Position numbers and translations under genes: made by a program | The notes under the pieces: generated by a model | Database searches by the model: none | Told to the model about the DNA's origin: nothing | The model's input: the letters and a program-made list of their open reading frames with translations, nothing else | Part shown: positions 1-64,000 of the stretch, one piece after another | Position numbering within the stretch: the first letter of the stretch is position 1 | How the letters are laid out: each line of letters starts with the position of its first letter | Source of the DNA: Streptomyces kanamyceticus | Lineage (GTDB): Bacteria > Actinomycetota > Actinomycetes > Streptomycetales > Streptomycetaceae | NCBI RefSeq assembly: GCF_008704495.1 | Contig: NZ_CP023699.1 | Span: forward strand, 5,022,001 to 5,086,000 | Direction: 5' to 3' | DNA length: 64,000 nt

Positions 1-2286
<2,286 letters not shown>

Positions 2287-2329
2287 TGCTGGTCAAAGTC
2301 CTTTCGAGGTGCGGCTGGTACGGGCCGAC

Positions 2330-4429
<2,100 letters not shown>

Positions 4430-4655
4430 TCAGCGATAGTCAGCGTTGCTCGGTGCGTCCCACAAGTGGGGCGGGATTAGCTTCCAGTCTACCGGTAGCG
4501 CCGACAGTGATGGGGGTTTGCCGGTACCTGAGTCCGCATGTGCCGCCCTGAACCGGACTCGGCCGACTCCCCATATGCGGAACGGGGCTCCAAAGGGCTC
4601 ACAGCGGCACTCAGCGCTTTGGGCCGTCAACCGCCAGCTACCGCCCGGAACGGGC

Positions 4656-5231
4656 TCATCCGTAGGTGTCGCCGGGACCCGTGCTACCAGGTGCGCGCAG
4701 GGGTCCGAAGCGGCGCGGGGGACCCCCGGGACCGAGCACCTTGATGAGGCGTACGGTGCCGTGGCCCAGGTCCTCGTTGAGGCGCGCGACCAGCTGCGGG
4801 GCCATGAGCCGCAGCTGCGTGGCCCATGCCGTCGAGTCGCACTGCACGGTCAGGACACGCTCGTCCTCGTCGTACTTCTGCGGGACGCAGTGCTTGGCCA
4901 GGTCGTCGCCGACGATCTGCGGCCAGCGGCCCATCACCCCGCCGACCGCGGCCGGCGTCTCCCAGCCGCGCTCGGTGATCAGCCGGTTGATCGCGGAGCC
5001 GAGCGGCTGCGGGTCACGCCCGTCGGCGCGCGCCCCGGAACGCAGCCCGCCACGACGGGCCTGCTTCTTCTGCTGCACGGCATCCCCACGCGCGCGTGCC
5101 TGTTCCTTCGCGGCGCGCAGGGCGACCCGCGCGAGATCGACACCGGAGGGCTCGGGGGTCTTCGGCGTGGCGTCGGAGGGTTGCTTGGCGGCGCCCCTGG
5201 AGGCGTCCTTGGCGGACTCTTCGGCACTCAT
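4656..5231 (-). CDS. DUF721 (DciA-like) protein between recF and gyrB
   Basis: A 191-residue protein of the DUF721 family, the one always found between recF and gyrB in actinobacteria (Rv0004 in M. tuberculosis). The family is related to DciA, the loader or partner of replicative helicase DnaB in bacteria without DnaC/DnaI; a helicase-loading role here is inferred from family and position. The first 75 residues are charged and low-complexity. The conserved core starts at about residue 76 ([40 protein letters not shown]), followed by [18 protein letters not shown]. The ATG overlaps the recF stop (ATGA), so translation is probably coupled. Confidence 0.9.
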
Positions 5232-6349
5232 ACGCGCTCCACCGCTCCGTCGGACACCGCATAGCGCGTGCCGGTGAGCACGCCGGGCACGTCGTCGTCC
5301 ACCGCGGCGGTGACCAGCACCTGCTCGCCCGGCGCCACGAGCTCGGCGAGGCGCTCCCTGCGGCGCGCGTCCAGCTCGGCGAAGACGTCGTCGAGGACGA
5401 GCACCGGCTCGTTGCCCTCGGCCCTGAGCAGGTCGTACGAGGCCAGGCGCAGCGCCAGCGCGTACGACCAGGACTCGCCGTGGCTCGCGTACCCCTTCGC
5501 GGGGAGCTGGCCGAGCTTGAGGATCAGCTCGTCGCGGTGCGGGCCGACCAGCGTCACACCACGCTCGATCTCCTGCTTGCGGGCCTCTTCCAGGGCAGCG
5601 ATCAGCTGTTCGTACAGTGCCTCACGCGTGTGTCCTTCGCCCGGTGCGGACGGCTTGTACTCCAGGGAGACCGGGCCGCCGCCGGGGGCCAGCTGTTCGT
5701 AGGCCTTGTCGGCCAGCGGCTGCAGCGTGGCGATCAAGTCGAGCCGCTGTGCGAGCAGTTCGGCACCCACGCGCGCGAGGTGCTGGTCCCAGACGTCGAG
5801 CGTGGACAGGTCCATGGAGCGGCCGCCGTGTCGCCGCGCGAGGGCGGCCGACTTCAGCAGGGTGTTGCGCTGCTTGAGGACCCGGTCGTAGTCCGAGCGC
5901 ACGCCCGCCATGCGCGGCGAGCGCGCGGTGATCAGCTCGTCGAGGAAGCGCCGCCGCTCACCGGGGTCCCCCTTGATCAGCGCGAGGTCCTCGGGCGCGA
6001 ACAGCACCGTGCGCACGATGCCGAGCACGTCGCGCGGCCTGACCTGCGAGGACCTGTTGATGCGGGCGCGATTGGCGCGGCCGGGATTGAGTTCGAGCTC
6101 GATCAGCTGGGAGCGCTCGCCCTGGGTGACGGCGGCGCGGATGACGGCCCGCTCCGCGCCCATCCGGACCAGGGGCGCATCCGAGGAGACCCGGTGGCTG
6201 CCGAGCGTGGCGAGGTAGCCGACGGCCTCGACGAGGTTGGTCTTGCCCTGGCCGTTCGGGCCCACGAACGCGGTGACGCCCGGATCGAGAGGGACCTCGA
6301 CCCGGGCGTAGGACCGGAAGTCGGCCAGCGACAGATGCGTGACGTGCAT
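5228..6349 (-). CDS. recF: DNA replication and repair protein RecF
   Basis: SMC-like ATPase that helps load RecA at gaps and stalled forks, 373 residues. The Walker A motif GPNGQGKT is at residues 30-37, an ABC signature region lies around [15 protein letters not shown], and Walker B is [11 protein letters not shown] near residue 320. The start is ATG at 6349. Its stop overlaps the next gene's ATG. It sits in the usual dnaN-gnd-recF-DUF721-gyrBA order, but is separated from dnaN by gnd, as in other streptomycetes. Confidence 0.96.
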
Positions 6350-6401
6350 GGTGTGCGCCGACCTCCCCCGGCAAACCCGTGCTCAGTGCACAGGCTGTGG
6401 A

Positions 6402-7277
6402 CTACTTCTTCTCCACCGCGTGGCCGCCGAACTGGTTGCGCAGCGCGGCGATCATCTTCATCTGCGGCGAGTCGTCCTGCCGGGACGCGAAGCGCGCGAA
6501 GAGCGACGCGGTGATGGCGGGCAGCGGCACGGCGTTGTCGATGGCGGCCTCGACGGTCCAGCGGCCCTCTCCGGAGTCCTGTGCGTAGCCGCGCAGGTCG
6601 GTCAGGTGCTCGTCGTCGTCCAGGGCGTTGACCGCGAGGTCGAGCAGCCAGGAACGGATGACCGTGCCCTCCTGCCAGGAGCGGAAGACCTCACGGACGT
6701 CCGTGACCGAGTCGACCTTCTCCAGGAGCTCCCAGCCCTCGGCGTAGGCCTGCATCATCGCGTACTCGATGCCGTTGTGGACCATCTTCGCGAAGTGACC
6801 CGCGCCGACCTTGCCCGCGTGCACGGAGCCGAAGTCACCCTCGGGCTTGAGGGCGTCGAAGATGGGCTGCACCTTGGCGACGTTGTCCTTGTCGCCGCCG
6901 TACATCAGCGCGTAGCCGTTCTCCAGGCCCCAGACGCCGCCGGAGACGCCGCAGTCGACGAAGCCGATGCCCTTGGCCTTCAGCTCCTCCGCGTGCTTCT
7001 CGTCGTCCGTCCAGCGGGAGTTGCCGCCGTCCACGACGACGTCGCCGGGCTGCAGGAGCTCGGACAGCTCGTCGATGGTGGACTGGGTCGCGGCCCCTGC
7101 CGGGACCATCACCCACACCACCCGCGGGCCCTTGAGCTTGCCCACCAGCTCTTCGAGGCTTGCGACATCCGCGAGATCCGGATTGCGGTCGTATCCGATG
7201 ACGGTGTGACCTGCGCGGCGGATGCGCTCGCGCATGTTGCCGCCCATCTTGCCGAGGCCGACGAGACCGAGCTCCAT
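6402..7277 (-). CDS. gnd: 6-phosphogluconate dehydrogenase, short (YqeC-type) form
   Basis: NADP- or NAD-dependent decarboxylating 6-phosphogluconate dehydrogenase of the oxidative pentose-phosphate pathway. At 291 residues it belongs to the short form rather than the roughly 470-residue form. The Rossmann motif GLVGLGKMGGNM is at the N terminus. VVDGGNSRW, GVSGGVWGLENGYALMYGG (substrate loop) and the catalytic Lys in KMVHNGIEYAMMQAYAEG follow. The start is ATG at 7277 because AAGGAACC lies just upstream; an ATG 15 bases earlier has no ribosome site. Insertion of gnd between recF and dnaN is typical of Streptomyces. Confidence 0.93.
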   Translation of the reverse strand: MELGLVGLGKMGGNMRERIRRAGHTVIGYDRNPDLADVASLEELVGKLKGPRVVWVMVPAGAATQSTIDELSELLQPGDVVVDGGNSRWTDDEKHAEELKAKGIGFVDCGVSGGVWGLENGYALMYGGDKDNVAKVQPIFDALKPEGDFGSVHAGKVGAGHFAKMVHNGIEYAMMQAYAEGWELLEKVDSVTDVREVFRSWQEGTVIRSWLLDLAVNALDDDEHLTDLRGYAQDSGEGRWTVEAAIDNAVPLPAITASLFARFASRQDDSPQMKMIAALRNQFGGHAVEKK

Positions 7278-7366
7278 CAGAGGTTCCTTCACTAGCGAGG
7301 TGGCGTTACGGCACTTTCGTACCTGCGTCCGAGCCTACGCCCGGACGCACGCACACACCTGTGGGC

Positions 7367-8497
7367 TCAGCCGCTCAGACGTACGGGCATGATCAGGTAC
7401 TTGTAGGCGTCGTCCGCCTCGGCGTCCACGGCCGGCTTGCCGCTCAGCAGAGCGGGCTTCGTCGACGTCGTGAACGACAGCTGGGCGACCGGGGAGTCGA
7501 TCGCGGACAGGCCGTCGAGCAGGAACGTCGGGTTGAAGGCGATCGAGACGTCGTCGCCGTCGAGCTGGGCGTCGACCCTCTCCACAGCCTGTGCGTCGTC
7601 GCTGGAGCCCGCCTCCAGGATCAGCACGCCCTGCTCGAAGCTGAGCCGGACCGGAGTGTTCCGCTCGGCCACCAGGGCCACGCGCTTCACGGCCTCGACG
7701 AACGGGGCGGTCTCGATGACCGCGATCGAGTTGAACTCCGTGGGGAAGAGCGTCTTGTACTTCGGCAGGTCGCCCTCGAGCAGCCGCGTCGTCGTACGCC
7801 GCCCGGCACCCTCGAAACCGATCAGGCCCTCGCCCGCACCGGAGCCGGAGAGCGCCAGGGTGACCGTGTCACCGCTCGTGAGCGCCTTGGCGGTGTCCAG
7901 GAGCGTCTTGGCGGGCACCAGGGCCACAGCGGACGCCTCGGGGTTCTCCGGCTTCCACAGGAACTCGCGGACCGCGAAGCGGTAGCGGTCGGTGGAGGCC
8001 AGCGTGACCGTGTCGCCCTCGATCTCGATGCGCACACCGGTGAGCACGGGCAGCGTGTCGTCGCGACCCGCTGCGATGGCCACCTGGGCGGCGGCGGAGG
8101 CGAAGACCTCACCGGGAACGGTGCCCGTGGCGGTCGGCATCTGCGGCAGCGCCGGGTACTCCTCCACAGGAAGCGTGTGGAGTGTGAATCGCGAGGAGCC
8201 ACAGACCACCGTCGCCCGTACACCGTCTGTGGAGATCTCCACCGGGCGGTTGGGGAGCGCGCGGCAGATGTCCGCGAGCAGTCGGCCCGACACGAGGACC
8301 GTGCCCTCTTCGTCCACCTCGGCATCCACCGAGACGCGTGCCGAGACTTCGTAGTCGAAGCTCGACAGGCTCAGCGCGCCCTCTTCGGCCTTCAGCAGCA
8401 GGCCCGCGAGGACGGGCGCTGGCGGCCGTGCCGGGAGGCTGCGTGCCGCCCACGCCACTGCCTCCGCGAGTACGTCGCGTTCCACCCGGATCTTCAC
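7367..8497 (-). CDS. dnaN: DNA polymerase III beta sliding clamp
   Basis: Sliding clamp that tethers DNA polymerase III, 376 residues, the usual length. It shows the three-fold repeated clamp architecture, starting VKIRVERDVLAEAVAWAARSL and ending DDAYKYLIMPVRLSG; the terminal PVRL motif is the hallmark of the protein-binding cleft. The GTG at 8497 is chosen because AGGAGGG lies about 11 bases upstream; the longer open frame has no support. It is the first gene left of oriC, and its promoter must lie within the origin-proximal DNA. Confidence 0.97.
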   Translation of the reverse strand: MKIRVERDVLAEAVAWAARSLPARPPAPVLAGLLLKAEEGALSLSSFDYEVSARVSVDAEVDEEGTVLVSGRLLADICRALPNRPVEISTDGVRATVVCGSSRFTLHTLPVEEYPALPQMPTATGTVPGEVFASAAAQVAIAAGRDDTLPVLTGVRIEIEGDTVTLASTDRYRFAVREFLWKPENPEASAVALVPAKTLLDTAKALTSGDTVTLALSGSGAGEGLIGFEGAGRRTTTRLLEGDLPKYKTLFPTEFNSIAVIETAPFVEAVKRVALVAERNTPVRLSFEQGVLILEAGSSDDAQAVERVDAQLDGDDVSIAFNPTFLLDGLSAIDSPVAQLSFTTSTKPALLSGKPAVDAEADDAYKYLIMPVRLSG

Positions 8498-9117
8498 CGT
8501 AAGCCGCCCTCCTGCTGTTGCTGGCTGCTCTCGCCCGCTGGGCCCGAGGCCCTCGTCGTCTGACTCGGTGTCTCTCAGCCATGCCGTGGGAAGGACACCG
8601 GGGAACAGTCTGACGCACCGCACTGACAGTCGGTGCCCGTCGGGGTCAAGTCGTGCCGAGCGGCAGGGAAGCTCCGGAGCGCGAGTTGTGCACAGGCCCC
8701 ACTTCCAAACAATTTCCCCGGACTCTCTAGTTGTCAGTAGTAGTAGGGGCTGTGGAAACCGTGGATAACCGCGAAAGCGCTGGTCAGCACCGGTTTTTTA
8801 TCCACTGAGCCTGTGGGCGACACCCGTGGAAAACCCGGTGTTTCTGTGGACGGCCGAAAGTTCTGCACACCCGATGCACAGGCAGGGGCCACTTCTCCCC
8901 AGCGCCGTCCCCAGCTTTACCCAGCTTCCCCACAGGCCAACCGACCACCTTGGTGTGACGCCTTTCACTCGACTCGGTGAGAGGGCGCGTCGTGTTGCCG
9001 AACAGTGGACAGCCGTGTGGAGAAGCTGGGGAAGGCTGGGGACAACGAGCTCAAGCCTGTGGGTTGCCGGTGGACAACTTCATGCACAGCCTGTGGACGA
9101 GTTTTTCCTCCACAGGC

Positions 9118-9126
9118 TGTGGACAA
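9118..9126 (-). promoter_or_regulatory. Consensus DnaA box in oriC
   Basis: Exact TTGTCCACA on the minus strand. It is flanked within 30 bases by TCCTCCACA (9106), GAATCCACA (9138) and TCGTCCACA (9092, minus strand), making this the densest part of the origin. Confidence 0.9.
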
Positions 9127-9353
9127 TCTTCGTCCACGAATCCACAACCGGCTGACCTGGCCTGATGATCCCTCAGCAGCCTCCCCTGTGGACAGTGTCT
9201 GGACAACTTTCCAGTCCCCAGGGTGTGGACGCGAAAAAGTTCGAACATCTGTGGAGAACCGCCGTCTGACCAGGGGTAATCGAACAGCGGCTGGGGCCTG
9301 TCCGGCTCGCCGTCGCTCCGTGGACAGCGAAGGAACAGCGAAAGACAGCGAAA

Positions 9354-9385
9354 AAGGCGCCCCAGGAGGTCTCCTGAGGCGCCTT
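9354..9385 (-). terminator. Intrinsic terminator of dnaA
   Basis: Hairpin with arms AAGGCGCC..AGGAG and CTCCT..AGGCGCCTT (15 pairs, one mismatch). On the minus strand it is followed by TTTTT, giving a proper T-tract directly downstream of the dnaA stop. It would keep dnaA transcription out of oriC. Confidence 0.85.
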
Positions 9386-9407
9386 CAGCGACGAATCGGG
9401 CGGGCGG

Positions 9408-11306
9408 TCAGCCGTTCTTGATGCGGTTCGTGAGCTCGGTGACCTGGTTGTAGATGGAGCGCCGCTCGGCCATCAGAGCGCGGATCTTGCGGTCCGCGTG
9501 CATCACCGTCGTGTGATCACGGCCGCCGAACTGCGCACCGATCTTCGGCAGGGAGAGGTCGGTCAGCTCGCGGCACAGATACATGGCGATCTGCCGCGCC
9601 GTCACCAGGACCCGGCTGCGCGAGGATCCGCACAGGTCGTCCACCGTCAGCCCGAAGTAGTCCGCGGTCGCGGCCATGATGGCCGGCGCCGTGATCTCCG
9701 GAGAGGCGTCCTCGCCGCCGGGGATCAGATCCTTGAGGACGATCTCCGTCAGACCGAGGTCGACCGGCTGCCGGTTGAGCGACGCGAACGCCGTGACGCG
9801 GATCAGCGCGCCCTCCAGCTCACGGATGTTCCGCGAGATGCGCGACGCGATGAACTCGAGCACCTCCGGAGGAGCGTTGAGCTGCTCCTGCACCGCCTTC
9901 TTACGAAGGATCGCGATCCGCGTCTCCAGCTCGGGCGGCTGGACGTCGGTGATCAGTCCCCACTCGAAGCGGTTGCGCAGCCGGTCCTCCAGGGTGACCA
10001 GCTGCTTGGGCGGCCGGTCACTGGAGAGCACGATCTGCTTGTTCGCGTTGTGGAGCGTATTGAAGGTGTGGAAGAACTCCTCCTGCGTCGACTCCTTGTC
10101 CGCGAGGAACTGGATGTCGTCGACGAGCAGGATGTCCATCTCGCGGTAGCGCTTGCGGAAGCTGTCGCCCTTGCCGTCGCGGATGGAGTTGATGAACTCG
10201 TTGGTGAACTCCTCCGAGCTCACGTAGCGCACGCGCGTGCCGGGGTAGAGGCTGCGGGCGTAGTGCCCGATCGCGTGCAGCAGATGCGTTTTGCCAAGTC
10301 CCGACTCTCCGTAGATGAAGAGGGGGTTGTACGCCTTCGCGGGTGCCTCGGCGACCGCCACCGCGGCCGCGTGCGCGAAGCGGTTGGACGCTCCGATGAC
10401 GAAGGTGTCGAAGAGGTACTTGGGGTTGAGGCGCGCGGTGGGCTCACCGGGTCCTGTCGCGGGCGCCGGCTGCGCGGCCAGCGGGCCGGGGGCGCCGCTC
10501 GACGACGTGGGACCGACGGGGCCGCCCCGGTGCACGCCGCCGTGGCCGCTGCCCCGGTGATCGCCGGAATCCGGCATGTCGTGGCGCTCGCGCCGGTCCT
10601 GCGGATCGTGGCGCTGCTGGCCGTACGGCGAACGATCCTGCGGCGGCTGCGAGCGGTAGTCGTGCTGCGGCTGCTGGACCGGGTTCGCGTACGGGTCGCG
10701 GTCGGGGAAGCCGAGCCGCGGCTGCTGCCAGCCGTAGTCGTCCTGCGGCTGCTGGTGCTGGGGCTGGTGCTGCGGCCAGGCGCCGGGAGTGGGGCGCTGG
10801 TAGTCCGGATACGCGGGGCGGGCAGTCGGCAGCTGGTCGGGACGCTGCCCCGCCCCGTGCTCGTCCTGGTGGCGGCGGCCGTAACCGTCGTACGAGTCGC
10901 GGCCCTGGCCTTGCCCCTGCCCCTGCCCCGAGGGCGGTTCCGGGTCGTCGTAGTGCTGGTGCTGCTGGTGCTGCTGTTGCTGCATGGGCTGCTGCTGGAG
11001 CGGCGGCGCGGGCGGGCCCAGCGGTTCGCCGACGGAGTCGTCGACCGTGATGGCGATGCGGATCGGGCGGCCGCACTCACGGCTCAGCGTCTCGCTGACC
11101 ACGGGTGCGAGACGGCCTTCCAGTACGCCCTTGGCGAATTCGTTCGGCACGGCGAGCAGCGCGGTGTCGGCGACGAGTGCCAGTGGCTGGCAGCTCCTGA
11201 GCCACCGTTCGTCCTTCGCCTCGACGCCCTGCCCGCGGCCCTCACCCAGCAGATGTTCCAGCACTCGTGGCCACACTGCGGCAAGATCGGCAGGTACGTC
11301 AGCCAC
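9408..11306 (-). CDS. dnaA: Chromosomal replication initiator DnaA
   Basis: AAA+ initiator that binds DnaA boxes and opens oriC, 632 residues. Domain I is residues 1-90. Domain II (about 95-290) is unusually long and rich in Gln, Pro, His, Tyr and Gly. The AAA+ domain III has Walker A GESGLGKT at 333-340 and Walker [12 protein letters not shown]. Domain IV carries the DNA-binding signature [15 protein letters not shown]. The GTG at 11306 ([12 protein letters not shown]) matches Streptomyces DnaA proteins, while the longer open frame does not. Long domain II is typical of Streptomyces. The upstream leader contains DnaA boxes, suggesting autoregulation. Confidence 0.97.
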
Positions 11307-11673
11307 AGGGCACGCTCTCTCACGGGGTCCCACGAAGGTGTGGTTCTTGGGACGGAAATCGGGATGGGGAGGGGGAAGGGAACGAATCGGAGTTCAGCCA
11401 CGGTAGTCAGGGCGACGGGTGCGGTTCAAGTTGTTGTCCACAGGCTGTGCACAGTGTCTCCCTCCAGCGGTCGGTTTGACCGGATGGCGTAGCCCCGCGT
11501 ACCGTGACCAGGTCGAGTTGTCGATGGCTGCTGCCGCCTGCCTCCGATGGGCAAAGATCACGATCTGTGATTGTGAAGCGGTGCACTCGGTGCGTATACG
11601 CGAGCTTCTCGTGGGCGCACGGTGACAGCCAGGCGATGTCCCGCCACCACACGATCATTTCTGGAGCCCCCGA
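11307..11673. promoter_or_regulatory. Divergent dnaA / rpmH promoter region
   Basis: A 367-base gene-free stretch between dnaA (-) and rpmH (+). It holds an exact DnaA box TTGTCCACA at 11434-11442 and CTGTGCACA at 11445-11453, both on the plus strand. DnaA boxes in the dnaA leader are known in Streptomyces to mediate autorepression. AT-richer DNA at 11555-11580 (ATCACGATCTGTGATTGTGA) may carry the rpmH promoter. I could not assign -10/-35 elements with confidence. Confidence 0.75.
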
Positions 11674-11811
11674 GTGAGCAAGCGCACCTTCCAGCCGAAC
11701 AACCGTCGTCGTGCCAAGACCCACGGCTTCCGCCTGCGGATGCGTACCCGTGCCGGTCGCGCGATTCTCGCGAACCGTCGTGGCAAGGGTCGCGCCAGCC
11801 TTTCCGCCTGA
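11674..11811 (+). CDS. rpmH: 50S ribosomal protein L34
   Basis: A 45-residue, highly basic protein beginning [20 protein letters not shown] and ending GKGRASLSA, the standard L34 sequence and length. GTG start with GGAG 10 bases upstream. It begins the rightward rpmH-rnpA-yidD-yidC-jag-rsmG cluster found beside dnaA in most bacteria. Confidence 0.96.
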
Positions 11812-11832
11812 TCTCAGTCAGGTCATGACGTC

Positions 11833-12204
11833 GTGCTGCCTACCGAGCATCGGCTGAGGCGGCGCGAAGACTTCGCGACCGCGGTACGCCGAGGACGCCG
11901 GGCCGGACGCCCGCTTCTCGTCGTCCATCTACGCAGCGGCGCAACGGACCCGCACGTGCCTGGGGAGACCATTCCCCCGACACGTGCGGGTTTCGTCGTC
12001 AGCAAGGCAGTGGGCGGCGCGGTCGTTCGTAACGTGGTGAAGCGCAGACTTCGCCACTTGATGCGCGATCGGCTTGCCTCGTTGCCCCCCGGTAGCCTGG
12101 TAGTCGTACGAGCGCTGCCCGGTTCGGGCGACGCCGACCATGCACAGCTGGCCCGAGACCTGGATGCCGCCCTGCAGCGGCTGCTGGGAGGGGGCGCGCG
12201 ATGA
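11833..12204 (+). CDS. rnpA: Ribonuclease P protein component
   Basis: Basic protein subunit of RNase P, which matures tRNA 5' ends with the M1-type RNA, 123 residues. The family motif [16 protein letters not shown] lies around residues 66-81, and the N terminus [13 protein letters not shown] is characteristic. GTG start, 21 bases after rpmH. Its last four bases overlap the yidD ATG (ATGA), so translation is likely coupled. Confidence 0.95.
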
Positions 12205-12557
12205 AGTACCCGCTGCTGGCTCTGATCAAGCTGTACCAGTGGACGATCAGTCCGCTCCTGGGCCCGGTGTGCAAGTACTACCCATCGTGTTCCCGCTACG
12301 GCTTCCTGGCCATCGACCGGCACGGTGCGATCAAGGGAATGGCGCTCACCGCCTGGCGCATCCTGCGGTGCAATCCGTGGTCGCTGGGCGGGGTCGATCA
12401 TGTCCCGCCGCGCAAGCGTCCGCGGTGGCACGAGATGCTGCGCGCTGCCTGGCGCGAACGCAAGGGCGGGCCCTCCGCCGCTGGCACGCCGACCGGGAAT
12501 CCCGCCCCGGCCCCGGCCGCCGAGACCGAGACCCCGTCCCATGCTCAAGGAGCTTGA
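12201..12557 (+). CDS. yidD: Membrane protein insertion efficiency factor YidD
   Basis: Small membrane-associated protein that helps YidC insert inner-membrane proteins, 118 residues. Family hallmarks are [14 protein letters not shown], the cysteine motif [11 protein letters not shown], and the later [14 protein letters not shown]. The C-terminal 35 residues are a Pro/Ala-rich tail that the family core lacks. It overlaps rnpA by four bases and ends three bases before yidC. Confidence 0.94.
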
Positions 12558-12560
12558 TTA

Positions 12561-13868
12561 GTGGACACGATTGCCAGTCTCTTCAGCTTTATCACCACAC
12601 CAGTCTCGTGGGTCATCGTCCAGTTCCACTCGGTGTACGGGAAGATCTTCGGTCCCGACACGGGCTGGGCCTGGGGCCTGTCCATCGTGTCCCTGGTGAT
12701 CCTGATCCGGATCTGCCTGATCCCGCTCTTCGTGAAGCAGATCAAGGCGACTCGGGCGATGCAGACGCTGCAGCCCGAGATGAAGAAGATCCAGGAGCGC
12801 TACAAGAGCGACAAGCAGCGCCAGTCCGAAGAGATGATGAAGCTGTACAAGGAGTCGGGTACCAACCCGCTCTCCTCGTGCCTTCCCATCCTGGCGCAGT
12901 CGCCGTTCTTCTTCGCCCTGTACCACGTGCTCAACGGCATCGCGACGGGCAAGACGATCGGGGTCATCGACCAGGGTCTTCTTGAGAGTGCCCGTAAGGC
13001 ACACATCTTCGGCGCTCCCCTGGCCGCGAAGTTCACGGACGGCGCCGACAAGGTCGCCGCGCTCAACGCCTCGCTGACCGACGTCCGCGTCGTCACCGCG
13101 ATCATGATCGTCCTGATGTCGGCCTCGCAATTCTTCACGCAGCGCCAGCTGATGACGAAGAACGTGGACACCACGGTCAAGACGCCGTTCATGCAGCAGC
13201 AGAAGATGCTGATGTACGTCTTCCCGGTCATGTTCGCCGTGTTCGGCATCAACTTCCCCGTCGGTGTCCTCGTCTACTGGCTGACCACCAACGTGTGGAC
13301 CATGGGCCAGCAGATGTTCGTGATCCGACGGAACCCGACCCCCGGCTCCAAGGCTCAGGCCGCCTTCCTCGAGCGCCTGCAGAAGCAGCTCGGGCACACC
13401 AAGAAGGTGCGGGGCCGCGGCAACACGAACGTCATCAAGGCGATCGTCGCCAAGGGCCGGGACCGCAACGAGTTCGAGCGGAAGTTCATCAACGGTCTGA
13501 CGAAGGCGGGCCTCGTGGCCCAGGCTGACGGCACCGTGGTGGAGAGCGACTCCGCGGTCGCCGAGGCAGAGGACGGCACGCCCACGGGCGGCGCCCCCAA
13601 ACGCCAGCAGCCCAAGCGGCAGAGCAAGTCGCAGCGCCAGTCCGCCGCGACGCAGGGTGCGGCCAAGGACGACGACCCGGAATCGAAGACGGAATCGAAG
13701 ACGTCGCTGGAGAAGGCTCAGGACCAGCCTGAGGACGCCGCCCCCAAGGCCAAGTCGGCGGGTGGCAACACCACGGGCAACAAGCCCGGCTCCGGTACCC
13801 GCAGCAAAGCCAAGTCGGGACCGCGCAAGGGCCAGCAGCGCCCCAAGCACCCGTCCTCCAAGAAGTAG
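12561..13868 (+). CDS. yidC: Membrane protein insertase YidC/Oxa1
   Basis: Integral membrane insertase and chaperone, 435 residues, in the short Gram-positive form without the large periplasmic domain. Hydrophobic segments lie near residues 36-56 ([20 protein letters not shown]), 107-127 ([16 protein letters not shown]), and around 170-235. A basic positively charged loop ([23 protein letters not shown]) follows the first. The C-terminal ~100 residues are a Lys/Ser/Gln-rich cytoplasmic tail of the sort that contacts ribosomes (inference). GTG start, three bases after yidD. Confidence 0.95.
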
Positions 13869-13882
13869 AAGGAGTCCATCCC

Positions 13883-14398
13883 GTGACGGAAGGCACCACC
13901 ACCTCCGCCGCAGCTGAGGCTGGCGACACCCTCACCCGCCTCGAGCAGGAGGGCGAGATCGCGGCGGACTACCTCGAGGGTCTGCTGGACATCGCCGATC
14001 TCGACGGCGACATCGACATGGACGTCGAGGCCGACCGGGCCGCTGTCTCGATCATCAGCGACAGTGGCAGCCGCGACCTGCAGAAGCTGGTCGGCCGTGA
14101 CGGCGAGGTTCTGGAGGCGCTCCAGGAGCTCACGCGGCTCGCCGTGCACCGCGAGACGGGCGACCGCAGCCGCCTGATGCTGGACATCGCGGGCTACCGC
14201 GCCAAGAAGCGCGAGGAGCTCTCCGAGCTGGGCGCCAAGGCCGCGGCCGAGGTGAAGAGCTCCGGCGAGCCGGCCAAGCTCAAGCCGATGACGCCGTTCG
14301 AGCGCAAGGTCGTGCATGATGCGGTCAAGGCCGCCGGCCTGCGCAGCGAGTCCGAGGGCGAGGAGCCGGAGCGCTTCGTCGTCGTGCTCCCCGCCTGA
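13883..14398 (+). CDS. jag: Jag/KhpB-type RNA-binding protein (KH + R3H)
   Basis: Single-stranded nucleic-acid-binding protein, 171 residues. A KH-like core lies around residues 45-90 (ISDSGSRDLQKLVGRDGEVLEALQELT). The R3H domain is at 90-171, with R-x3-H-like elements (ERKVVHDAVKAAGLRSESEGEEPERFVVVLP). The N-terminal Jag domain of firmicutes is absent, as in other actinobacteria. It begins 15 bases after yidC, and a strong terminator follows its stop. Confidence 0.92.
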   Translation: MTEGTTTSAAAEAGDTLTRLEQEGEIAADYLEGLLDIADLDGDIDMDVEADRAAVSIISDSGSRDLQKLVGRDGEVLEALQELTRLAVHRETGDRSRLMLDIAGYRAKKREELSELGAKAAAEVKSSGEPAKLKPMTPFERKVVHDAVKAAGLRSESEGEEPERFVVVLPA

Positions 14399-14415
14399 TC
14401 GGTACAGCGTTCTTC

Positions 14416-14443
14416 CGGCCCCGTCTGTTCGCAGGCGGGGCCG
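14416..14443 (+). terminator. Terminator after jag
   Basis: Hairpin with arms CGGCCCCGTCTG and CAGGCGGGGCCG (one G-T pair) around a TTCG loop, followed by ATCTTTG. It lies 18 bases after the jag stop and separates jag from rsmG. Confidence 0.8.
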
Positions 14444-14498
14444 ATCTTTGTCAGCCTGATAGTCAGCCACACCAGTGCGGTACGGAAGGACGGTCCCC

Positions 14499-15215
14499 GT
14501 GACGGAGGCAGCGGAGCTCCCCCCGGCGCCCGAGGAGGCGCGCACGGTATTCGGCGATCGCTACGCGGACGCGGTCCGGTACGCGGAGCTGCTGGCCGAT
14601 GCCGGAGTGCAGCGCGGCCTGATCGGTCCTCGCGAAGTGCCCCGGCTGTGGGAGCGGCACCTGCTGAACTGCGCGGTGCTGTCCGAGGTCGTGCCCGAGG
14701 GCGTCACGGTCTGCGATGTCGGCTCCGGCGCCGGACTGCCCGGAATCCCGCTCGCCCTCGTCCGCCCCGATCTGAAGATCACGCTCCTCGAACCCCTGCT
14801 GCGGCGCACGAACTTCCTCACCGAAGTCGTCGAGCTGCTCGGCCTCGATCACGTGACGGTCGTGCGCGGCCGTGCCGAAGAGGTCCTGGGGAAGCTGCCG
14901 CCCGTCCACGTGGTGACCGCGCGAGCGGTCGCACCGCTGGACCGCCTGGCGGCCTGGGGCGTTCCCCTGCTCCGTCCGTACGGAGAGATGCTTCTCCTCA
15001 AGGGCGACACCGCCGAGGAAGAGGTCAAGGCGGCAGGGGCCGCTTTGAGCAAGCTCGGTGCGGTGGACACCTCGGTCCTGCACGTCGGCGAGGGCGTGGT
15101 CGACCCGCTGTCCACGGTCGTACGGGTCGAGGTCGGTGAGAGCCCCGGTGGTGTGCGCTTCGCGGCGAAGCGGGCCAAGGCCGCCCGCGCGGGACGGGCC
15201 CGCCGCCGTCGCTGA
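14499..15215 (+). CDS. rsmG: 16S rRNA (guanine-N7) methyltransferase RsmG (GidB)
   Basis: SAM-dependent methyltransferase that makes m7G in the 530 loop of 16S rRNA; loss gives low-level streptomycin resistance. 238 residues from the GTG at 14499, chosen over an upstream ATG because GGAAGGA lies 8 bases before it. The SAM-binding motif is CDVGSGAGLPGIPLAL. The substrate region LWERHLLNC precedes it, and ARAVAPLDRLAAW is the later family motif. The C terminus is basic (RAKAARAGRARRRR). Confidence 0.95.
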   Translation: MTEAAELPPAPEEARTVFGDRYADAVRYAELLADAGVQRGLIGPREVPRLWERHLLNCAVLSEVVPEGVTVCDVGSGAGLPGIPLALVRPDLKITLLEPLLRRTNFLTEVVELLGLDHVTVVRGRAEEVLGKLPPVHVVTARAVAPLDRLAAWGVPLLRPYGEMLLLKGDTAEEEVKAAGAALSKLGAVDTSVLHVGEGVVDPLSTVVRVEVGESPGGVRFAAKRAKAARAGRARRRR

Positions 15216-15235
15216 TGGCGTTGCGAGGAAGAACA

Positions 15236-15268
15236 AGAGGCGCTCTCCACTCAGTGGAGAGCGCCTCT
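15236..15268. terminator. Bidirectional terminator between rsmG and a convergent gene
   Basis: Perfect 15-base-pair hairpin (left arm AGAGGCGCTCTCCAC) with a three-base loop, placed between the rsmG stop and the stop of the convergent small gene. Confidence 0.85.
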
Positions 15269-15287
15269 GTCGTTCACCGGGGACCGG

Positions 15288-15626
15288 TCACGCGGACTTG
15301 GTGAAGCAGACGTCCGGACGAGCGGAGATGGAACGGCAGACCTTCTTGATGGTGACGGTGCCACCGTCACCGCTGTACGTGGTCTTGCCCTTCCCCTTCT
15401 TGTTCCACAGGGTGAAGAGCCTGTCGCCGTGGCCCTTGCGCGTGTACTTGACGTACACCTCGTTGTCGTCGTCGGCGAGGTCCTTCACCGCGGCGACACC
15501 GTGGTCGGCGTTGGTGCGGTAGCCGTGTCCCCAGATCACCTTGATGTCCTGGTAGGCAAAGGCCGGCGTGGCGACCGTGGACAGCATGCCCATCCCCGTT
15601 GAGCTCGTGGATTTTAACAGGGGCAA
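15288..15626 (-). CDS. Small secreted protein of unknown function, N terminus uncertain
   Basis: Not recognised. The mature part is about 88 residues, beginning YQDIKVIWGHGYRTNADHG after a signal-peptidase-like site (TVATPAFA). It is basic, has two cysteines (VCRSI, DVCFT) that could form a disulfide, and is rich in Lys, Gly and Asp. The pre-region is odd: no ATG start gives a normal signal peptide. The frame opens with TTG at 15626 (MPLLKSTSSTGMGML), which has only a weak hydrophobic core, while ATGs at 15636-15639 lie in another frame. The gene may be 5'-eroded or use an unusual start. The local DNA is AT-richer than its surroundings. Confidence 0.55.
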   Translation of the reverse strand: MPLLKSTSSTGMGMLSTVATPAFAYQDIKVIWGHGYRTNADHGVAAVKDLADDDNEVYVKYTRKGHGDRLFTLWNKKGKGKTTYSGDGGTVTIKKVCRSISARPDVCFTKSA

Positions 15627-15734
15627 TTTGACACATCATCAGTGTGAACTTGACGTACGTCGGTGTTTGATCTGGTTACGGAAATGCCTCTAATCGGAGT
15701 GTTGCGGACAAAAAGGTCTAGCTATTGGCATCGT

Positions 15735-15748
15735 GTTTCACGTGAAAC
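15735..15748. promoter_or_regulatory. parS site upstream of parA
   Basis: Exact GTTTCACGTGAAAC, the ParB-binding centromere sequence, 156 bases before the chosen parA start. Confidence 0.95.
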
Positions 15749-15840
15749 GTCGCTCACTGCTGCATGGCATCATCAGTCGCGGCCGCGCTGCGGAACCTCG
15801 CGACCGTCGGCCACTCGGTTCCCTCGATAAGGGGACGGAG

Positions 15841-15867
15841 TTGTCCACAGAGGTGGATTCGTCCACA
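15841..15867 (+). promoter_or_regulatory. Pair of DnaA boxes upstream of parA
   Basis: Exact TTGTCCACA at 15841-15849 and TCGTCCACA at 15859-15867, same orientation, 18 bases apart. They lie 37-63 bases before the parA ATG at 15904. Confidence 0.7.
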
Positions 15868-15903
15868 GAAGACCGGGCCTCGCTGGTTCACGACCCCGAA
15901 AGC

Positions 15904-16980
15904 ATGGGAGGCTCTGTTCATTGCGAGCCTGATGTCGAGGAGAGTGAATCCTTGCGGTCCGACGCCAACATCGCGGGACCGATGACCGATCCGGTCCCCG
16001 GTCCCCGTACCGAGTCGGCGGGGGAGGATGTTTCACGTGAAACACCGACCCCGATGGACGACACACCCATCGGTCGTGCTGCCCAACTGGCGGTGGAAGC
16101 ACTGGGTCGTGCGGGCGAAGGCCTGCCGCGCCCCGAGCAGACGCGCGTCATGGTGGTCGCCAACCAGAAGGGCGGAGTGGGCAAGACGACGACGACCGTC
16201 AATCTCGCCGCTTCGCTCGCTCTGCACGGCGCACGCGTCCTGGTGATCGACCTCGACCCGCAGGGCAACGCCTCCACGGCTCTCGGTATCGACCACCACG
16301 CCGATGTGCCGTCCATCTACGACGTCTTGGTCGAGAGCAAGCCGCTCTCCGAGGTTGTTCAGCCGGTGCCCGATGTCGAGGGACTCTTCTGTGCCCCCGC
16401 CACCATCGATCTCGCCGGTGCGGAGATCGAGCTGGTGTCGCTGGTGGCCCGTGAGAGCCGCCTGCAGCGGGCGATCCAGGCGTACGAGCAGCCGTTGGAC
16501 TACATCCTCATCGACTGCCCGCCGTCGTTGGGTCTGCTGACGGTCAACGCCCTGGTTGCCGGTGCGGAGGTGCTGATCCCCATCCAGTGCGAGTACTACG
16601 CACTGGAGGGCCTCGGCCAGCTCCTGCGCAACGTCGACCTGGTGCGGGGCCACCTCAACCCCAACCTGCACGTGTCGACGATCCTGCTCACCATGTACGA
16701 CGGCAGGACCCGACTCGCCTCCCAAGTGGCGGACGAGGTCCGCAATCACTTCGGTGACGAGGTTCTGCGGACGAGCATCCCGCGGTCGGTACGAATCTCC
16801 GAAGCGCCGAGCTACGGACAGACGGTGCTCACCTACGATCCGGGATCGAGTGGCGCCCTGTCCTACTTCGAGGCGGCGCGAGAGATCGCGCTGCGCGGAG
16901 TGGGCGTGCGGTACGACGTCCAACACGCCCACGCGGGCGCTCAGAACGACCAGCAGAGCATGACGGAGGGGATGCAGTGA
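15904..16980 (+). CDS. parA: Chromosome partitioning ATPase ParA
   Basis: Walker-type ATPase that forms dynamic assemblies and, with ParB, positions and segregates origins into aerial-hypha spores, 358 residues. The deviant Walker A motif is [10 protein letters not shown], followed by [11 protein letters not shown] and [18 protein letters not shown]. The open frame runs upstream to a GTG inside a parS site. I chose ATG 15904 ([16 protein letters not shown]) because it agrees with the annotated S. coelicolor protein as I remember it. ATG 16054 ([11 protein letters not shown]) is an alternative. A parS site at 16030-16043 lies inside the gene and encodes VSRET. The stop overlaps the parB GTG. 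Confidence 0.93.
16030..16043. promoter_or_regulatory. parS site inside parA
   Basis: Exact GTTTCACGTGAAAC within the 5' part of parA, read in frame as V-S-R-E-T. Confidence 0.93.
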
Positions 16981-18074
16981 GCGAGCGACGCAGAGGCCTG
17001 GGGCGAGGCCTCGGAGCCCTGATTCCTGCAGCCCCGACGGAGAAGCAGCCCTCCCAGTCCGTGGGCGCCTCGACCTCTCCCTCGGCGGTGCCGGTGCTGA
17101 CCGCCGAGCGAGGTGTGGCGGCCGCGAAGGTGGCGGCCCTCCCGCAGAGCGCCGTTTCACATGAAACGGTGGAGCCGGTGCGTGAACCGGCCCAGGCGTC
17201 GGAGAACCAGCCCGTGGCGGGTGCGTACTTCGCGGAGCTGCCACTGGACTCCATCAAGCCCAACCCGCGGCAGCCGCGTGAGGTGTTCGACGAGGACGCC
17301 CTCGCCGAGCTGGTGACCTCCATCAAGGAAGTCGGCCTTCTCCAGCCGGTCGTCGTACGGCAGTTGGGCCCGGCGCGCTACGAGCTCATCATGGGCGAGC
17401 GGCGCTGGCGGGCCTGCCGCGAGGCGGGCCTGGAGCGCATCCCGGCGATCGTGCGGGCCACGGACGACGAGAAGCTCCTCCTGGACGCGCTGCTGGAGAA
17501 CCTGCACCGCGCCCAGCTGAACCCGCTGGAAGAGGCCGCCGCCTACGACCAGCTGCTCAAGGACTTCAACTGCACGCACGACCAGCTGGCGGACCGGATC
17601 GGCCGATCCCGCCCGCAGGTCTCCAACACGCTGCGTCTGCTGAAGCTCTCTCCCGCCGTGCAGCGTCGGGTGGCCGCTGGAGTGCTCTCCGCGGGGCACG
17701 CCCGCGCTCTGCTCTCCGTCGACGACTCGGAGGAGCAGGACCGGCTCGCCCACCGGATCGTGGCCGAGGGCCTCTCGGTGCGCGCTGTGGAGGAGATCGT
17801 GACCCTCATGGGGTCGCGTCCGCAGAGCGCTCCGAAGGCCAAGGGACCGCGCGCGGGCACCCGCCTCTCGCCCGCTCTCAGCACCCTGGCGACCCGGCTC
17901 TCGGACCGGTTCGAAACTCGGGTGAGGGTCGACCTGGGCCAGAAGAAGGGCAAGATCGTCGTCGACTTCGCCTCTCTCGAGGACCTGGAGCGCATCCTCA
18001 GCACGCTCGCTCCGGGCGAGGGACCGGTCCTTCAGAACGGCTCCGCGGAGGACTCCGAGGAGGAGGCCTCCTAG
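16977..18074 (+). CDS. parB: Chromosome partitioning protein ParB
   Basis: CTP-dependent parS-binding clamp that spreads over origin DNA, 365 residues. The N-terminal [13 protein letters not shown] is the ParA-interacting segment. A Pro/Ser-rich linker follows to about residue 80. The N-domain has the conserved box [22 protein letters not shown] (CTP/spreading, GERR). The helix-turn-helix is [20 protein letters not shown]. The C-terminal dimerisation domain ends [13 protein letters not shown]. The GTG start overlaps the parA stop by four bases. A one-mismatch parS (17154-17167) lies inside the linker. Confidence 0.97.
17154..17167. promoter_or_regulatory. Near-consensus parS inside parB
   Basis: GTTTCACATGAAAC, one change from consensus, in the linker-coding part of parB, where it encodes V-S-H-E-T. 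Confidence 0.8.
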
Positions 18075-18111
18075 GACGGCAGGGGCCTGGTCCCCAGCTA
18101 TCCGCACCGCG

Positions 18112-18154
18112 AGAGCGGGCCGTGTCCGGTGTGTACCGGAACACCGCCCGCTCT
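18112..18154 (+). terminator. Terminator of parAB
   Basis: Long hairpin with outer arms AGAGCGGGC and GCCCGCTCT and an inner stem (GTGTCCGG / CCGGAACAC), followed by TTGCTTTCTT. It lies 37 bases after the parB stop. Confidence 0.85.
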
Positions 18155-18180
18155 TTGCTTTCTTGCGGTATCGACACAAT

Positions 18181-18200
18181 CGCATCGTGGATACGATGCG
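18181..18200. promoter_or_regulatory. Perfect inverted repeat, candidate operator
   Basis: Arms CGCATCGT and ACGATGCG around GGAT, located in the upstream region of the small membrane ORF and GNAT gene. No T-tract follows, so an operator is more likely than a terminator. The cognate regulator is unknown. Confidence 0.5.
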
Positions 18201-18251
18201 TTCGGGTATGGCGCATCCACCTGACGGCACCTCATTGGGGAGGCGGGGGCC

Positions 18252-18509
18252 ATGCGAACGATGAGCCGCACCGGACTGATGGCCGCGGGCCTCGGGCTGG
18301 GAGCGGTCGGCGGTTTCGTCGGCAGCCTGCTCAAGGAGCGCAGCGCTCTGACAGCCGCCCGCAGCGTGGCGGGCGACGGAAGTGAGGAACTGCCTTCATG
18401 GGGCGTCGGCTCGTACCGCTCACGCTGGACAATCTCCCGGACCTCCCCAACCGTTGCCGCGCGTGCGTCTTCTGGGAGCTTGACCCGGTCAGCGGCCAAG
18501 CCGCGGTAA
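18252..18509 (+). CDS. Possible small membrane protein overlapping the GNAT start
   Basis: Not recognised. An 85-codon frame with GGGGAGGCGG upstream of its ATG. The first 48 codons have strongly GC-biased third positions and encode one hydrophobic segment (LMAAGLGLGAVGGFVGSLL), consistent with real coding. The last 37 codons overlap the GNAT gene in another frame and look like its shadow. It may be a genuine small anchor protein translationally coupled to the GNAT, or the open 5' region may be fortuitous. Confidence 0.45.
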   Translation: MRTMSRTGLMAAGLGLGAVGGFVGSLLKERSALTAARSVAGDGSEELPSWGVGSYRSRWTISRTSPTVAARASSGSLTRSAAKPR

Positions 18510-19015
18510 AGGCCGGTACGCCGGAGCTGGAGAAGGAGGCGTGGATCTCCGCCGTCCTGCTGGAGTGGGGATCCTGCGGCCGGGTCGTCTACGTCGACGA
18601 CGTGCCGGTGGGCTTCGTGCTCTACGCGCCACCGGCCTATGTCCCGCGCGCCACCGCCTTCCCCACGAGCCCTGTGTCGCCGGACGCCGTCCAGCTCATC
18701 ACCGGGTGGATCATGCCTGGCTATCAGGGCCAGGGACTCGGACGCGTCATCGTGCAGACCGTGGCGAAGGACCTGCTGCGTCGAGGGGTCAAGGCGATCG
18801 AGGCGTTCGGGGACGCACGGTGGGAGAAGCCGGCGTGTGTGCTGCCCGCGGAGCATCTCCTGGCCGTGGGGTTCAAGACGGTCCGCCCGCACCCGGCCTA
18901 TCCCCGGTTGAGGCTTGAGCTGCGTACGACGATCTCCTGGAAGGAAGACGTCGAGCTGGCGCTCGACCGACTCCTTGGCGCGGTGCAGAAGGAACCCGCA
19001 CTGCGTCCGCTGTGA
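18398..19015 (+). CDS. GNAT-family N-acetyltransferase next to parB
   Basis: 205 residues, GNAT fold. The acetyl-CoA site is in the segment GWIMPGYQGQGLGRVIVQTVAKDLLRRG (Q-x-x-G-x-G/A pattern at about residues 108-120). CRACVFWELDP near the N terminus is a cysteine-containing segment. The substrate is unknown. AGGAA lies about 10 bases before the ATG. Conserved in position between parB and trxA in Streptomyces, so it is probably core rather than acquired. Confidence 0.85.
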   Translation: MGRRLVPLTLDNLPDLPNRCRACVFWELDPVSGQAAVKAGTPELEKEAWISAVLLEWGSCGRVVYVDDVPVGFVLYAPPAYVPRATAFPTSPVSPDAVQLITGWIMPGYQGQGLGRVIVQTVAKDLLRRGVKAIEAFGDARWEKPACVLPAEHLLAVGFKTVRPHPAYPRLRLELRTTISWKEDVELALDRLLGAVQKEPALRPL

Positions 19016-19027
19016 CTCCGGAACGGC

Positions 19028-19061
19028 GAATGGACCAGCCCCCGCGGGGACTGGTCCATTC
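19028..19061. terminator. Bidirectional terminator between GNAT and trxA
   Basis: Hairpin with arms GAATGGACCAG and CTGGTCCATTC plus an inner CCCC/GGGG stem. Convergent genes end on both sides. A parS starts three bases to its right. Confidence 0.8.
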
Positions 19062-19063
19062 GT

Positions 19064-19077
19064 GTTTCACGTGAAAC
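19064..19077. promoter_or_regulatory. parS site between GNAT and trxA
   Basis: Exact GTTTCACGTGAAAC in the intergenic space, directly beside a terminator hairpin. Confidence 0.95.
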
Positions 19078-19088
19078 ATCGCCATCGA

Positions 19089-19421
19089 CTACTCGGCGAT
19101 GAAGTCCTCCAGGTCGCGGACGATCGCGGCCTTCGGCTTGGCACCGACGATGGTCTTGGCGACCTCGCCACCCTGGTACACGTTCAGGGTCGGGATCGAC
19201 ATGACGCCGTACTTGGCAGCCGTGCCCGGGTTCTCGTCGATGTTGAGCTTGACGATCTCGATCTTGTCGCCGTACTCGGCGGCGATCGCCTCGAGCGACG
19301 GCGCGATCTGGCGGCACGGTCCGCACCAGGCGGCCCAGAAGTCCACCAGGACGGGCTTGTCGTTCTTGAGGACGTCCTCGTCGAAGGAAGCGTCGGTCAC
19401 GTTCTTCAGGGTGCCGGCCAC
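19089..19421 (-). CDS. trxA: Thioredoxin
   Basis: Small dithiol oxidoreductase, 110 residues, full length. The active site is FWAAWCGPCRQIAPSLE (WCGPC, residues 32-36). The conserved cis-proline lies in MSIPTLNVYQGGE. GTG start with AAGGAG upstream. It lies 39 bases downstream of trxB on the same strand, so the two form a reductase/thioredoxin pair at the end of the sigM-side gene run. Confidence 0.97.
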   Translation of the reverse strand: MAGTLKNVTDASFDEDVLKNDKPVLVDFWAAWCGPCRQIAPSLEAIAAEYGDKIEIVKLNIDENPGTAAKYGVMSIPTLNVYQGGEVAKTIVGAKPKAAIVRDLEDFIAE

Positions 19422-19460
19422 GGCAGTCTCCTTAGCTTGGTGCGGTGGGGAAGAGGGGGG

Positions 19461-20420
19461 TCAGACGGTGGCGGCCGCGGTCTCGCTGTCGGCGAGAGCG
19501 GCGAGGAAGCGCTCGGCGTCGAGAGCGGCGGAGCAGCCGGTGCCGGCCGCCGTGATCGCCTGACGGTAGGTGTGGTCGACGACGTCACCGGCACCGAAGA
19601 CGCCGGTCAGGTTCGTCCGGGTCGAGGGCGCCTCGACCTTCAGGTAGCCCTCGTCGTCCAGCTCGAGCTGTCCCTTGAAGAGCTCCGTGCGCGGGTCGTG
19701 GCCGATCGCGATGAACAGGCCGGTCACCGGCAGCTCGGACGTCTCGCCCGTCTTCAGGTTGCGCAGGGTCAGCCCGGAGAGCTTCTGGTCGCCCTTGACC
19801 TCGGCGACCTCGTTGTCCCAGATGAACTTGATCTTCGGGTCGGCGAAGGCGCGGTCCTGCATCGCCTTGGAGGCGCGCAGGCTGTCGCGGCGGTGCACGA
19901 TCGTCACGGACTTGGCGAAGCGCGAGAGGAAGGTGGCCTCCTCCATCGCGGTGTCGCCGCCGCCGATCACGGCGATGTCCTGGTCCTTGAAGAAGAAGCC
20001 GTCGCAGGTGGCGCACCAGGAGACACCGCGTCCGGAGAGGGCGTCCTCGTTCGGCAGACCGAGCTTGCGGTGCTGGGAGCCGGTCGTGACGATGACGGCC
20101 TTCGCGCGGTGCACGGTGCCCGCGGTGTCCGTCACGGTCTTGATCTCGCCGCTCAGGTCGACGGCGACGACGTCGTCGGGCACGAGCTCGGCACCGAAGC
20201 GCTCGGCCTGGGCGCGCATGTTGTCCATGAGGTCAGGGCCCATGACGCCGTCCTGGAAGCCCGGGAAGTTCTCCACCTCGGTGGTGTTCATCAGCGCACC
20301 GCCCGCGGTGACGGCGCCCTCGAACACCAGCGGCTTCAGCGACGCGCGCGCGGTGTAGAGCGCCGCCGTGTAGCCGGCGGGCCCGGAGCCGATGATGATC
20401 ACGTTACGGACGTCGGTCAC
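19461..20420 (-). CDS. trxB: Thioredoxin reductase (NADPH)
   Basis: FAD-dependent enzyme that reduces TrxA with NADPH, 319 residues. The FAD-binding motif [16 protein letters not shown] lies near the N terminus. The redox-active disulfide is CATC in [12 protein letters not shown]. The NADPH-binding motif is [13 protein letters not shown], and [19 protein letters not shown] is the C-terminal FAD motif. The GTG at 20420 ([11 protein letters not shown]) has GAGGAA upstream; a longer frame has no support. Confidence 0.96.
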
Positions 20421-20648
20421 GGCTTGATTCCTCGTCTCTGGGGACTGCTGCGTAGTGCTGGCGGGTGTCCGTATCAGGACTCTCACCCCACCCAACGGAT
20501 CCTACGGGGCATGCATTCCCCGACGTGTCCGAGCGCACGGAAGCGTGTCAGAACGGGAGGGTGCCGTGCACCACAAGGCTCCTGGCAGCAGCACGACGGA
20601 CCCGTGATCGGACCCGTGAATCGGCCCGGGGAAATCGCCGCGCGAGAT

Positions 20649-21638
20649 TCAGCCCTGAGGGTAGGTGCGCTCCGTCAGAACCTTGCCCTTGGACGGCGAG
20701 GACTTGCCCACGCAGGCGGCGTCGACGACGTACGCGGACACCTTGGTGGCGTCCGAGGGATGGGGCATCACGACGAGGTAGGCCTTCTTGCCCTCATAGG
20801 TGCCTTCCTCGGCCGCGAGCGGTGTGCCGTCGCCGATGCCGCGCTGAATGCACGTCGGAACGTCGACGGTGTTCGCGCTGAGCGGCGACTTCGACTCGGA
20901 GGACTCCGGACTGGAGCGGGTGTTGAAGGAGGGCTTGGACCCGTCGGTCTTCCCGGGGCTCTTGACGGAGTTCTTGGCGAGGAGCTCGGTGACCTTGCCC
21001 TTGAGCTTCTCGTCGGCGAAAGAGCTCGCCGAGTTCCGCCGCCCCGCTGTCGTACTGGTGGACCCACCGGAATCGTCGCTGAGGCTGTACACCAGCAGGG
21101 AGCCGAGTCCGATGGCGGCCGCCGTGAAGACGGCGCCGAGCACCGTGGTGCGGCGGCGTGTGCCGCGCGGGCCCCTGCCACGCCCTGGACCGGTCGCCGC
21201 ACGGGCATGTCCCGCCGGACGATCGTTGGGCGTTCGGGATGCCGATGCGGGCGATGTTTCACGTGAAACACGCGCGGTGTGCGCCGGGGCGGTGTCGGTG
21301 GAAGCCGATACGGGTTCCGGTACCGCCTCCGGTGCCGCCTCCGTCTCCGGCTCCGTTGACGCGAAGGGCGCGTCGGGCGAAGTGGAATCCAGCAGGGCTT
21401 CAGCCGCCAGGGCCGCGTCGATGCGCCCGGCGATGTCGGCGGGCATGCGGGACGGGCCCGGCAGCGTGCCGAGCATGCCGCGGATCTCCTCGAGGGAGGC
21501 GTAGACGTCGGCGCAGAGCTCGCAGCCGTCCAGGTGCCGCCGTACGTCGCTCGTACGCGACGGGGAGAGAAGGCCCTCGGTCAGGTCCGAGATCTCAGTG
21601 ACTTCCGGGTGCCCGGCCGATTCGGTCGTGGTTGTCAC
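20649..21638 (-). CDS. Zinc-binding-type membrane anti-sigma factor (partner of SigM)
   Basis: 329 residues. A cytoplasmic N-terminal ZAS-like domain carries HLDGCELC (H-x3-C-x2-C, residues 35-42), the motif that binds zinc in redox-responsive anti-sigma factors. An Ala/Pro/Glu-rich linker follows, then one membrane segment at about 165-186 (TTVLGAVFTAAAIGLGSLLVY), then an extracytoplasmic domain ending TERTYPQG that contains two cysteines (PTCIQ, AACVG). The GTG overlaps the sigM stop (GTGA), so translation is coupled. The product of sigM's neighbour is expected to hold SigM inactive (inference from family and coupling). A parS lies inside the linker region. Confidence 0.85.
   Translation of the reverse strand: MTTTTESAGHPEVTEISDLTEGLLSPSRTSDVRRHLDGCELCADVYASLEEIRGMLGTLPGPSRMPADIAGRIDAALAAEALLDSTSPDAPFASTEPETEAAPEAVPEPVSASTDTAPAHTARVSRETSPASASRTPNDRPAGHARAATGPGRGRGPRGTRRRTTVLGAVFTAAAIGLGSLLVYSLSDDSGGSTSTTAGRRNSASSFADEKLKGKVTELLAKNSVKSPGKTDGSKPSFNTRSSPESSESKSPLSANTVDVPTCIQRGIGDGTPLAAEEGTYEGKKAYLVVMPHPSDATKVSAYVVDAACVGKSSPSKGKVLTERTYPQG
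21256..21269. promoter_or_regulatory. parS site inside the anti-sigma gene
   Basis: Exact GTTTCACGTGAAAC, encoding V-S-R-E-T in the linker between the zinc domain and the membrane segment. Confidence 0.93.
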
Positions 21639-22369
21639 GCTCGCCCACCTCCGCCCTTCACAGCAGCTGAATCGCTTGGTCCCGCATCCCGTGGCCCTGC
21701 TGCCGGTGGGACGGATGTCCCCTGCGACCGGTTCCGCCCTGAGCCGGGCTTCTTGCCTTCCGTTCTCTCGCCGCCGTCCCCGTTCCGCGTGGGAGTCTCC
21801 GTCCGCAGATGAGTGAGGAGCGGCAGCAGTCTCGCTCTGCCTCGCGCGCAACGGCTCTTGACCGTGCCGGTGGGGACGTCGAGGACGCGGGCGGCCTCGG
21901 CCACCGGATAGCCCTGCATGTCGACGAGGACGAGTGCCGCGCGCTGGTCGTGGGGCAGGGTGCCCAGCGCCTCTAGGAGCTCCCGGTGCAGATCGCCGCG
22001 CTCGACGGGTGCGGCCGCCGATTCCTCGGGCTCCAGGAGCTGTTCCAGGCGCTCGGTGTCGTCGATCGGGGAGGTCTTGCGGGAGGCCGCCTTCCGTGCC
22101 CGGTCGAGGCACGCGTTCACGGTGATGCGGTGCAGCCAGGTCGTCACGGCGGACTGGCCCCGGAAGGTGTGCGCCGCGCGGTAGGCCGAGACGAGCGCGT
22201 CCTGGACCGCGTCGGCGGCCTCCTCGCGGTCGCCCAGGGTGCGCAGCGCCACGGCCCACAGCCGGTCACGATGGCGCCGCACGAGCTCGCCGAAGGCGTC
22301 CTTGTCGCCGTCCACATGGCAGGCGAGGAGGTCCTGGTCGCTCATGTCACCGTGCTCGGTGCTGTCCAC
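21635..22369 (-). CDS. sigM: ECF RNA polymerase sigma factor SigM
   Basis: Extracytoplasmic-function sigma factor, 244 residues. Region 2 spans about 20-90 (DAFGELVRRHRDRLWAVALR, DAVQDALVSAYRAAHTFRG, WLHRITVNACLDRARK). Region 4 is about 130-185 (LPHDQRAALVLVDMQGYPVAEAARVLDVPTGTVKSRCARGRARL). A 55-residue Gly/Ser/Arg-rich tail follows that most ECF factors lack. GTG start with GGAGGGG upstream. Synteny with M. tuberculosis sigM (next to trxB2/trxC and mviN) supports the name. Confidence 0.92.
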   Translation of the reverse strand: MDSTEHGDMSDQDLLACHVDGDKDAFGELVRRHRDRLWAVALRTLGDREEAADAVQDALVSAYRAAHTFRGQSAVTTWLHRITVNACLDRARKAASRKTSPIDDTERLEQLLEPEESAAAPVERGDLHRELLEALGTLPHDQRAALVLVDMQGYPVAEAARVLDVPTGTVKSRCARGRARLLPLLTHLRTETPTRNGDGGERTEGKKPGSGRNRSQGTSVPPAAGPRDAGPSDSAAVKGGGGRA

Positions 22370-22410
22370 CTGGAACCCCTCCCCCCGGCGAGCCTCGTCG
22401 AACCGGTCCG

Positions 22411-24126
22411 TCAGCCCGTGAACTTCACGTCCTTGATGGCCTGCTTGAATCCCGCGCTGTAGAAGCCGTCGGTTGCCGACTTCGGTACCGCCGTCAGCCA
22501 GAGAAGCACGTACTGGGACTTCACCGGCTTCTTGTCGGCCTTGACCTTCAAGGTCGTGCCCGACGTCGTACCGGTGCCGATCTTCTTCATCGACGAGAGC
22601 GGTGTCGAAGGCGACAGCGAATCCACGGCGTACAACGTGACCGACGTGCGGGCACCGCCGTACAGAACGTCAATCGACGCGGCGGACACGTGCTCCGCCG
22701 AGCCGAGGTCGTAGACGATACCGACACCGGGCTTGTACGGAGCGAGTTCGGGGCCGTCGTTGTACGTCTTGGTGCGCCACAGCGTCGCGTCGTCGCCGTC
22801 GTACGTGCCGCTGACCTTGTTCGGGTCCTGGGCTTGGCCTTCGACGACGAGCTCCTTGGCGTCCTTGACGCTCAGGGTCTTCCCGGACTTGGGCTCACCC
22901 TTGTCGCCGCCCCCTGAGCTTTCAGAGGTGCCGGGTTCACCGGAGTTCTCGCGGTCCATCAAGGCGTCCGCGAGCTGCCAGCTGCCCAGACCGAGGGCCG
23001 CGATGAGCAACGCGGACACGGCCCACTTGAGAGCCCTGCCGGTACGGCTCTGCAGCGGGGGCGGCGGAGCCGGCACGGGCTGCGTGGCGCCGGGGTGGAC
23101 GGCAGGACGGCCGTACGTACCCTGCTGGTAGGTCGTGCGCTGGTACTCGGGGGGCGCGGTGAAGGTGGGCTCCGGCGGGCGGATGCGGGGCATCTCGCCG
23201 ATGGCCTTCACCAGCTCCTCCGGAGTCGTGCACGGAGGTTCCTGGCGTGACGCGGTCGCCCCGTCGTTGACGAGCGCGCGCATGGCGAGCTCGGAGAGGC
23301 CGCGGTGCACGCCCGCGCGCACCTGGTCGGGGGCGATGAGCCCGACGCCCTTGGGCAGCCCGGAGAGGCCGTACGCGTCGTCCTCGTAGGGCCAGCGCTG
23401 CGTCAGTGACGCGTACAACAGGGCGCCGATCGCTTCGGTGTCGGTGCGCTGGGGGGTGTCGGAGCTGATGCCGCGCAGCGCGGCGTTCACCGCGAGACCG
23501 CGGATGCGGTACTGCCCGGTGGAGGTGCGAAGGACGGCACTGGGCGTCAGCCGCAGGTGCGCGAGACCCTCGCGGTGCGCCGCGGCCATCGCCTGGGACG
23601 TCTGGGTGACGAGCTGGTACGCGTCGTGCGCCTCCAGCGGACCCGCCGCGAGGACCGCGGTCAGCTCCGTGGCGTCCGGCAGCCACTCGTGGACCACGTA
23701 GACGAGGTCGTTCTCCTCGACCGCGTCCAGGACCTGCACGAAGCGCGGGTCACCGAGCAGCGCCGAGGACCGGGCCGCCGCGAGCACCGAACGGGCCCGC
23801 GGATGATCGGCGGGCAGGAGATGCACGCCGACGGCGCGGCGGAGCTTCTCGTCCACCGCACGCCAACTGCTGAAACCGTCCAGACGGGTGACGCACTCCT
23901 CGAGCCGATAGCGTCTGGCCAGCTTGTGGCCGCTGTGCAGTTCGGGGGGCGAGGAGGCCCCGCGGCTCGTGGGCTCGTCGTTCTCCGCCGCGTCTTCGTC
24001 TGCTGCCGTGTCCCGCTCCCGGGTCTGGGCCACCCCGTCGGCCGTGGCCTGCTCCGCCTTGGCGGTCAGCGGCTCATCGCCGCTGTTGTCTGCCACGTCG
24101 ACGGCAGCCGTGCTCCGTTCCGCCAC
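22411..24126 (-). CDS. Membrane pseudokinase next to murJ
   Basis: 571 residues: an acidic N-terminal tail, a Ser/Thr-kinase-like domain (about 70-310), one membrane segment (366-388), and an extracytoplasmic domain with a discoidin-like look. The kinase fold is recognisable, but the catalytic HRDLKPxN is replaced by HLRLTPSAVL (from residue 190) and DFG by RGL, so it should not phosphorylate. In M. tuberculosis an equivalent pseudokinase is fused to the C terminus of MviN/MurJ, where its phosphorylated form recruits FhaA. Here it is a separate gene immediately downstream of murJ (118-base gap). A regulatory or scaffold role for MurJ is inferred. Confidence 0.85.
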   Translation of the reverse strand: MAERSTAAVDVADNSGDEPLTAKAEQATADGVAQTRERDTAADEDAAENDEPTSRGASSPPELHSGHKLARRYRLEECVTRLDGFSSWRAVDEKLRRAVGVHLLPADHPRARSVLAAARSSALLGDPRFVQVLDAVEENDLVYVVHEWLPDATELTAVLAAGPLEAHDAYQLVTQTSQAMAAAHREGLAHLRLTPSAVLRTSTGQYRIRGLAVNAALRGISSDTPQRTDTEAIGALLYASLTQRWPYEDDAYGLSGLPKGVGLIAPDQVRAGVHRGLSELAMRALVNDGATASRQEPPCTTPEELVKAIGEMPRIRPPEPTFTAPPEYQRTTYQQGTYGRPAVHPGATQPVPAPPPPLQSRTGRALKWAVSALLIAALGLGSWQLADALMDRENSGEPGTSESSGGGDKGEPKSGKTLSVKDAKELVVEGQAQDPNKVSGTYDGDDATLWRTKTYNDGPELAPYKPGVGIVYDLGSAEHVSAASIDVLYGGARTSVTLYAVDSLSPSTPLSSMKKIGTGTTSGTTLKVKADKKPVKSQYVLLWLTAVPKSATDGFYSAGFKQAIKDVKFTG

Positions 24127-24244
24127 CGTCGTCCCTGCCTCCCCATCCGTTGCGCTTCGTCAGACGCCAAAGCCAATTGTGCCCACAGTCCGGTGCTATG
24201 CACGACACACAGTGGCCGACGATGGTTGTGCGAACCCCTCCATC

Positions 24245-26725
24245 TCAGCGACCGAGACGTCCGCGGACCATACCGACCATCGAGTTGAGCTCCGCGATCC
24301 GCATGCGCTTCGCGGCGATGAAGAAGACACCGAGCAGTACCGCACCGCCCGCGATCAGCGCCGCCAGCGACCCGAGGACGTCCTGTCCGAGCCCCTGGGT
24401 GACCGCGTAAGCGACTCCGCCGCCCAGCAGCGCCGCGGGCAGCGCGGCGATCCCGAGACGGGCGTAGGTGCGCAGCACGTGGGCGCCGTCCAGGTCGCCG
24501 CCGAGCCGCTTGCGCAGTCGGCGCCAGGCGATGCCGACGCCGATCGCGTACGCGACGCCGTACACGGCTGCCATGCCGGTGACCGCCCAGCGGGTGGGCA
24601 GCAGCACGTAGCAGGCGCCGGATGCGGCGGCGTTGACGGCGGCGACGATGACCGTGTTGTAGAAGGGCGTCCGGGTGTCCTCGTAGGCGTAGAACGCGCG
24701 CAGCACGACGTACTGCACGGAGTAGGGGATCAGGCCGAGGCCGAAGGCCATCAGCATGAAGCCCATGTTCGTGGCCTGGGCGCTGCCCGAGGAGCCGAAG
24801 ATCAGGGTGCACATCGGGATGCCGAGCGCGACGAACCCGAAGGCGATCGGGACGATGGCCACGGCCGTCGTGCGCAGGCCCTGCGAGATGTCGTCGCGTA
24901 CCGAACCGGTGTCCCCGTCGTGCGCGGACCGGGAGAGCCGGGGCAGCAGGGCCGCCATCAGGGAGACCGTGATGATGGCCTGCGGCAGGCCCCAGATGAG
25001 CTGGGCGTTCGCGTAGGCCGCGAAGCCGATGCCGCTGGTCGAGGGCAGATCGGTGGTGGCCGCGGTGGCCAGCTGGGTGACGACGAGGGCGCCCGCCTGG
25101 TTGGCCAGCACGAAGAGGATGGTCCACTTCGCGAGCTTGGCGGACTTCCCCAGGCCGTGGCCCTTCCAGTCGAAGCGCGGACGCAGCCTGAACCCGGTCT
25201 CCCGGAGGTACGGGATCATCGCCAGGGCCTGGACGATGAGACCGAGCAGGATGCCGATGCCGAGGAGCTTCTCGGCCTGCGGCGGGATGCTGTTGACGGT
25301 CATGCCGGATTCCGCCGACGACCCGTACACCCAGATGAACATGCCGAGCGTGAAGATGATGACGACGTTGTTGAGGACCGGCGTCCACATCATCGCGCCG
25401 AACTTGCCGCGTACGTTGAGGATCTGCCCCATCACCACGTGGACGCCCATGAAGAAGATCGAGGGCAGGAAGTAGCGGAGCAGGGTGGTGCCGACCTCGG
25501 TGGCCGCCGGGTCGTTCGCGACCGGTACGGACATCAGCCGGACCAGTTGCGGGGCAAGGACGACGCCCAGGACGGTGAGCACGCCGAGCGCCACCATGAC
25601 GAGTGTCAGCAGGCGGTTGGCGAAGGCCTCGCCGCCGTCCTCGTCCTCCTTCATGGAGTGCACCAGCTGCGGTACGAACACGGAGTTGAGGCCGCCGCCG
25701 ACGGTGAGGATGTAGATCATCGTCGGGATCTGGTAGACGACCTGGAAGGTGTCGCCGAGCAGGCCGACGCCGAGCGCCGAGACGATCAGGGCGGAGCGGA
25801 TGAAGCCGGTGAGGCGCGAGACGAGCGTGCCCGCCGCCATGACGGCGCTGGACTTCAGCAGGCTCGACGCGCGGCCGCCCGACTTGGCGGGCGGTGCGGG
25901 CGCGGGCGTCGGGGCCGAGGCGGCCGCGGGAGCCGGGATGCCCGGCTGCTCGGCGGGCGAATAGCCGCCGTTGACCGGCTGCTGGTAGCCGTTGTCCTGG
26001 GGGTAGCCGTTGCCTTGGGCGTAGCCGTCCTGCTGGTACCCGCCGCCCTGCTGGTAGCCGTTGCCCTGGGGCGAGCCGTTGGCTTGGGGGTAGCCGTCCT
26101 GCTGATAGGCGGCCTGTTGGTACCCGTCCTGCTGGTATCCGGTCTGCTGGTACTCGCCCTGCGGGTACCCGTTCTGCTGGTACCCGCCCTGTTGGTACGA
26201 GTCCTGTGGGTACGAGCCCTGCTGGTAGGGCGCCTGCTGGTTCCGGTAGCCGCCGGGCTGCTGGTCACGGAAGAGGTGGGCGAAGGCGTCCGGCTCGTGG
26301 TGCTCCTCGCCTGCCTGGGTGACCAGGTCGTCGACGCCCACGAACTGGGTCGTCCTGGCGTCGTCGCCGTACGGGAGGTGGCGGGTCGGGCCCTCCGGCT
26401 CGGGGGCCGGGGTCTGGGCCCATACGCGCGGATCGGGGGCGTGCTGCTGCGAGGGGGGCTGGGCGTACAGCGGCTGCTGTTGCTGGTAGGTGCCGGGCGG
26501 CGGCGGTGGGTGTGCCGCGCGGTCGTAGAGCGCCTCGTTCACCGGGTCCTGGGCGGAGAGGTCCTGAGCCCGGTAGGGATCCTGGTCGTAGGCGTCCTGG
26601 AGGTACATGTCCGGCGCTGGCTGCGGTGGCACCTGCCCGTGCTCGGGCGAGCCGGGCGGCGGGCCTCCGGGCGAGGCGGAGCCGCCCGCACCCTGGCCAC
26701 GGTCACCGTCGTACGGCGCGTTCAT
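24245..26725 (-). CDS. murJ: Lipid II flippase MurJ (MviN) with long repeat-rich N terminus
   Basis: MOP-superfamily integral membrane protein that flips lipid II, 826 residues. Residues 295-826 form the transporter, starting AVMAAGTLVSRLTGFIRSALIVSALGVG and containing about 14 hydrophobic segments. The first 290 residues are cytoplasmic and disordered: Pro/Gln/Asp-rich to 155, then tyrosine-glutamine repeats (YQQxG/YPQxN type) at 160-255. ATG with GAGGTGGGG upstream. It follows the DUF6049 gene (46-base gap) and precedes the pseudokinase. Confidence 0.95.
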   Translation of the reverse strand: MNAPYDGDRGQGAGGSASPGGPPPGSPEHGQVPPQPAPDMYLQDAYDQDPYRAQDLSAQDPVNEALYDRAAHPPPPPGTYQQQQPLYAQPPSQQHAPDPRVWAQTPAPEPEGPTRHLPYGDDARTTQFVGVDDLVTQAGEEHHEPDAFAHLFRDQQPGGYRNQQAPYQQGSYPQDSYQQGGYQQNGYPQGEYQQTGYQQDGYQQAAYQQDGYPQANGSPQGNGYQQGGGYQQDGYAQGNGYPQDNGYQQPVNGGYSPAEQPGIPAPAAASAPTPAPAPPAKSGGRASSLLKSSAVMAAGTLVSRLTGFIRSALIVSALGVGLLGDTFQVVYQIPTMIYILTVGGGLNSVFVPQLVHSMKEDEDGGEAFANRLLTLVMVALGVLTVLGVVLAPQLVRLMSVPVANDPAATEVGTTLLRYFLPSIFFMGVHVVMGQILNVRGKFGAMMWTPVLNNVVIIFTLGMFIWVYGSSAESGMTVNSIPPQAEKLLGIGILLGLIVQALAMIPYLRETGFRLRPRFDWKGHGLGKSAKLAKWTILFVLANQAGALVVTQLATAATTDLPSTSGIGFAAYANAQLIWGLPQAIITVSLMAALLPRLSRSAHDGDTGSVRDDISQGLRTTAVAIVPIAFGFVALGIPMCTLIFGSSGSAQATNMGFMLMAFGLGLIPYSVQYVVLRAFYAYEDTRTPFYNTVIVAAVNAAASGACYVLLPTRWAVTGMAAVYGVAYAIGVGIAWRRLRKRLGGDLDGAHVLRTYARLGIAALPAALLGGGVAYAVTQGLGQDVLGSLAALIAGGAVLLGVFFIAAKRMRIAELNSMVGMVRGRLGR
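25961..26248 (-). repeat. Tandem YQQ/YPQ-coding repeats in murJ
   Basis: About 17 imperfect repeats of 9-21 bases built on CTGCTGGTA / CCGTCCTGCTGGTA on the plus strand. They encode Y-Q-Q-x-G and Y-P-Q-x-x units (MurJ residues 160-255). Copy number is likely to vary between strains. Confidence 0.85.
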
Positions 26726-26771
26726 GGTTACCCCACCTCATCGTCCCCGGGCCCACCGGCCACGACATCGC

Positions 26772-29117
26772 TCAACGGTCCACTCTCTCACCCGTGTCCG
26801 ACGGGTCGGTGCTTTCAGGAGCGGTGTCCGGCGTCGGGTCACTCGGCTGCTCGGGGTCGTCTTCCCCGGGCTCGGTGCCGGATTCGCCCTCGGGGCCCTC
26901 GTCGGGCCCCTCCAGAGCGCGTTTCCGGGCCGCGCGCTTGCGCTGGGTGTACATGCGGAATCCGGCGAGCACGAGCAGCAGGAGGCCGCCGGCGATGACG
27001 AGCATCACCGTGAGGGTGATCTCGGTGACGTTGACTTCGAAGCGGATCGCTTCGCCGTACGGCTCGCCGTCCTCGGTGAAGAGCTGGGCGTAGACCGGAA
27101 CCGGACCGTTGGCGTTGGCGTTGGTCGTGAACTTGACCGACTGGGAGTGGCCTCCCGCGATCTTGATCGGGTGCTCTTCGTACGGCCCGTCGCCGATCTT
27201 CAGACGGGTGGGGTTCATGGAGGTCAGGCGCAGCACCAAGTGGTCGACGCCCTGCACCAGGTTGTTCTGCACCGACACCGGGATCGTGGCGCTGCGCCCG
27301 GAGAGCTTCGCGTCGGACTTCTTGATCAGCGTCACCTGCTCGGTGAGCGTGGTCAGGTACTCCGTGACGCCCTTGCGATAGCTCTTCGCCTCGCCGGGAC
27401 GGCCGCGCCAGGCGGTCGCCATCTCACGGTCTATGGCCCTCCCGAACGGGGTGACCACCCGGTCCTTCTCGGTGAGGATCACCTGGAACCGCTCGAGCAT
27501 CTTCTGGGTGCTCTGGATGGACTCGAAGGCCGACTGCGGCAGCTCCTGCTTGCGCAGCGCCGCCGGGTAGGCGCCGGCCGACGGCACCTGGGTCGTGGCG
27601 CTCGGGTCCGGCTTCGCCTTCGCGGCCGCGGCCAGGCTCTGGGGCTGGGACCAGCGTCCCTCGCCGAGGGCCTTCAGCGCCTTCGCCATGGACTGGGCCT
27701 GGCTGACGGTCGGCATGCGCTGGGGGGCGACGACGATGCTGCGCTGCTTCTCCGGATCCTGCATCGTGATCATCAGGCTCTGGGCGAGGAATCCCTGCAC
27801 GGCGAGCGTGGAGCGCTCGGCACCCGTCATGTCGCCCTGGAAGGCGGTCGAGAGCCGTGCGTCGGCCACGACTGCCGTCGTGCCGCCGCCGATGGGGCGG
27901 GCGGCGTTGGGCGTGTACAGGAGGCCCCCGGTCTCGCGGAGGCTGTCGCTGCGGGTGATCACGGAGTGGGCGCCCGCCGAGGTGGCGACATCGACGATGG
28001 AGGGGTCGATCGCGCCGTCCGCGGGCCAGGTGAAGTCGGTGGTCGGCTTCACCTGGAGGATGGCGTCCACCGCCTTGGCGCCGACCTCGGTGGCTTCCTT
28101 GAGACGGCCCAGGGAGCCGGTGACGGCCTTGCCGGTGTGGGCGAGGGAGGCGAGGTCGGGGTCGGCGAAGGGCAGAGCGACGACCTTCTGACCCTTGACG
28201 GCGTCTCCGAGGTCGTTGAGCCACTGGTTGGCGGTCGCCTGGTTCTTGCCCGCGACGGTGGACTTACCGTCCTTGGTCTGGATCCGGTAGTTCTTCGTCA
28301 TGGCCTCCACGGAGGCCAGCAGGTCCGGGTCGATGACCCAGGTGACGTCGAGCTCGCGGCCCAGCGACACGAGCTGTTCCAGGCGCCCGCCGGGAGCGAT
28401 CTCCTTGGCCAGGCCGTCGTCCTTGAAGACCGGCGTCTGCTGTTCGTCGGAGCCCGTCTCGGCGGTGAGGTGGGTCTTGGAGATGAGCGGCCACAGGTAC
28501 GTCGTCTTCGTCTTCGTGTCGGTGGCGTCGGGCTGCCACGGCAGGAAGGTGCGCTCGAAGCCGAGCACCTGCGGGTACGGCTGGGCGGCGGACTGGCCGG
28601 TGACCGAGACGCCCAGCTGGTAGACGCCGTCGGCGCCGAGGTTCAGCGCCTTGACCGGAATGGAGATGCTGAAGTCCTGCCGGACGCCGGGCGCCAGCTT
28701 GGCGAACTTCTCGACGTACTTGCCGCCGACCTCGGTGCCGTCGGACCCCGGCAGGTACCCCTTGCGCTTGGCGGCGGTGTCGATCGCGCTGCGGCTGTTC
28801 AGGCTCGGCCCCAGACGCAGCCCGACCTCGGCCTTGGTCACCGCCTGCTTGCTGTCGTTGGTGACCGTGCCGGAGACCGTGAGGGTGTCGTCCTCACCGG
28901 GAGCGGTGGGGGTGAGCCCGTCCAGCGAGACGTCCACGGTGCTGGAGCCGGTGGCGGCGGCCGTCGCTCTCGGTACGGCGGCGTGCGCGGTGGGCCCCGC
29001 CGGCACGTGCAGAAGTCCGGCCAGCAAAGGGGTACCCACCAGCAGTGCTGCGGTGCGCCGCAGCCACCGGCGGGCAGGTGAGGGGCTTGTCCCCGGGATG
29101 TCTGCCGCCTCGGCCAC
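26772..29117 (-). CDS. DUF6049-type secreted/membrane-anchored protein
   Basis: 781 residues, function unknown. The N-terminal signal peptide (RRWLRRTAALLVGTPLLAGLLHVPAGPTAHA) ends near residue 47. A large extracytoplasmic region with beta-rich segments follows. Near the C terminus is one membrane helix (LTVMLVIAGGLLLLVLAGF), then a short basic stretch and a long acidic Pro/Glu/Asp cytoplasmic tail. The gene conserved upstream of murJ in streptomycetes (SCO3895-like) is of this family, which points to envelope biogenesis. GTG start. First gene of the leftward run ending at trxA. Confidence 0.8.
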   Translation of the reverse strand: MAEAADIPGTSPSPARRWLRRTAALLVGTPLLAGLLHVPAGPTAHAAVPRATAAATGSSTVDVSLDGLTPTAPGEDDTLTVSGTVTNDSKQAVTKAEVGLRLGPSLNSRSAIDTAAKRKGYLPGSDGTEVGGKYVEKFAKLAPGVRQDFSISIPVKALNLGADGVYQLGVSVTGQSAAQPYPQVLGFERTFLPWQPDATDTKTKTTYLWPLISKTHLTAETGSDEQQTPVFKDDGLAKEIAPGGRLEQLVSLGRELDVTWVIDPDLLASVEAMTKNYRIQTKDGKSTVAGKNQATANQWLNDLGDAVKGQKVVALPFADPDLASLAHTGKAVTGSLGRLKEATEVGAKAVDAILQVKPTTDFTWPADGAIDPSIVDVATSAGAHSVITRSDSLRETGGLLYTPNAARPIGGGTTAVVADARLSTAFQGDMTGAERSTLAVQGFLAQSLMITMQDPEKQRSIVVAPQRMPTVSQAQSMAKALKALGEGRWSQPQSLAAAAKAKPDPSATTQVPSAGAYPAALRKQELPQSAFESIQSTQKMLERFQVILTEKDRVVTPFGRAIDREMATAWRGRPGEAKSYRKGVTEYLTTLTEQVTLIKKSDAKLSGRSATIPVSVQNNLVQGVDHLVLRLTSMNPTRLKIGDGPYEEHPIKIAGGHSQSVKFTTNANANGPVPVYAQLFTEDGEPYGEAIRFEVNVTEITLTVMLVIAGGLLLLVLAGFRMYTQRKRAARKRALEGPDEGPEGESGTEPGEDDPEQPSDPTPDTAPESTDPSDTGERVDR

Positions 29118-29324
29118 GCGTTCGCCCGTTCCTCGTCGTCGTCGGCTTCATCGATGGTTCTCGGTTCCTGCGTCCACGCATGGTAACGATGCGCGCTGGG
29201 GCGAAGTGCCGCGGACTGCTCCACGTGATCGGAAGAACTGGCCGGGGGCGCGGTGATGGGCCTCCGGAGGCCCGCGGGAATACGGGTCGGCCCCTGGCGT
29301 CCGGGGCACGTACCCTTTTCTGTT
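29118..29324. promoter_or_regulatory. Divergent promoter region (DUF6049 / pcnA)
   Basis: 207 bases between divergent genes. On the plus strand TACCCTTTTCTGTT immediately precedes the pcnA GTG with no Shine-Dalgarno, so pcnA may have a leaderless transcript. No clear operator seen. Confidence 0.5.
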
Positions 29325-30767
29325 GTGCCGAACGCCAACGAAGACAATCCCAGCGCACTGAGCCAGGTGCAGCGCCGCGCGGTCACCGAACTGCTGCGTG
29401 TGTCCCCTGTCGCGGACGATCTCGCCCGCCGATTCCAGGAGGCGGGTTTCTCCCTCGCCCTGGTCGGCGGCTCGGTGAGGGACGCCCTCTTGGGTCGGCT
29501 CGGCAACGATCTGGACTTCACCACTGACGCCCGCCCCGAGGACGTACTGACGATCGTGCGTCCGTGGGCCGACGCGGTCTGGGAGGTCGGGATCGCCTTC
29601 GGCACGGTCGGCTGCCAGAAGGAGGGCTACCAGATCGAGGTCACGACGTACCGCTCCGAGGCGTACGACAGGACCTCGCGCAAGCCCGAGGTGTCCTACG
29701 GCGAATCCATCGAGGAAGACCTCGTACGCCGTGACTTCACCGTGAACGCGATGGCCGTGGCGCTCCCCGAGAAGGAGTTCATCGACCCGCACGGCGGACT
29801 CGACGACCTTTCCGAGCGGGTTCTGCGGACCCCCGGGACGCCCGAGGAGTCCTTCTCGGACGATCCGCTGCGGATGATGCGGGCCGCGCGCTTCGCCGCG
29901 CAGCTGGACTTCGAGGTGGCGCCCGAGGTCGTCGCGGCCATGAAGGCGATGGCCGAGCGCATCGAGATCGTCTCCGCGGAGCGGGTGCGGGACGAGCTGA
30001 ACAAGCTGATCCTCTCCGCGCACCCGCGCGAGGGCCTGGCCCTCCTCGTCGACACGGGCCTGGCCGACCGGGTCCTGCCCGAGCTTCCCGCGCTGCGCCT
30101 CGAGCGGGACGAGCACCACCGTCACAAGGACGTCTACGACCACTCGCTGATCGTCCTGGAACAGGCGATGGCGCTGGAGACCGAAGGCCCCGACCTGACG
30201 CTGCGCATCGCGGCGTTGCTGCACGACATCGGCAAGCCGAAGACGCGGCGCTTCGAGGACGACGGCCGGGTCTCGTTCCACCACCACGAGGTGGTCGGCG
30301 CCAAGATGGTCAAGAAGCGCATGACGGCGCTCAAGTACTCCAACGAGCTCGTGAAGGACGTCTCGCGTCTGGTCGAGCTGCACCTGCGCTTCCACGGCTA
30401 CGGCACGGGCGAGTGGACCGACTCGGCCGTACGTCGCTACGTGCGTGACGCGGGTCCGCTCCTCAGTCGACTGCACAAGCTGACCCGCTCCGACTGCACG
30501 ACGCGCAACAAGCGCAAGGCGAATGCCCTGTCGCGCGCGTACGACGGCCTGGAGGAGCGCATCGCCCGCCTCCAGGAGCAGGAGGAGCTGGACTCGATCC
30601 GGCCCGATCTCGACGGCAACGACATCATGGAGGTCCTGGACGTGGGCCCCGGGCCCGTGATCGGCAAGGCCTACAAGTTCCTGCTGGAGCTGCGCCTCGA
30701 GAACGGCCCGATGGAGCGGGAGGCCGCGGTGGCGGCGCTCAAGGAGTGGTGGGCCGAGCAGAGCTGA
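29325..30767 (+). CDS. pcnA: CCA tRNA nucleotidyltransferase / poly(A) polymerase family protein
   Basis: Class II nucleotidyltransferase, 480 residues. The head domain has LVGGSVRDALLGRLGNDLDFTTDA (GG and DxD metal site, near residue 60). Then EEDLVRRDFTVNAMAVAL and DPLRMMRAARFAAQLDF follow, and an HD domain (LLHDIGKPKTR, FHHHEVVGA) lies in the second half. It adds or repairs the tRNA 3' CCA end; members with HD domains may also hydrolyse phosphoesters. The annotated Streptomyces gene at this place is called pcnA. GTG start without an obvious ribosome site. Stops 39 bases before a parS. Confidence 0.9.
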   Translation: MPNANEDNPSALSQVQRRAVTELLRVSPVADDLARRFQEAGFSLALVGGSVRDALLGRLGNDLDFTTDARPEDVLTIVRPWADAVWEVGIAFGTVGCQKEGYQIEVTTYRSEAYDRTSRKPEVSYGESIEEDLVRRDFTVNAMAVALPEKEFIDPHGGLDDLSERVLRTPGTPEESFSDDPLRMMRAARFAAQLDFEVAPEVVAAMKAMAERIEIVSAERVRDELNKLILSAHPREGLALLVDTGLADRVLPELPALRLERDEHHRHKDVYDHSLIVLEQAMALETEGPDLTLRIAALLHDIGKPKTRRFEDDGRVSFHHHEVVGAKMVKKRMTALKYSNELVKDVSRLVELHLRFHGYGTGEWTDSAVRRYVRDAGPLLSRLHKLTRSDCTTRNKRKANALSRAYDGLEERIARLQEQEELDSIRPDLDGNDIMEVLDVGPGPVIGKAYKFLLELRLENGPMEREAAVAALKEWWAEQS

Positions 30768-30806
30768 GACGGGCGGTGGCTTGTTTCGGCGGTGGCTTGT
30801 TCCGTG

Positions 30807-30820
30807 GTTTCACGTGAAAC
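30807..30820. promoter_or_regulatory. parS site after pcnA (first of two)
   Basis: Exact GTTTCACGTGAAAC, flanked by TTGTTCCGTG and AAGCC. A second copy starts 84 bases on. Confidence 0.95.
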
Positions 30821-30850
30821 AAGCCAATCCCGGATGCGCCGGGGGGCCTC

Positions 30851-30880
30851 TGGATACGCCCGAGAGGTCCTGGATACGCC
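30851..30880. repeat. Short direct repeat between two parS sites
   Basis: TGGATACGCC at 30851-30860 and again at 30871-30880, each followed by CGAG/GAGG. It lies between the two parS copies. Confidence 0.7.
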
Positions 30881-30921
30881 GAGGGGCGCTGTTTCACGTG
30901 AAACCGTGAACAGCGCCCCTC
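30881..30921. terminator. Terminator hairpin with a parS in its left arm and loop
   Basis: Outer arms GAGGGGCGCTGTT and AACAGCGCCCCTC, continuing as TCACG/CGTGA with one bulged base. The parS (30891-30904) occupies the left arm and loop. It separates convergent pcnA and the LppU-like gene. Confidence 0.8.
30891..30904. promoter_or_regulatory. parS site inside a terminator hairpin
   Basis: Exact GTTTCACGTGAAAC within the 30881-30921 hairpin. Confidence 0.93.
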
Positions 30922-30948
30922 GGTCGTGTCTTGCCCGGCCTGCTGGGT

Positions 30949-31449
30949 CTACTTGGTCTTCTTCAGGCAGAGCACGACGTCGTGGCCCTTGCCCTGCTGG
31001 TAGTACGCGAGCTCGGAGGCCTTGACGGCCTGGCACTTGTTGCCGTCGCTGGTGTTGTCGAACTTCTCGACGACCTCGAACTCGGAGTCACTGGAGGAGC
31101 AGTCGACCTCCTTGAGGTCGGGCGATATCTGCGTGCCGTTGTTGTGCATGCAGCTGCCGACCGAGATCGTCTCGGCGTCGCTCTTGCCCATCTGGTACTT
31201 GACGACGCCGATGATGATCGCGACCAGGATGAAGCCACCGATGCGCAGGAGCAGCTTCCTGCCCTTGCGGGAAGGGGCGGCGGGCGGGGGGACCGGACCA
31301 CCCTGGTACGGCGGGTAGGGCGCACCCTGCTGAGGCGGGTACGGCGCCGGAGCCTGCTGGCCGTACGGAGCGACGCCCTGGGGCTGGCCGTAGGGGTTCT
31401 GGCCCTGAGGCGGGTACGGATTCTGGCCCTGGGGCGGCGGAGTGGTCAC
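30949..31449 (-). CDS. LppU/SCO3897-family small membrane protein
   Basis: 166 residues. The first 60 are a Pro/Gln/Tyr-rich cytoplasmic stretch with repeated PPQGQNPYG-type units. A basic patch (SRKGRKLLLR) precedes one membrane segment (IGGFILVAIIIGVVKY). The outer domain carries four cysteines (SCMHN, VDCSS, NKCQA, VLCLK) likely paired in disulfides. Function unknown. The family is named for the Streptomyces gene beside pcnA, which is exactly this position. GTG start. Confidence 0.8.
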   Translation of the reverse strand: MTTPPPQGQNPYPPQGQNPYGQPQGVAPYGQQAPAPYPPQQGAPYPPYQGGPVPPPAAPSRKGRKLLLRIGGFILVAIIIGVVKYQMGKSDAETISVGSCMHNNGTQISPDLKEVDCSSSDSEFEVVEKFDNTSDGNKCQAVKASELAYYQQGKGHDVVLCLKKTK

Positions 31450-31563
31450 TTTGGGGGTCCCCCTCGAACGAGAGCGCGATGGCGCGAATACGACGCCCGT
31501 AAGTTATCGGGGGGCGAGGTCATCTCAGAAGCCCGGAGGGGCTCTGTGGCATTGATGTGACAC

Positions 31564-32820
31564 TTACTGCAAGCTAAACCGGGACATAGCCGCAGTAACT
31601 GCTGCGTAGAGCAGGGCGACGCCGACCACCAGCGGAACCGATCGGCCGTCCGGCGGCAGCAGCAGGGCGGCCACCGCGGCCGCGCCCACGAACGCGACGT
31701 TGAACAGCACGTCGTAGACCGAGAAGATCCGTCCGCGGAAGCCGTCGTCCACCGAGGACTGCACCACTGTGTCCGTGGCGATCTTCGCGCCCTGAGTGGT
31801 CAGGCCGAGGAGGAAGGCGGCGACGAGCAACGGCACGGGCGCGAACGGGAGGCCGAGCGCCGGTTCCAGGACCGCCGCCGCACCCGCGCAAGCGACGATC
31901 CAGCCGCCCGCCCCCAGCCGCCCCACCGCCCACGGCGTCACCACGGCGGCCACGAAGAACCCCGCCCCCGAGATCCCCACGGCGAGTCCGAGCAGCGCGA
32001 GCCCGTCGGACTCCGTCGACGACCAGGCGTACCGGCACAGCATCAGGAACATGACGGTCAGGGCGCCGTAGCAGAACCGCATCACCGTCATCGCGGCCAG
32101 CGCGCGGGCGGCCGCCGGGCGTTGCGTCAGGTGCCGCACCCCCGCCGTCAGCCCTCGGGCGGTTCCGGCGAGGGCGGCGCCGAGCCGTGGCTGCACCAGA
32201 TCCGGGTCGGGGCCGAGCAGGTCGCGGGCCATGCGGAGCGAGGCGAGGGCCGCGCAGAGGTACAGGGCGGAGCCGAGGAGGACCACGGCCGCGTCCGAGT
32301 CTGACCCCGCCAGACGTACGACGAAGGCGAGTCCGCCGCCCACCGTCGCGGCGAGCGTCCCCGCGGTCGGTGAGAGGGAGTTGGCGATGACGAGGCGGTC
32401 GGCGTCCACCACCCGCGGCAGCGCGGCCGAAAGGCCGGCGAGGACGAAGCGGTTGACGGCGGTGACGCACAGCGCGGAGGCGTAGAAGAGCCAGTCCGGC
32501 ACGCCGCTCAGCATCAGGACGGCGGTCACCGAGGCCAGCGCGGCCCGCAGCAGATTGCCGTACAGGAAAACCTGTCGACGTTGCCAGCGGTCCAGGAGGA
32601 CGCCCGCGAAGGGGCCGATCAGTGAGTAGGGAAGCAGCAGCACCGCCATCGCGGAGGCGATCGCTCCGGGGGATGTCTGCTTCTCCGGAGAGAAGACGAC
32701 GTAGGTGGCGAGCGCGACCTGGTAGACGCCGTCCGCGCCCTGGGAGATCAGACGTACGGCGAGCATCCGTCTGAAGTTCCGCAGCCGCAGCAGTATCCGC
32801 AGGTCACCGACGACAGCCAT
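31564..32820 (-). CDS. MFS transporter
   Basis: 418 residues with about 12 hydrophobic segments and the MFS loop motif GVLLDRWQRRQV between helices 2 and 3. Substrate unknown. I start at ATG 32820 (MAVVGDLRILL) because GAGGG lies upstream; the longer frame adds a non-hydrophobic, shadow-like extension. Lies downstream of ino1 but is separated from it by a strong hairpin. Confidence 0.85.
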   Translation of the reverse strand: MAVVGDLRILLRLRNFRRMLAVRLISQGADGVYQVALATYVVFSPEKQTSPGAIASAMAVLLLPYSLIGPFAGVLLDRWQRRQVFLYGNLLRAALASVTAVLMLSGVPDWLFYASALCVTAVNRFVLAGLSAALPRVVDADRLVIANSLSPTAGTLAATVGGGLAFVVRLAGSDSDAAVVLLGSALYLCAALASLRMARDLLGPDPDLVQPRLGAALAGTARGLTAGVRHLTQRPAAARALAAMTVMRFCYGALTVMFLMLCRYAWSSTESDGLALLGLAVGISGAGFFVAAVVTPWAVGRLGAGGWIVACAGAAAVLEPALGLPFAPVPLLVAAFLLGLTTQGAKIATDTVVQSSVDDGFRGRIFSVYDVLFNVAFVGAAAVAALLLPPDGRSVPLVVGVALLYAAVTAAMSRFSLQ

Positions 32821-32842
32821 GGAGCACACCCTCACATATGAG

Positions 32843-32875
32843 GAGGGTCCCCGGGCGGAATGCCCGGGGACCCTC
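32843..32875 (-). terminator. Terminator of ino1
   Basis: Perfect 14-pair hairpin, arms GAGGGTCCCCGGGC and GCCCGGGGACCCTC with loop GGAAT, between the ino1 stop and the start of the downstream MFS gene. Confidence 0.8.
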
Positions 32876-32900
32876 GACAAGCGACTACGGAGAGAGCTGT

Positions 32901-33983
32901 TTAGCGCTCGACCTCGCCCTTGATGAACTTCTCGACGTTCTCGTAGGCCTCGTCGTCGAAGTACTGCACCGGCGGGGACTTCATGAAGTACGAGGACGCG
33001 GAGAGGATCGGGCCACCGATGCCCCGGTCCTTGGCGATCTTCGCGGCGCGCAGGGCGTCGATGATGACACCGGCGGAGTTCGGGGAGTCCCAGACCTCGA
33101 GCTTGTACTCAAGGTTCAGCGGGACGTCACCGAAGGCGCGGCCCTCGAGGCGGACGTACGCCCACTTGCGGTCGTCGAGCCACGCGACGTAGTCCGACGG
33201 GCCGATGTGGACGTTGTTCTCGCCCAGCTCGCGGTCGCGGATCTGCGAGGTGACGGCCTGCGTCTTCGAGATCTTCTTGGACTCGAGGCGCTCGCGCTCG
33301 AGCATGTTCTTGAAGTCCATGTTGCCGCCGACGTTGAGCTGCATGGTGCGCTCAAGACGGACCCCGCGGTCCTCGAACAGCTTCGCCATCACACGGTGCG
33401 TGATGGTGGCGCCGACCTGCGACTTGATGTCGTCGCCGACGATCGGGACGCCCGCCTCGGTGAACTTGTCGGCCCACTCCTTGGTACCGGCGATGAAGAC
33501 CGGCAGGGCGTTGACGAAGGCGACCTTGGCGTCGATGGCGCACTGGGCGTAGAACTTCGCCGCGGCCTCGGAACCGACGGGCAGGTAGCAGACGAGAACG
33601 TCGACCTGCTTGTCCTTGAGGATCTGGACGACGTCGACCGGCGCCTCGGCGGACTCCTCGATGGTCTGGCGGTAGTACTTGCCCAGGCCGTCGTGGGTGT
33701 GGCCACGCTGGACCTGCACGCCGGAGTTCGGCACGTCGCAGATCTTGATGGTGTTGTTCTCGCTGGCGCCGATGGCGTCCGCGAGGTCGAGGCCGACCTT
33801 CTTCGCGTCGACGTCGAAGGCGGCGACGAACTCGACATCACCGACGTGGTAGTCGCCGAACTGGACGTGCATCAGGCCCGGGACCTTGGCGTCCGGGTCG
33901 GCGTCCTTGTAGTACTCGACGCCCTGGACCAGCGAGGCGGCGCAGTTGCCCACGCCGACAATGGCTACGCGAACCGAACCCAT
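32901..33983 (-). CDS. ino1: Inositol-3-phosphate synthase
   Basis: NAD-dependent isomerase-cyclase converting glucose-6-phosphate to myo-inositol-3-phosphate, the first step to phosphatidylinositol and mycothiol. 360 residues, actinobacterial short form. The NAD-binding motif is [16 protein letters not shown] at the N terminus. [10 protein letters not shown] and [19 protein letters not shown] are family signatures, and [13 protein letters not shown] lies near the C terminus. The start is ATG 33983 ([10 protein letters not shown]) with AGGGAG upstream. It is downstream of the PadR gene (60-base gap), so probably co-transcribed with or controlled by it. Confidence 0.95.
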
Positions 33984-34042
33984 TCCGGTTGCTCCCTGTG
34001 TGATCTCGGTATTCCGGATAAGACCCTGCGGAACGCTGGGTC

Positions 34043-34729
34043 TCACTTGGCGGGGTCATCGGACGGATCCGGCGGCGGGTTGGTCTCCCGCCGCCGGGGC
34101 AGGTCCGCCGACTCCCCAGATGTGCTGTCCTGCTGAGCGGAGCTGTGGGGGGTGGACCGCTGTTGGTCCCGCCCCGCCCGCTCGCTCTCGATGAGCTCGT
34201 TCAGCCAGCGCACTTCGCGCTCCACGGATTCCATGCCGTGTCGCTGCAGCTCAAGCGTGTAGTCGTCCAGGCGCTCCCGGGTACGGGCCAGGGAGGCGCG
34301 CATCTTCTCCAGGCGTTCTTCGAGGCGGCTGCGTCGGCCCTCTAGCACCCGCATGCGTACGTCCCGCGAGGTCTGCCCGAAGAAGGCGAAGCGGGCGGCG
34401 AAGTGCTCGTCCTCGTACGCGTCGGGGCCGGTCTGCGAGAGCAGGTCCTCGAAGTGCTCCTTACCTTCCGCCGTCAACCGATAGACGATCTTGGCGCGAC
34501 GCCCTGCGAGTGGAGCAGCGAGGGCGTCTTCAGGCGTGCTGCCCGACTCTTCGATCAACCAGCCGTTGGCGACCAGCGTCTTGAGGCAGGGATAGAGGGT
34601 CCCGTAGCTGAACGCGCGGAACACTCCCAGCGACGTATTGAGTCGTTTCCGCAGCTCATAGCCGTGCATCGGGGACTCGCGGAGCAGACCGAGCACGGCG
34701 AACTCGAGGATGCCGGAGCGCCTGCTCAT
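34043..34729 (-). CDS. PadR-family transcriptional regulator
   Basis: 228 residues. The N-terminal winged helix is [39 protein letters not shown], the PadR signature. A C-terminal coiled-coil dimerisation helix ([31 protein letters not shown]) follows, and a Ser/Pro-rich tail ends the protein. A perfect palindrome lies 52 bases upstream of its ATG (34781-34801) and is the likely operator. PadR (LmrR-type) proteins usually repress their own operon, which here would include ino1. Confidence 0.9.
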
Positions 34730-35103
34730 CGTCGCCTCCCGTCCACCGCAAGTCCCTCAGTACGGCCCTTATGCCGAGCTGATGTATCGACTCGATACAT
34801 CGAGACGATAGAACGGCGATCAGGTTGAGACAAGAGGGGGCACGGTGAACGGCGTCACATCACCGATTCGTAGGAAGTAACTTGCCTGATTTGGGGTGAA
34901 CTTCGGCTCTACGAGGGTTTTGACGGTGCGTAGTCTGTGCGCCATGCAGACCGCCGGGAACCACGTGACGCCAGGGGGCGTCGTTGTCCCCGGTGCAGTG
35001 CGGGTGAGTGCCGGAACGGGCACATCCGCACTTCGGGGGGACCGGAAATCAGCCGCCGTTTCCAGGCGTGGACAGCTGCGCCTGCCCGAGGAGTAATCGT
35101 TCG
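34730..35103. promoter_or_regulatory. Divergent PadR / PBP promoter region
   Basis: 374 bases without an accepted gene. It contains the 34781-34801 palindrome near the PadR gene. A short 50-codon frame (ATG 34944 to TAA 35096) ends just before the PBP start, but I do not accept it as a gene. Nothing else recognisable. Confidence 0.6.
34781..34801. promoter_or_regulatory. Perfect palindrome, probable PadR operator
   Basis: Arms GATGTATCGA and TCGATACATC around a single C. The ATGTAT...ATACAT ends match the ATGT...ACAT half-sites bound by PadR regulators. Confidence 0.8.
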
Positions 35104-37860
35104 ATGAGCGAGCACCGTCGCAAACCGCCGCAGCCGCAGGGCGGCGGACGCGCCGCGGCCAGGCGTGGCGCCCCAGGAGCGTCGCCGGGCCGCCGCGCGG
35201 CACCGCGGGGCGCCACTGGATCGCCCTCTTCCTCGTACGGATCGCAAGGATCCGGAACGCCGGACGAGGAGGACCGCCCTTATGGAGGCCGGGCCGAAGC
35301 CCGCCGCGCGGCACAGCGCAGTGGTGCGGCCGGCGGCCGACGCAGGGCGCCCGACGGCGCCGGCGGCGGCGGACGCTCCGGTGGCGGTGGCCGTCGTGGC
35401 GGTGGCCCCGGCCCCGGTGGTCCCGGGCGCGGCAGAGGCCGGGGCGCCGAACCGCCCCGCAAGAAGCGGTTCATCGACTACCCGCGCGCGAACAAGGACG
35501 GTCTGCGCCGCTGGGTCCCGTCGTGGCGCCTGGTCACCGGCCTGTTCATCGGTTTCCTCGGCAGCCTGATGGCCGTCGCGGGCATCGCGTACGCGCTGGT
35601 GCAGGTGCCGGAGGTAGACAAGGCGGCCAAGGCCCAGAACAACGTCTACTACTGGGGCGACGGCAAGCAGATGGTCGCGACCGGCGGTGAGCGCAACCGC
35701 CAGATCATCGACTACGACGACATCCCCAAGGAAATGCGCTTCGCCGTCATGTCGGCGGAGAACAAGACGTTCGAGAAGGACAAGGGCGTCGACCCGATGG
35801 GCATCACGCGTGCCCTGGTCAACATGGCCAAGGGCGGGCAGACCCAGGGTGGCTCCACCATCACCCAGCAGTACGTGAAGAACGCGCGCCTGGGCGACCA
35901 GTCGCAGACGTTCACCCGTAAGTTCAAAGAGCTCTTCATCTCCATAAAGGTCGGCCGCACGGTCCGCAAGGAAGACATCATGGCGGGGTACCTCAACACC
36001 GCCTATTACGGGCGCGGGGCCTACGGCATCCAGGCCGCGGCGCGGGCGTACTTCGACAAGGAAGCCAGCGAGCTGGACCCGAGCCAGTGCGCGCTGCTCG
36101 CGACGGTGCTCAAGGGCGCCACCTATTACGACCCGGCGGGCTCCCCCGAGATCGACCCCGCGGCGAGCAAGGAAGACAACACCGCGCGCGCGAAGAAGCG
36201 GTGGTCGTGGATCCTCGACGAGGAGGTCAAGGACGGCCGCCTGACCGCCACGGAGCGGGACAAGTACCGGACGTTCCCCAAGCTGCAGAACCCCCGGTCG
36301 AACGCCGACCTGGCCGGTCAGACCGGCTACCTTGTGGACCTGGCCAAGGCGTACGTCATCAAGAACACCAACATCACCGCCGAGCAGCTCCAGCAGGGCG
36401 GCTACGAGATCCACACGACCTTCGACCGGAAGAAGGTCAAGGAGCTCGAGAAGTCGGTGAACACGGTCCGCAAGGAGAAGCTCAACGAGAAGCTGCGGCC
36501 CAAGAAGGACACGCACGTGCAGTTCGGTGGGGCCTCCGTGGATCCGAAGGACGGCGCGATCAAGGCCATCTACGGCGGTGAGGACGCGACGAAGCACTTC
36601 ACCAACAACGCCGACCAGACCGGTGCCCAGGTCGGTTCGACGTACAAGCCCTTCGTGCTGGCCGCCGCCTTCAAGTACGGCGTCCGCGACCCGAAGGGCG
36701 TGGAGGTCCAGAGCGAGTCCGAGCGCACCATCGTCGACCCGAAGAGCTTGTACAGCGGCAAGAACAAGCTCAAGATCCAGAAGTACAACGGTGACGTCTG
36801 GACCGACAGGGACGGCAAGGAATGGCTCCAGCGGAACGACGGTGACCAGGACTACAACCCCCCGACCTATCAGATCGACCTGCGCGAGGCGATGCGGGAG
36901 TCGGTCAACTCCGCCTATGTGCAGCTCGGCATGGACGTCGGCCTGGACAAGGTGAAGGAGTCGGCGATGGACGCCGGCCTCAAGGACGACAGCTCCATGG
37001 CGGGAGCCACTTACCCGTCCTTCTCACTCGGTACCTCCTCGCCGAGCGCGATCCGGATGGCCGGTGCCTACTCCACCTTCGCGGCGAGCGGGAAGCAGAA
37101 CGACCCGTACTCGGTCAAGGAGGTCGAGCACGAGGGCAAGACGGTCTACCAGCACGAGAAGAAGACCAAGCAGGCCTTCGACCCCACGGTCGCCGACAAC
37201 GTCACCGACGTGCTGAGGACCGTCGTGGACAAGGGCACCGGCACCTCGGCGAAGCTGCCCGGGCGCCAGGTCGCGGGCAAGACGGGTACCACCGACGGCA
37301 ACAAGTCCGCCTGGTTCGTCGGCTACACCCCGCAGTTGTCGACGGCGGTCAGCATGTACCGCCTCGACGACAACGAGAACAACAAGAAGCGCGAATTCCT
37401 GGAGATGTTCGGCACGGGCGGCGAGAAGAAGATCCACGGCGCCTCGTTCCCCGCGCGGATCTGGCAGGACTACATGACGCAGGCGCTCAAGGGCGAGCCG
37501 GTCAAGACCTTCCCGCCGCCCGGGCCGATCGGCAGGGTCGTCGGTGAGACTCCGCCTCCGCCGCCCACCCCGACGAGGACCAAGGAGCCGGAGGAGACCA
37601 CGTCCCCGACGCCCACGCACTCCGAGACCACGAAACCGCCTACGGAATCGCCCGATCCCGGGGAGACCTGCGACCCGTTCGACTGGGACTGCAACCATGA
37701 CGGCGGCGCGGGGAACGGCGGTGCCGATGGCGGCGCCGACGGGGGCCCTGGTGGTGGGACACCAACTGCCACCGAGGATCCGGCCGGTGGCGGAGGGAAC
37801 AACGGGAACGGCAACGGCAATGACGGCGGAGGCGGCTTCATCTCCGGCTCGGACGGCTGA
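35104..37860 (+). CDS. Bifunctional penicillin-binding protein (class A PBP)
   Basis: 918 residues: transglycosylase plus transpeptidase for peptidoglycan synthesis. Residues 1-120 are a cytoplasmic Arg/Gly/Pro-rich tail. One membrane helix lies at 142-167. The GT51 domain has SAENKTFEKDKGVD (catalytic Glu) and GGSTITQQYVKN. The transpeptidase has STYK (active-site Ser, in GSTYKPFVLAAAF), SVN and KTGTT. A Pro/Thr/Gly-rich C-terminal tail ends after CDPFDWDCNHD. ATG with GAGGAG upstream. Divergent from PadR; followed by parS plus a terminator. Confidence 0.95.
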   Translation: MSEHRRKPPQPQGGGRAAARRGAPGASPGRRAAPRGATGSPSSSYGSQGSGTPDEEDRPYGGRAEARRAAQRSGAAGGRRRAPDGAGGGGRSGGGGRRGGGPGPGGPGRGRGRGAEPPRKKRFIDYPRANKDGLRRWVPSWRLVTGLFIGFLGSLMAVAGIAYALVQVPEVDKAAKAQNNVYYWGDGKQMVATGGERNRQIIDYDDIPKEMRFAVMSAENKTFEKDKGVDPMGITRALVNMAKGGQTQGGSTITQQYVKNARLGDQSQTFTRKFKELFISIKVGRTVRKEDIMAGYLNTAYYGRGAYGIQAAARAYFDKEASELDPSQCALLATVLKGATYYDPAGSPEIDPAASKEDNTARAKKRWSWILDEEVKDGRLTATERDKYRTFPKLQNPRSNADLAGQTGYLVDLAKAYVIKNTNITAEQLQQGGYEIHTTFDRKKVKELEKSVNTVRKEKLNEKLRPKKDTHVQFGGASVDPKDGAIKAIYGGEDATKHFTNNADQTGAQVGSTYKPFVLAAAFKYGVRDPKGVEVQSESERTIVDPKSLYSGKNKLKIQKYNGDVWTDRDGKEWLQRNDGDQDYNPPTYQIDLREAMRESVNSAYVQLGMDVGLDKVKESAMDAGLKDDSSMAGATYPSFSLGTSSPSAIRMAGAYSTFAASGKQNDPYSVKEVEHEGKTVYQHEKKTKQAFDPTVADNVTDVLRTVVDKGTGTSAKLPGRQVAGKTGTTDGNKSAWFVGYTPQLSTAVSMYRLDDNENNKKREFLEMFGTGGEKKIHGASFPARIWQDYMTQALKGEPVKTFPPPGPIGRVVGETPPPPPTPTRTKEPEETTSPTPTHSETTKPPTESPDPGETCDPFDWDCNHDGGAGNGGADGGADGGPGGGTPTATEDPAGGGGNNGNGNGNDGGGGFISGSDG

Positions 37861-37933
37861 GCCAAGACCTAGCCAAGACTGAGCCAGGACGTCCCGGCTG
37901 AGTCGACAGGACGCCGGGGACTCCCCCGCTCGT

Positions 37934-37947
37934 GTTTCACGTGAAAC
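37934..37947. promoter_or_regulatory. parS site after the PBP gene
   Basis: Exact GTTTCACGTGAAAC, directly abutting the left arm of a terminator hairpin. Confidence 0.95.
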
Positions 37948-37981
37948 GAGGGCCGCCGCACCGACCGGTGCGGCGGCCCTC
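37948..37981 (+). terminator. Terminator of the PBP gene
   Basis: Perfect 15-pair hairpin (left arm GAGGGCCGCCGCACC, loop GACC), 87 bases after the stop. Confidence 0.85.
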
Positions 37982-38016
37982 TCCGTGTTCCCAGTCGCAT
38001 ACGGCAGGATGTCCGC

Positions 38017-39543
38017 ATGCCTAGTGCGGACCCCAGCGCAGAGTCATCGCCCATGAGCTCGTACGAGCCCGTGGGCGCGGAGGAGCCGGAGCCGGTACGG
38101 CCCACGAAGGAGGACGAGGTCGCCGCGGCCGGCAGCGAGCTGATCGGCGGTCCCATCGGGCGCAGAGTGCTGTACGCGGCGACCTGGTGGACCCCCGTAC
38201 GCGTCATCACGCTCGTCGCGATCGGGATGTTCGCTCTCGGGATGGTCCAGAAGATGCCGTGCTACAACGGCGCGTGGTTCTTCGGGGCGAGTTCGCAGTA
38301 CACGCACGCGTGCTACTCCGACATCCCGCACCTCTACCAGGGGCGCGGTTTCGCCGACGGCCTCATTCCGTACTTCGACAAGCTGCCCGGCGACATGGAG
38401 TACCTCGAATACCCGGTCCTGACCGGGATGTTCATGGAGATGGCGTCCTGGGTGACGCCCGGCAGCGGCTCCATCCAGCATCAGGAAAAGATCTACTGGA
38501 TGGTCAACGCCGGGATACTGATGGCCTGCACCGCGGTCGTCGCCGTCTGCGTCACGCGCACCCACCGGCGCCGCCCCTGGGACGGCCTGCTGGTCGCCCT
38601 GGCCCCGGCCCTCGCGCTGACGGCCACCATCAACTGGGACCTGCTCGCCGTCGCCCTCACCGCCGCGGCGATGCTGATGTGGTCGCGCTCGCGGACACTG
38701 GCCTTCGGCGTGCTGCTGGGGCTCGCGACGGCCGCCAAGCTCTATCCCGTCCTGCTGCTCGGACCCCTGCTGATCCTGTGCTGGCGCGCGGGCCGCTGGC
38801 GGGAGCTCGGCACCGCGCTGCTCGGCACGGCCGGTACCTGGCTGGTCGTCAATCTGCCGGTGATACTGCTCGCGAGCGACGGCTGGTCGAAGTTCTACTC
38901 GTTCAGCCGGGAGCGCAGTGTCGACTTCGGCTCCTTCTGGCTGATCCTCTCCCAGCGCATGGACTCACCGCTGACCACCGACACGGTCAACACCCTGGCG
39001 GTGGCCCTGATGCTCCTCGCCTGCCTGGGCATAGGAGCGCTCGGCCTCACCGCGCCGCGCCGCCCGCGCTTCGCCCAGCTCGCCTTCCTGGTGGTCGCCG
39101 CCTTCGTCCTCACCAACAAGGTCTACTCGCCGCAGTACGTCCTGTGGCTGATCCCGCTCGCCGCGCTGGCCAGGCCGCGCTGGCGCGACTTCCTGATCTG
39201 GCAGGCGTGCGAGGTCGCGTACTTCCTCGGGATCTGGCTGTACTTGGCGTACACGACGAGCGGCGACGCCCACAAGGGACTGCCGACCGAGGGCTACCAA
39301 CTGGTCATCGTCGTCCACCTGCTGGGCACGCTGTACCTGTGCGCCGTGGTCGTACGGGACGTCCTCATGCCGGAGCGGGACGTGGTGCGGCAGGCCGGGG
39401 ACGACGATCCCTCGGGGGGCGTTCTGGACGGCGCGGAGGACCGCTTCGTCCTGGGGCCCGCGCCCTACAGGACGCCGCCCGTGGCGCAGTCGACCGGGGC
39501 GCCTCCGGTGCGGTGGGGATCGGCGACCGAACTGCCTCGCTGA
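38017..39543 (+). CDS. Multi-spanning glycosyltransferase, GT87-like (polyprenol-phosphate sugar user)
   Basis: 508 residues with about 10-12 hydrophobic segments. An acidic loop after the first membrane segment (around DIPHLYQGRG) and LTATINWDLLAVALTAAAMLMWSRS with TAAKLYPVLLLGPLLIL resemble the GT87/DUF2029 family of membrane mannosyltransferases that use polyprenol-phosphate donors. The acceptor here is unknown. CAGGA lies upstream of the ATG. Its position beside PBP and FemX suggests envelope glycan work (inference). Confidence 0.8.
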   Translation: MPSADPSAESSPMSSYEPVGAEEPEPVRPTKEDEVAAAGSELIGGPIGRRVLYAATWWTPVRVITLVAIGMFALGMVQKMPCYNGAWFFGASSQYTHACYSDIPHLYQGRGFADGLIPYFDKLPGDMEYLEYPVLTGMFMEMASWVTPGSGSIQHQEKIYWMVNAGILMACTAVVAVCVTRTHRRRPWDGLLVALAPALALTATINWDLLAVALTAAAMLMWSRSRTLAFGVLLGLATAAKLYPVLLLGPLLILCWRAGRWRELGTALLGTAGTWLVVNLPVILLASDGWSKFYSFSRERSVDFGSFWLILSQRMDSPLTTDTVNTLAVALMLLACLGIGALGLTAPRRPRFAQLAFLVVAAFVLTNKVYSPQYVLWLIPLAALARPRWRDFLIWQACEVAYFLGIWLYLAYTTSGDAHKGLPTEGYQLVIVVHLLGTLYLCAVVVRDVLMPERDVVRQAGDDDPSGGVLDGAEDRFVLGPAPYRTPPVAQSTGAPPVRWGSATELPR

Positions 39544-39634
39544 GCCATTCTCCTGAGCCGCTTCTCCTGACCCGCTCCTCCTGGGCTGTTCGCCAAGAGC
39601 GAACAGGGTTCCGGTGGAGCGAACAGGCGCCTGA

Positions 39635-39682
39635 TACGTCGAAGGCCGGGCACGACGCGCGTCGTGCCCGGCCTTCGACGTA
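39635..39682. terminator. 48-base perfect inverted repeat between convergent genes
   Basis: Arms of 24 bases (left arm begins TACGTCGAAGGCCGGGCA) with no spacer, ending 12 bases before the racemase-like stop. Probably a bidirectional terminator for the GT87-like and racemase-like genes. Confidence 0.8.
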
Positions 39683-39694
39683 CTGAACTCGGTC

Positions 39695-40726
39695 TCAGCG
39701 GTCGAGGATCCGGTCGAACTGCGTGGTGGTGTGCCGCAGATGGGCCACCAGCTCCTCGCCGACCTTCGGCTCCGGTGCGTCGGAGGGCACGAAGAGGATG
39801 GAGACCTGCATGTGCGGGGGCTCCGCGAACCAGCGCTGCTTGCCTCCCCAGACGAACGGCGAGAGGTTGCGGTTGACCGTGGCGAGGCCCGCGCGGGCCA
39901 CGCCCTTGGCCCGCGGCATCATGCCGTGCAGGGCCTTCGGGGCCTCCAGGCCGACACCGTGCGAGGTGCCGCCCGCGACCACGACCAGCCAGCCGTCGGA
40001 CGCGACCTTCTGCTGGCGGTAGCCGAAGCGGTCGCCCTTCGCGACGGCGGTGACGTCGAGGACGGCGCCGCGGTACTCGGTGGCCTCGTGGTCGCCGAGC
40101 CAGAGTTTCGTGCCGATGCGCGCGCGGAACCGGGTCTGCGGGAACTGCTGCTGCAGCCTGGCGAGTTCACCGGCCTTGAGGTGGCTGACGAACATCGTGT
40201 GCAGCGGCAGCCGCGCCGCGCGCAGCCGGTCCATCCAGCCGATGACCTCCTCGACGGCGTCCGAGCCGTCGGTGCGGTCCAGCGGCAGGTGGATCGCGAA
40301 GCCTTCGAGGCGTACGTCCTCGATGGCGGCGTGCAGCTGCGGGAGCTCCTGCTCGGTGATGCCGTGGCGCTTCATCGAGGACATGACCTCGATGACGACG
40401 CGGGCGCCCACGAGGCCGTGTACGCCGTCCAGCGACGACACGGAGCGGATGACGCGGTCGGGCAGCGGCACGGGCTCCTCGCCCCGTCGGAACGGGGTCA
40501 GGACCAGCAGGTCGCCGCTGAACCAGTCCTTGATCCTGGCGGCTTCGTACGTGGTGCCCACGGCGAGGACGTCGGAGCCGAAGCGCGTGGCTTCCTCGGC
40601 CAGGCGCTCATGACCGAAGCCGTAGCCGTTGCCCTTGCAGACCGGGACGATGCCCGGGAACTGCTCCAGCATGTGCTTCTGGTGTGCCCGCCAGCGCGCG
40701 GTGTCGACATAGAGCGTGAGCGCCAT
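39695..40726 (-). CDS. Alanine-racemase-like PLP protein
   Basis: 343 residues, fold-type III PLP enzyme. The PLP lysine is Lys31 in VPVCKGNGYGFGH, the alanine racemase N-terminal signature. RIGTKLWLGD and RFGYRQQKVASDGW correspond to barrel end and C-terminal regions. It differs enough from housekeeping Alr that substrate and activity are open. The gene is downstream of femX on the same strand (66-base gap), suggesting a role in peptide-bridge or D-amino-acid supply (inference). Confidence 0.8.
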   Translation of the reverse strand: MALTLYVDTARWRAHQKHMLEQFPGIVPVCKGNGYGFGHERLAEEATRFGSDVLAVGTTYEAARIKDWFSGDLLVLTPFRRGEEPVPLPDRVIRSVSSLDGVHGLVGARVVIEVMSSMKRHGITEQELPQLHAAIEDVRLEGFAIHLPLDRTDGSDAVEEVIGWMDRLRAARLPLHTMFVSHLKAGELARLQQQFPQTRFRARIGTKLWLGDHEATEYRGAVLDVTAVAKGDRFGYRQQKVASDGWLVVVAGGTSHGVGLEAPKALHGMMPRAKGVARAGLATVNRNLSPFVWGGKQRWFAEPPHMQVSILFVPSDAPEPKVGEELVAHLRHTTTQFDRILDR

Positions 40727-40792
40727 GGCTGGATCCCGGAACCTTTCTCGTGTCTGCGGTGTATCAGAGTTATGGAACGAAATTGTGCGGGA

Positions 40793-41914
40793 TCAGCGGC
40801 GCGACATGTAGATGTCGAGCGCCTTGTGCAGCAGCTTGTTGAGCGGGAAGTCCCACTCGCCGATGTACTCGGCGGCCTCGCCGCCGGTGCCGACCTTGAA
40901 CTGGATCAGACCGAAGAGGTGGTCGGTCTCGTCGAGGGAGTCGGAGATGCCGCGCAGGTCATAGACGGTGGCACCCATCGCGTACGCGTCGCGGAGCATC
41001 CGCCACTGCATCGCGTTCGAGGGCCTGACCTCGCGCCCGATGTTGTCCGAGGCCCCGTAGGAATACCAGACGTGGCCGCCGACGACGAGCATGGTCGCTG
41101 CCGACAGGTTCACGCCGTTGTGCCGCGCGAAGTACAGCCGCATGCGGTTGGGGTCCTCGGAGTTGAGGGCCCGCCACATCTGCTCGAAGTAGGCGAGCGG
41201 CCGCGGGCGGAACTTGTCGCGCACGGCGGTGATCTCGTACAGGCGCTGCCACTCGGCGAGGTCCTGGTAACCGCCCTGGACGACCTCGACACCGGCCTTC
41301 TCGGCCTTCTTGATGTTGCGCCGCCACAGCTGGTTGAAGCCCTTCTGGACCTCGTCGAGAGAGCGGTTGGCCAGCGGGACCTGGAAGACGTAGCGGGGCT
41401 GGACGTCACCGAAGCCGGCGCCGCCGTCCTCGCCCTGCTGCCAGCCCATGCGGCGCAGCCGGTCCGCTACCTCGAAGGCGCGCGGCTCGATGTGCGTCGC
41501 CTCGGTGTCGCGCAGCCGCTTCACGTCGGGGTTCTGGATGCCTGCCTTGATCGCCGGAGCGTCCCAGCGGCGGATCACGACGGGCGGCCCCATCTTCACG
41601 GAGAACGCGCCCTGCTGCTTGAGGTGCGCCAGCATCGGCTGCAGCCACTCGTCCAGGTTCGGGGCGTACCAGTTGATGACCGGACCCTCGGGGAGGTACG
41701 CGAGATACCGCTTCAGCTTGGGCAGTTGCCGGTAGAGCACCAGGCCCGCACCGACCAGCTGACCGGTCCTGTCGTCGAACCAACCCAGGTTCTCCGAGCG
41801 CCATTCGCTCTTCACGTCAGCCCATGCGGGGACCTGGCAATGACTCGCCGACGGCAGCGTCTGGATATATGCCAGATGCTGCTCGCGACTGATGGTCCTC
41901 AGGGTCAGACTCAT
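40793..41914 (-). CDS. femX: FemX-type aminoacyltransferase (peptidoglycan bridge)
   Basis: tRNA-dependent aminoacyltransferase of the Fem family that adds the first bridge glycine to lipid II in Streptomyces, 373 residues. Two GNAT-like subdomains are visible: AYLPEGPVINWYAPNLDEWL.. and ..YFEQMWRALNSEDPNRMRLYFARHNG, with SNAMQWRMLRDAYAMGATVYDLRG as the family C-terminal motif. The start is ATG 41914 (MSLTLRTISREQH) with GAGGAG upstream. Confidence 0.9.
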   Translation of the reverse strand: MSLTLRTISREQHLAYIQTLPSASHCQVPAWADVKSEWRSENLGWFDDRTGQLVGAGLVLYRQLPKLKRYLAYLPEGPVINWYAPNLDEWLQPMLAHLKQQGAFSVKMGPPVVIRRWDAPAIKAGIQNPDVKRLRDTEATHIEPRAFEVADRLRRMGWQQGEDGGAGFGDVQPRYVFQVPLANRSLDEVQKGFNQLWRRNIKKAEKAGVEVVQGGYQDLAEWQRLYEITAVRDKFRPRPLAYFEQMWRALNSEDPNRMRLYFARHNGVNLSAATMLVVGGHVWYSYGASDNIGREVRPSNAMQWRMLRDAYAMGATVYDLRGISDSLDETDHLFGLIQFKVGTGGEAAEYIGEWDFPLNKLLHKALDIYMSRR

Positions 41915-42061
41915 ATCGGGGCGCTCCTCGGGCTGGTGTGTCCCCATGGGTACAGGGGCTCCGGCTCTCGCGCGAAGCCTACTGCGCCCTGCGAGCGACC
42001 CGTCTGGGCGTACGGGACCTTGGCCCCCGGCTGGTTGTGCGACCGGGGTACCGGGAGTCCC

Positions 42062-42376
42062 TCAGCCGACGACTCCGCCGAAGAGTCCGCCGTGCGCCAT
42101 GCCGAGGAAGAAGCCGACCGCCGATGCGCCGAGCCCCAGGATCAGCCCGAAGCGCTCACGGGTCGTCACGGAGATGAACTGGCCGTACGCGCCCGTGGCG
42201 ATCCCGACCAGACCCGCCCACGAACTGAGCAGATGGAGGTTGTGGAACATCGCCGTCACGAAGGCGATCGCCCCGAGCACCAGGGTCACGCCGACCAGCG
42301 CGTCCTGGAAAGGGTGGGCCTTGCCGTCGGTGGCGAAGAGAGAGATGGCGGTGTTCGGTCGCATTGCCTGTGCCAT
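42062..42376 (-). CDS. Small integral membrane protein
   Basis: 104 residues with three hydrophobic stretches (ALVGVTLVLGAIAFVTAMF, LVGIATGAYGQF, LILGLGASAVGFFLGM). Function unknown. AGGAGGTG lies 5 bases before ATG 42376, fixing the start. Conserved in position upstream of femX in Streptomyces. Not recognised further. Confidence 0.8.
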   Translation of the reverse strand: MAQAMRPNTAISLFATDGKAHPFQDALVGVTLVLGAIAFVTAMFHNLHLLSSWAGLVGIATGAYGQFISVTTRERFGLILGLGASAVGFFLGMAHGGLFGGVVG

Positions 42377-42642
42377 GTGAGGCACCTCCTGCGTAAGGCG
42401 GCGCATCGTAGCGCCATAGACACCCGATGTGTACAGATTCTGCCCGTCCGGCGGCGGATTTCAACCGGAAGCACAGGTGCGGGTACTCTGTACCCTCTGC
42501 ACCGGTGTCTGCCCAGACCACAGCAAGCGCCCCCGCTCGCGGGAGCCGATTGTCAGTGGCGGCCGATACCGTTGCGTACGCATCACGACCCTCCTGCCAC
42601 GGAACGACCGTGGCCGCTGAGTCCAAAGGAGGTGGGTTCCAC
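42377..42642. promoter_or_regulatory. Divergent promoter region of rpsF operon
   Basis: About 266 bases. AAAGGAGGTGG precedes the rpsF ATG. Two plus-strand TGTACAGATTC / TCTGTACCCTC stretches near 42430 and 42490 are candidate promoter DNA, but no confident -10/-35 pair was found. Confidence 0.4.
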
Positions 42643-42933
42643 ATGCGTCACTACGAAGTGATGGTCATCCTCGACCCCGATCTCGAGGAGCGCGCTGTCT
42701 CCCCGCTGATCGAGAACTTCCTCTCCGTCGTCCGTGAGGGCAACGGAAAGGTCGAGAAGGTCGACACCTGGGGCCGTCGTCGTCTGTCCTACGAGATCAA
42801 GAAGAAGCCCGAGGGCATCTACTCGGTCATCGACCTGCAGGCCGAGCCTGCGGTCGTCAAGGAGCTCGACCGACAGATGAACCTGAACGAGTCGGTCCTC
42901 CGGACCAAGGTCCTCCGTCCCGAGATGCACTGA
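42643..42933 (+). CDS. rpsF: 30S ribosomal protein S6
   Basis: 96 residues, starting [18 protein letters not shown] and containing [26 protein letters not shown], the standard S6 motifs. AAAGGAGGTGG ribosome site before the ATG; the longer open frame has none. First gene of the rpsF-ssb-rpsR-rplI operon. Confidence 0.97.
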
Positions 42934-43011
42934 GCTCTCTAGCTCAGTAGCACCCGGGAATCGAGTAGCAGCAACAAGCAGCCAGCAGCAAACCCGCCGA
43001 GAGGTTCCCCC

Positions 43012-43611
43012 ATGGCAGGCGAGACCGTCATCACGGTCGTCGGCAATCTTGTCGACGACCCCGAGCTGCGCTTCACCCCCTCCGGTGCGGCGGTCGCGAA
43101 GTTCCGTGTCGCGTCCACTCCCCGCATCTTCGACAAGCAGACCAATGAGTGGAAGGACGGCGAAGGCCTGTTCCTGACCTGCTCGGTCTGGCGTCAGGCG
43201 GCGGAGAACGTCGCGGAGTCGCTTCAGCGAGGCATGCGCGTCGTCGTGCAGGGCCGCCTGAAGCAGCGGTCCTACGAGGACCGTGAGGGCATCAAGCGCA
43301 CGGTCTACGAGCTGGACGTCGAGGAAGTCGGCGCCAGCCTGAAGAACGCCACGGCCAAGGTCACCAAGACCACCGGTCGAGGCGGCCAGGGCGGTTACGG
43401 CGGCGGTGGCGGCGGCCAGCAGGGCGGCGGCTGGAGCGGTGGCTCCGGTGGCGGTCAGCAGCAGGGTGGCGGTGGCGGTGCTCCCGCCGACGACCCCTGG
43501 GCGACCGGTGCGCCGGCCGGCGGCGGCCAGCAGCAGGGCGGCGGCGGTGGCGGCTGGGGCGGAAGCTCCGGCGGCTCCGGTGGCGGCTACTCGGACGAGC
43601 CCCCCTTCTAA
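43012..43611 (+). CDS. ssb: Single-stranded DNA-binding protein
   Basis: 199 residues. The OB fold spans 1-110 ([72 protein letters not shown]). A glycine/glutamine-rich linker (115-190) follows, ending in the acidic tip SDEPPF that binds partner proteins. It lies between rpsF and rpsR, so it is coupled to ribosomal protein expression. Confidence 0.97.
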
Positions 43612-43683
43612 GCCTCAGGGCTTTTGGCCCCCGGGCCGAGGGTGGGCCGTACCCACACTTCTTGATCACACAGGAGAAACACC

Positions 43684-43920
43684 ATGGCGAAGCCGCCTGT
43701 GCGCAAGCCTAAGAAGAAGGTCTGCGCTTTCTGCAAGGACAAGGTCACGTACGTGGACTACAAGGACACGAACATGCTGCGGAAGTTCATTTCCGACCGC
43801 GGCAAGATCCGTGCCCGCCGCGTGACCGGCAACTGCACGCAGCACCAGCGTGACGTCGCCACGGCCGTGAAGAACAGCCGTGAGATGGCGCTGCTGCCCT
43901 ACACGTCCACCGCGCGATAA
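43684..43920 (+). CDS. rpsR: 30S ribosomal protein S18, zinc-ribbon form
   Basis: 78 residues. It contains CAFC near the N terminus and NCTQHQ, a C-x2-C...C-x2-H set suggesting the zinc-binding (C+) form of S18. Streptomyces usually has a second, zinc-independent copy elsewhere under Zur control. AGGAG before the ATG. Confidence 0.95.
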
Positions 43921-43938
43921 GGGAAGGGTGACCGAATA

Positions 43939-44385
43939 ATGAAGATCATCCTCACCCACGAGGTCTCCGGCCTCGGTGCCGCCGGCGAGGTCGTAGACGT
44001 CAAGGACGGCTACGCCCGCAACTACCTGATCCCGCGGAACTTCGCGATCCGCTGGACCAAGGGTGGCGAGAAGGACGTCGCGCAGATCCGTCGTGCTCGC
44101 AAGATCCACGAGATCGCGACGATCGAGCAGGCCAACGAGATCAAGGCCCAGCTCGAGGCCGTCAAGGTCCGCCTGGCCGTCCGCTCCGGCGACGCCGGTC
44201 GTCTCTTCGGTTCCGTCACCCCGGCCGACGTCGCTTCGGCGATCGTGGCTGCCGGTGGCCCGAAGATCGACAAGCGCCGTGTCGAGCTGGGCGCGCCGAT
44301 CAAGACGCTGGGCGCCCACGCGACGTCCGTGCGTCTGCACCCCGAGGTTGCCGCCAAGGTCAACGTCGAGGTCGTCTCCGCCTAA
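43939..44385 (+). CDS. rplI: 50S ribosomal protein L9
   Basis: 148 residues: N-terminal domain [36 protein letters not shown], long connecting helix, and C-terminal domain [30 protein letters not shown]. Last gene of the operon, followed at 44415 by a strong terminator. Confidence 0.97.
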
Positions 44386-44414
44386 GCACTGCGCTTGGCA
44401 GAGTTGAAGCACAG

Positions 44415-44448
44415 CGTTGGGCCGCACCCCTCGGGGTGCGGCCCAACG
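44415..44448 (+). terminator. Terminator of rpsF-ssb-rpsR-rplI
   Basis: Perfect 16-pair hairpin (CGTTGGGCCGCACCCC and complement, loop TC), 30 bases after the rplI stop. Confidence 0.85.
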
Positions 44449-44471
44449 TGTTTCACGGATCTTCTGGCGCT

Positions 44472-44485
44472 GTTTCACGTGAAAC
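44472..44485. promoter_or_regulatory. parS site after rplI
   Basis: Exact GTTTCACGTGAAAC, embedded in a 24-base perfect palindrome (44467-44490). Degenerate copies follow at 44494 (GGTTCATGTGAAAC) and 44515 (GGTTCACGTGGAAC). Confidence 0.95.
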
Positions 44486-44539
44486 AGCGCAGGGGTTCAT
44501 GTGAAACAGCGCAGGGTTCACGTGGAACGGTCGGCGCAT

Positions 44540-45877
44540 TCAGCGGGTGGCGCCCGTGACGATCCAGCGGCCGGAGCGGGAGCGCAGCCACAGGGTGAGC
44601 ATCCGCACCGCCATCATCAGCGTCATCGCTCCCCACAGTGCGGTCAGGCCGCCGCCGAAGGTCGGCACCAGGAGTGCCACGGGCGTGAAGACCGCGAGCG
44701 TGGCGATCATGGCCCAGGCCAGATACGGGCCGTCCCCGGCGCCCATCAGGACGCCGTCGAGCACGAAGACGATGCCGCAGATCGGCTGGGCGAGGGCGAT
44801 CACGATGAGAGCGGGCAGTGCCGCGTCCTCGACGGCCGCGTCACCGGTGAAGAGCGGGATGAACAAGGGGCGCGCGAGCACGACCAGCAGGCCGAGGACG
44901 ACGCCGGATGCGATGCCCCACTGCACCATCCGCCGACAGACGGCGCGCGCGCCGTCCGCGTCGTCGGCGCCCAGGTAGCGTCCGATGATGGCCTGCCCGG
45001 CGATGGCGATCGCGTCGAGCGCGAAGGCCAGCAAACTCCACAGGGACAGAACGATCTGGTGGGCGGCCACGTCGGCGTCACCGAGACGGGCGGCCACGGC
45101 GGTCGCGATCATCAAGATGGCCCGCAGCGAGAGCGTGCGGACCAGCAGCGGTACCCCGGCCTGGGCGCAGGCCCGGATCCCGGCGGCGTCGGGACGCAGC
45201 GAGGCGCCGTGCCGCCTGGCACCGCGTACGACGACGACGAGGTAGACGGCGGCCATGCCGAACTGGGCGATGACCGTGCCCCAGGCGGATCCGGCGATGC
45301 CCAGGTCCGCGCCGTAGACCAGGCCGACATTGAGGACACCGTTGGTGACGAAGCCGCCGATGGCGACGTACAGCGGGGTCTTGGTGTCCTGCAGTCCGCG
45401 CAGTACGCCGGTGGCGGCGAGTACGACGAGCATGGCGGGGATGCCGAGTGCGGAGATGCGCAGGTACGTGATCGCGTAAGGAGCCGCGGTGTCCGAGGCG
45501 CCGAAGAGGTCGACGAGGGCGGGTGCCGTGGGCAGGACGACGGCGATGACCGCGGCGCCGAGCAGCAGGGCGAGCCAGATGCCGTCCATGCCCTGGCGGA
45601 TGGCGGCCTGGAGATCGCCGGCGCCCACCCGGCGGGCGACAGCGGCGGTGGTGGCGTACGCGAGGAAGACGAACACGCTCACCGCGGTGGTGAGGAGTGC
45701 CGCGGCGATGCCGAGACCGGCCAGTTGCGCGGTGCCGAGGTGGCCGACGATGGCGCTGTCGGCCATCACGAAGAGCGGCTCGGCGACCAGCGCGCCGAAG
45801 GCGGGGACGGCGAGGGCGATGATCTCTCGGTCGTGTCTTCGCCGGACGGCCTTGGGCGCTGCGGGAGCCTGTGTCAT
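44540..45877 (-). CDS. MATE-family efflux transporter
   Basis: 445 residues with about 12 hydrophobic segments and the MATE pattern of duplicated halves. The first half begins EIIALAVPAFGALVAEPLFVMADSAIVGHLG. Likely Na+- or H+-coupled export of cationic compounds; the substrate is unknown. It converges on rplI. ATG 45877 is chosen over in-frame TTG/GTG codons just upstream; the transcript may be nearly leaderless. Confidence 0.88.
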   Translation of the reverse strand: MTQAPAAPKAVRRRHDREIIALAVPAFGALVAEPLFVMADSAIVGHLGTAQLAGLGIAAALLTTAVSVFVFLAYATTAAVARRVGAGDLQAAIRQGMDGIWLALLLGAAVIAVVLPTAPALVDLFGASDTAAPYAITYLRISALGIPAMLVVLAATGVLRGLQDTKTPLYVAIGGFVTNGVLNVGLVYGADLGIAGSAWGTVIAQFGMAAVYLVVVVRGARRHGASLRPDAAGIRACAQAGVPLLVRTLSLRAILMIATAVAARLGDADVAAHQIVLSLWSLLAFALDAIAIAGQAIIGRYLGADDADGARAVCRRMVQWGIASGVVLGLLVVLARPLFIPLFTGDAAVEDAALPALIVIALAQPICGIVFVLDGVLMGAGDGPYLAWAMIATLAVFTPVALLVPTFGGGLTALWGAMTLMMAVRMLTLWLRSRSGRWIVTGATR

Positions 45878-46334
45878 GGGCACCAATCTAATCTTCCACA
45901 GGTAAGAGATGCAATGTTCTTTAGACCCTTACGTGGGTGCTCGTCGGGCGCTCCTTCGCGCGCCGTTTGTCGTGATCTTGGTCAGAGTGGAGAAGTTTTT
46001 CTTCTGCACAGCCGGTGGATGGGAAAGTCGCAGGTCAGAGAGGCTTTTCTGAGTTGGCTGAGGGCTTGTTCACAGGGCTGTCCACCGGGCCGTGCACAGG
46101 TTTGGCGGGGTTCTCCACAGCATCGGGCCCGTCATCCACACCGCCTGTGGATAACCAGATTGGCTGACGGTGCCCACGGGCCTACCGTGGTCCGGCGCCC
46201 GCCTCGTCTTTCGACCTCGGAAACCCCGTAAAACCGACGCGTCAGAACCGGAGTTGGGCCCCCTTATTTGTCAGTGTCGTGCCGTAGGAAGAGGCATGGC
46301 GAGGTCCGCTCGGCGGACGGGAGGAGGTGGCCCG
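45878..46334. promoter_or_regulatory. Long dnaB upstream region rich in DnaA boxes
   Basis: 457 bases between divergent MATE (-) and dnaB (+). No gene seen. DnaA-box-like 9-mers: TCTTCCACA 45892, AGTGGAGAA 45986, TTCTGCACA 46002, TTGTTCACA 46066, CTGTCCACC 46078, CCGTGCACA 46090, TTCTCCACA 46111, TCATCCACA 46132, and TGTGGATAA 46146 (exact TTATCCACA on the minus strand). The cluster of six within 46066-46154 is the densest outside oriC in this window. Confidence 0.75.
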
Positions 46335-47813
46335 GTGAGTATCTCCGAGCCTTTGGACGACCCCTGGGCCGACAGCGGTCCCAGTGACCGTCTGCCCGTC
46401 TCCCGACCGCGCCGCGACGGAGGCCGGGGCGGCCGCGACGAGCAGCACGAGCGAGGCCGCGAAGGCGGCTGGGACGGCGGCGGCTCGTCCTTCGAGCGCG
46501 TTCCCCCGCAGGATCTCGATGCCGAGCAGTCGGTGCTCGGCGGCATGCTGCTCTCCAAGGACGCGATCGCCGATGTCGTCGAGGTCCTCAAGGGCCACGA
46601 CTTCTACCGGCCCGCGCACGAGACCGTCTACTCGGCGATCCTCGACCTGTACGCGAAGGGCGAGCCGGCCGACCCGATCACCGTCGCGGCCGAACTCACC
46701 AAGCGCGGCGAGATCACCAAGGTCGGCGGCGCATCGTATCTGCACACCCTGGTCCAGACGGTCCCGACCGCGGCGAACGCCGAGTACTACGCGGAGATCG
46801 TCCACGAGCGCGCGGTCCTGCGCCGCCTCGTCGAGGCAGGCACGCGCATCACCCAGATGGGATACGCGGCCGACGGCGACGTCGACGAGATCGTCAACAG
46901 CGCCCAGGCCGAGATCTACGCGGTCACCGAGCAGCGCACCACCGAGGACTATCTGCCGCTCGGCGACATCATGGAGGGCGCGCTCGACGAGATCGAGGCG
47001 ATCGGCTCGCGCTCCGGTGAGATGACCGGTGTGCCGACCGGCTTCACCGACCTCGACCAGCTCACCAACGGCCTGCACCCGGGCCAGATGATCATCATCG
47101 CCGCCCGTCCCGCGATGGGTAAGTCGACGCTGGCCCTCGACTTCGCGCGAGCCTGTTCGATCAAGCACAACATGCCGAGCGTGATCTTCTCGCTCGAAAT
47201 GGGGCGCAACGAGATCGCGATGCGTCTGCTGTCCGCCGAGGCCCGCGTGGCGCTGCACCACATGCGTTCCGGCACGATGACGGACGAGGACTGGACCCGG
47301 CTCGCCCGCCGGATGCCGGACGTCTCGGCCGCGCCGCTCTACATCGACGACTCCCCGAACCTGTCGATGATGGAGATCCGCGCCAAGTGCCGCCGCCTCA
47401 AGCAGCGCAACGACCTCAAGCTCGTCGTCATCGACTACCTGCAGCTGATGCAGTCCGGCGGTTCCAAGCGGTCCGAGAGCCGCCAGCAGGAAGTCTCGGA
47501 CATGTCGCGAAACCTGAAGCTCCTCGCCAAGGAGCTCGAGCTGCCGGTGATCGCGCTCTCGCAGCTGAACCGTGGCCCCGAGCAGCGTACGGACAAGAAG
47601 CCGATGGTGTCCGACCTGCGTGAATCCGGCTCGATCGAGCAGGACGCGGACATGGTGATCCTGCTGCACCGCGAGGACGCGTACGAGAAGGAGTCACCGC
47701 GCGCGGGCGAGGCCGACATCATCGTCGGCAAGCACCGTAACGGCCCGACGGCGACGATCACGGTCGCCTTCCAGGGCCACTACTCGCGCTTCGTGGACAT
47801 GGCGCAGACCTGA
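46335..47813 (+). CDS. dnaB: Replicative DNA helicase DnaB
   Basis: Hexameric 5'-3' helicase of the replisome, 492 residues. The N-terminal domain follows a 50-residue Arg/Gly-rich lead. The RecA-like domain has Walker A ARPAMGKSTLAL and Walker B LVVIDYLQLMQ; SLEMGRNEIAMRLL and HRNGPTATITVAFQG are later motifs. No intein interrupts it, unlike some mycobacterial dnaB genes. The GTG at 46335 (VSISEPLDDPWADS) has GGAGG upstream. It ends 5 bases before the convergent TetR stop with no room for a terminator. Confidence 0.96.
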   Translation: MSISEPLDDPWADSGPSDRLPVSRPRRDGGRGGRDEQHERGREGGWDGGGSSFERVPPQDLDAEQSVLGGMLLSKDAIADVVEVLKGHDFYRPAHETVYSAILDLYAKGEPADPITVAAELTKRGEITKVGGASYLHTLVQTVPTAANAEYYAEIVHERAVLRRLVEAGTRITQMGYAADGDVDEIVNSAQAEIYAVTEQRTTEDYLPLGDIMEGALDEIEAIGSRSGEMTGVPTGFTDLDQLTNGLHPGQMIIIAARPAMGKSTLALDFARACSIKHNMPSVIFSLEMGRNEIAMRLLSAEARVALHHMRSGTMTDEDWTRLARRMPDVSAAPLYIDDSPNLSMMEIRAKCRRLKQRNDLKLVVIDYLQLMQSGGSKRSESRQQEVSDMSRNLKLLAKELELPVIALSQLNRGPEQRTDKKPMVSDLRESGSIEQDADMVILLHREDAYEKESPRAGEADIIVGKHRNGPTATITVAFQGHYSRFVDMAQT

Positions 47814-47818
47814 TCCGA

Positions 47819-48391
47819 TCAGCCCGCTTCGGTGCGCTGTACCAGGCCGCTCAGGATGAGGGCGAGGCCCGCCTCGAACGCCGATTCGTCATCGATCTCC
47901 GGCACGTCGGTCGCCGGCTCCGCGGCGTCACCGGGGCCTGCGTCGGCCTGCTCTTCCAGGACGCTGCCGACCGTGTAGCGGCTGGCGGCCAGCATGGCCA
48001 TCTGCGCGTCTCGCTCGGGCACGCCGGAGGTGATGAGGAAGGCCATCTTGCGGCGGATCCGGTCGAGGTCGCCGGTCGGGGTGCTGCCGGCATGCAGGCG
48101 GGCGCCGTCGCGGCGCAGTAGCAGCGTGCGCCGGAAGCTGCGCGTGTTCTCCAGGAACCACTCGCGCCAGTCGTCCTCGGGCGCGGGGAGGGGTGCGTCG
48201 GCGTGGGGGGCCATGGCCGCTTGCGCCATGGCCGCGAGCAGGTCCTTCTTGGTCCGGAAGTGGTAGTAGAGCGAGGGCTGCTCGACGCCGAGCCGCTGTG
48301 CCAGCCGTCTCGTGCTGACGTTCTCCAAACCCACCTCGTCGAGCAGGTCCAACGCTTCAGTGACGACGGTCGCACGGTTCATCTTGGTCAC
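47819..48391 (-). CDS. TetR-family repressor, divergent to an FAD monooxygenase
   Basis: 190 residues. The N-terminal helix-turn-helix is VSTRRLAQRLGVEQPSLYYHFR. The C-terminal ligand domain resembles the TetR_C type (tetracycline-repressor class). It is divergent from the monooxygenase gene, with two tetO-like operators in the 69-base gap, so it very likely represses both. The GTG at 48391 or ATG at 48382 may be the start. Confidence 0.9.
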   Translation of the reverse strand: MTKMNRATVVTEALDLLDEVGLENVSTRRLAQRLGVEQPSLYYHFRTKKDLLAAMAQAAMAPHADAPLPAPEDDWREWFLENTRSFRRTLLLRRDGARLHAGSTPTGDLDRIRRKMAFLITSGVPERDAQMAMLAASRYTVGSVLEEQADAGPGDAAEPATDVPEIDDESAFEAGLALILSGLVQRTEAG

Positions 48392-48400
48392 GTTGACAAT

Positions 48401-48413
48401 CTATCGGTGATAG
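48401..48413. promoter_or_regulatory. TetR-type operator 1
   Basis: CTATCGGTGATAG, palindromic and very like the classic tetO core CTATCAxTGATAG. It lies in the TetR/monooxygenase gap. Confidence 0.8.
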
Positions 48414-48431
48414 AAGATTCTGAAAAGAAAT

Positions 48432-48444
48432 CAATCACCGATAG
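48432..48444. promoter_or_regulatory. TetR-type operator 2
   Basis: CAATCACCGATAG, the complement of operator 1 with one change (CTATCGGTGATTG). 31 bases from operator 1. Confidence 0.75.
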
Positions 48445-48460
48445 ATTTTGGAGTGTCGGC

Positions 48461-49756
48461 ATGACACACAAGATCACGAAGCACTCCCTGAGGGTTCTCG
48501 TCGCCGGTGGCGGCGTCACCGGGCAGGCGCTGGCCTTCTGGCTCGCCCGCGGCGGCCACCAGGTGACGGTCGTCGAACGTTCTCCGGCGCTGCGCGCCTC
48601 GGGGGCACAGGTCGACCTGCGCGGACAAGGCATCGAAGCGGTCAAACGGATGGGGCTGCTCGACACCGTCCGCAGCCGACTCGTGGACGAGGCAGGCGTC
48701 GCCTTCGTCGACTCCCGCGGGAAGCCGAAGGCGACGATCATGGCCAACACCTCCGGCAAGGGCCGCCAGAGCCTCACCTCGGAGTACGAGATCATGCGCG
48801 GCGACCTCGTCCGCATCCTCCACGACGCGACCGAACACGACACCGAGTACGTCTTCGGCAAGAGCGTCGACGGCTTCGACCAGGGCGACCACCAGGTCAC
48901 CGCCCACTTCTCCGACGGCACGTCCGGTGAGTACGACGTGCTGATCGGCGCCGACGGCCAGGGCTCACGCATCCGCCGGGCGCTCCTCCCGGAGGGCTTC
49001 GCCCCGTACTGGCGCGTCGGCATCCACATGGCCTACTGGTTCGTCCCACGCACCGCCTCCGACAGCAACATCCGCGACACCTACATGGTCCCGGGCGGCC
49101 GCCAGATCATGCGGCGCAGCCACAACACGACCGAGACCCAGGTCTACTTCGTGATGCGGGAGGAGTCGGCGGAAGCCTCCGCGATCCACCGCGCGCCCAT
49201 CGAACAGCAGCAGGGATTCTGGGCCAGCCGTTTCCGCGACGCGGGCTGGCAGACCGAGTGGTTCATCGCGGGCATGGAGACGAGCCCGTTCTTCTACTCC
49301 CAGGAGATCCTTCAAGTACGCACCGACACCTGGTCCCAGGGCCGGGTGGTCCTGGCTGGTGACGCCGCACACTGCGCCTCCCCCTACAGCGGCATGGGCA
49401 TCTCCGGCGGCCTCGTCGGTGCCTACGTCCTGGCCGGCGAAATCAACCGGCACGCGGACGACCTGCCCACGGCTCTGGCGAACTACGACAGCGTGCTGCG
49501 GCCCTTCATCAACGAAATCCAGGCCGAGGTGAACCCTCGCCTGCTACGCGTCGGCATGCCCATGAACAGGCACGCGATCAGCGCCTTCCAGGCCGCCACG
49601 GCCCTGGCTTGCCGCCTGCGCGTTCCCGACCTCACCGCACGCTTCGCGAAGGAGGACCGCGGTGGCGACTGGCGGCTCCCCGACTACCCCGCCTGCCCCG
49701 ACTACCCCGCCTGCCGCGACGGAGTCGAGCCGAAGCCTCCGGTTGAGGAGGGGTGA
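48461..49756 (+). CDS. FAD-dependent monooxygenase, TetX-like
   Basis: 431 residues, class A flavoprotein hydroxylase. FAD motifs: VLVAGGGVTGQALAFWLARGG (N terminus) and LAGDAAHCASPYSGMGISGGLVGAYVLAGEI. RGDLVRIL and VLIGADGQGSRIRR are the DG-type motifs between. The same family includes TetX, which inactivates tetracyclines; whether this enzyme does so is unproven. ATG 48461, no strong ribosome site. The C terminus holds an 18-base tandem duplication coding DYPAC twice. Controlled by the divergent TetR. Confidence 0.88.
   Translation: MTHKITKHSLRVLVAGGGVTGQALAFWLARGGHQVTVVERSPALRASGAQVDLRGQGIEAVKRMGLLDTVRSRLVDEAGVAFVDSRGKPKATIMANTSGKGRQSLTSEYEIMRGDLVRILHDATEHDTEYVFGKSVDGFDQGDHQVTAHFSDGTSGEYDVLIGADGQGSRIRRALLPEGFAPYWRVGIHMAYWFVPRTASDSNIRDTYMVPGGRQIMRRSHNTTETQVYFVMREESAEASAIHRAPIEQQQGFWASRFRDAGWQTEWFIAGMETSPFFYSQEILQVRTDTWSQGRVVLAGDAAHCASPYSGMGISGGLVGAYVLAGEINRHADDLPTALANYDSVLRPFINEIQAEVNPRLLRVGMPMNRHAISAFQAATALACRLRVPDLTARFAKEDRGGDWRLPDYPACPDYPACRDGVEPKPPVEEG
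49678..49715 (+). repeat. 18-base tandem duplication in the monooxygenase gene
   Basis: CCCCGACTACCCCGCCTG occurs twice in a row, coding P-D-Y-P-A-C twice near the C terminus. Recent slippage is likely. Confidence 0.75.
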
Positions 49757-49771
49757 CTCCCGGACGGGCGC

Positions 49772-50335
49772 TCAGCGCCTCGTCTCGTACCTGGTCAGGA
49801 GCACGCCGTCGGGAAACGCCCGCGTCTCCACCAGGTTCAGGTTCACCCAGCTGTCCAGCGAGGTGAAGAACGGCGTGCCGCCGCCCGCCAGGACCGGCGC
49901 GGTGGCCAGCACGTACTCGTCGATCAGCCCGGCCCGCATGGCCGCCCCGGCGAGCGTCGCGCCGGCGATGTCCATCGGGCCGCCGTCCTCGGCCTTGAGC
50001 CGGGTGATCTCGGCGACCGCGTCGCCGGTGACCAGGCGGGTGTTCCAGTCGACCTTGTCGACCGTCGAGGAGAACACCACCTTCGACATGTCCCGCCAGC
50101 GGCGCGCGAACTCGATCTCCGCCGGGGTGGCGCCCGGCCGCTGGTCGCCGGTCGGCCAGTAGGAGCTCATCGTCTGCCACAGCTTGCGTCCGTACAGCGA
50201 CAGGTCGGTCGCCTGCAACTGGTCGGACCAGAACTGGAACAGCTCGTCGCTCGGCACGCTCCAGCCGATGTCGTCGCCGGGCGCGGCGATGTAGCCGTCC
50301 AGGGTCAGGTTCATGCCGTAGATCAGTTTCCGCAT
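49772..50335 (-). CDS. RibD C-terminal / dihydrofolate-reductase-like protein
   Basis: 187 residues, RibD_C fold: MRKLIYGMNLTLDGYIAAPGD at the N terminus, SLYGRKLWQTMSSYWP, and DIAGATLAGAAMRAGLIDEYVLATAPVLAGGGTPFF near the C terminus. Such stand-alone reductases use NADPH; the substrate here is unknown. ATG at 50335. It converges on the monooxygenase gene (15-base gap). Confidence 0.85.
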   Translation of the reverse strand: MRKLIYGMNLTLDGYIAAPGDDIGWSVPSDELFQFWSDQLQATDLSLYGRKLWQTMSSYWPTGDQRPGATPAEIEFARRWRDMSKVVFSSTVDKVDWNTRLVTGDAVAEITRLKAEDGGPMDIAGATLAGAAMRAGLIDEYVLATAPVLAGGGTPFFTSLDSWVNLNLVETRAFPDGVLLTRYETRR

Positions 50336-50405
50336 GGCGCCAGCCTCCCGTGAGTCGGTCTCACGCGTACAGACCGGCGCGGTGCGGGAATCTCATCGGC
50401 GGCGG

Positions 50406-50446
50406 GGCCCTACAGGTGGCGAAGGCGAGGCCCTACAGGTGGCGAA
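50406..50446. repeat. 18-base direct repeat
   Basis: GGCCCTACAGGTGGCGAA at 50406-50423 and 50429-50446, in the gap between the SDR stop and the reductase start. No function evident. Confidence 0.8.
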
Positions 50447-50477
50447 CCTGATCCCGTCCGTACTGATGCGGCCGGGC

Positions 50478-51431
50478 TCAGAACGCGCTGAGTCCGGTGA
50501 GTTCGCACGAGAGGTCCCAGAGCCGCGTGGCCGCCTCGGGATCGACGGCCCAGGGCTTGACGCCGCCGGCGAGCATGTCGTCGCCGGTGGCCGGTTCGGC
50601 GATGTCGCAGTCCTGGCAGTAGGCGCCTCCGTGGCCGTCGAGCAGGGGCGAGGTCGCCGCCCAGACGGCAGTCGCCGCGCCCTGTTCCGGGGACTTGAAG
50701 CCGTCGGCGGGCGCGCCGTCCGGGGTCACCCAGCCGTGCGCGAGCCACTCCTCGCGGGGGATGTGCCGCTGCAGCGGGGTCAGGATGCTTCCGGGGTGCA
50801 CGGCGAAGGCGTGCAGGCCGAGGTCGGTGCCGAGGCGGTCCAGGTGCAGGGCGAAGAGGGCATTGGCGGTCTTGGACTGGGCGTAGGCGAGCCAGCGGTC
50901 GTAGCCGGTGCGCAGGTGCGGGTCGTCCCAGCGGATGTCGGACAGGAAGTGCCCGGAGGAGGCCACGGCCACCACCCGCGCGCCCTGCGGGGCGAAGGCC
51001 GGGCGGAGGTGGTGGACGAGCGCGAAGTGCCCGAGGTGGTTGATCCCGAAGTGCGCTTCCCAGCCCGGGCCGACGCGTGTTTCGGGGCAGGCCATCACGC
51101 CCGCGCCGTTGATGAGGACGTCGAGGGTGCGGCCGCTCTCCAGGAAGCGTTCGGCGAAGACGCGCACGCTGTCCGGGTCCGCCAGGTCGAGGGCGCCCAC
51201 CTCGGTCCCGGAGAGGCCGCGCAGCGCGGCTTCGGCGGTGTCGGGACGGCGCGCGGGGACGATGACGTGCGCGCCCGCGCGGACGAGGGCGCGGGTCGTT
51301 TCGAGGCCGAGGCCGGAGTATCCGCCGGTCACCACGGCGGTGGTGCCCGTCAGGTCGAGGCCGGTGAGGACGTCGCCCGCGGTGCTGTGGGCGCCGAATC
51401 CCGTGCCGATCTTCCGCTGTTCCGTGATCAT
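50478..51431 (-). CDS. Short-chain dehydrogenase/reductase
   Basis: 317 residues, NAD(P)-dependent. The cofactor motif is VVTGGYSGLGLETTRALVRAG. NGAGVM replaces the usual NNAG. The catalytic Ser is in VVAVASSGHF and Tyr/Lys in YAQSK. Two cysteines near the C terminus (YCQDCD) are unusual for SDRs and could bind metal (inference). Divergent from a MerR regulator whose binding site lies in its promoter. Confidence 0.9.
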   Translation of the reverse strand: MITEQRKIGTGFGAHSTAGDVLTGLDLTGTTAVVTGGYSGLGLETTRALVRAGAHVIVPARRPDTAEAALRGLSGTEVGALDLADPDSVRVFAERFLESGRTLDVLINGAGVMACPETRVGPGWEAHFGINHLGHFALVHHLRPAFAPQGARVVAVASSGHFLSDIRWDDPHLRTGYDRWLAYAQSKTANALFALHLDRLGTDLGLHAFAVHPGSILTPLQRHIPREEWLAHGWVTPDGAPADGFKSPEQGAATAVWAATSPLLDGHGGAYCQDCDIAEPATGDDMLAGGVKPWAVDPEAATRLWDLSCELTGLSAF

Positions 51432-51438
51432 GTGCAGG

Positions 51439-51469
51439 ACGCTAAAACCTAGAGTGTGCGCTAGGTCAA
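51439..51469 (-). promoter_or_regulatory. SDR promoter with MerR-type 19-base spacer and dyad
   Basis: On the minus strand, -35 TTGACC (51469-51464) and -10-like TAGCGT (51444-51439) are 19 bases apart, the spacing typical of MerR-activated promoters. The dyad ACCTAG...CTAGGT (51447-51466) fills the spacer. Confidence 0.8.
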
Positions 51470-51489
51470 GGGAGCGCTACGGTCGTGGC

Positions 51490-51978
51490 ATGAGTACGGA
51501 TGTGGGCGGGCTGCCCACGGATGAGTCGGGCGAGCTGCCCGCGGACGTTGCGGACGGTCTCCCCATCGGGAAGGTCGCCGAGACGACCGGGCTGAGCGTG
51601 CACGCGCTGCGGTTCTTCGAGCGCGAGGGGCTCTTCCTGCGGGAGATCCCCCGCTCGGGCGGCGGGCAGCGGATCTATGCACAGACGGATGTGGACTGGC
51701 TCCTGCTGTGCGGTCGGCTCCGCGCGTCGGGGATGCCGATCGCCACGGTCAAGCGGTTCGCCGCACTGGTGCGTTCGGGGCCGGGCAACGAGGAGGACAG
51801 GCTCGCACTGCTCCAGGAGCACGAGAGGGACGTACGCGCCAGGATCGACGACCTGAACTCCTGCCTGGACGTCATCCACAACAAGGTCGACATCTACGAA
51901 CACCACGTACGGGAAGGCACGGCCGCGGGAGTCTGGTCACCAGGGAATCCGCTCGACGCGGCGCCGTCTCCCAGGTGA
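51490..51978 (+). CDS. MerR-family transcriptional regulator
   Basis: 162 residues. The MerR winged helix is PIGKVAETTGLSVHALRFFEREGLF...RIYAQTDVDWLLLCGRLRASGMPI. A dimerisation coiled coil follows (LLQEHERDVRARIDDLNSCLDVIHNKVDIYEHHV). A 30-residue N-terminal extension precedes the HTH. ATG at 51490. It controls the divergent SDR gene and probably the beta-lactamase-fold gene that begins 9 bases after its stop. Confidence 0.9.
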   Translation: MSTDVGGLPTDESGELPADVADGLPIGKVAETTGLSVHALRFFEREGLFLREIPRSGGGQRIYAQTDVDWLLLCGRLRASGMPIATVKRFAALVRSGPGNEEDRLALLQEHERDVRARIDDLNSCLDVIHNKVDIYEHHVREGTAAGVWSPGNPLDAAPSPR

Positions 51979-51987
51979 ACTGGTCCC

Positions 51988-53367
51988 ATGACGACACCCC
52001 GTGAAGAGTTGCTCCCCGCCACCCGCCGAGCCCTGCTGCACCGCATCGCCACCGCTCAGACGCAGGGGCGGACCCCCTCCCTCGTCGCATCGGTGGCCCG
52101 GGACGGGGAGTTGGTGTGGAGCGGCGGCCGCAGCATGGTGGACGGTCACGCGCCGGACGAGAACGTCCAGTACCGCATCGGTTCGATCACCAAGCCCTTC
52201 ACCGCCGTACTGGTGATGCGGCTGCGGGACGAGGGCGTGCTCGACCTCGGCGACCCCCTGGAGAAGCATCTGCCGGGCAGCGGAGCGGGGGAGGCGACGA
52301 TCGCCGAACTCCTGGCGCACACCGGGGGCCTCGCGGCCGAGACGCCTGGGGAGTGGTGGGAGCGCACTCCTGGATCGACGCGTCCTGAGCTGGCCGACGT
52401 CTTGGGCGAGCAGCCCTTCAGGCACCCCGTCGGCCGTCGGCACCACTACTCCAACCCCGGCTATACGTTGCTGGGGGCACTGGTGGCGGCCCTGCGGGGT
52501 GTCCCGTGGGAAGAGGTGCTGAGGCGTGAGGTACTTGAGCCGCTGGGGCTGAACCGCACGAGCGCACAGCCGCAGGCTCCGCACGCGGGTGGTTGGGCCG
52601 TGCATCCCTGGGCGGACGTGATGATGCCCGAACCCGCGGAGGACCTGGGCCTGATGGCTCCGGCAGGACAGCTGTGGTCCACCACGGCCGACCTGGTGCG
52701 CTTCGCGTCCTTCCTGGTCAAGGGCGACGACCGGGTGCTGAGTGCCGATTCCGTACGGGAGATGCGTACGCCGTCGGCGCCGTCGCAGCCGGGGGACTGG
52801 GGCAGGGCGTACGGACTCGGGCTTGACCTGCTGCGGTGGGAGGGGCGCAGCCTGGCCGGGCACACGGGCTCGCTCCCGGGCTTCCTGGCCGGTCTGTGGG
52901 TGAGCGAGGAGGACGGTGTGGCCGCGGTCGCGCTCGCCAACTGCACCTCCGGGCCGCTCGTGGCGGCCTTGACCGCCGACCTGGTGAAGATCGTGGCCGA
53001 GGCGGAGCCGCGCATCCCCGAGCCCTGGCGGCCCCTTCCCGAAGTCGACGAGAAGGAGCTGGAGTTGACGGGCCCCTGGTACTGGGGGACCCAGGTGCTC
53101 GCGCTCCGACTGGCGGCCGACGGCGGGGTCGAGCTCGGCCCGCTCACCGGCGCGGGACGCCAGGCGCGTTTCCGTTCCAACGGCGACGGCACGTGGACGG
53201 GCCTGAACGGCTACTACGCGGGGGAGCTGCTGCGGGCGGTACGGCGGCCGGACGGTTCGGTGAGCCACCTCGACCTGGGGTCGTTCGTCTTCACCCGGAA
53301 GCCGTACGACGAAGGGGCGCCGGTTCCCGGCGGGGTGGACCCGCAGGGGTGGCGCGGCTTCGCGTAG
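51988..53367 (+). CDS. Serine beta-lactamase-fold hydrolase (class C / PBP-like)
   Basis: 459 residues. Active-site motifs: SITK (Ser66-Lys69), YSN (154-156) and HTG (292-294), the S-x-x-K/Y-x-N/K-T-G set of class C enzymes. The C-terminal domain (from about 340) resembles DUF3471-type domains after such hydrolases. No signal peptide is apparent, so probably cytosolic esterase or peptidase rather than a resistance beta-lactamase (inference). 9 bases after MerR, likely co-transcribed. Confidence 0.88.
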   Translation: MTTPREELLPATRRALLHRIATAQTQGRTPSLVASVARDGELVWSGGRSMVDGHAPDENVQYRIGSITKPFTAVLVMRLRDEGVLDLGDPLEKHLPGSGAGEATIAELLAHTGGLAAETPGEWWERTPGSTRPELADVLGEQPFRHPVGRRHHYSNPGYTLLGALVAALRGVPWEEVLRREVLEPLGLNRTSAQPQAPHAGGWAVHPWADVMMPEPAEDLGLMAPAGQLWSTTADLVRFASFLVKGDDRVLSADSVREMRTPSAPSQPGDWGRAYGLGLDLLRWEGRSLAGHTGSLPGFLAGLWVSEEDGVAAVALANCTSGPLVAALTADLVKIVAEAEPRIPEPWRPLPEVDEKELELTGPWYWGTQVLALRLAADGGVELGPLTGAGRQARFRSNGDGTWTGLNGYYAGELLRAVRRPDGSVSHLDLGSFVFTRKPYDEGAPVPGGVDPQGWRGFA

Positions 53368-53376
53368 GCGCTGAGT

Positions 53377-53408
53377 AGTAGTCCTGTTTCACGTGAAACA
53401 GGACTACT
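53377..53408. terminator. 32-base palindrome containing parS
   Basis: Perfect inverted repeat built outward from a parS (53386-53399), with flanks AGTAGTCCT and AGGACTACT. It lies between convergent hydrolase and GNAT genes, so it may act as both parS and terminator. Confidence 0.75.
53386..53399. promoter_or_regulatory. parS site
   Basis: Exact GTTTCACGTGAAAC at the centre of the 53377-53408 palindrome. Confidence 0.95.
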
Positions 53409-53429
53409 CGCCTTGTCCGGCGCAGGGTT

Positions 53430-53882
53430 TCAGAGCTGGAGCTTGAACCCCACGTGCGACGCCGTGAAGCCGAGCCGCTCGTAGAAGCGGTGGGCGTCGG
53501 TGCGCGAGGCGTCGGAGGTCAGCTGCACCAACTGGCAGTCCTGGCGCCGGGATTCCTCGACGGCCCATTCGATGAACTGTGTGCCGAGCCCGCTGCCGCG
53601 CTCGTCGGCGTGCACGCGTACGCCTTCGATGATCGACCGTGTGGCGCCCTTGCGGGAGAGTCCGGGAACGATCGTCAGCTGAAGCGTGCCGACGACGCGG
53701 CCCTCGCGCACGGCGACGACCAGATGCTGGTTCGGGTCGCCGGCCAGCCGCTCGTACGCCGTGACGTACGGGGCGAGGTCGTCCGGCGACTCACGCGCGG
53801 CGCCCAAGGGGTCGTCGGCGAGCATGCCCACGACGGCGGGCAGATCGTCGACCACGGCAGGACGTATTTCAAGATCTCCCAT
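53430..53882 (-). CDS. GNAT-family N-acetyltransferase
   Basis: 150 residues, single GNAT domain. The acetyl-CoA motif is VHADERGSGLGTQFIEWAVEESRR (R-x-x-G-x-G/A). The end, SDASRTDAHRFYERLGFTASHVGFKLQL, is typical of small-substrate GNATs. Substrate unknown. It converges on the hydrolase gene. Confidence 0.88.
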   Translation of the reverse strand: MGDLEIRPAVVDDLPAVVGMLADDPLGAARESPDDLAPYVTAYERLAGDPNQHLVVAVREGRVVGTLQLTIVPGLSRKGATRSIIEGVRVHADERGSGLGTQFIEWAVEESRRQDCQLVQLTSDASRTDAHRFYERLGFTASHVGFKLQL

Positions 53883-53925
53883 GGCCGCAGCCTATGCGGG
53901 CCGCGGCCCGCGCGACAGGGATGGC

Positions 53926-54384
53926 TCAGACGGGCACTCGCAGCGTCTCGACGGCCTTGACCAGCGGGGCGAGCTCCGGGTTCCGTGCGGCCTCGTCGAG
54001 CGCCTCGCGCAGGGCGGCGTCATTGGTGGGGCGCGCCTGGGCGAGCAGCGCGGCGCCCGCCTCGCTCACGTCCGTGTAGATGCCGCGGCGGTCGGTGGGG
54101 CACAGATAGCGGGACAGGAGCCCGCGGTCCTCGAGCCGCGTCACCAGGCGTGTGGTGGCGCTCTGGCTCAGCACCACGGCGTCCGCGACCTGCTTCATCT
54201 GCAGATGGCCGCCCTCCCCGTCGTGCTGGCGGCTGAGCACGTCGAGCAGGGAGTACTCGCGCACGCTGAGGCCGTGCCCGGCCTGGAGAGCGCGCTCGAT
54301 GTGGGTCTCGATCTGCCCGTGGAGCAGGGAGAGCGCGCACCAGCCCTGAGCAAGGGCGGTGAGTGCGGGGTCCGTCGCTGTCAT
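53926..54384 (-). CDS. MarR-family transcriptional regulator
   Basis: 152 residues. The winged helix is LSVREYSLLDVLSRQ..MKQVADAVVLSQSATTRLVTRLEDRGLLSRYLCPTDRRGIYTDVSEAG, the MarR signature with the RR wing. ATG 54384 has GGAGGAAAC upstream. Divergent from an MFS gene, with palindromes in the gap, so MarR probably represses both. Confidence 0.92.
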   Translation of the reverse strand: MTATDPALTALAQGWCALSLLHGQIETHIERALQAGHGLSVREYSLLDVLSRQHDGEGGHLQMKQVADAVVLSQSATTRLVTRLEDRGLLSRYLCPTDRRGIYTDVSEAGAALLAQARPTNDAALREALDEAARNPELAPLVKAVETLRVPV

Positions 54385-54434
54385 GGCTCTTGTTTCCTCC
54401 GTCCCGGAGTCCCGGAGTGACTGCCACCAGGATA

Positions 54435-54492
54435 GTCCACAGATGCAATATCCCGCGCTTGCAATTAACAAGCGTCTGCAACTATTGTGGAC
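54435..54492. promoter_or_regulatory. Nested inverted repeats in the MarR/MFS gap
   Basis: An inner dyad CGCTTG..CAAGCG (54456-54474, spacer CAATTAA, giving TTGCAATTAACAA) fits MarR operators. An outer inverted pair GTCCACA (54435-54441) and TGTGGAC (54486-54492) encloses it. Confidence 0.65.
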
Positions 54493-54532
54493 GCACGTTA
54501 AGCGCATCCGCAACTGTCTGGAAGGTAGATCC

Positions 54533-55744
54533 ATGCCTCTCGCGCTACTGGCCCTCGCGATCGGGGCTTTTGGAATCGGCACCACCGAGTTCGTGATCAT
54601 GGGGCTCCTCCCCGAGGTCGCGGGTGACTTCGGCGTCTCCATCCCCACGGCCGGATTCCTCGTGACCGGTTACGCCCTGGGTGTCGTCCTCGGCGCCCCG
54701 CTGATGACCGTCCTCGGCACCAAGATCTCCCGCAAGCGGATGCTGATGCTGCTGATGGGCCTGTTCATCGCGGGCAATCTGCTCTCCGCCGTCGCTCCCG
54801 TGTTCGGCGTGATGCTGGCGGGCCGCGTCGTCGCCTCCCTCGCCCACGGTGCCTTCTTCGGCATCGGCTCGGTCGTCGCGGCCGAACTGGTCGCCCCCGA
54901 GAAGAAGGCCGGAGCGATCGCCATGATGTTCACCGGTCTGACCGTGGCCAATGTGGTCGGCGTACCGCTCGGCACCCTGGTCGGTCAGACGCTCGGCTGG
55001 CGGATGACCTTCACCATCGTCGCGGGGCTCGGAGTGCTCGGCCTCGCGGGCATCGCCAAGCTCGTCCCCGACCTGCCCAAGCCCGAAGGCGTGCGGCTCC
55101 GCCACGAACTGGCCGCCTTCCGCAACGTGCAGGTGCTCCTCGCGATGGCGATGACCGTCCTCGGCTTCGGCGGAGTCTTCGCCGCCGTCACCTACCTGGC
55201 GCCGATGATGACGGACGTCGCGGGTTACGCGGACTCGTCCGTGACCTGGCTGCTCGTCCTCTTCGGCCTCGGCATGGTCTCCGGCAACCTGATCGGAGGG
55301 AAGTTCGCGGACCGTGCGCTGATGCCGCTGCTCTACATCTCGCTGGGGTCCCTGGCCGTCGTGCTGGCCCTCTTCACGCTCACCGCGCACAACAAGATCG
55401 CCGCTGCCGTGACCATCACGCTGATCGGCGCCCTGGGCTTCGCGACCGTACCGCCGCTCCAGAAGCGCGTACTCGACCAGGCGTCCGGAGCGCCCACGCT
55501 CGCCTCCGCCGTCAACATCGGCGCCTTCAACCTCGGCAACGCCCTCTCGGCCTGGCTCGGCGGCATCGTGATCGCCGCGGGCCTCGGCTACACCGCCCCG
55601 AACTGGGTGGGCGCCGTCCTCGCCGCGTCAGCCCTCGCCCTGGCCGTCCTCTCGGCCGCGCTGGAGCGCCGCTCGGTCACGGCCCCGAGCGTGGTCGTGA
55701 CCGGCGGTGCGCCCGTCGAGCAGGCGGTCCCCGCCCACCACTGA
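54533..55744 (+). CDS. MFS efflux transporter (DHA1, AraJ/Cml-like)
   Basis: 403 residues, about 12 hydrophobic segments. LALLALAIGAFGIGTTEFVIMGLLPEVAGD is the typical DHA1 (AraJ/chloramphenicol-exporter) N terminus. The conserved loop is GAPLMTVLGTKISRKRML. A drug or sugar exporter; substrate unknown. GGAAGG before the ATG. Likely derepressed with GlcG when MarR releases. Confidence 0.88.
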   Translation: MPLALLALAIGAFGIGTTEFVIMGLLPEVAGDFGVSIPTAGFLVTGYALGVVLGAPLMTVLGTKISRKRMLMLLMGLFIAGNLLSAVAPVFGVMLAGRVVASLAHGAFFGIGSVVAAELVAPEKKAGAIAMMFTGLTVANVVGVPLGTLVGQTLGWRMTFTIVAGLGVLGLAGIAKLVPDLPKPEGVRLRHELAAFRNVQVLLAMAMTVLGFGGVFAAVTYLAPMMTDVAGYADSSVTWLLVLFGLGMVSGNLIGGKFADRALMPLLYISLGSLAVVLALFTLTAHNKIAAAVTITLIGALGFATVPPLQKRVLDQASGAPTLASAVNIGAFNLGNALSAWLGGIVIAAGLGYTAPNWVGAVLAASALALAVLSAALERRSVTAPSVVVTGGAPVEQAVPAHH

Positions 55745-55804
55745 CCCCCCACCCTCACCACCCCCCCCACATCCCAGCACCACCCCGCAAGGAGAAGACC
55801 CCTC

Positions 55805-56239
55805 ATGAGCACCACCGTCACCACAGCCACCGCCGTCGCCCCGCTGACCATCGACGACGCCGAGAAGCTCGTCAGCGCGGCCCGCCGCGCCGCCGAGGTC
55901 GCCGGTGTCACCGTCAGCGTCACCGTCCTCGACGCGGGCGGCCACCTCCTCGCCTTCCGGCGCGACGACCGGGCCGTGCTGATCTCCGGCGAGACCAGCA
56001 CCCGCAAGGCGTACACCGCCCTTCAGCTGAACGCCCCGACCGCCGACCTCGTCGACGCGGTCCAGCCCGGCGGCCTCTTCCACACCCTGCCCACCGCCCT
56101 CGACCGGCCCCTGCTCTTCATCGCGGGCGGCGTGCCGGTCCACCGCGACGGCCGTCTGATCGGTGCGATCGGCGTCGGCGGCGGTGCGCCGGAGCAGGAC
56201 CACGGCTTCGCGACGGCGGCTGTGGAGTCCCTCGCGTAA
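55805..56239 (+). CDS. GlcG/HbpS-family protein
   Basis: 144 residues of the GlcG/HbpS family (VTVSVTVLDAGGHLLAFRRDD, LLFIAGGVPVHRDGRLIGAIGVGG). HbpS of S. reticuli binds haem and senses oxidative stress, but most GlcG proteins have unknown roles. No signal peptide is apparent. 60 bases after the MFS gene, so probably co-transcribed with it. Confidence 0.85.
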   Translation: MSTTVTTATAVAPLTIDDAEKLVSAARRAAEVAGVTVSVTVLDAGGHLLAFRRDDRAVLISGETSTRKAYTALQLNAPTADLVDAVQPGGLFHTLPTALDRPLLFIAGGVPVHRDGRLIGAIGVGGGAPEQDHGFATAAVESLA

Positions 56240-56255
56240 CGCGGGAGCGACCGTA

Positions 56256-56314
56256 CAGAAGGGCCCGCCCCCAAGTGCCGGAAGGATCATGGCACTTGAG
56301 GGCGGGCCCTTCTG
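56256..56314. terminator. Terminator between GlcG and convergent GNAT
   Basis: Long hairpin, about 24 pairs with one mismatch (left arm begins CAGAAGGGCCCGCCC), loop near GGAAGGATCAT. Confidence 0.85.
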
Positions 56315-56327
56315 CGTGGGTATGCCG

Positions 56328-57197
56328 TCAGCCGGCCGCCACGGTCAGCGGTGCGAAGCGGCGGGTCCAGTCACCGGGCAGCTCCGAAGTTCCGTACGTC
56401 ATCACGGCGTTGAAGGCGACGGACTCCAGGCCGCTCTCCTTCACCCACGCCAGGAGCTCTTCGTGCCGTACGTCGATGTCGGTGCGCAGCGGCCGGTCGG
56501 TGCGGGTGCCGAGCGAGGCGATGAGGGCCTTGGCGGTCTCCGTGTCGCGTGCGATGAGCGGGCCGACCACGTGGGTCTCCATGTTCGGCCAGGCGCCCGC
56601 GTAGCCGATGATCTCGCCGTCGGCCTCCGCGACCCGGAGCTGGTCGGTGAAGGCGGGCAGCCGGGTGATCACATGGGTGCGGTCGTGGCCGAAGACCTCG
56701 GTGTCGAGCCGGATGATGGCCGTCAGGTCCTCCGCGGTGGCGGATCGCGTGGCGATGCCGGGCGGCGGACCCGCGGGAGTGAACCTGCCGCGGACCATCT
56801 CGGCACGGCCGATCGACTTGAAGCCGAGCTGTTCGTAGAGGGGACGGCCGTACGGCGTCGCGTGGAGCGTCAGCGGGACGGTGACCGCTTCCTCGACGGC
56901 GTACTGCATCAGGCGGCGGCCGATGCCCCGGCGGGCGTAGCGCTCGGCGACGAGGACCATGCCGATCGCCGCGAGGCCGGGGCGCTCGTGCGGGCCGTAC
57001 TGGGTCACTACGTAGGCGCCGATGAGGCCGTTGCCGTCGGGGTCGTCGATGCCGTAGCCCGTTCCGGCCGAGAGCAGCAGGCCCCATTTGTGTTCCTCGC
57101 GCGGCCAGCCACGGTCCTCGGACAGGTCGGCGCAGAAGGTCAGATCACGGGGGGTGAGCCGGCGGATGGGCAGTGCGGAGAGGGAAGGTGTCGACAC
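56328..57197 (-). CDS. Two-domain GNAT acetyltransferase
   Basis: 289 residues: an N-terminal GNAT domain (LVAERYARRGIGRRLMQYAVEEA, RPLYEQLGFKSIGRAEMVRG) and a C-terminal domain like those of Eis/Acetyltransf_18-type GNATs (TRLPAFTDQLRVAEADGEIIGYAGAWPNMETHVVGPLIARD). Substrate unknown. ATG start. Confidence 0.82.
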   Translation of the reverse strand: MSTPSLSALPIRRLTPRDLTFCADLSEDRGWPREEHKWGLLLSAGTGYGIDDPDGNGLIGAYVVTQYGPHERPGLAAIGMVLVAERYARRGIGRRLMQYAVEEAVTVPLTLHATPYGRPLYEQLGFKSIGRAEMVRGRFTPAGPPPGIATRSATAEDLTAIIRLDTEVFGHDRTHVITRLPAFTDQLRVAEADGEIIGYAGAWPNMETHVVGPLIARDTETAKALIASLGTRTDRPLRTDIDVRHEELLAWVKESGLESVAFNAVMTYGTSELPGDWTRRFAPLTVAAG

Positions 57198-57202
57198 CCG
57201 GG

Positions 57203-57820
57203 TCAGGCTGTCTGACGTACGTACTCGGCGTCCAGCCGTTTGTGGGCAGAAGCACGTTGCTTGTCCGCTGAACCACGCTGCTTTTGGCCACCCTGCTTCT
57301 GGCCAGGTTGCTTCCGGCCGCGCTGCTTCTGGTCACGCTGCTTCCGACCGCGGCGGGTGAGCCCCCAGGGCTTGAGGACGGAGATGACCGTCATGAAGAC
57401 GTAGGCGCTCAGCGAGACGATCGGCCCGGCGATGAGACCGGAGGGGTCGGTGATCGGGTCGCCCGCGGCTACTGTCGCGGCCGATTCGTTGACCCCCGGG
57501 CGCAGTGCGAAGACCGAGGCGGCGGTGGTGGCCAGGGTCAGCCAGAACTTCGTGTAGACCCAGCGGTGCTTGGCGAGCCCCCACGGCGTGCCCAGGGACA
57601 GCGGCAGGCCGCTCAGCAGCGTGATCAGGGCGAGCGGGATCACCAGCCAGTCCGTGAAGACCTTCATGGAGCGGACGGCGGCCTCGACGGCCGCGGGGGA
57701 CTGCGTGGTGATCGCGGTCAGGGCGAGAGCCAGTAGCCCGAGCGTGAGCCCGAGCCAGCCGGCCGCGCCGACTACATGGACAACCAGGGTGGCCCGTCGA
57801 GCGGGGCGGCTTAGTTTCAC
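57203..57820 (-). CDS. Membrane protein, DUF2269-like, with Lys/Gln/Arg repeats
   Basis: 205 residues from the GTG at 57820. About four hydrophobic segments (LVVHVVGAAGWLGLTLGLLALAL, LVIPLALITLLSGLPLSLG, FWLTLATTAASVFAL, IVSLSAYVFMTVISVL). A C-terminal ~45-residue tail has basic repeats (RKQRDQKQRGRKQPG). Function unknown. The start is unclear: a parS (57814-57827) overlaps the first codons, and GTG 57829 or 57898 are alternatives. Confidence 0.7.
   Translation of the reverse strand: MKLSRPARRATLVVHVVGAAGWLGLTLGLLALALTAITTQSPAAVEAAVRSMKVFTDWLVIPLALITLLSGLPLSLGTPWGLAKHRWVYTKFWLTLATTAASVFALRPGVNESAATVAAGDPITDPSGLIAGPIVSLSAYVFMTVISVLKPWGLTRRGRKQRDQKQRGRKQPGQKQGGQKQRGSADKQRASAHKRLDAEYVRQTA
57273..57347 (-). 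repeat. Five 15-base tandem repeats
   Basis: Units like CCACGCTGCTTCTGG on the plus strand, coding (K/R)Q-x-x-Q/G-type pentapeptides in the tail of the 57203-57820 protein. Confidence 0.85.
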
Positions 57821-57827
57821 GTGAAAC
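57814..57827. promoter_or_regulatory. parS site at the start of a membrane-protein gene
   Basis: Exact GTTTCACGTGAAAC overlapping the probable start codon (GTG at 57820) of the neighbouring gene. Confidence 0.93.
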
Positions 57828-57896
57828 ACGGTGCCAAGCAGGGCGGTCAGGGGCGTCTGACAGCGGGAGTAACCGTGGGTACTAGCCTCGGCGTAC

Positions 57897-58529
57897 ATGG
57901 CACGCCTTCACCTCTTCGATCTGGACGGGACGCTGCTGCACGGCACCGCCGCTCCGGTGGAGATCTCGCGACAGCTGGGCCTGGACACGGAGATCGCCGC
58001 GCTGGAGCGCGATTTCGTGGCGGGACACGTCGATTCACCGCAGTACGCGGTCCGCGTCCGTGAGCTCTGGGCGGAGCTCACGGACGAGCATGTGACGGGA
58101 GCCTTCGAGGGGGCGCCCTGGCTGTCGGGCATCCGGGAGACCTGGGCCGAGATCCGCGAGGGCGGCGACTACTGCGCGGTGGTGTCGCTGTCGCCGTCCT
58201 TCTTCGTGGAGCGGCTCCTGGCCTGGGGCGCGCACGCCGCCTACGGCTCGCACTTCCCCGCTGTGCCGTTCACCGAGCCCGTGAATCCGGCGGGCATCCT
58301 CGACGCCGCGGCCAAGGTGAAGATCGCGAACCGGCTCTGTGAAGAGTTCGGGGTGGGCCGCGGCGACTGCGTCGCGTACGGAGACTCGCTTTCCGACCTG
58401 GAGTTGTTCGGCGCGGTGCCGGTTTCCGTCGCCGTCAATGCGGATGAACGGCTGGTGAGCCTGGCCACCCACTCTTATGTCGGGAGGGATCTCCGTAAGG
58501 CGTACGAATTGGTGCGGGCCGCCCGGTAA
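57897..58529 (+). CDS. HAD-family phosphatase (SerB-like)
   Basis: 210 residues. HAD motif I is FDLDGTLL (nucleophile and acid/base Asp), motif II serine lies in CAVVSLSPSF, and motif III/IV is AKVKIANRL..VAYGDSLSDLELF. Subfamily IB, like phosphoserine phosphatase, but the substrate is unproven. ATG start; divergent from the membrane-protein gene. Confidence 0.9.
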   Translation: MARLHLFDLDGTLLHGTAAPVEISRQLGLDTEIAALERDFVAGHVDSPQYAVRVRELWAELTDEHVTGAFEGAPWLSGIRETWAEIREGGDYCAVVSLSPSFFVERLLAWGAHAAYGSHFPAVPFTEPVNPAGILDAAAKVKIANRLCEEFGVGRGDCVAYGDSLSDLELFGAVPVSVAVNADERLVSLATHSYVGRDLRKAYELVRAAR

Positions 58530-58919
58530 TTGAGGCAATTGAGGGGCAGGGGCGTGGAATTCGGGGCGAAGGGAAGGGGGACTTGTGCGCCGGACGGCTG
58601 CCGGTATGGTCGACTCCGGTCCGTGCCTGGTGCGCCTCTTCGCACCTGGGGGGTACGCGCGTAGGTCAATGAAGCCTAACGGGGTGAAGAGATCCAGAAC
58701 CCGTACTTCTCGTTATGCGGTCGGCACGTCGACGGTGAATGGGAGGCTGCGGTGAGATGACTGCGGCCAATGTCACATTCTCGACCTACTTGTCCGTAGG
58801 GTCCGGGAACTCGGGGTTCAATGTGGCCGTATTGGCCACCGAGACAGAGCGGGGATAGCAGGCAGCTTCCGACGGGAAGCGCGCAGACCGACTGAGAGAA
58901 GTTCGAGGCGAGGCACAGC
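58530..58919. promoter_or_regulatory. Upstream region of the flavohaemoglobin gene
   Basis: 390 bases without a gene. Three hairpin or dyad elements: GGTGCG..CGCACC (58629-58646), GTGGCC-GTATT-GGCCAC (58823-58839) and GCTTCC-GACG-GGAAGC (58865-58880). Any could bind a stress regulator; none is assigned. Confidence 0.55.
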
Positions 58920-60368
58920 ATGGACGCTCCGACCACCACGTCGTCGGCCGACGACACTTCCGGCGAGGGAGGCGGCTGGTTCACCCCACGCAAGCCACCG
59001 AAGCGGCAGGAGGACGGGGAGCCACAGCAGTCCGGTGCCGAGGGGCCCGAAGCCGCCGAGGGGCGCCGGTTGGCCTCGATACGCCCTCTGGGGAGGTCAG
59101 GCTCCGCCGCACTCGCCACCGAGCCGTCAGAGGGGCGAATACCGGCCGCACGGGAGGCCTCCGAGCCGACCGACGAGGTGACACACGCACGAGTTGCGCC
59201 TGCGGAGGCTCGACCGGAGGCGCAGTCAGAGACGCGACCAGCGGCTCAGCCGGAGACGCGATCCCCCGACGCCGTCCTCGTGCAACGCACGATGGCCGAA
59301 ATCGGCCCCGACTCCGACAAGGTCACCTCGTACTTCTACGCGCTGCTCTTCACCCGCCACCCCGACCTGCGCGCCCTGTTCCCCGCGGCGATGGACACCC
59401 AGCGCGACCGGCTCCTCAAGGCGCTGCTGACCGCGGCCGAGCACATCGACAACACCGACGTACTCGTCTCGTATCTGAAGAACCTGGGCCGCGGACACCG
59501 CAAGTACGGCACCCAGCCCGAGCACTATCCGGCCGTCGGTGAGGCGCTGATCGGCTCGCTGAGCCGGTACGCGAGTTCGGTCTGGGACGAGGAGACCGAG
59601 GCCGCCTGGGTGCGGACATACACGAAGATCTCCCAGGTCATGATCGACGCGGCCGCGGAGGACGAACTGCGCGCCCCGGCCTGGTGGTTCGCCGAGGTCG
59701 TCGCGCACGACCTCAGGACCCCGGACATAGCCATCGTCACGGTCCGCCCCGACCAGCCGTACCCCTTCCTGGCCGGGCAGTACACCAGCCTGGAGACCCC
59801 CTGGTGGCCGCGGATCTGGCGGCACTACTCCTTCGCCTCCGCGCCCCGCTCGGACGGGCTGCTGTCCTTCCACGTGAAGGCCGTCCCGGCCGGTTGGGTC
59901 TCCAACTCGCTGGTGCACCGCGCCCGCCCCGGTGACGTCCTGCGGCTCGGGCCGCCCGGCGGATCGATGACCGTCGACCACACCACCGACAGCGGGCTGC
60001 TGTGCCTGGGCGGCGGCACCGGTATCGCGCCCATCAAGGCACTGGTCGAGGACGTCGCCGAGCACGGCAGACGGCGCCCCGTCGAGGTGTTCTACGGAGC
60101 AAGGACCGATCACGACCTGTACGACATCGACACGATGCTGCGGCTCCAGCAGACCCACCCCTGGCTCGCCGTCCGCCCGGTCGTCGACCAGCGGGCACAA
60201 CTGCCCGACGCCGTCCGTGAGTACGGCCCGTGGAACGAGTACGACGCGTACCTCTCGGGACCGCCCGGCATGATCCGCAGCGGTGTCGACGCGCTGCGGG
60301 AGGTGGGCATACCCGTGGGCAGGATCCGCCACGACTCCGTCGAGGAACTGGTTGCCGCGGGGAGTTAG
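58920..60368 (+). CDS. Flavohaemoglobin (globin plus ferredoxin-reductase domains)
   Basis: 482 residues. Residues 1-112 are a Glu/Ala/Pro/Arg-rich N-terminal extension not found in standard Hmp. The globin domain follows (RTMAEIGPDSDKVTSYFYALLFTRHPDLRALFP; proximal His in GHRKYGTQPEHYPAVGEAL). The reductase domain has RHYSFAS (FAD) and GGGTGIAPIKALVE (NAD(P)). Such proteins detoxify nitric oxide. Its TAG overlaps the stop of the convergent NUDIX gene. Confidence 0.9.
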   Translation: MDAPTTTSSADDTSGEGGGWFTPRKPPKRQEDGEPQQSGAEGPEAAEGRRLASIRPLGRSGSAALATEPSEGRIPAAREASEPTDEVTHARVAPAEARPEAQSETRPAAQPETRSPDAVLVQRTMAEIGPDSDKVTSYFYALLFTRHPDLRALFPAAMDTQRDRLLKALLTAAEHIDNTDVLVSYLKNLGRGHRKYGTQPEHYPAVGEALIGSLSRYASSVWDEETEAAWVRTYTKISQVMIDAAAEDELRAPAWWFAEVVAHDLRTPDIAIVTVRPDQPYPFLAGQYTSLETPWWPRIWRHYSFASAPRSDGLLSFHVKAVPAGWVSNSLVHRARPGDVLRLGPPGGSMTVDHTTDSGLLCLGGGTGIAPIKALVEDVAEHGRRRPVEVFYGARTDHDLYDIDTMLRLQQTHPWLAVRPVVDQRAQLPDAVREYGPWNEYDAYLSGPPGMIRSGVDALREVGIPVGRIRHDSVEELVAAGS

Positions 60369-60847
60369 CCCAGGTCGGGGGCGTGCATCGCGCGTACGCC
60401 CTCGATGTTGCCGTCCAGGTAGTGGCGCAGCGACAGCGGTACGAGATGGACCGAGGCGATGCCCACCCGGGTGAAGGGCACGTGGACGATCTCGTACTCG
60501 CCGCACGGCTCCTCGATCTCGGGGCCGTGCCGCAGGCCGATGTCCATGGACTCCAGGCGGCAGACGAAGAAGTGCTGCACCTTCACGCCGGTCGCGCCGC
60601 CGTCCTCACCGATGTGCTCCACGGTGTCGACGAAACAGGGCACGACGTCGATGATCTTGGCGCCGAGCTCCTCGTGCACCTCGCGGTGGAGCGCGTCGAC
60701 GACAGTGGCGTCCTCCGGCTCGACTCCGCCGCCGGGGGTGATCCAGTACGGATCGACGCCGGGCTTGGTCCGCTTGATCAGGATCAGGTCGTCGCCGTCC
60801 AGCAGGACGGCACGTGCGGTGCGCTTGACCACGGGTCGGACGGTCAT
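60365..60847 (-). CDS. NUDIX hydrolase
   Basis: 160 residues. The NUDIX motif core REVHEELG is present, but the spacing from the leading Gly-Glu (GGGVEPEDATVVDALHREVHEELG) is longer than the canonical G-x5-E-x7-REUXEE. Hydrolyses nucleoside-diphosphate-linked substrates; the specific one is unknown. ATG 60847. Its stop codon overlaps that of the flavohaemoglobin gene. Confidence 0.85.
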   Translation of the reverse strand: MTVRPVVKRTARAVLLDGDDLILIKRTKPGVDPYWITPGGGVEPEDATVVDALHREVHEELGAKIIDVVPCFVDTVEHIGEDGGATGVKVQHFFVCRLESMDIGLRHGPEIEEPCGEYEIVHVPFTRVGIASVHLVPLSLRHYLDGNIEGVRAMHAPDLG

Positions 60848-60868
60848 GGGGGAAATGTGGCCCGGACT

Positions 60869-60882
60869 GTTCCACGTGAAAC
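60869..60882. promoter_or_regulatory. Near-consensus parS
   Basis: GTTCCACGTGAAAC, one change from parS, between the NUDIX start and the LysR stop. Confidence 0.75.
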
Positions 60883-60906
60883 ATCGTGAGCCGGTCGGAG
60901 CCGCCA

Positions 60907-61812
60907 TCAGGCCCAGTGGGCGGCGGCACGCAGCAGCCACGCATGCGCCCGCGCGATGTGCGGCATGGCGAGCGTCCCCGTACGCACCACCAGGAAATAC
61001 GTGCGCAGCGGGGGCACCGCGGGGTCGAGAAGGGCGACGACCTCGCCGCGCTCCATGGCCTCGGCGCACAGATAGCGGGGCAGTACGGCGAGTCCCGCGC
61101 CGGAGGCCGCGCAGGCGAGGACCGCGCGCAGGTCGGGGACGATGACCGCGCCGGACGCGGCGGGGAGGGTGTCGAAGACGGCGGCCCAGTAGCGCGCGAC
61201 GAACGGCAGCGACTCGTGCACCTCGACCACGGGCAGGTTCTCCAGGGCCAGCGCTCCCTTGCGGCGCAGCTTGCCGGGGCCGATCCGGGCCGCCCACCGC
61301 TCCCCCGCGACCAGGACGTGCTCCTCGTCGCACAGCGGGGTCGCGGTGAGCAGGGCGCCGCGCGGCCGGGCCGTGGTGATGGCCAGATCGTGGTGCCCGG
61401 CGGCGAGTCCTTCGAGAACCTCCTCGGCGTTCCCGAACGAGGCGCGCAGGGCGTAGCTGTGGCCGTCCTGCCCGGTGAGGCCCGTGAGGGCGGGCAGAGC
61501 GCGTTCCGCGGTGAACTCGGGCGGCCCCGCGAGGTGCAGGGTGCGGATCGACGAGTCCTCGTCGATCCCTGTCTCGGCGATCTCCACCAGGGCGTCCAAG
61601 TGAGGTGCGGCTTTGTGGGCGAGCTCGTCCCCGATGGTCGTGGGAGTCACCCCACGGGCCTGGCGCAGGAAGAGGGGGCGCCCCAACTGCCTCTCCAGCG
61701 TGCGTATCTGGGAGGTGACGGCGGGCTGCGAGAGCCCGAGCAGGGCGGCGGCGCGGGTGAAGGAACCGGCCCGGTGCACCGTCACGAAGGTGCGCAGCAG
61801 GGCCAGGTCCAT
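60907..61812 (-). CDS. LysR-family transcriptional regulator
   Basis: 301 residues. The N-terminal HTH is LALLRTFVTVHRAGSFTRAAALLGLSQPAVTSQIRTLERQLGRPLFLRQAR. The effector-binding domain follows from about residue 90. ATG 61812 has GGGAGGG upstream. No gene is divergent from it, so it probably controls itself or the downstream NUDIX gene (inference). A LysR-type dyad lies just upstream. Confidence 0.93.
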   Translation of the reverse strand: MDLALLRTFVTVHRAGSFTRAAALLGLSQPAVTSQIRTLERQLGRPLFLRQARGVTPTTIGDELAHKAAPHLDALVEIAETGIDEDSSIRTLHLAGPPEFTAERALPALTGLTGQDGHSYALRASFGNAEEVLEGLAAGHHDLAITTARPRGALLTATPLCDEEHVLVAGERWAARIGPGKLRRKGALALENLPVVEVHESLPFVARYWAAVFDTLPAASGAVIVPDLRAVLACAASGAGLAVLPRYLCAEAMERGEVVALLDPAVPPLRTYFLVVRTGTLAMPHIARAHAWLLRAAAHWA

Positions 61813-61851
61813 GACGACGTCCCTCCCCTCCGGCGCTCGGAGCGCGCCCAA

Positions 61852-61869
61852 CTATAAATATGTCGATAG
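61852..61869. promoter_or_regulatory. LysR-type T-N11-A dyad
   Basis: CTAT...ATAG arms (61852-61855, 61866-61869) with a 10-base spacer in an AT-rich patch 40 bases before the LysR ATG. Fits LysR autoregulatory boxes. Confidence 0.6.
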
Positions 61870-61947
61870 CTTTCTGTCGCTAGCGTGATTGGACACTGAC
61901 ACAGAGTCAACTAGCCTTGTTCGCGCGGTTCTTCGCGCGCGGAACCG

Positions 61948-61986
61948 GAACGGTCCGAGCCACGAGGGGGGAGGCTCGGACCGTTC
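61948..61986 (-). terminator. Terminator of the cystathionine lyase gene
   Basis: Perfect 14-pair hairpin, arms GAACGGTCCGAGCC and GGCTCGGACCGTTC, loop of 11 bases, 40 bases beyond the lyase stop. Confidence 0.8.
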
Positions 61987-62025
61987 GTTGTGCGTAGAAC
62001 GAGCGCCTAAGCGGCCACGACGAGG

Positions 62026-63171
62026 TCAGTCCACCGCCACGGCGGACTCGTCCAGCGCACGCAGCACGTCCGCCACCAGGTCGTCGGGGTCCTCGGCGCC
62101 CGCGGAGAAGCGGATGAAGCCCTCGGGGACCGCGTCGCCGCCCCAGCGGCGGCGGCGTTCGGCCGTGGAGCGTACGCCGCCGAAGCTCGTCGCGTCGTCG
62201 ACCAGGCGCAGGGCGTCGAGGAAACGCTCGCCACGCGCGCGCGTGGGCAGCGTGAAGGAGACCACGCAGCCGAACCGCCGCATCTGCTGCGAGGCGATCT
62301 TGTGCGAGGGGTCGTCGGGCAGCCCGGGGTAGCGCAGGTCCGCGACGTCGGCGCGGGCGCGCAGGGCCTCGGCGACGGCCAGGGCATTGGCGTTCTGGCG
62401 GTCGGCGCGCAGCTGGAGCGTGGCCAGGGAGCGGTGTGCGAGCCAGGCCTCCATCGGCCCCGGGATCGCGCCGACGATCTTGCGCCAGCGCCGCACGGCG
62501 GCAGTCAACTCCGCGTCCTTGCAGGTGACATAGCCCAAGAGGAGGTCGCCGTGGCCGGTGAGCATCTTGGTGCCGCTGGCCACGGAGAAGTCCGCGCCGA
62601 GCTCGAGCGGGCGCTGGCCGAGCGGGGTGGCGAGGGTGTTGTCGACCGCTACCAGGGCGCCACGCGCGTGTGCCGCATCGGCGAGCCCGCGCACGTCGCA
62701 CACGTCCAGGCCCGGGTTGGACGGAGTCTCGATCCACAGCAGCTTGGCGCCGTCCAGGACGTCGAGCTGGGCGTCGCCGCCGGTCGGGGCGGTGCGCACC
62801 TCTATGCCGTACGCGATGAGCTGCTCCTTGACCAGCGGAAGCACCTGGTAGCCGTCGTCCGGCAGGACGACCACGTCACCGGCGCGCAGCTGCGAGAACA
62901 GCACCGCCGAGATCGCGGCCATACCGGAGGCGAAGGTCAGCGTCTCGGCATCGTCGGCACCCGGGGCCTCCAGCTCGCCGATGGCGCGCTCCAGGTGCGT
63001 CCAGGTGGGGTTCTCGTCGCGCGCGTAGGCGTATCCGCCCGTGGGATCGCCCGGCAGGTGGAAGTGGGCCGCGAAGACCGGTCCTGGCAGCGTCGGTTCG
63101 TGCTTCACCGGCTCGGGGAGACCGGCCCGCACCGCGCGGGTGCCGTCGCCCAGGGGTGCCGATTCCGTCAT
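62026..63171 (-). CDS. Cystathionine gamma-lyase / Cys-Met metabolism PLP enzyme
   Basis: 381 residues of the Cys/Met-metabolism PLP family. The PLP lysine is in SGTKMLTGHGDLLLGYV. LWIETPSNPGLDVCDVRGLADAA and VAVDNTLATPLGQRPLELGADF are family motifs. Either cystathionine gamma-lyase or a related gamma-elimination enzyme. ATG overlaps the stop of the upstream phosphatase gene (ATGA). Confidence 0.9.
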   Translation of the reverse strand: MTESAPLGDGTRAVRAGLPEPVKHEPTLPGPVFAAHFHLPGDPTGGYAYARDENPTWTHLERAIGELEAPGADDAETLTFASGMAAISAVLFSQLRAGDVVVLPDDGYQVLPLVKEQLIAYGIEVRTAPTGGDAQLDVLDGAKLLWIETPSNPGLDVCDVRGLADAAHARGALVAVDNTLATPLGQRPLELGADFSVASGTKMLTGHGDLLLGYVTCKDAELTAAVRRWRKIVGAIPGPMEAWLAHRSLATLQLRADRQNANALAVAEALRARADVADLRYPGLPDDPSHKIASQQMRRFGCVVSFTLPTRARGERFLDALRLVDDATSFGGVRSTAERRRRWGGDAVPEGFIRFSAGAEDPDDLVADVLRALDESAVAVD

Positions 63172-63656
63172 GCCGCCCGCCTCTCAACCGCTTCTCGTAC
63201 GACGTCGAGCAGCCCTTCGCTCGCCGCCTCCACCATTCTCAGGCACTCCTCGAACCCGTCGAACTCCCCGTAGTAGGGATCCGGGACGTCCGGGTCGGTG
63301 GCGGTGGGGTCGTACGAGCGCAGCAGCCGCACCTTGGCCGCGTCGGCAGGGGTCGGCGCCAGGCGGCGCAGGGCCCGCAGGTGGCCGGAGTCCAGGGCGA
63401 CGACCAGGTCGAGCCCCGCGAACCAGTCGGCCTCGAAGCGCCGGGCCAGGTGCGCGCTCCGGTATCCGGCCTCGCGCAGGACGGAGACGGTGCGCGGATC
63501 GGCACCGTCCCCTTCGTGCCAGCCGTCGGTGCCCGCGCTGTCCACCTGGACCAGGTCGCCGAGACCGGCCTCCTCGACCCGCGCGCGGAAGACGGCCTCG
63601 GCCATCGGCGACCGGCAGATGTTGCCGGTGCAGACGAAACAGACGGAATAGGTCAT
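63168..63656 (-). CDS. Low-molecular-weight protein tyrosine phosphatase
   Basis: 162 residues. The P-loop near the N terminus is CFVCTGNICRSPMAEAVFR (C-x5-R-S), and the general acid Asp is in PDVPDPYYGEFDGFEE. Like PtpA-type enzymes; targets unknown. ATG 63656, after the YvlD-like gene. Four-base overlap with the lyase gene. Confidence 0.93.
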   Translation of the reverse strand: MTYSVCFVCTGNICRSPMAEAVFRARVEEAGLGDLVQVDSAGTDGWHEGDGADPRTVSVLREAGYRSAHLARRFEADWFAGLDLVVALDSGHLRALRRLAPTPADAAKVRLLRSYDPTATDPDVPDPYYGEFDGFEECLRMVEAASEGLLDVVREAVERRAA

Positions 63657-63664
63657 CGGGCGGG

Positions 63665-64000
63665 TCAGTCCTTGTCGTCGGGGAGCACGACGTTCATGGC
63701 CCAGGACACGATCGAGATGACCAGGCCGCCCAGGACGGCGGTCCAGAAGCCCTCCACGTGGAAGGGCACGTCGAACTTGTCGGCCAGCCACGAGGTGAGC
63801 AGCAGCATCAGGGCGTTGATCACGAGTGTGATCAGACCGAGGGTCAGGATGAACAGCGGGAACGTGAGGACCTTCACCACCGGCTTGACCAGGAAGTTCA
63901 CCAGGCCGAAGAGCAGGGCGACGATGATCAGCGTCCCCACCTTCTTGCCCGTGCTGTCCCCGGTCAGGGTGATCTTGTCGAGCAGCCACACGGCGACGGC
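63665..64000 (-). CDS. YvlD/phage-holin-IV-like membrane protein (5' end beyond the window)
   Basis: At least 111 residues, open to the right edge. About four hydrophobic segments (LIIVALLFGLVNFLVKP, LFILTLGLITLVINALMLLL, FWTAVLGGLVISIVSWAMNVVL). Related to the YvlD family of small membrane proteins. The true start is probably beyond base 64000, because the frame continues (A-V-A-V-W). Nine bases before the phosphatase gene. Confidence 0.8.
   Translation of the reverse strand, partial: AVAVWLLDKITLTGDSTGKKVGTLIIVALLFGLVNFLVKPVVKVLTFPLFILTLGLITLVINALMLLLTSWLADKFDVPFHVEGFWTAVLGGLVISIVSWAMNVVLPDDKD

Follow-up and report, generated by a model that had tools for sequence, protein, structure and literature searches.

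The dnaB locus

The window analysed here is a stretch of 64,000 nucleotides of the Streptomyces kanamyceticus genome (G000:C1:5022001-5086000, within a chromosome of 10.13 Mb) that carries dnaN, oriC and dnaA. The oriC region, which served for comparison, lies between dnaA and dnaN at approx. 8660..9330 (limits set by eye, strand not given), and is flanked by dnaA on the minus strand (9408-11333). Approximately 37 kb from oriC starts dnaB, the gene for the replicative DNA helicase (46335..47813, plus strand), which begins with a GTG codon and is assigned to NCBIfam TIGR00665; its product is 83-97% identical to the DnaB proteins of the Streptomyces-labelled loci L009-L042, L045 and L046. Divergent from dnaB is a gene for a MATE-family efflux transporter (44540..45886, minus strand, NCBIfam TIGR00797), whose likely ATG start at 45877 leaves a gap of about 457 bp between the two genes. 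A 551-bp stretch compared with a plasmid collection gave no match, plasmid records being an unlikely place for a chromosomal site.

A cluster of predicted DnaA boxes upstream of dnaB

The high-affinity DnaA box of S. coelicolor is TTGTCCACA, and in actinomycetes the third position is G or C, as described in PMC4285127; mismatches were counted here with position 3 left free. The initial annotation had reported six DnaA-like 9-mers between 46066 and 46154, and all of them are found in place: two perfect, two with one mismatch and two weak. On the plus strand, the box TTGTTCACA (46066..46074, one mismatch) is followed after 3 bp by the weak box CTGTCCACC (46078..46086, two mismatches), and this one, after another 3 bp, by the weak box CCGTGCACA (46090..46098, three mismatches), which falls below the cut-off of the box scan and was read directly from the sequence. 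Further downstream on the same strand are the strong box TTCTCCACA (46111..46119, no mismatch) and the box TCATCCACA (46132..46140, one mismatch), whose end is 19 bp from a -35-like element. The last member, the strong inverted box TTATCCACA (46146..46154, minus strand), is located 5 bp from that element and has no mismatch when position 3 is left free; the initial annotation had listed one exact box on this strand. Several candidate DnaA boxes lie beside a candidate dnaB promoter, as is expected of a promoter regulated by DnaA, such as those of dnaA, nrdAB and Caulobacter dnaB.

Weaker 9-mers had also been noted upstream as far as 45892, and these are kept to different degrees in the alignment of 38 sequences described below. 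The outlying box TCTTCCACA (45892..45900, plus strand), which belongs to the 5' region of the MATE gene, appears as TC[TGA]TCCACA in 35 of the 38, the weak 9-mer TTCTGCACA (46002..46010, plus strand) in 16, and an exact 9-mer at 45986 in one. A palindromic operator belonging to the MATE gene was also considered for the region 45892-45907 and was rejected, given that the variable column there is position 3 of a DnaA box and that TCCACA is kept.

According to a pattern search over the full 10.13 Mb of the genome, the exact pattern TTNTCCACA has 92 occurrences. The presence of two perfect and two one-mismatch boxes within 89 bp has a P of about 6e-11, with about 6e-4 such groups expected genome-wide; this is a rough Poisson estimate that ignores clumping and uses the genome rate for TTNTCCACA together with the one-mismatch rate of a 400-kb sample. 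Genome-wide coverage refers to perfect boxes only, and the ranking by density refers to 864 kb of scanned DNA (about 850 kb distinct, since 14 kb of the window are also contained in two of the fetched stretches), which included 16 stretches adjoining the window and four with pairs of perfect boxes, all picked on purpose. The best 120-bp segments in these 864 kb scored 10 in oriC, 8 upstream of dnaB, 8 in a cluster at -47 kb, and 7 in clusters at +92 kb and +80 kb, and the score never exceeded 3 in the 400-kb background sample, made up of 20 stretches spread over the chromosome. The dnaB cluster thus ties for second place with the -47 kb cluster, and oriC alone is denser in the approx. 850 kb scanned. 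To call this density similar to that of oriC was fair but slightly generous, since there are four boxes with at most one mismatch per 120 bp versus six in oriC. A dense cluster of boxes outside oriC, 37 kb away from it, is also what the density and proximity of a titration cluster would look like.

Conservation within Streptomyces

Of 199 Streptomyces genomes, that of the window included, 191 match the 161-bp stretch 46040-46200 with an E value no higher than 0.001; these matches were counted anywhere in the genome, whatever their position relative to dnaB. A finer comparison was made with an alignment of 38 sequences, i.e., the window and 37 relatives, including one labelled Kitasatospora and one labelled Saccharothrix, which group with the others. 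The inverted box 46146 (TTATCCACA) is identical in all 38 sequences. Box 46111 reads TTCTCCACA in 32 of them, TTACCCACA in three, TTGTCCACA in two and TTATCCACA in one, and box 46066 reads TTGTTCACA in 17, TTGTCCACA in 15, TTATCCACA in four, and CTGTCCACA and TTCTCCACA in one each. At box 46132 the forms are TCGTCCACA (18 sequences), TCATCCACA (11), TCACCCACA (five) and four others; as for the two weak boxes, CTGTCCACC is present at 46078 in 17/38 and [CT]CGTGCACA at 46090 in 30/38. Mean majority identity is 0.937 for the box columns, 0.743 for the columns between boxes and 0.718 for the rest of the gap, and none of 10000 random placements reached the conservation of the box columns. In loci L041 and L042 only 102 bp are matched in this region, and these correspond to the cluster itself. 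Locus L040, which is absent from the alignment, has no BLAST match over the cluster stretch, yet it has boxes upstream of dnaB.

A candidate promoter in register with the boxes

Downstream of the inverted box lies a candidate dnaB promoter, P1 (46160..46188, plus strand), formed by TTGGCT (46160-46165), a spacer of 17 bp and TACCGT (46183-46188). The initial annotation had suggested a comparison of box spacing upstream of dnaB across Streptomyces, and this revealed a fixed arrangement: in 38/38 aligned sequences box 46146 is followed by exactly 5 bp and then by TTGNNN-N17/18-TANNNT. The spacer has 17 bp in 33 sequences and 18 bp in five, and the hexamers are TTGGCT in 29 and TACCGT in 28 of the 38. 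This conservation is what suggests P1 as a promoter; a stricter scan for E. coli-type promoters found none upstream of dnaB.

In other families, 43 of 81 loci have a site of the TTGNNN/TANNNT type within 800 bp of dnaB, and in 35 of those 43 a box is in register with it, at one of the recurrent distances, which corresponds to 35 of 79 loci after removal of duplicates. In these loci the plus-strand boxes end 7-8, 19-20, 30-31, 41, 51, 53 or 62-65 bp before the promoter-like site. Random placement of the site gave a mean of 2.05 loci in register, with a maximum of 9 in 2000 trials, a control that understates chance given that the distance classes were set after viewing the same loci and that the loci are related. 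The plus-strand box located 19 bp before the -35-like element in the window (46132) has its equivalent in the other families, at 19-20 bp. The boxes are therefore conserved together with dnaB and hold a fixed spacing to the promoter, as a promoter regulated by DnaA should, this spacing being seen in 35/79 of the other-family loci.

A PafBC-like element

Between P1 and dnaB there is an element that resembles the sites of PafBC (RecA-NDp-like), TGTCAG-N10-TAGGAA (46269..46290, plus strand), which matches TGTC[GA]G-N10-TA and represents a candidate second promoter, P2. The pattern TGTCRG-N10-TA is found upstream of dnaB in 29/34 sequences of the Streptomyces set, in four of the five loci L040-L044, in 26/82 other loci of the class (26/79 when non-redundant) and in 1/40 loci from other classes; elsewhere in the same loci it occurs at most 0.011 times per 500 bp. 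The published PafBC motif is TGTC[GA]G-N10-TANNNT (PMC8151990). Its final T is absent from the window and from all 29 sequences of the Streptomyces set that bear the rest, and is present in 8/82 of the other class loci. Mitomycin C leads to overexpression of M. tuberculosis dnaB also when RecA and PafBC are missing, and part of this response depends on PafBC (PMC8151990).

The cluster in other families of the class

The non-redundant sample of other families comprises 79 loci, i.e., L047-L088 without L073, taken from the best 80 loci of the DnaB search, plus loci from 40 genomes (30 families) hand-picked for spread and N-terminal match among 135 with a match, less two duplicates. Of these duplicates, L183 lies on the same contig as L072 and L191 resembles L165; both were left out of the 79-locus and neighbour counts only; L073 was left out of these and also of the spacing and register counts, and was kept in the 82-locus PafBC count. 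L073 belongs to a contig labelled Streptomyces yangpuensis, its DnaB is 71% identical to the query and falls among Microbacterium matches, and it is without the cluster; this contig is probably a contamination. The class is called Actinomycetia after the named loci. For other classes of the phylum, 40 of 117 genomes were hand-picked by the same features.

Within 800 bp upstream of dnaB, at least three boxes are present in 65/79 other-family loci and at least one perfect box in 60/79. These 62.7 kb contain 117 perfect and 270 one-mismatch boxes, as compared with seven perfect and 150 one-mismatch boxes in the remaining 526 kb of the same 79 loci, which amounts to an enrichment of approx. 140-fold and 15-fold, respectively. 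Fewer than three boxes were found in 14/79 loci, and none in two of them, L061 and L164, the latter with only 255 bp of upstream sequence. In other classes of the phylum, at least three boxes were detected in 9/40 and a perfect box in 6/40 loci (900 bp upstream of dnaB). The initial annotation had regarded the absence of these boxes from the regions upstream of orthologous dnaB genes as evidence against its proposal; the comparison was run and, as the counts for the class, for the Streptomyces genomes (191/199) and for box 46146 (38/38) reveal, the boxes are retained.

The cluster stays with dnaB whatever gene adjoins it upstream: at least three boxes are present in 15/19 loci with a MATE gene upstream, in 20/27 with rplI directly upstream and in 30/33 with neither. 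The commonest start-to-start spacings between boxes are 12 and 11 bp in the other families; for the Streptomyces set they are 45 and 21 bp. Those of 11 and 12 bp are like the paired DnaA boxes of E. coli, described as 2-3 bp apart (PMC11317965).

Other clusters of DnaA boxes in the chromosome

The -47 kb cluster (L094:13857-14055; G000:C1:4983857-4984055) is located between crgA and a rhomboid gene, two convergent genes whose 3' ends flank it. This stretch has matches in 101/101 genomes of the genus, its own included, several of them over part of its length. In the class, boxes were found in the 500 bp downstream of crgA in 20/20 loci, with a perfect box in 18 and at least three boxes in 11. 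The +92 kb cluster (L099:3217-3528; G000:C1:5123217-5123528) lies between pheA and serS and has matches in 95/101 genus genomes, its own included, many of them only partial; in the other families, the 700 bp preceding serS were free of boxes in 19/19 loci. These serS loci serve as a control, indicating that not every gene tested in this way has boxes. The crgA and serS samples, of 20 and 19 loci, came from 25 genomes each.

The mycobacterial gene Rv0011c is taken here to be crgA, and solved chains named 'Cell division protein CrgA' match the CrgA protein encoded in the genome of the window; because of this, the crgA-side cluster is likely the counterpart of the mycobacterial DnaA site at Rv0010c-Rv0011c. 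This site was reported by Hicks et al. as one with no obvious correspondence in other species (PMC7738170).

Smaller groups of boxes were also observed. One is located between the genes for an RNA 2'-phosphotransferase and a MerR-like regulator (L098:11649-11702; G000:C1:5111649-5111702). Another consists of two inverted perfect boxes approx. 40-80 bp before a long ORF (L105:9983-10024; G000:C1:2805983-2806024), which, judged from its first residues, looks like a RecQ-type or DEAD-box helicase. The third contains two perfect boxes between divergent ORFs, 0.9 Mb from oriC (L106:9826-9919; G000:C1:4118826-4118919).

Relation to known systems

In 2006, Smulczyk-Krawczyszyn and colleagues are said to have read the S. 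coelicolor clusters H69, H24 and D78 as involved in the control of initiation, chiefly D78. From the cosmid names, H24 is presumably the dnaB cluster, H69 the crgA one and D78 the one between pheA and serS; a search of open-licence papers found nothing tying H24 to the dnaB cluster through cosmid names. The published clusters of S. coelicolor (Smulczyk-Krawczyszyn et al. 2006, J Bacteriol 188:6184, as cited elsewhere) agree with the earlier statement that such clusters are known away from oriC in this species; like the dnaB cluster, they are outside but near oriC, in the same genus. Likewise, datA of E. coli and the oriC-proximal clusters of B. subtilis are formed by DnaA boxes away from oriC; however, these are described as repressing untimely initiation (datA through hydrolysis of DnaA-ATP), and their descriptions include no helicase promoter.

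The closest known case is that of mycobacteria, where IDAP-seq with DnaA of M. tuberculosis and ChIP-seq in M. smegmatis both identified a site upstream of dnaB (PMC7738170). This site (Rv0057 region; Hicks et al. 2020, PMC7738170) is also directly upstream of dnaB, in the same class; it belongs to the five DnaA sites with high enrichment in the genome and, in one DnaA variant, has a link to the expression of dnaB. The I282T variant of DnaA binds more weakly upstream of dnaB and uniquely under-expresses this gene (PMC7738170). The mycobacterial report differs in that it concerns mycobacteria and not Streptomyces; we met no promoter register in it, and for dnaB it cites Caulobacter; the words Streptomyces and crgA are absent from its main text (PMC7738170). 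Following Hottes et al. 2005, PMC8203912 places dnaB of Caulobacter crescentus in the DnaA regulon, with predicted upstream DnaA boxes and DnaA-dependent expression, as proposed here, in a distant phylum. The novelty implied by the initial annotation was therefore too high, since DnaA upstream of dnaB had been published for mycobacteria and DnaA-dependent expression of dnaB for Caulobacter. In the open-licence literature we did not meet a class-wide DnaA operator of dnaB, promoter-anchored spacing of its boxes, the PafBC-like neighbour in Streptomyces, or a second class-wide cluster downstream of crgA; nor did we find an open-licence paper joining DnaA, crgA, dnaB and DnaA binding.

Possible control of dnaB by DnaA

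It is probable that the cluster acts as a DnaA operator of the dnaB promoter, on which a filament ending 5 bp before the -35 element of P1 would raise transcription. Cooperative assembly of DnaA would begin at box 46146, the inverted one that does not vary, and at the strong box 46111, and would extend over the weaker boxes that lie between these two or farther upstream; of these, the weak ones probably require DnaA-ATP. The short filament would end next to the -35 element of P1 and increase dnaB transcription, and helicase supply would thereby follow initiator activity. Binding of S. coelicolor DnaA to weak boxes is reported to be better with ATP (PMC3411110). Binding of DnaA to the dnaB cluster in Streptomyces is itself predicted from the boxes. 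The operator reading, and with it the direct control of dnaB by DnaA put forward in the initial annotation, is favoured by the fixed register, by the class-wide link to dnaB and by the binding and expression data from mycobacteria; against it stand the register being limited to 35/79 loci, the 14/79 loci with fewer than three boxes and the empty result of the stricter promoter scan.

The sign of the control was weighed apart from its existence, and activation is somewhat preferred to repression. The region upstream of the -35 element is the usual position of an activator, and all six boxes are upstream of it, none overlapping the -35 or -10 elements or lying downstream. That DnaA represses dnaB for homeostasis, so that high DnaA activity shuts the promoter, would fit with the proximal box being just 5 bp from the -35 element, and also with DnaA binding its own promoter and autoregulating dnaA in several bacteria, including S. 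lividans (PMC8203912); nevertheless, the location of the boxes argues against it, and weaker binding in the mycobacterial variant went with reduced, not increased, expression of dnaB, so that we consider repression unlikely. The preference for activation is in turn weakened by the fact that DnaA can repress and that the mycobacterial expression result comes from one variant.

A stronger competitor, to which we give a substantial but less than even chance, is that the cluster is mainly a site of DnaA titration or inactivation near oriC, comparable to D78, datA or the B. subtilis clusters, which would lower free DnaA-ATP and restrain initiation, its position at dnaB being incidental or secondary. 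Titration had also been offered in the initial annotation. The clusters at -47, +37, +80 and +92 kb around oriC exceed in density all other DNA scanned apart from oriC itself, and in S. coelicolor and B. subtilis clusters near oriC are reported to repress initiation at the wrong time. The distance between dnaB and dnaA is 21-86 kb in the 17 genomes measured out of 20, a set that omits G240, G293 and G223, for which lengths were available only as rounded values, and in which wrap-around distances assume circular contigs; because dnaB is near dnaA wherever measured, titration and control of dnaB are not separable by distance to oriC. On the other hand, titration needs no promoter register, yet the register is kept, and the +92 kb site was not found before serS in the 19 loci of other families, whereas the dnaB site is found across the class. 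Control of dnaB is favoured over titration alone because the boxes keep this fixed register; still, titration can hold together with the operator reading, and the odds given to both overlap.

Much less credit is given to two other possibilities. The conserved box 45892, approx. 15 bp before the likely ATG of the MATE gene, could suggest that the cluster serves this divergent gene and not dnaB, but no MATE gene was found within 2.6 kb upstream of dnaB in 60/79 other-family loci and 50 of these 60 still have at least three boxes, which makes such a role very improbable. The idea of a second or relic replication origin starts from the oriC-like density of boxes; nevertheless, the cluster is outside the dnaA-dnaN region, oriC itself is present 37 kb away, and nothing in the strand-skew profile points to an origin at the cluster, a profile that is uninformative at oriC too. 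We regard an origin as scarcely credible. As regards a DNA-unwinding element beside the boxes, the lowest GC content in 50 bp is 0.38 near 45882, the minimum in oriC being 0.48.

A broader proposal for the class Actinomycetia, possible but held here with more doubt than confidence, is that of an ancestral circuit coupling initiator, helicase supply and damage. In it, dnaB would have a phase-locked DnaA operator whose boxes precede the -35 element by approx. 7, 19, 30, 41, 51 and 63 bp, and a DnaA filament in set register would switch the helicase promoter according to initiator activity. A PafBC-like damage element would act separately, and the crgA-side site would be the matching site of titration or recycling.

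At the origin, DnaA and DnaB work one after the other. If the operator reading is true, a conserved operator would allow the initiator to set the supply of the helicase, a simple link from initiation to fork capacity, in a class to which major antibiotic producers belong. In addition, the crgA-side site may be the Streptomyces counterpart of a mycobacterial site that had been described without obvious correspondence (PMC7738170).
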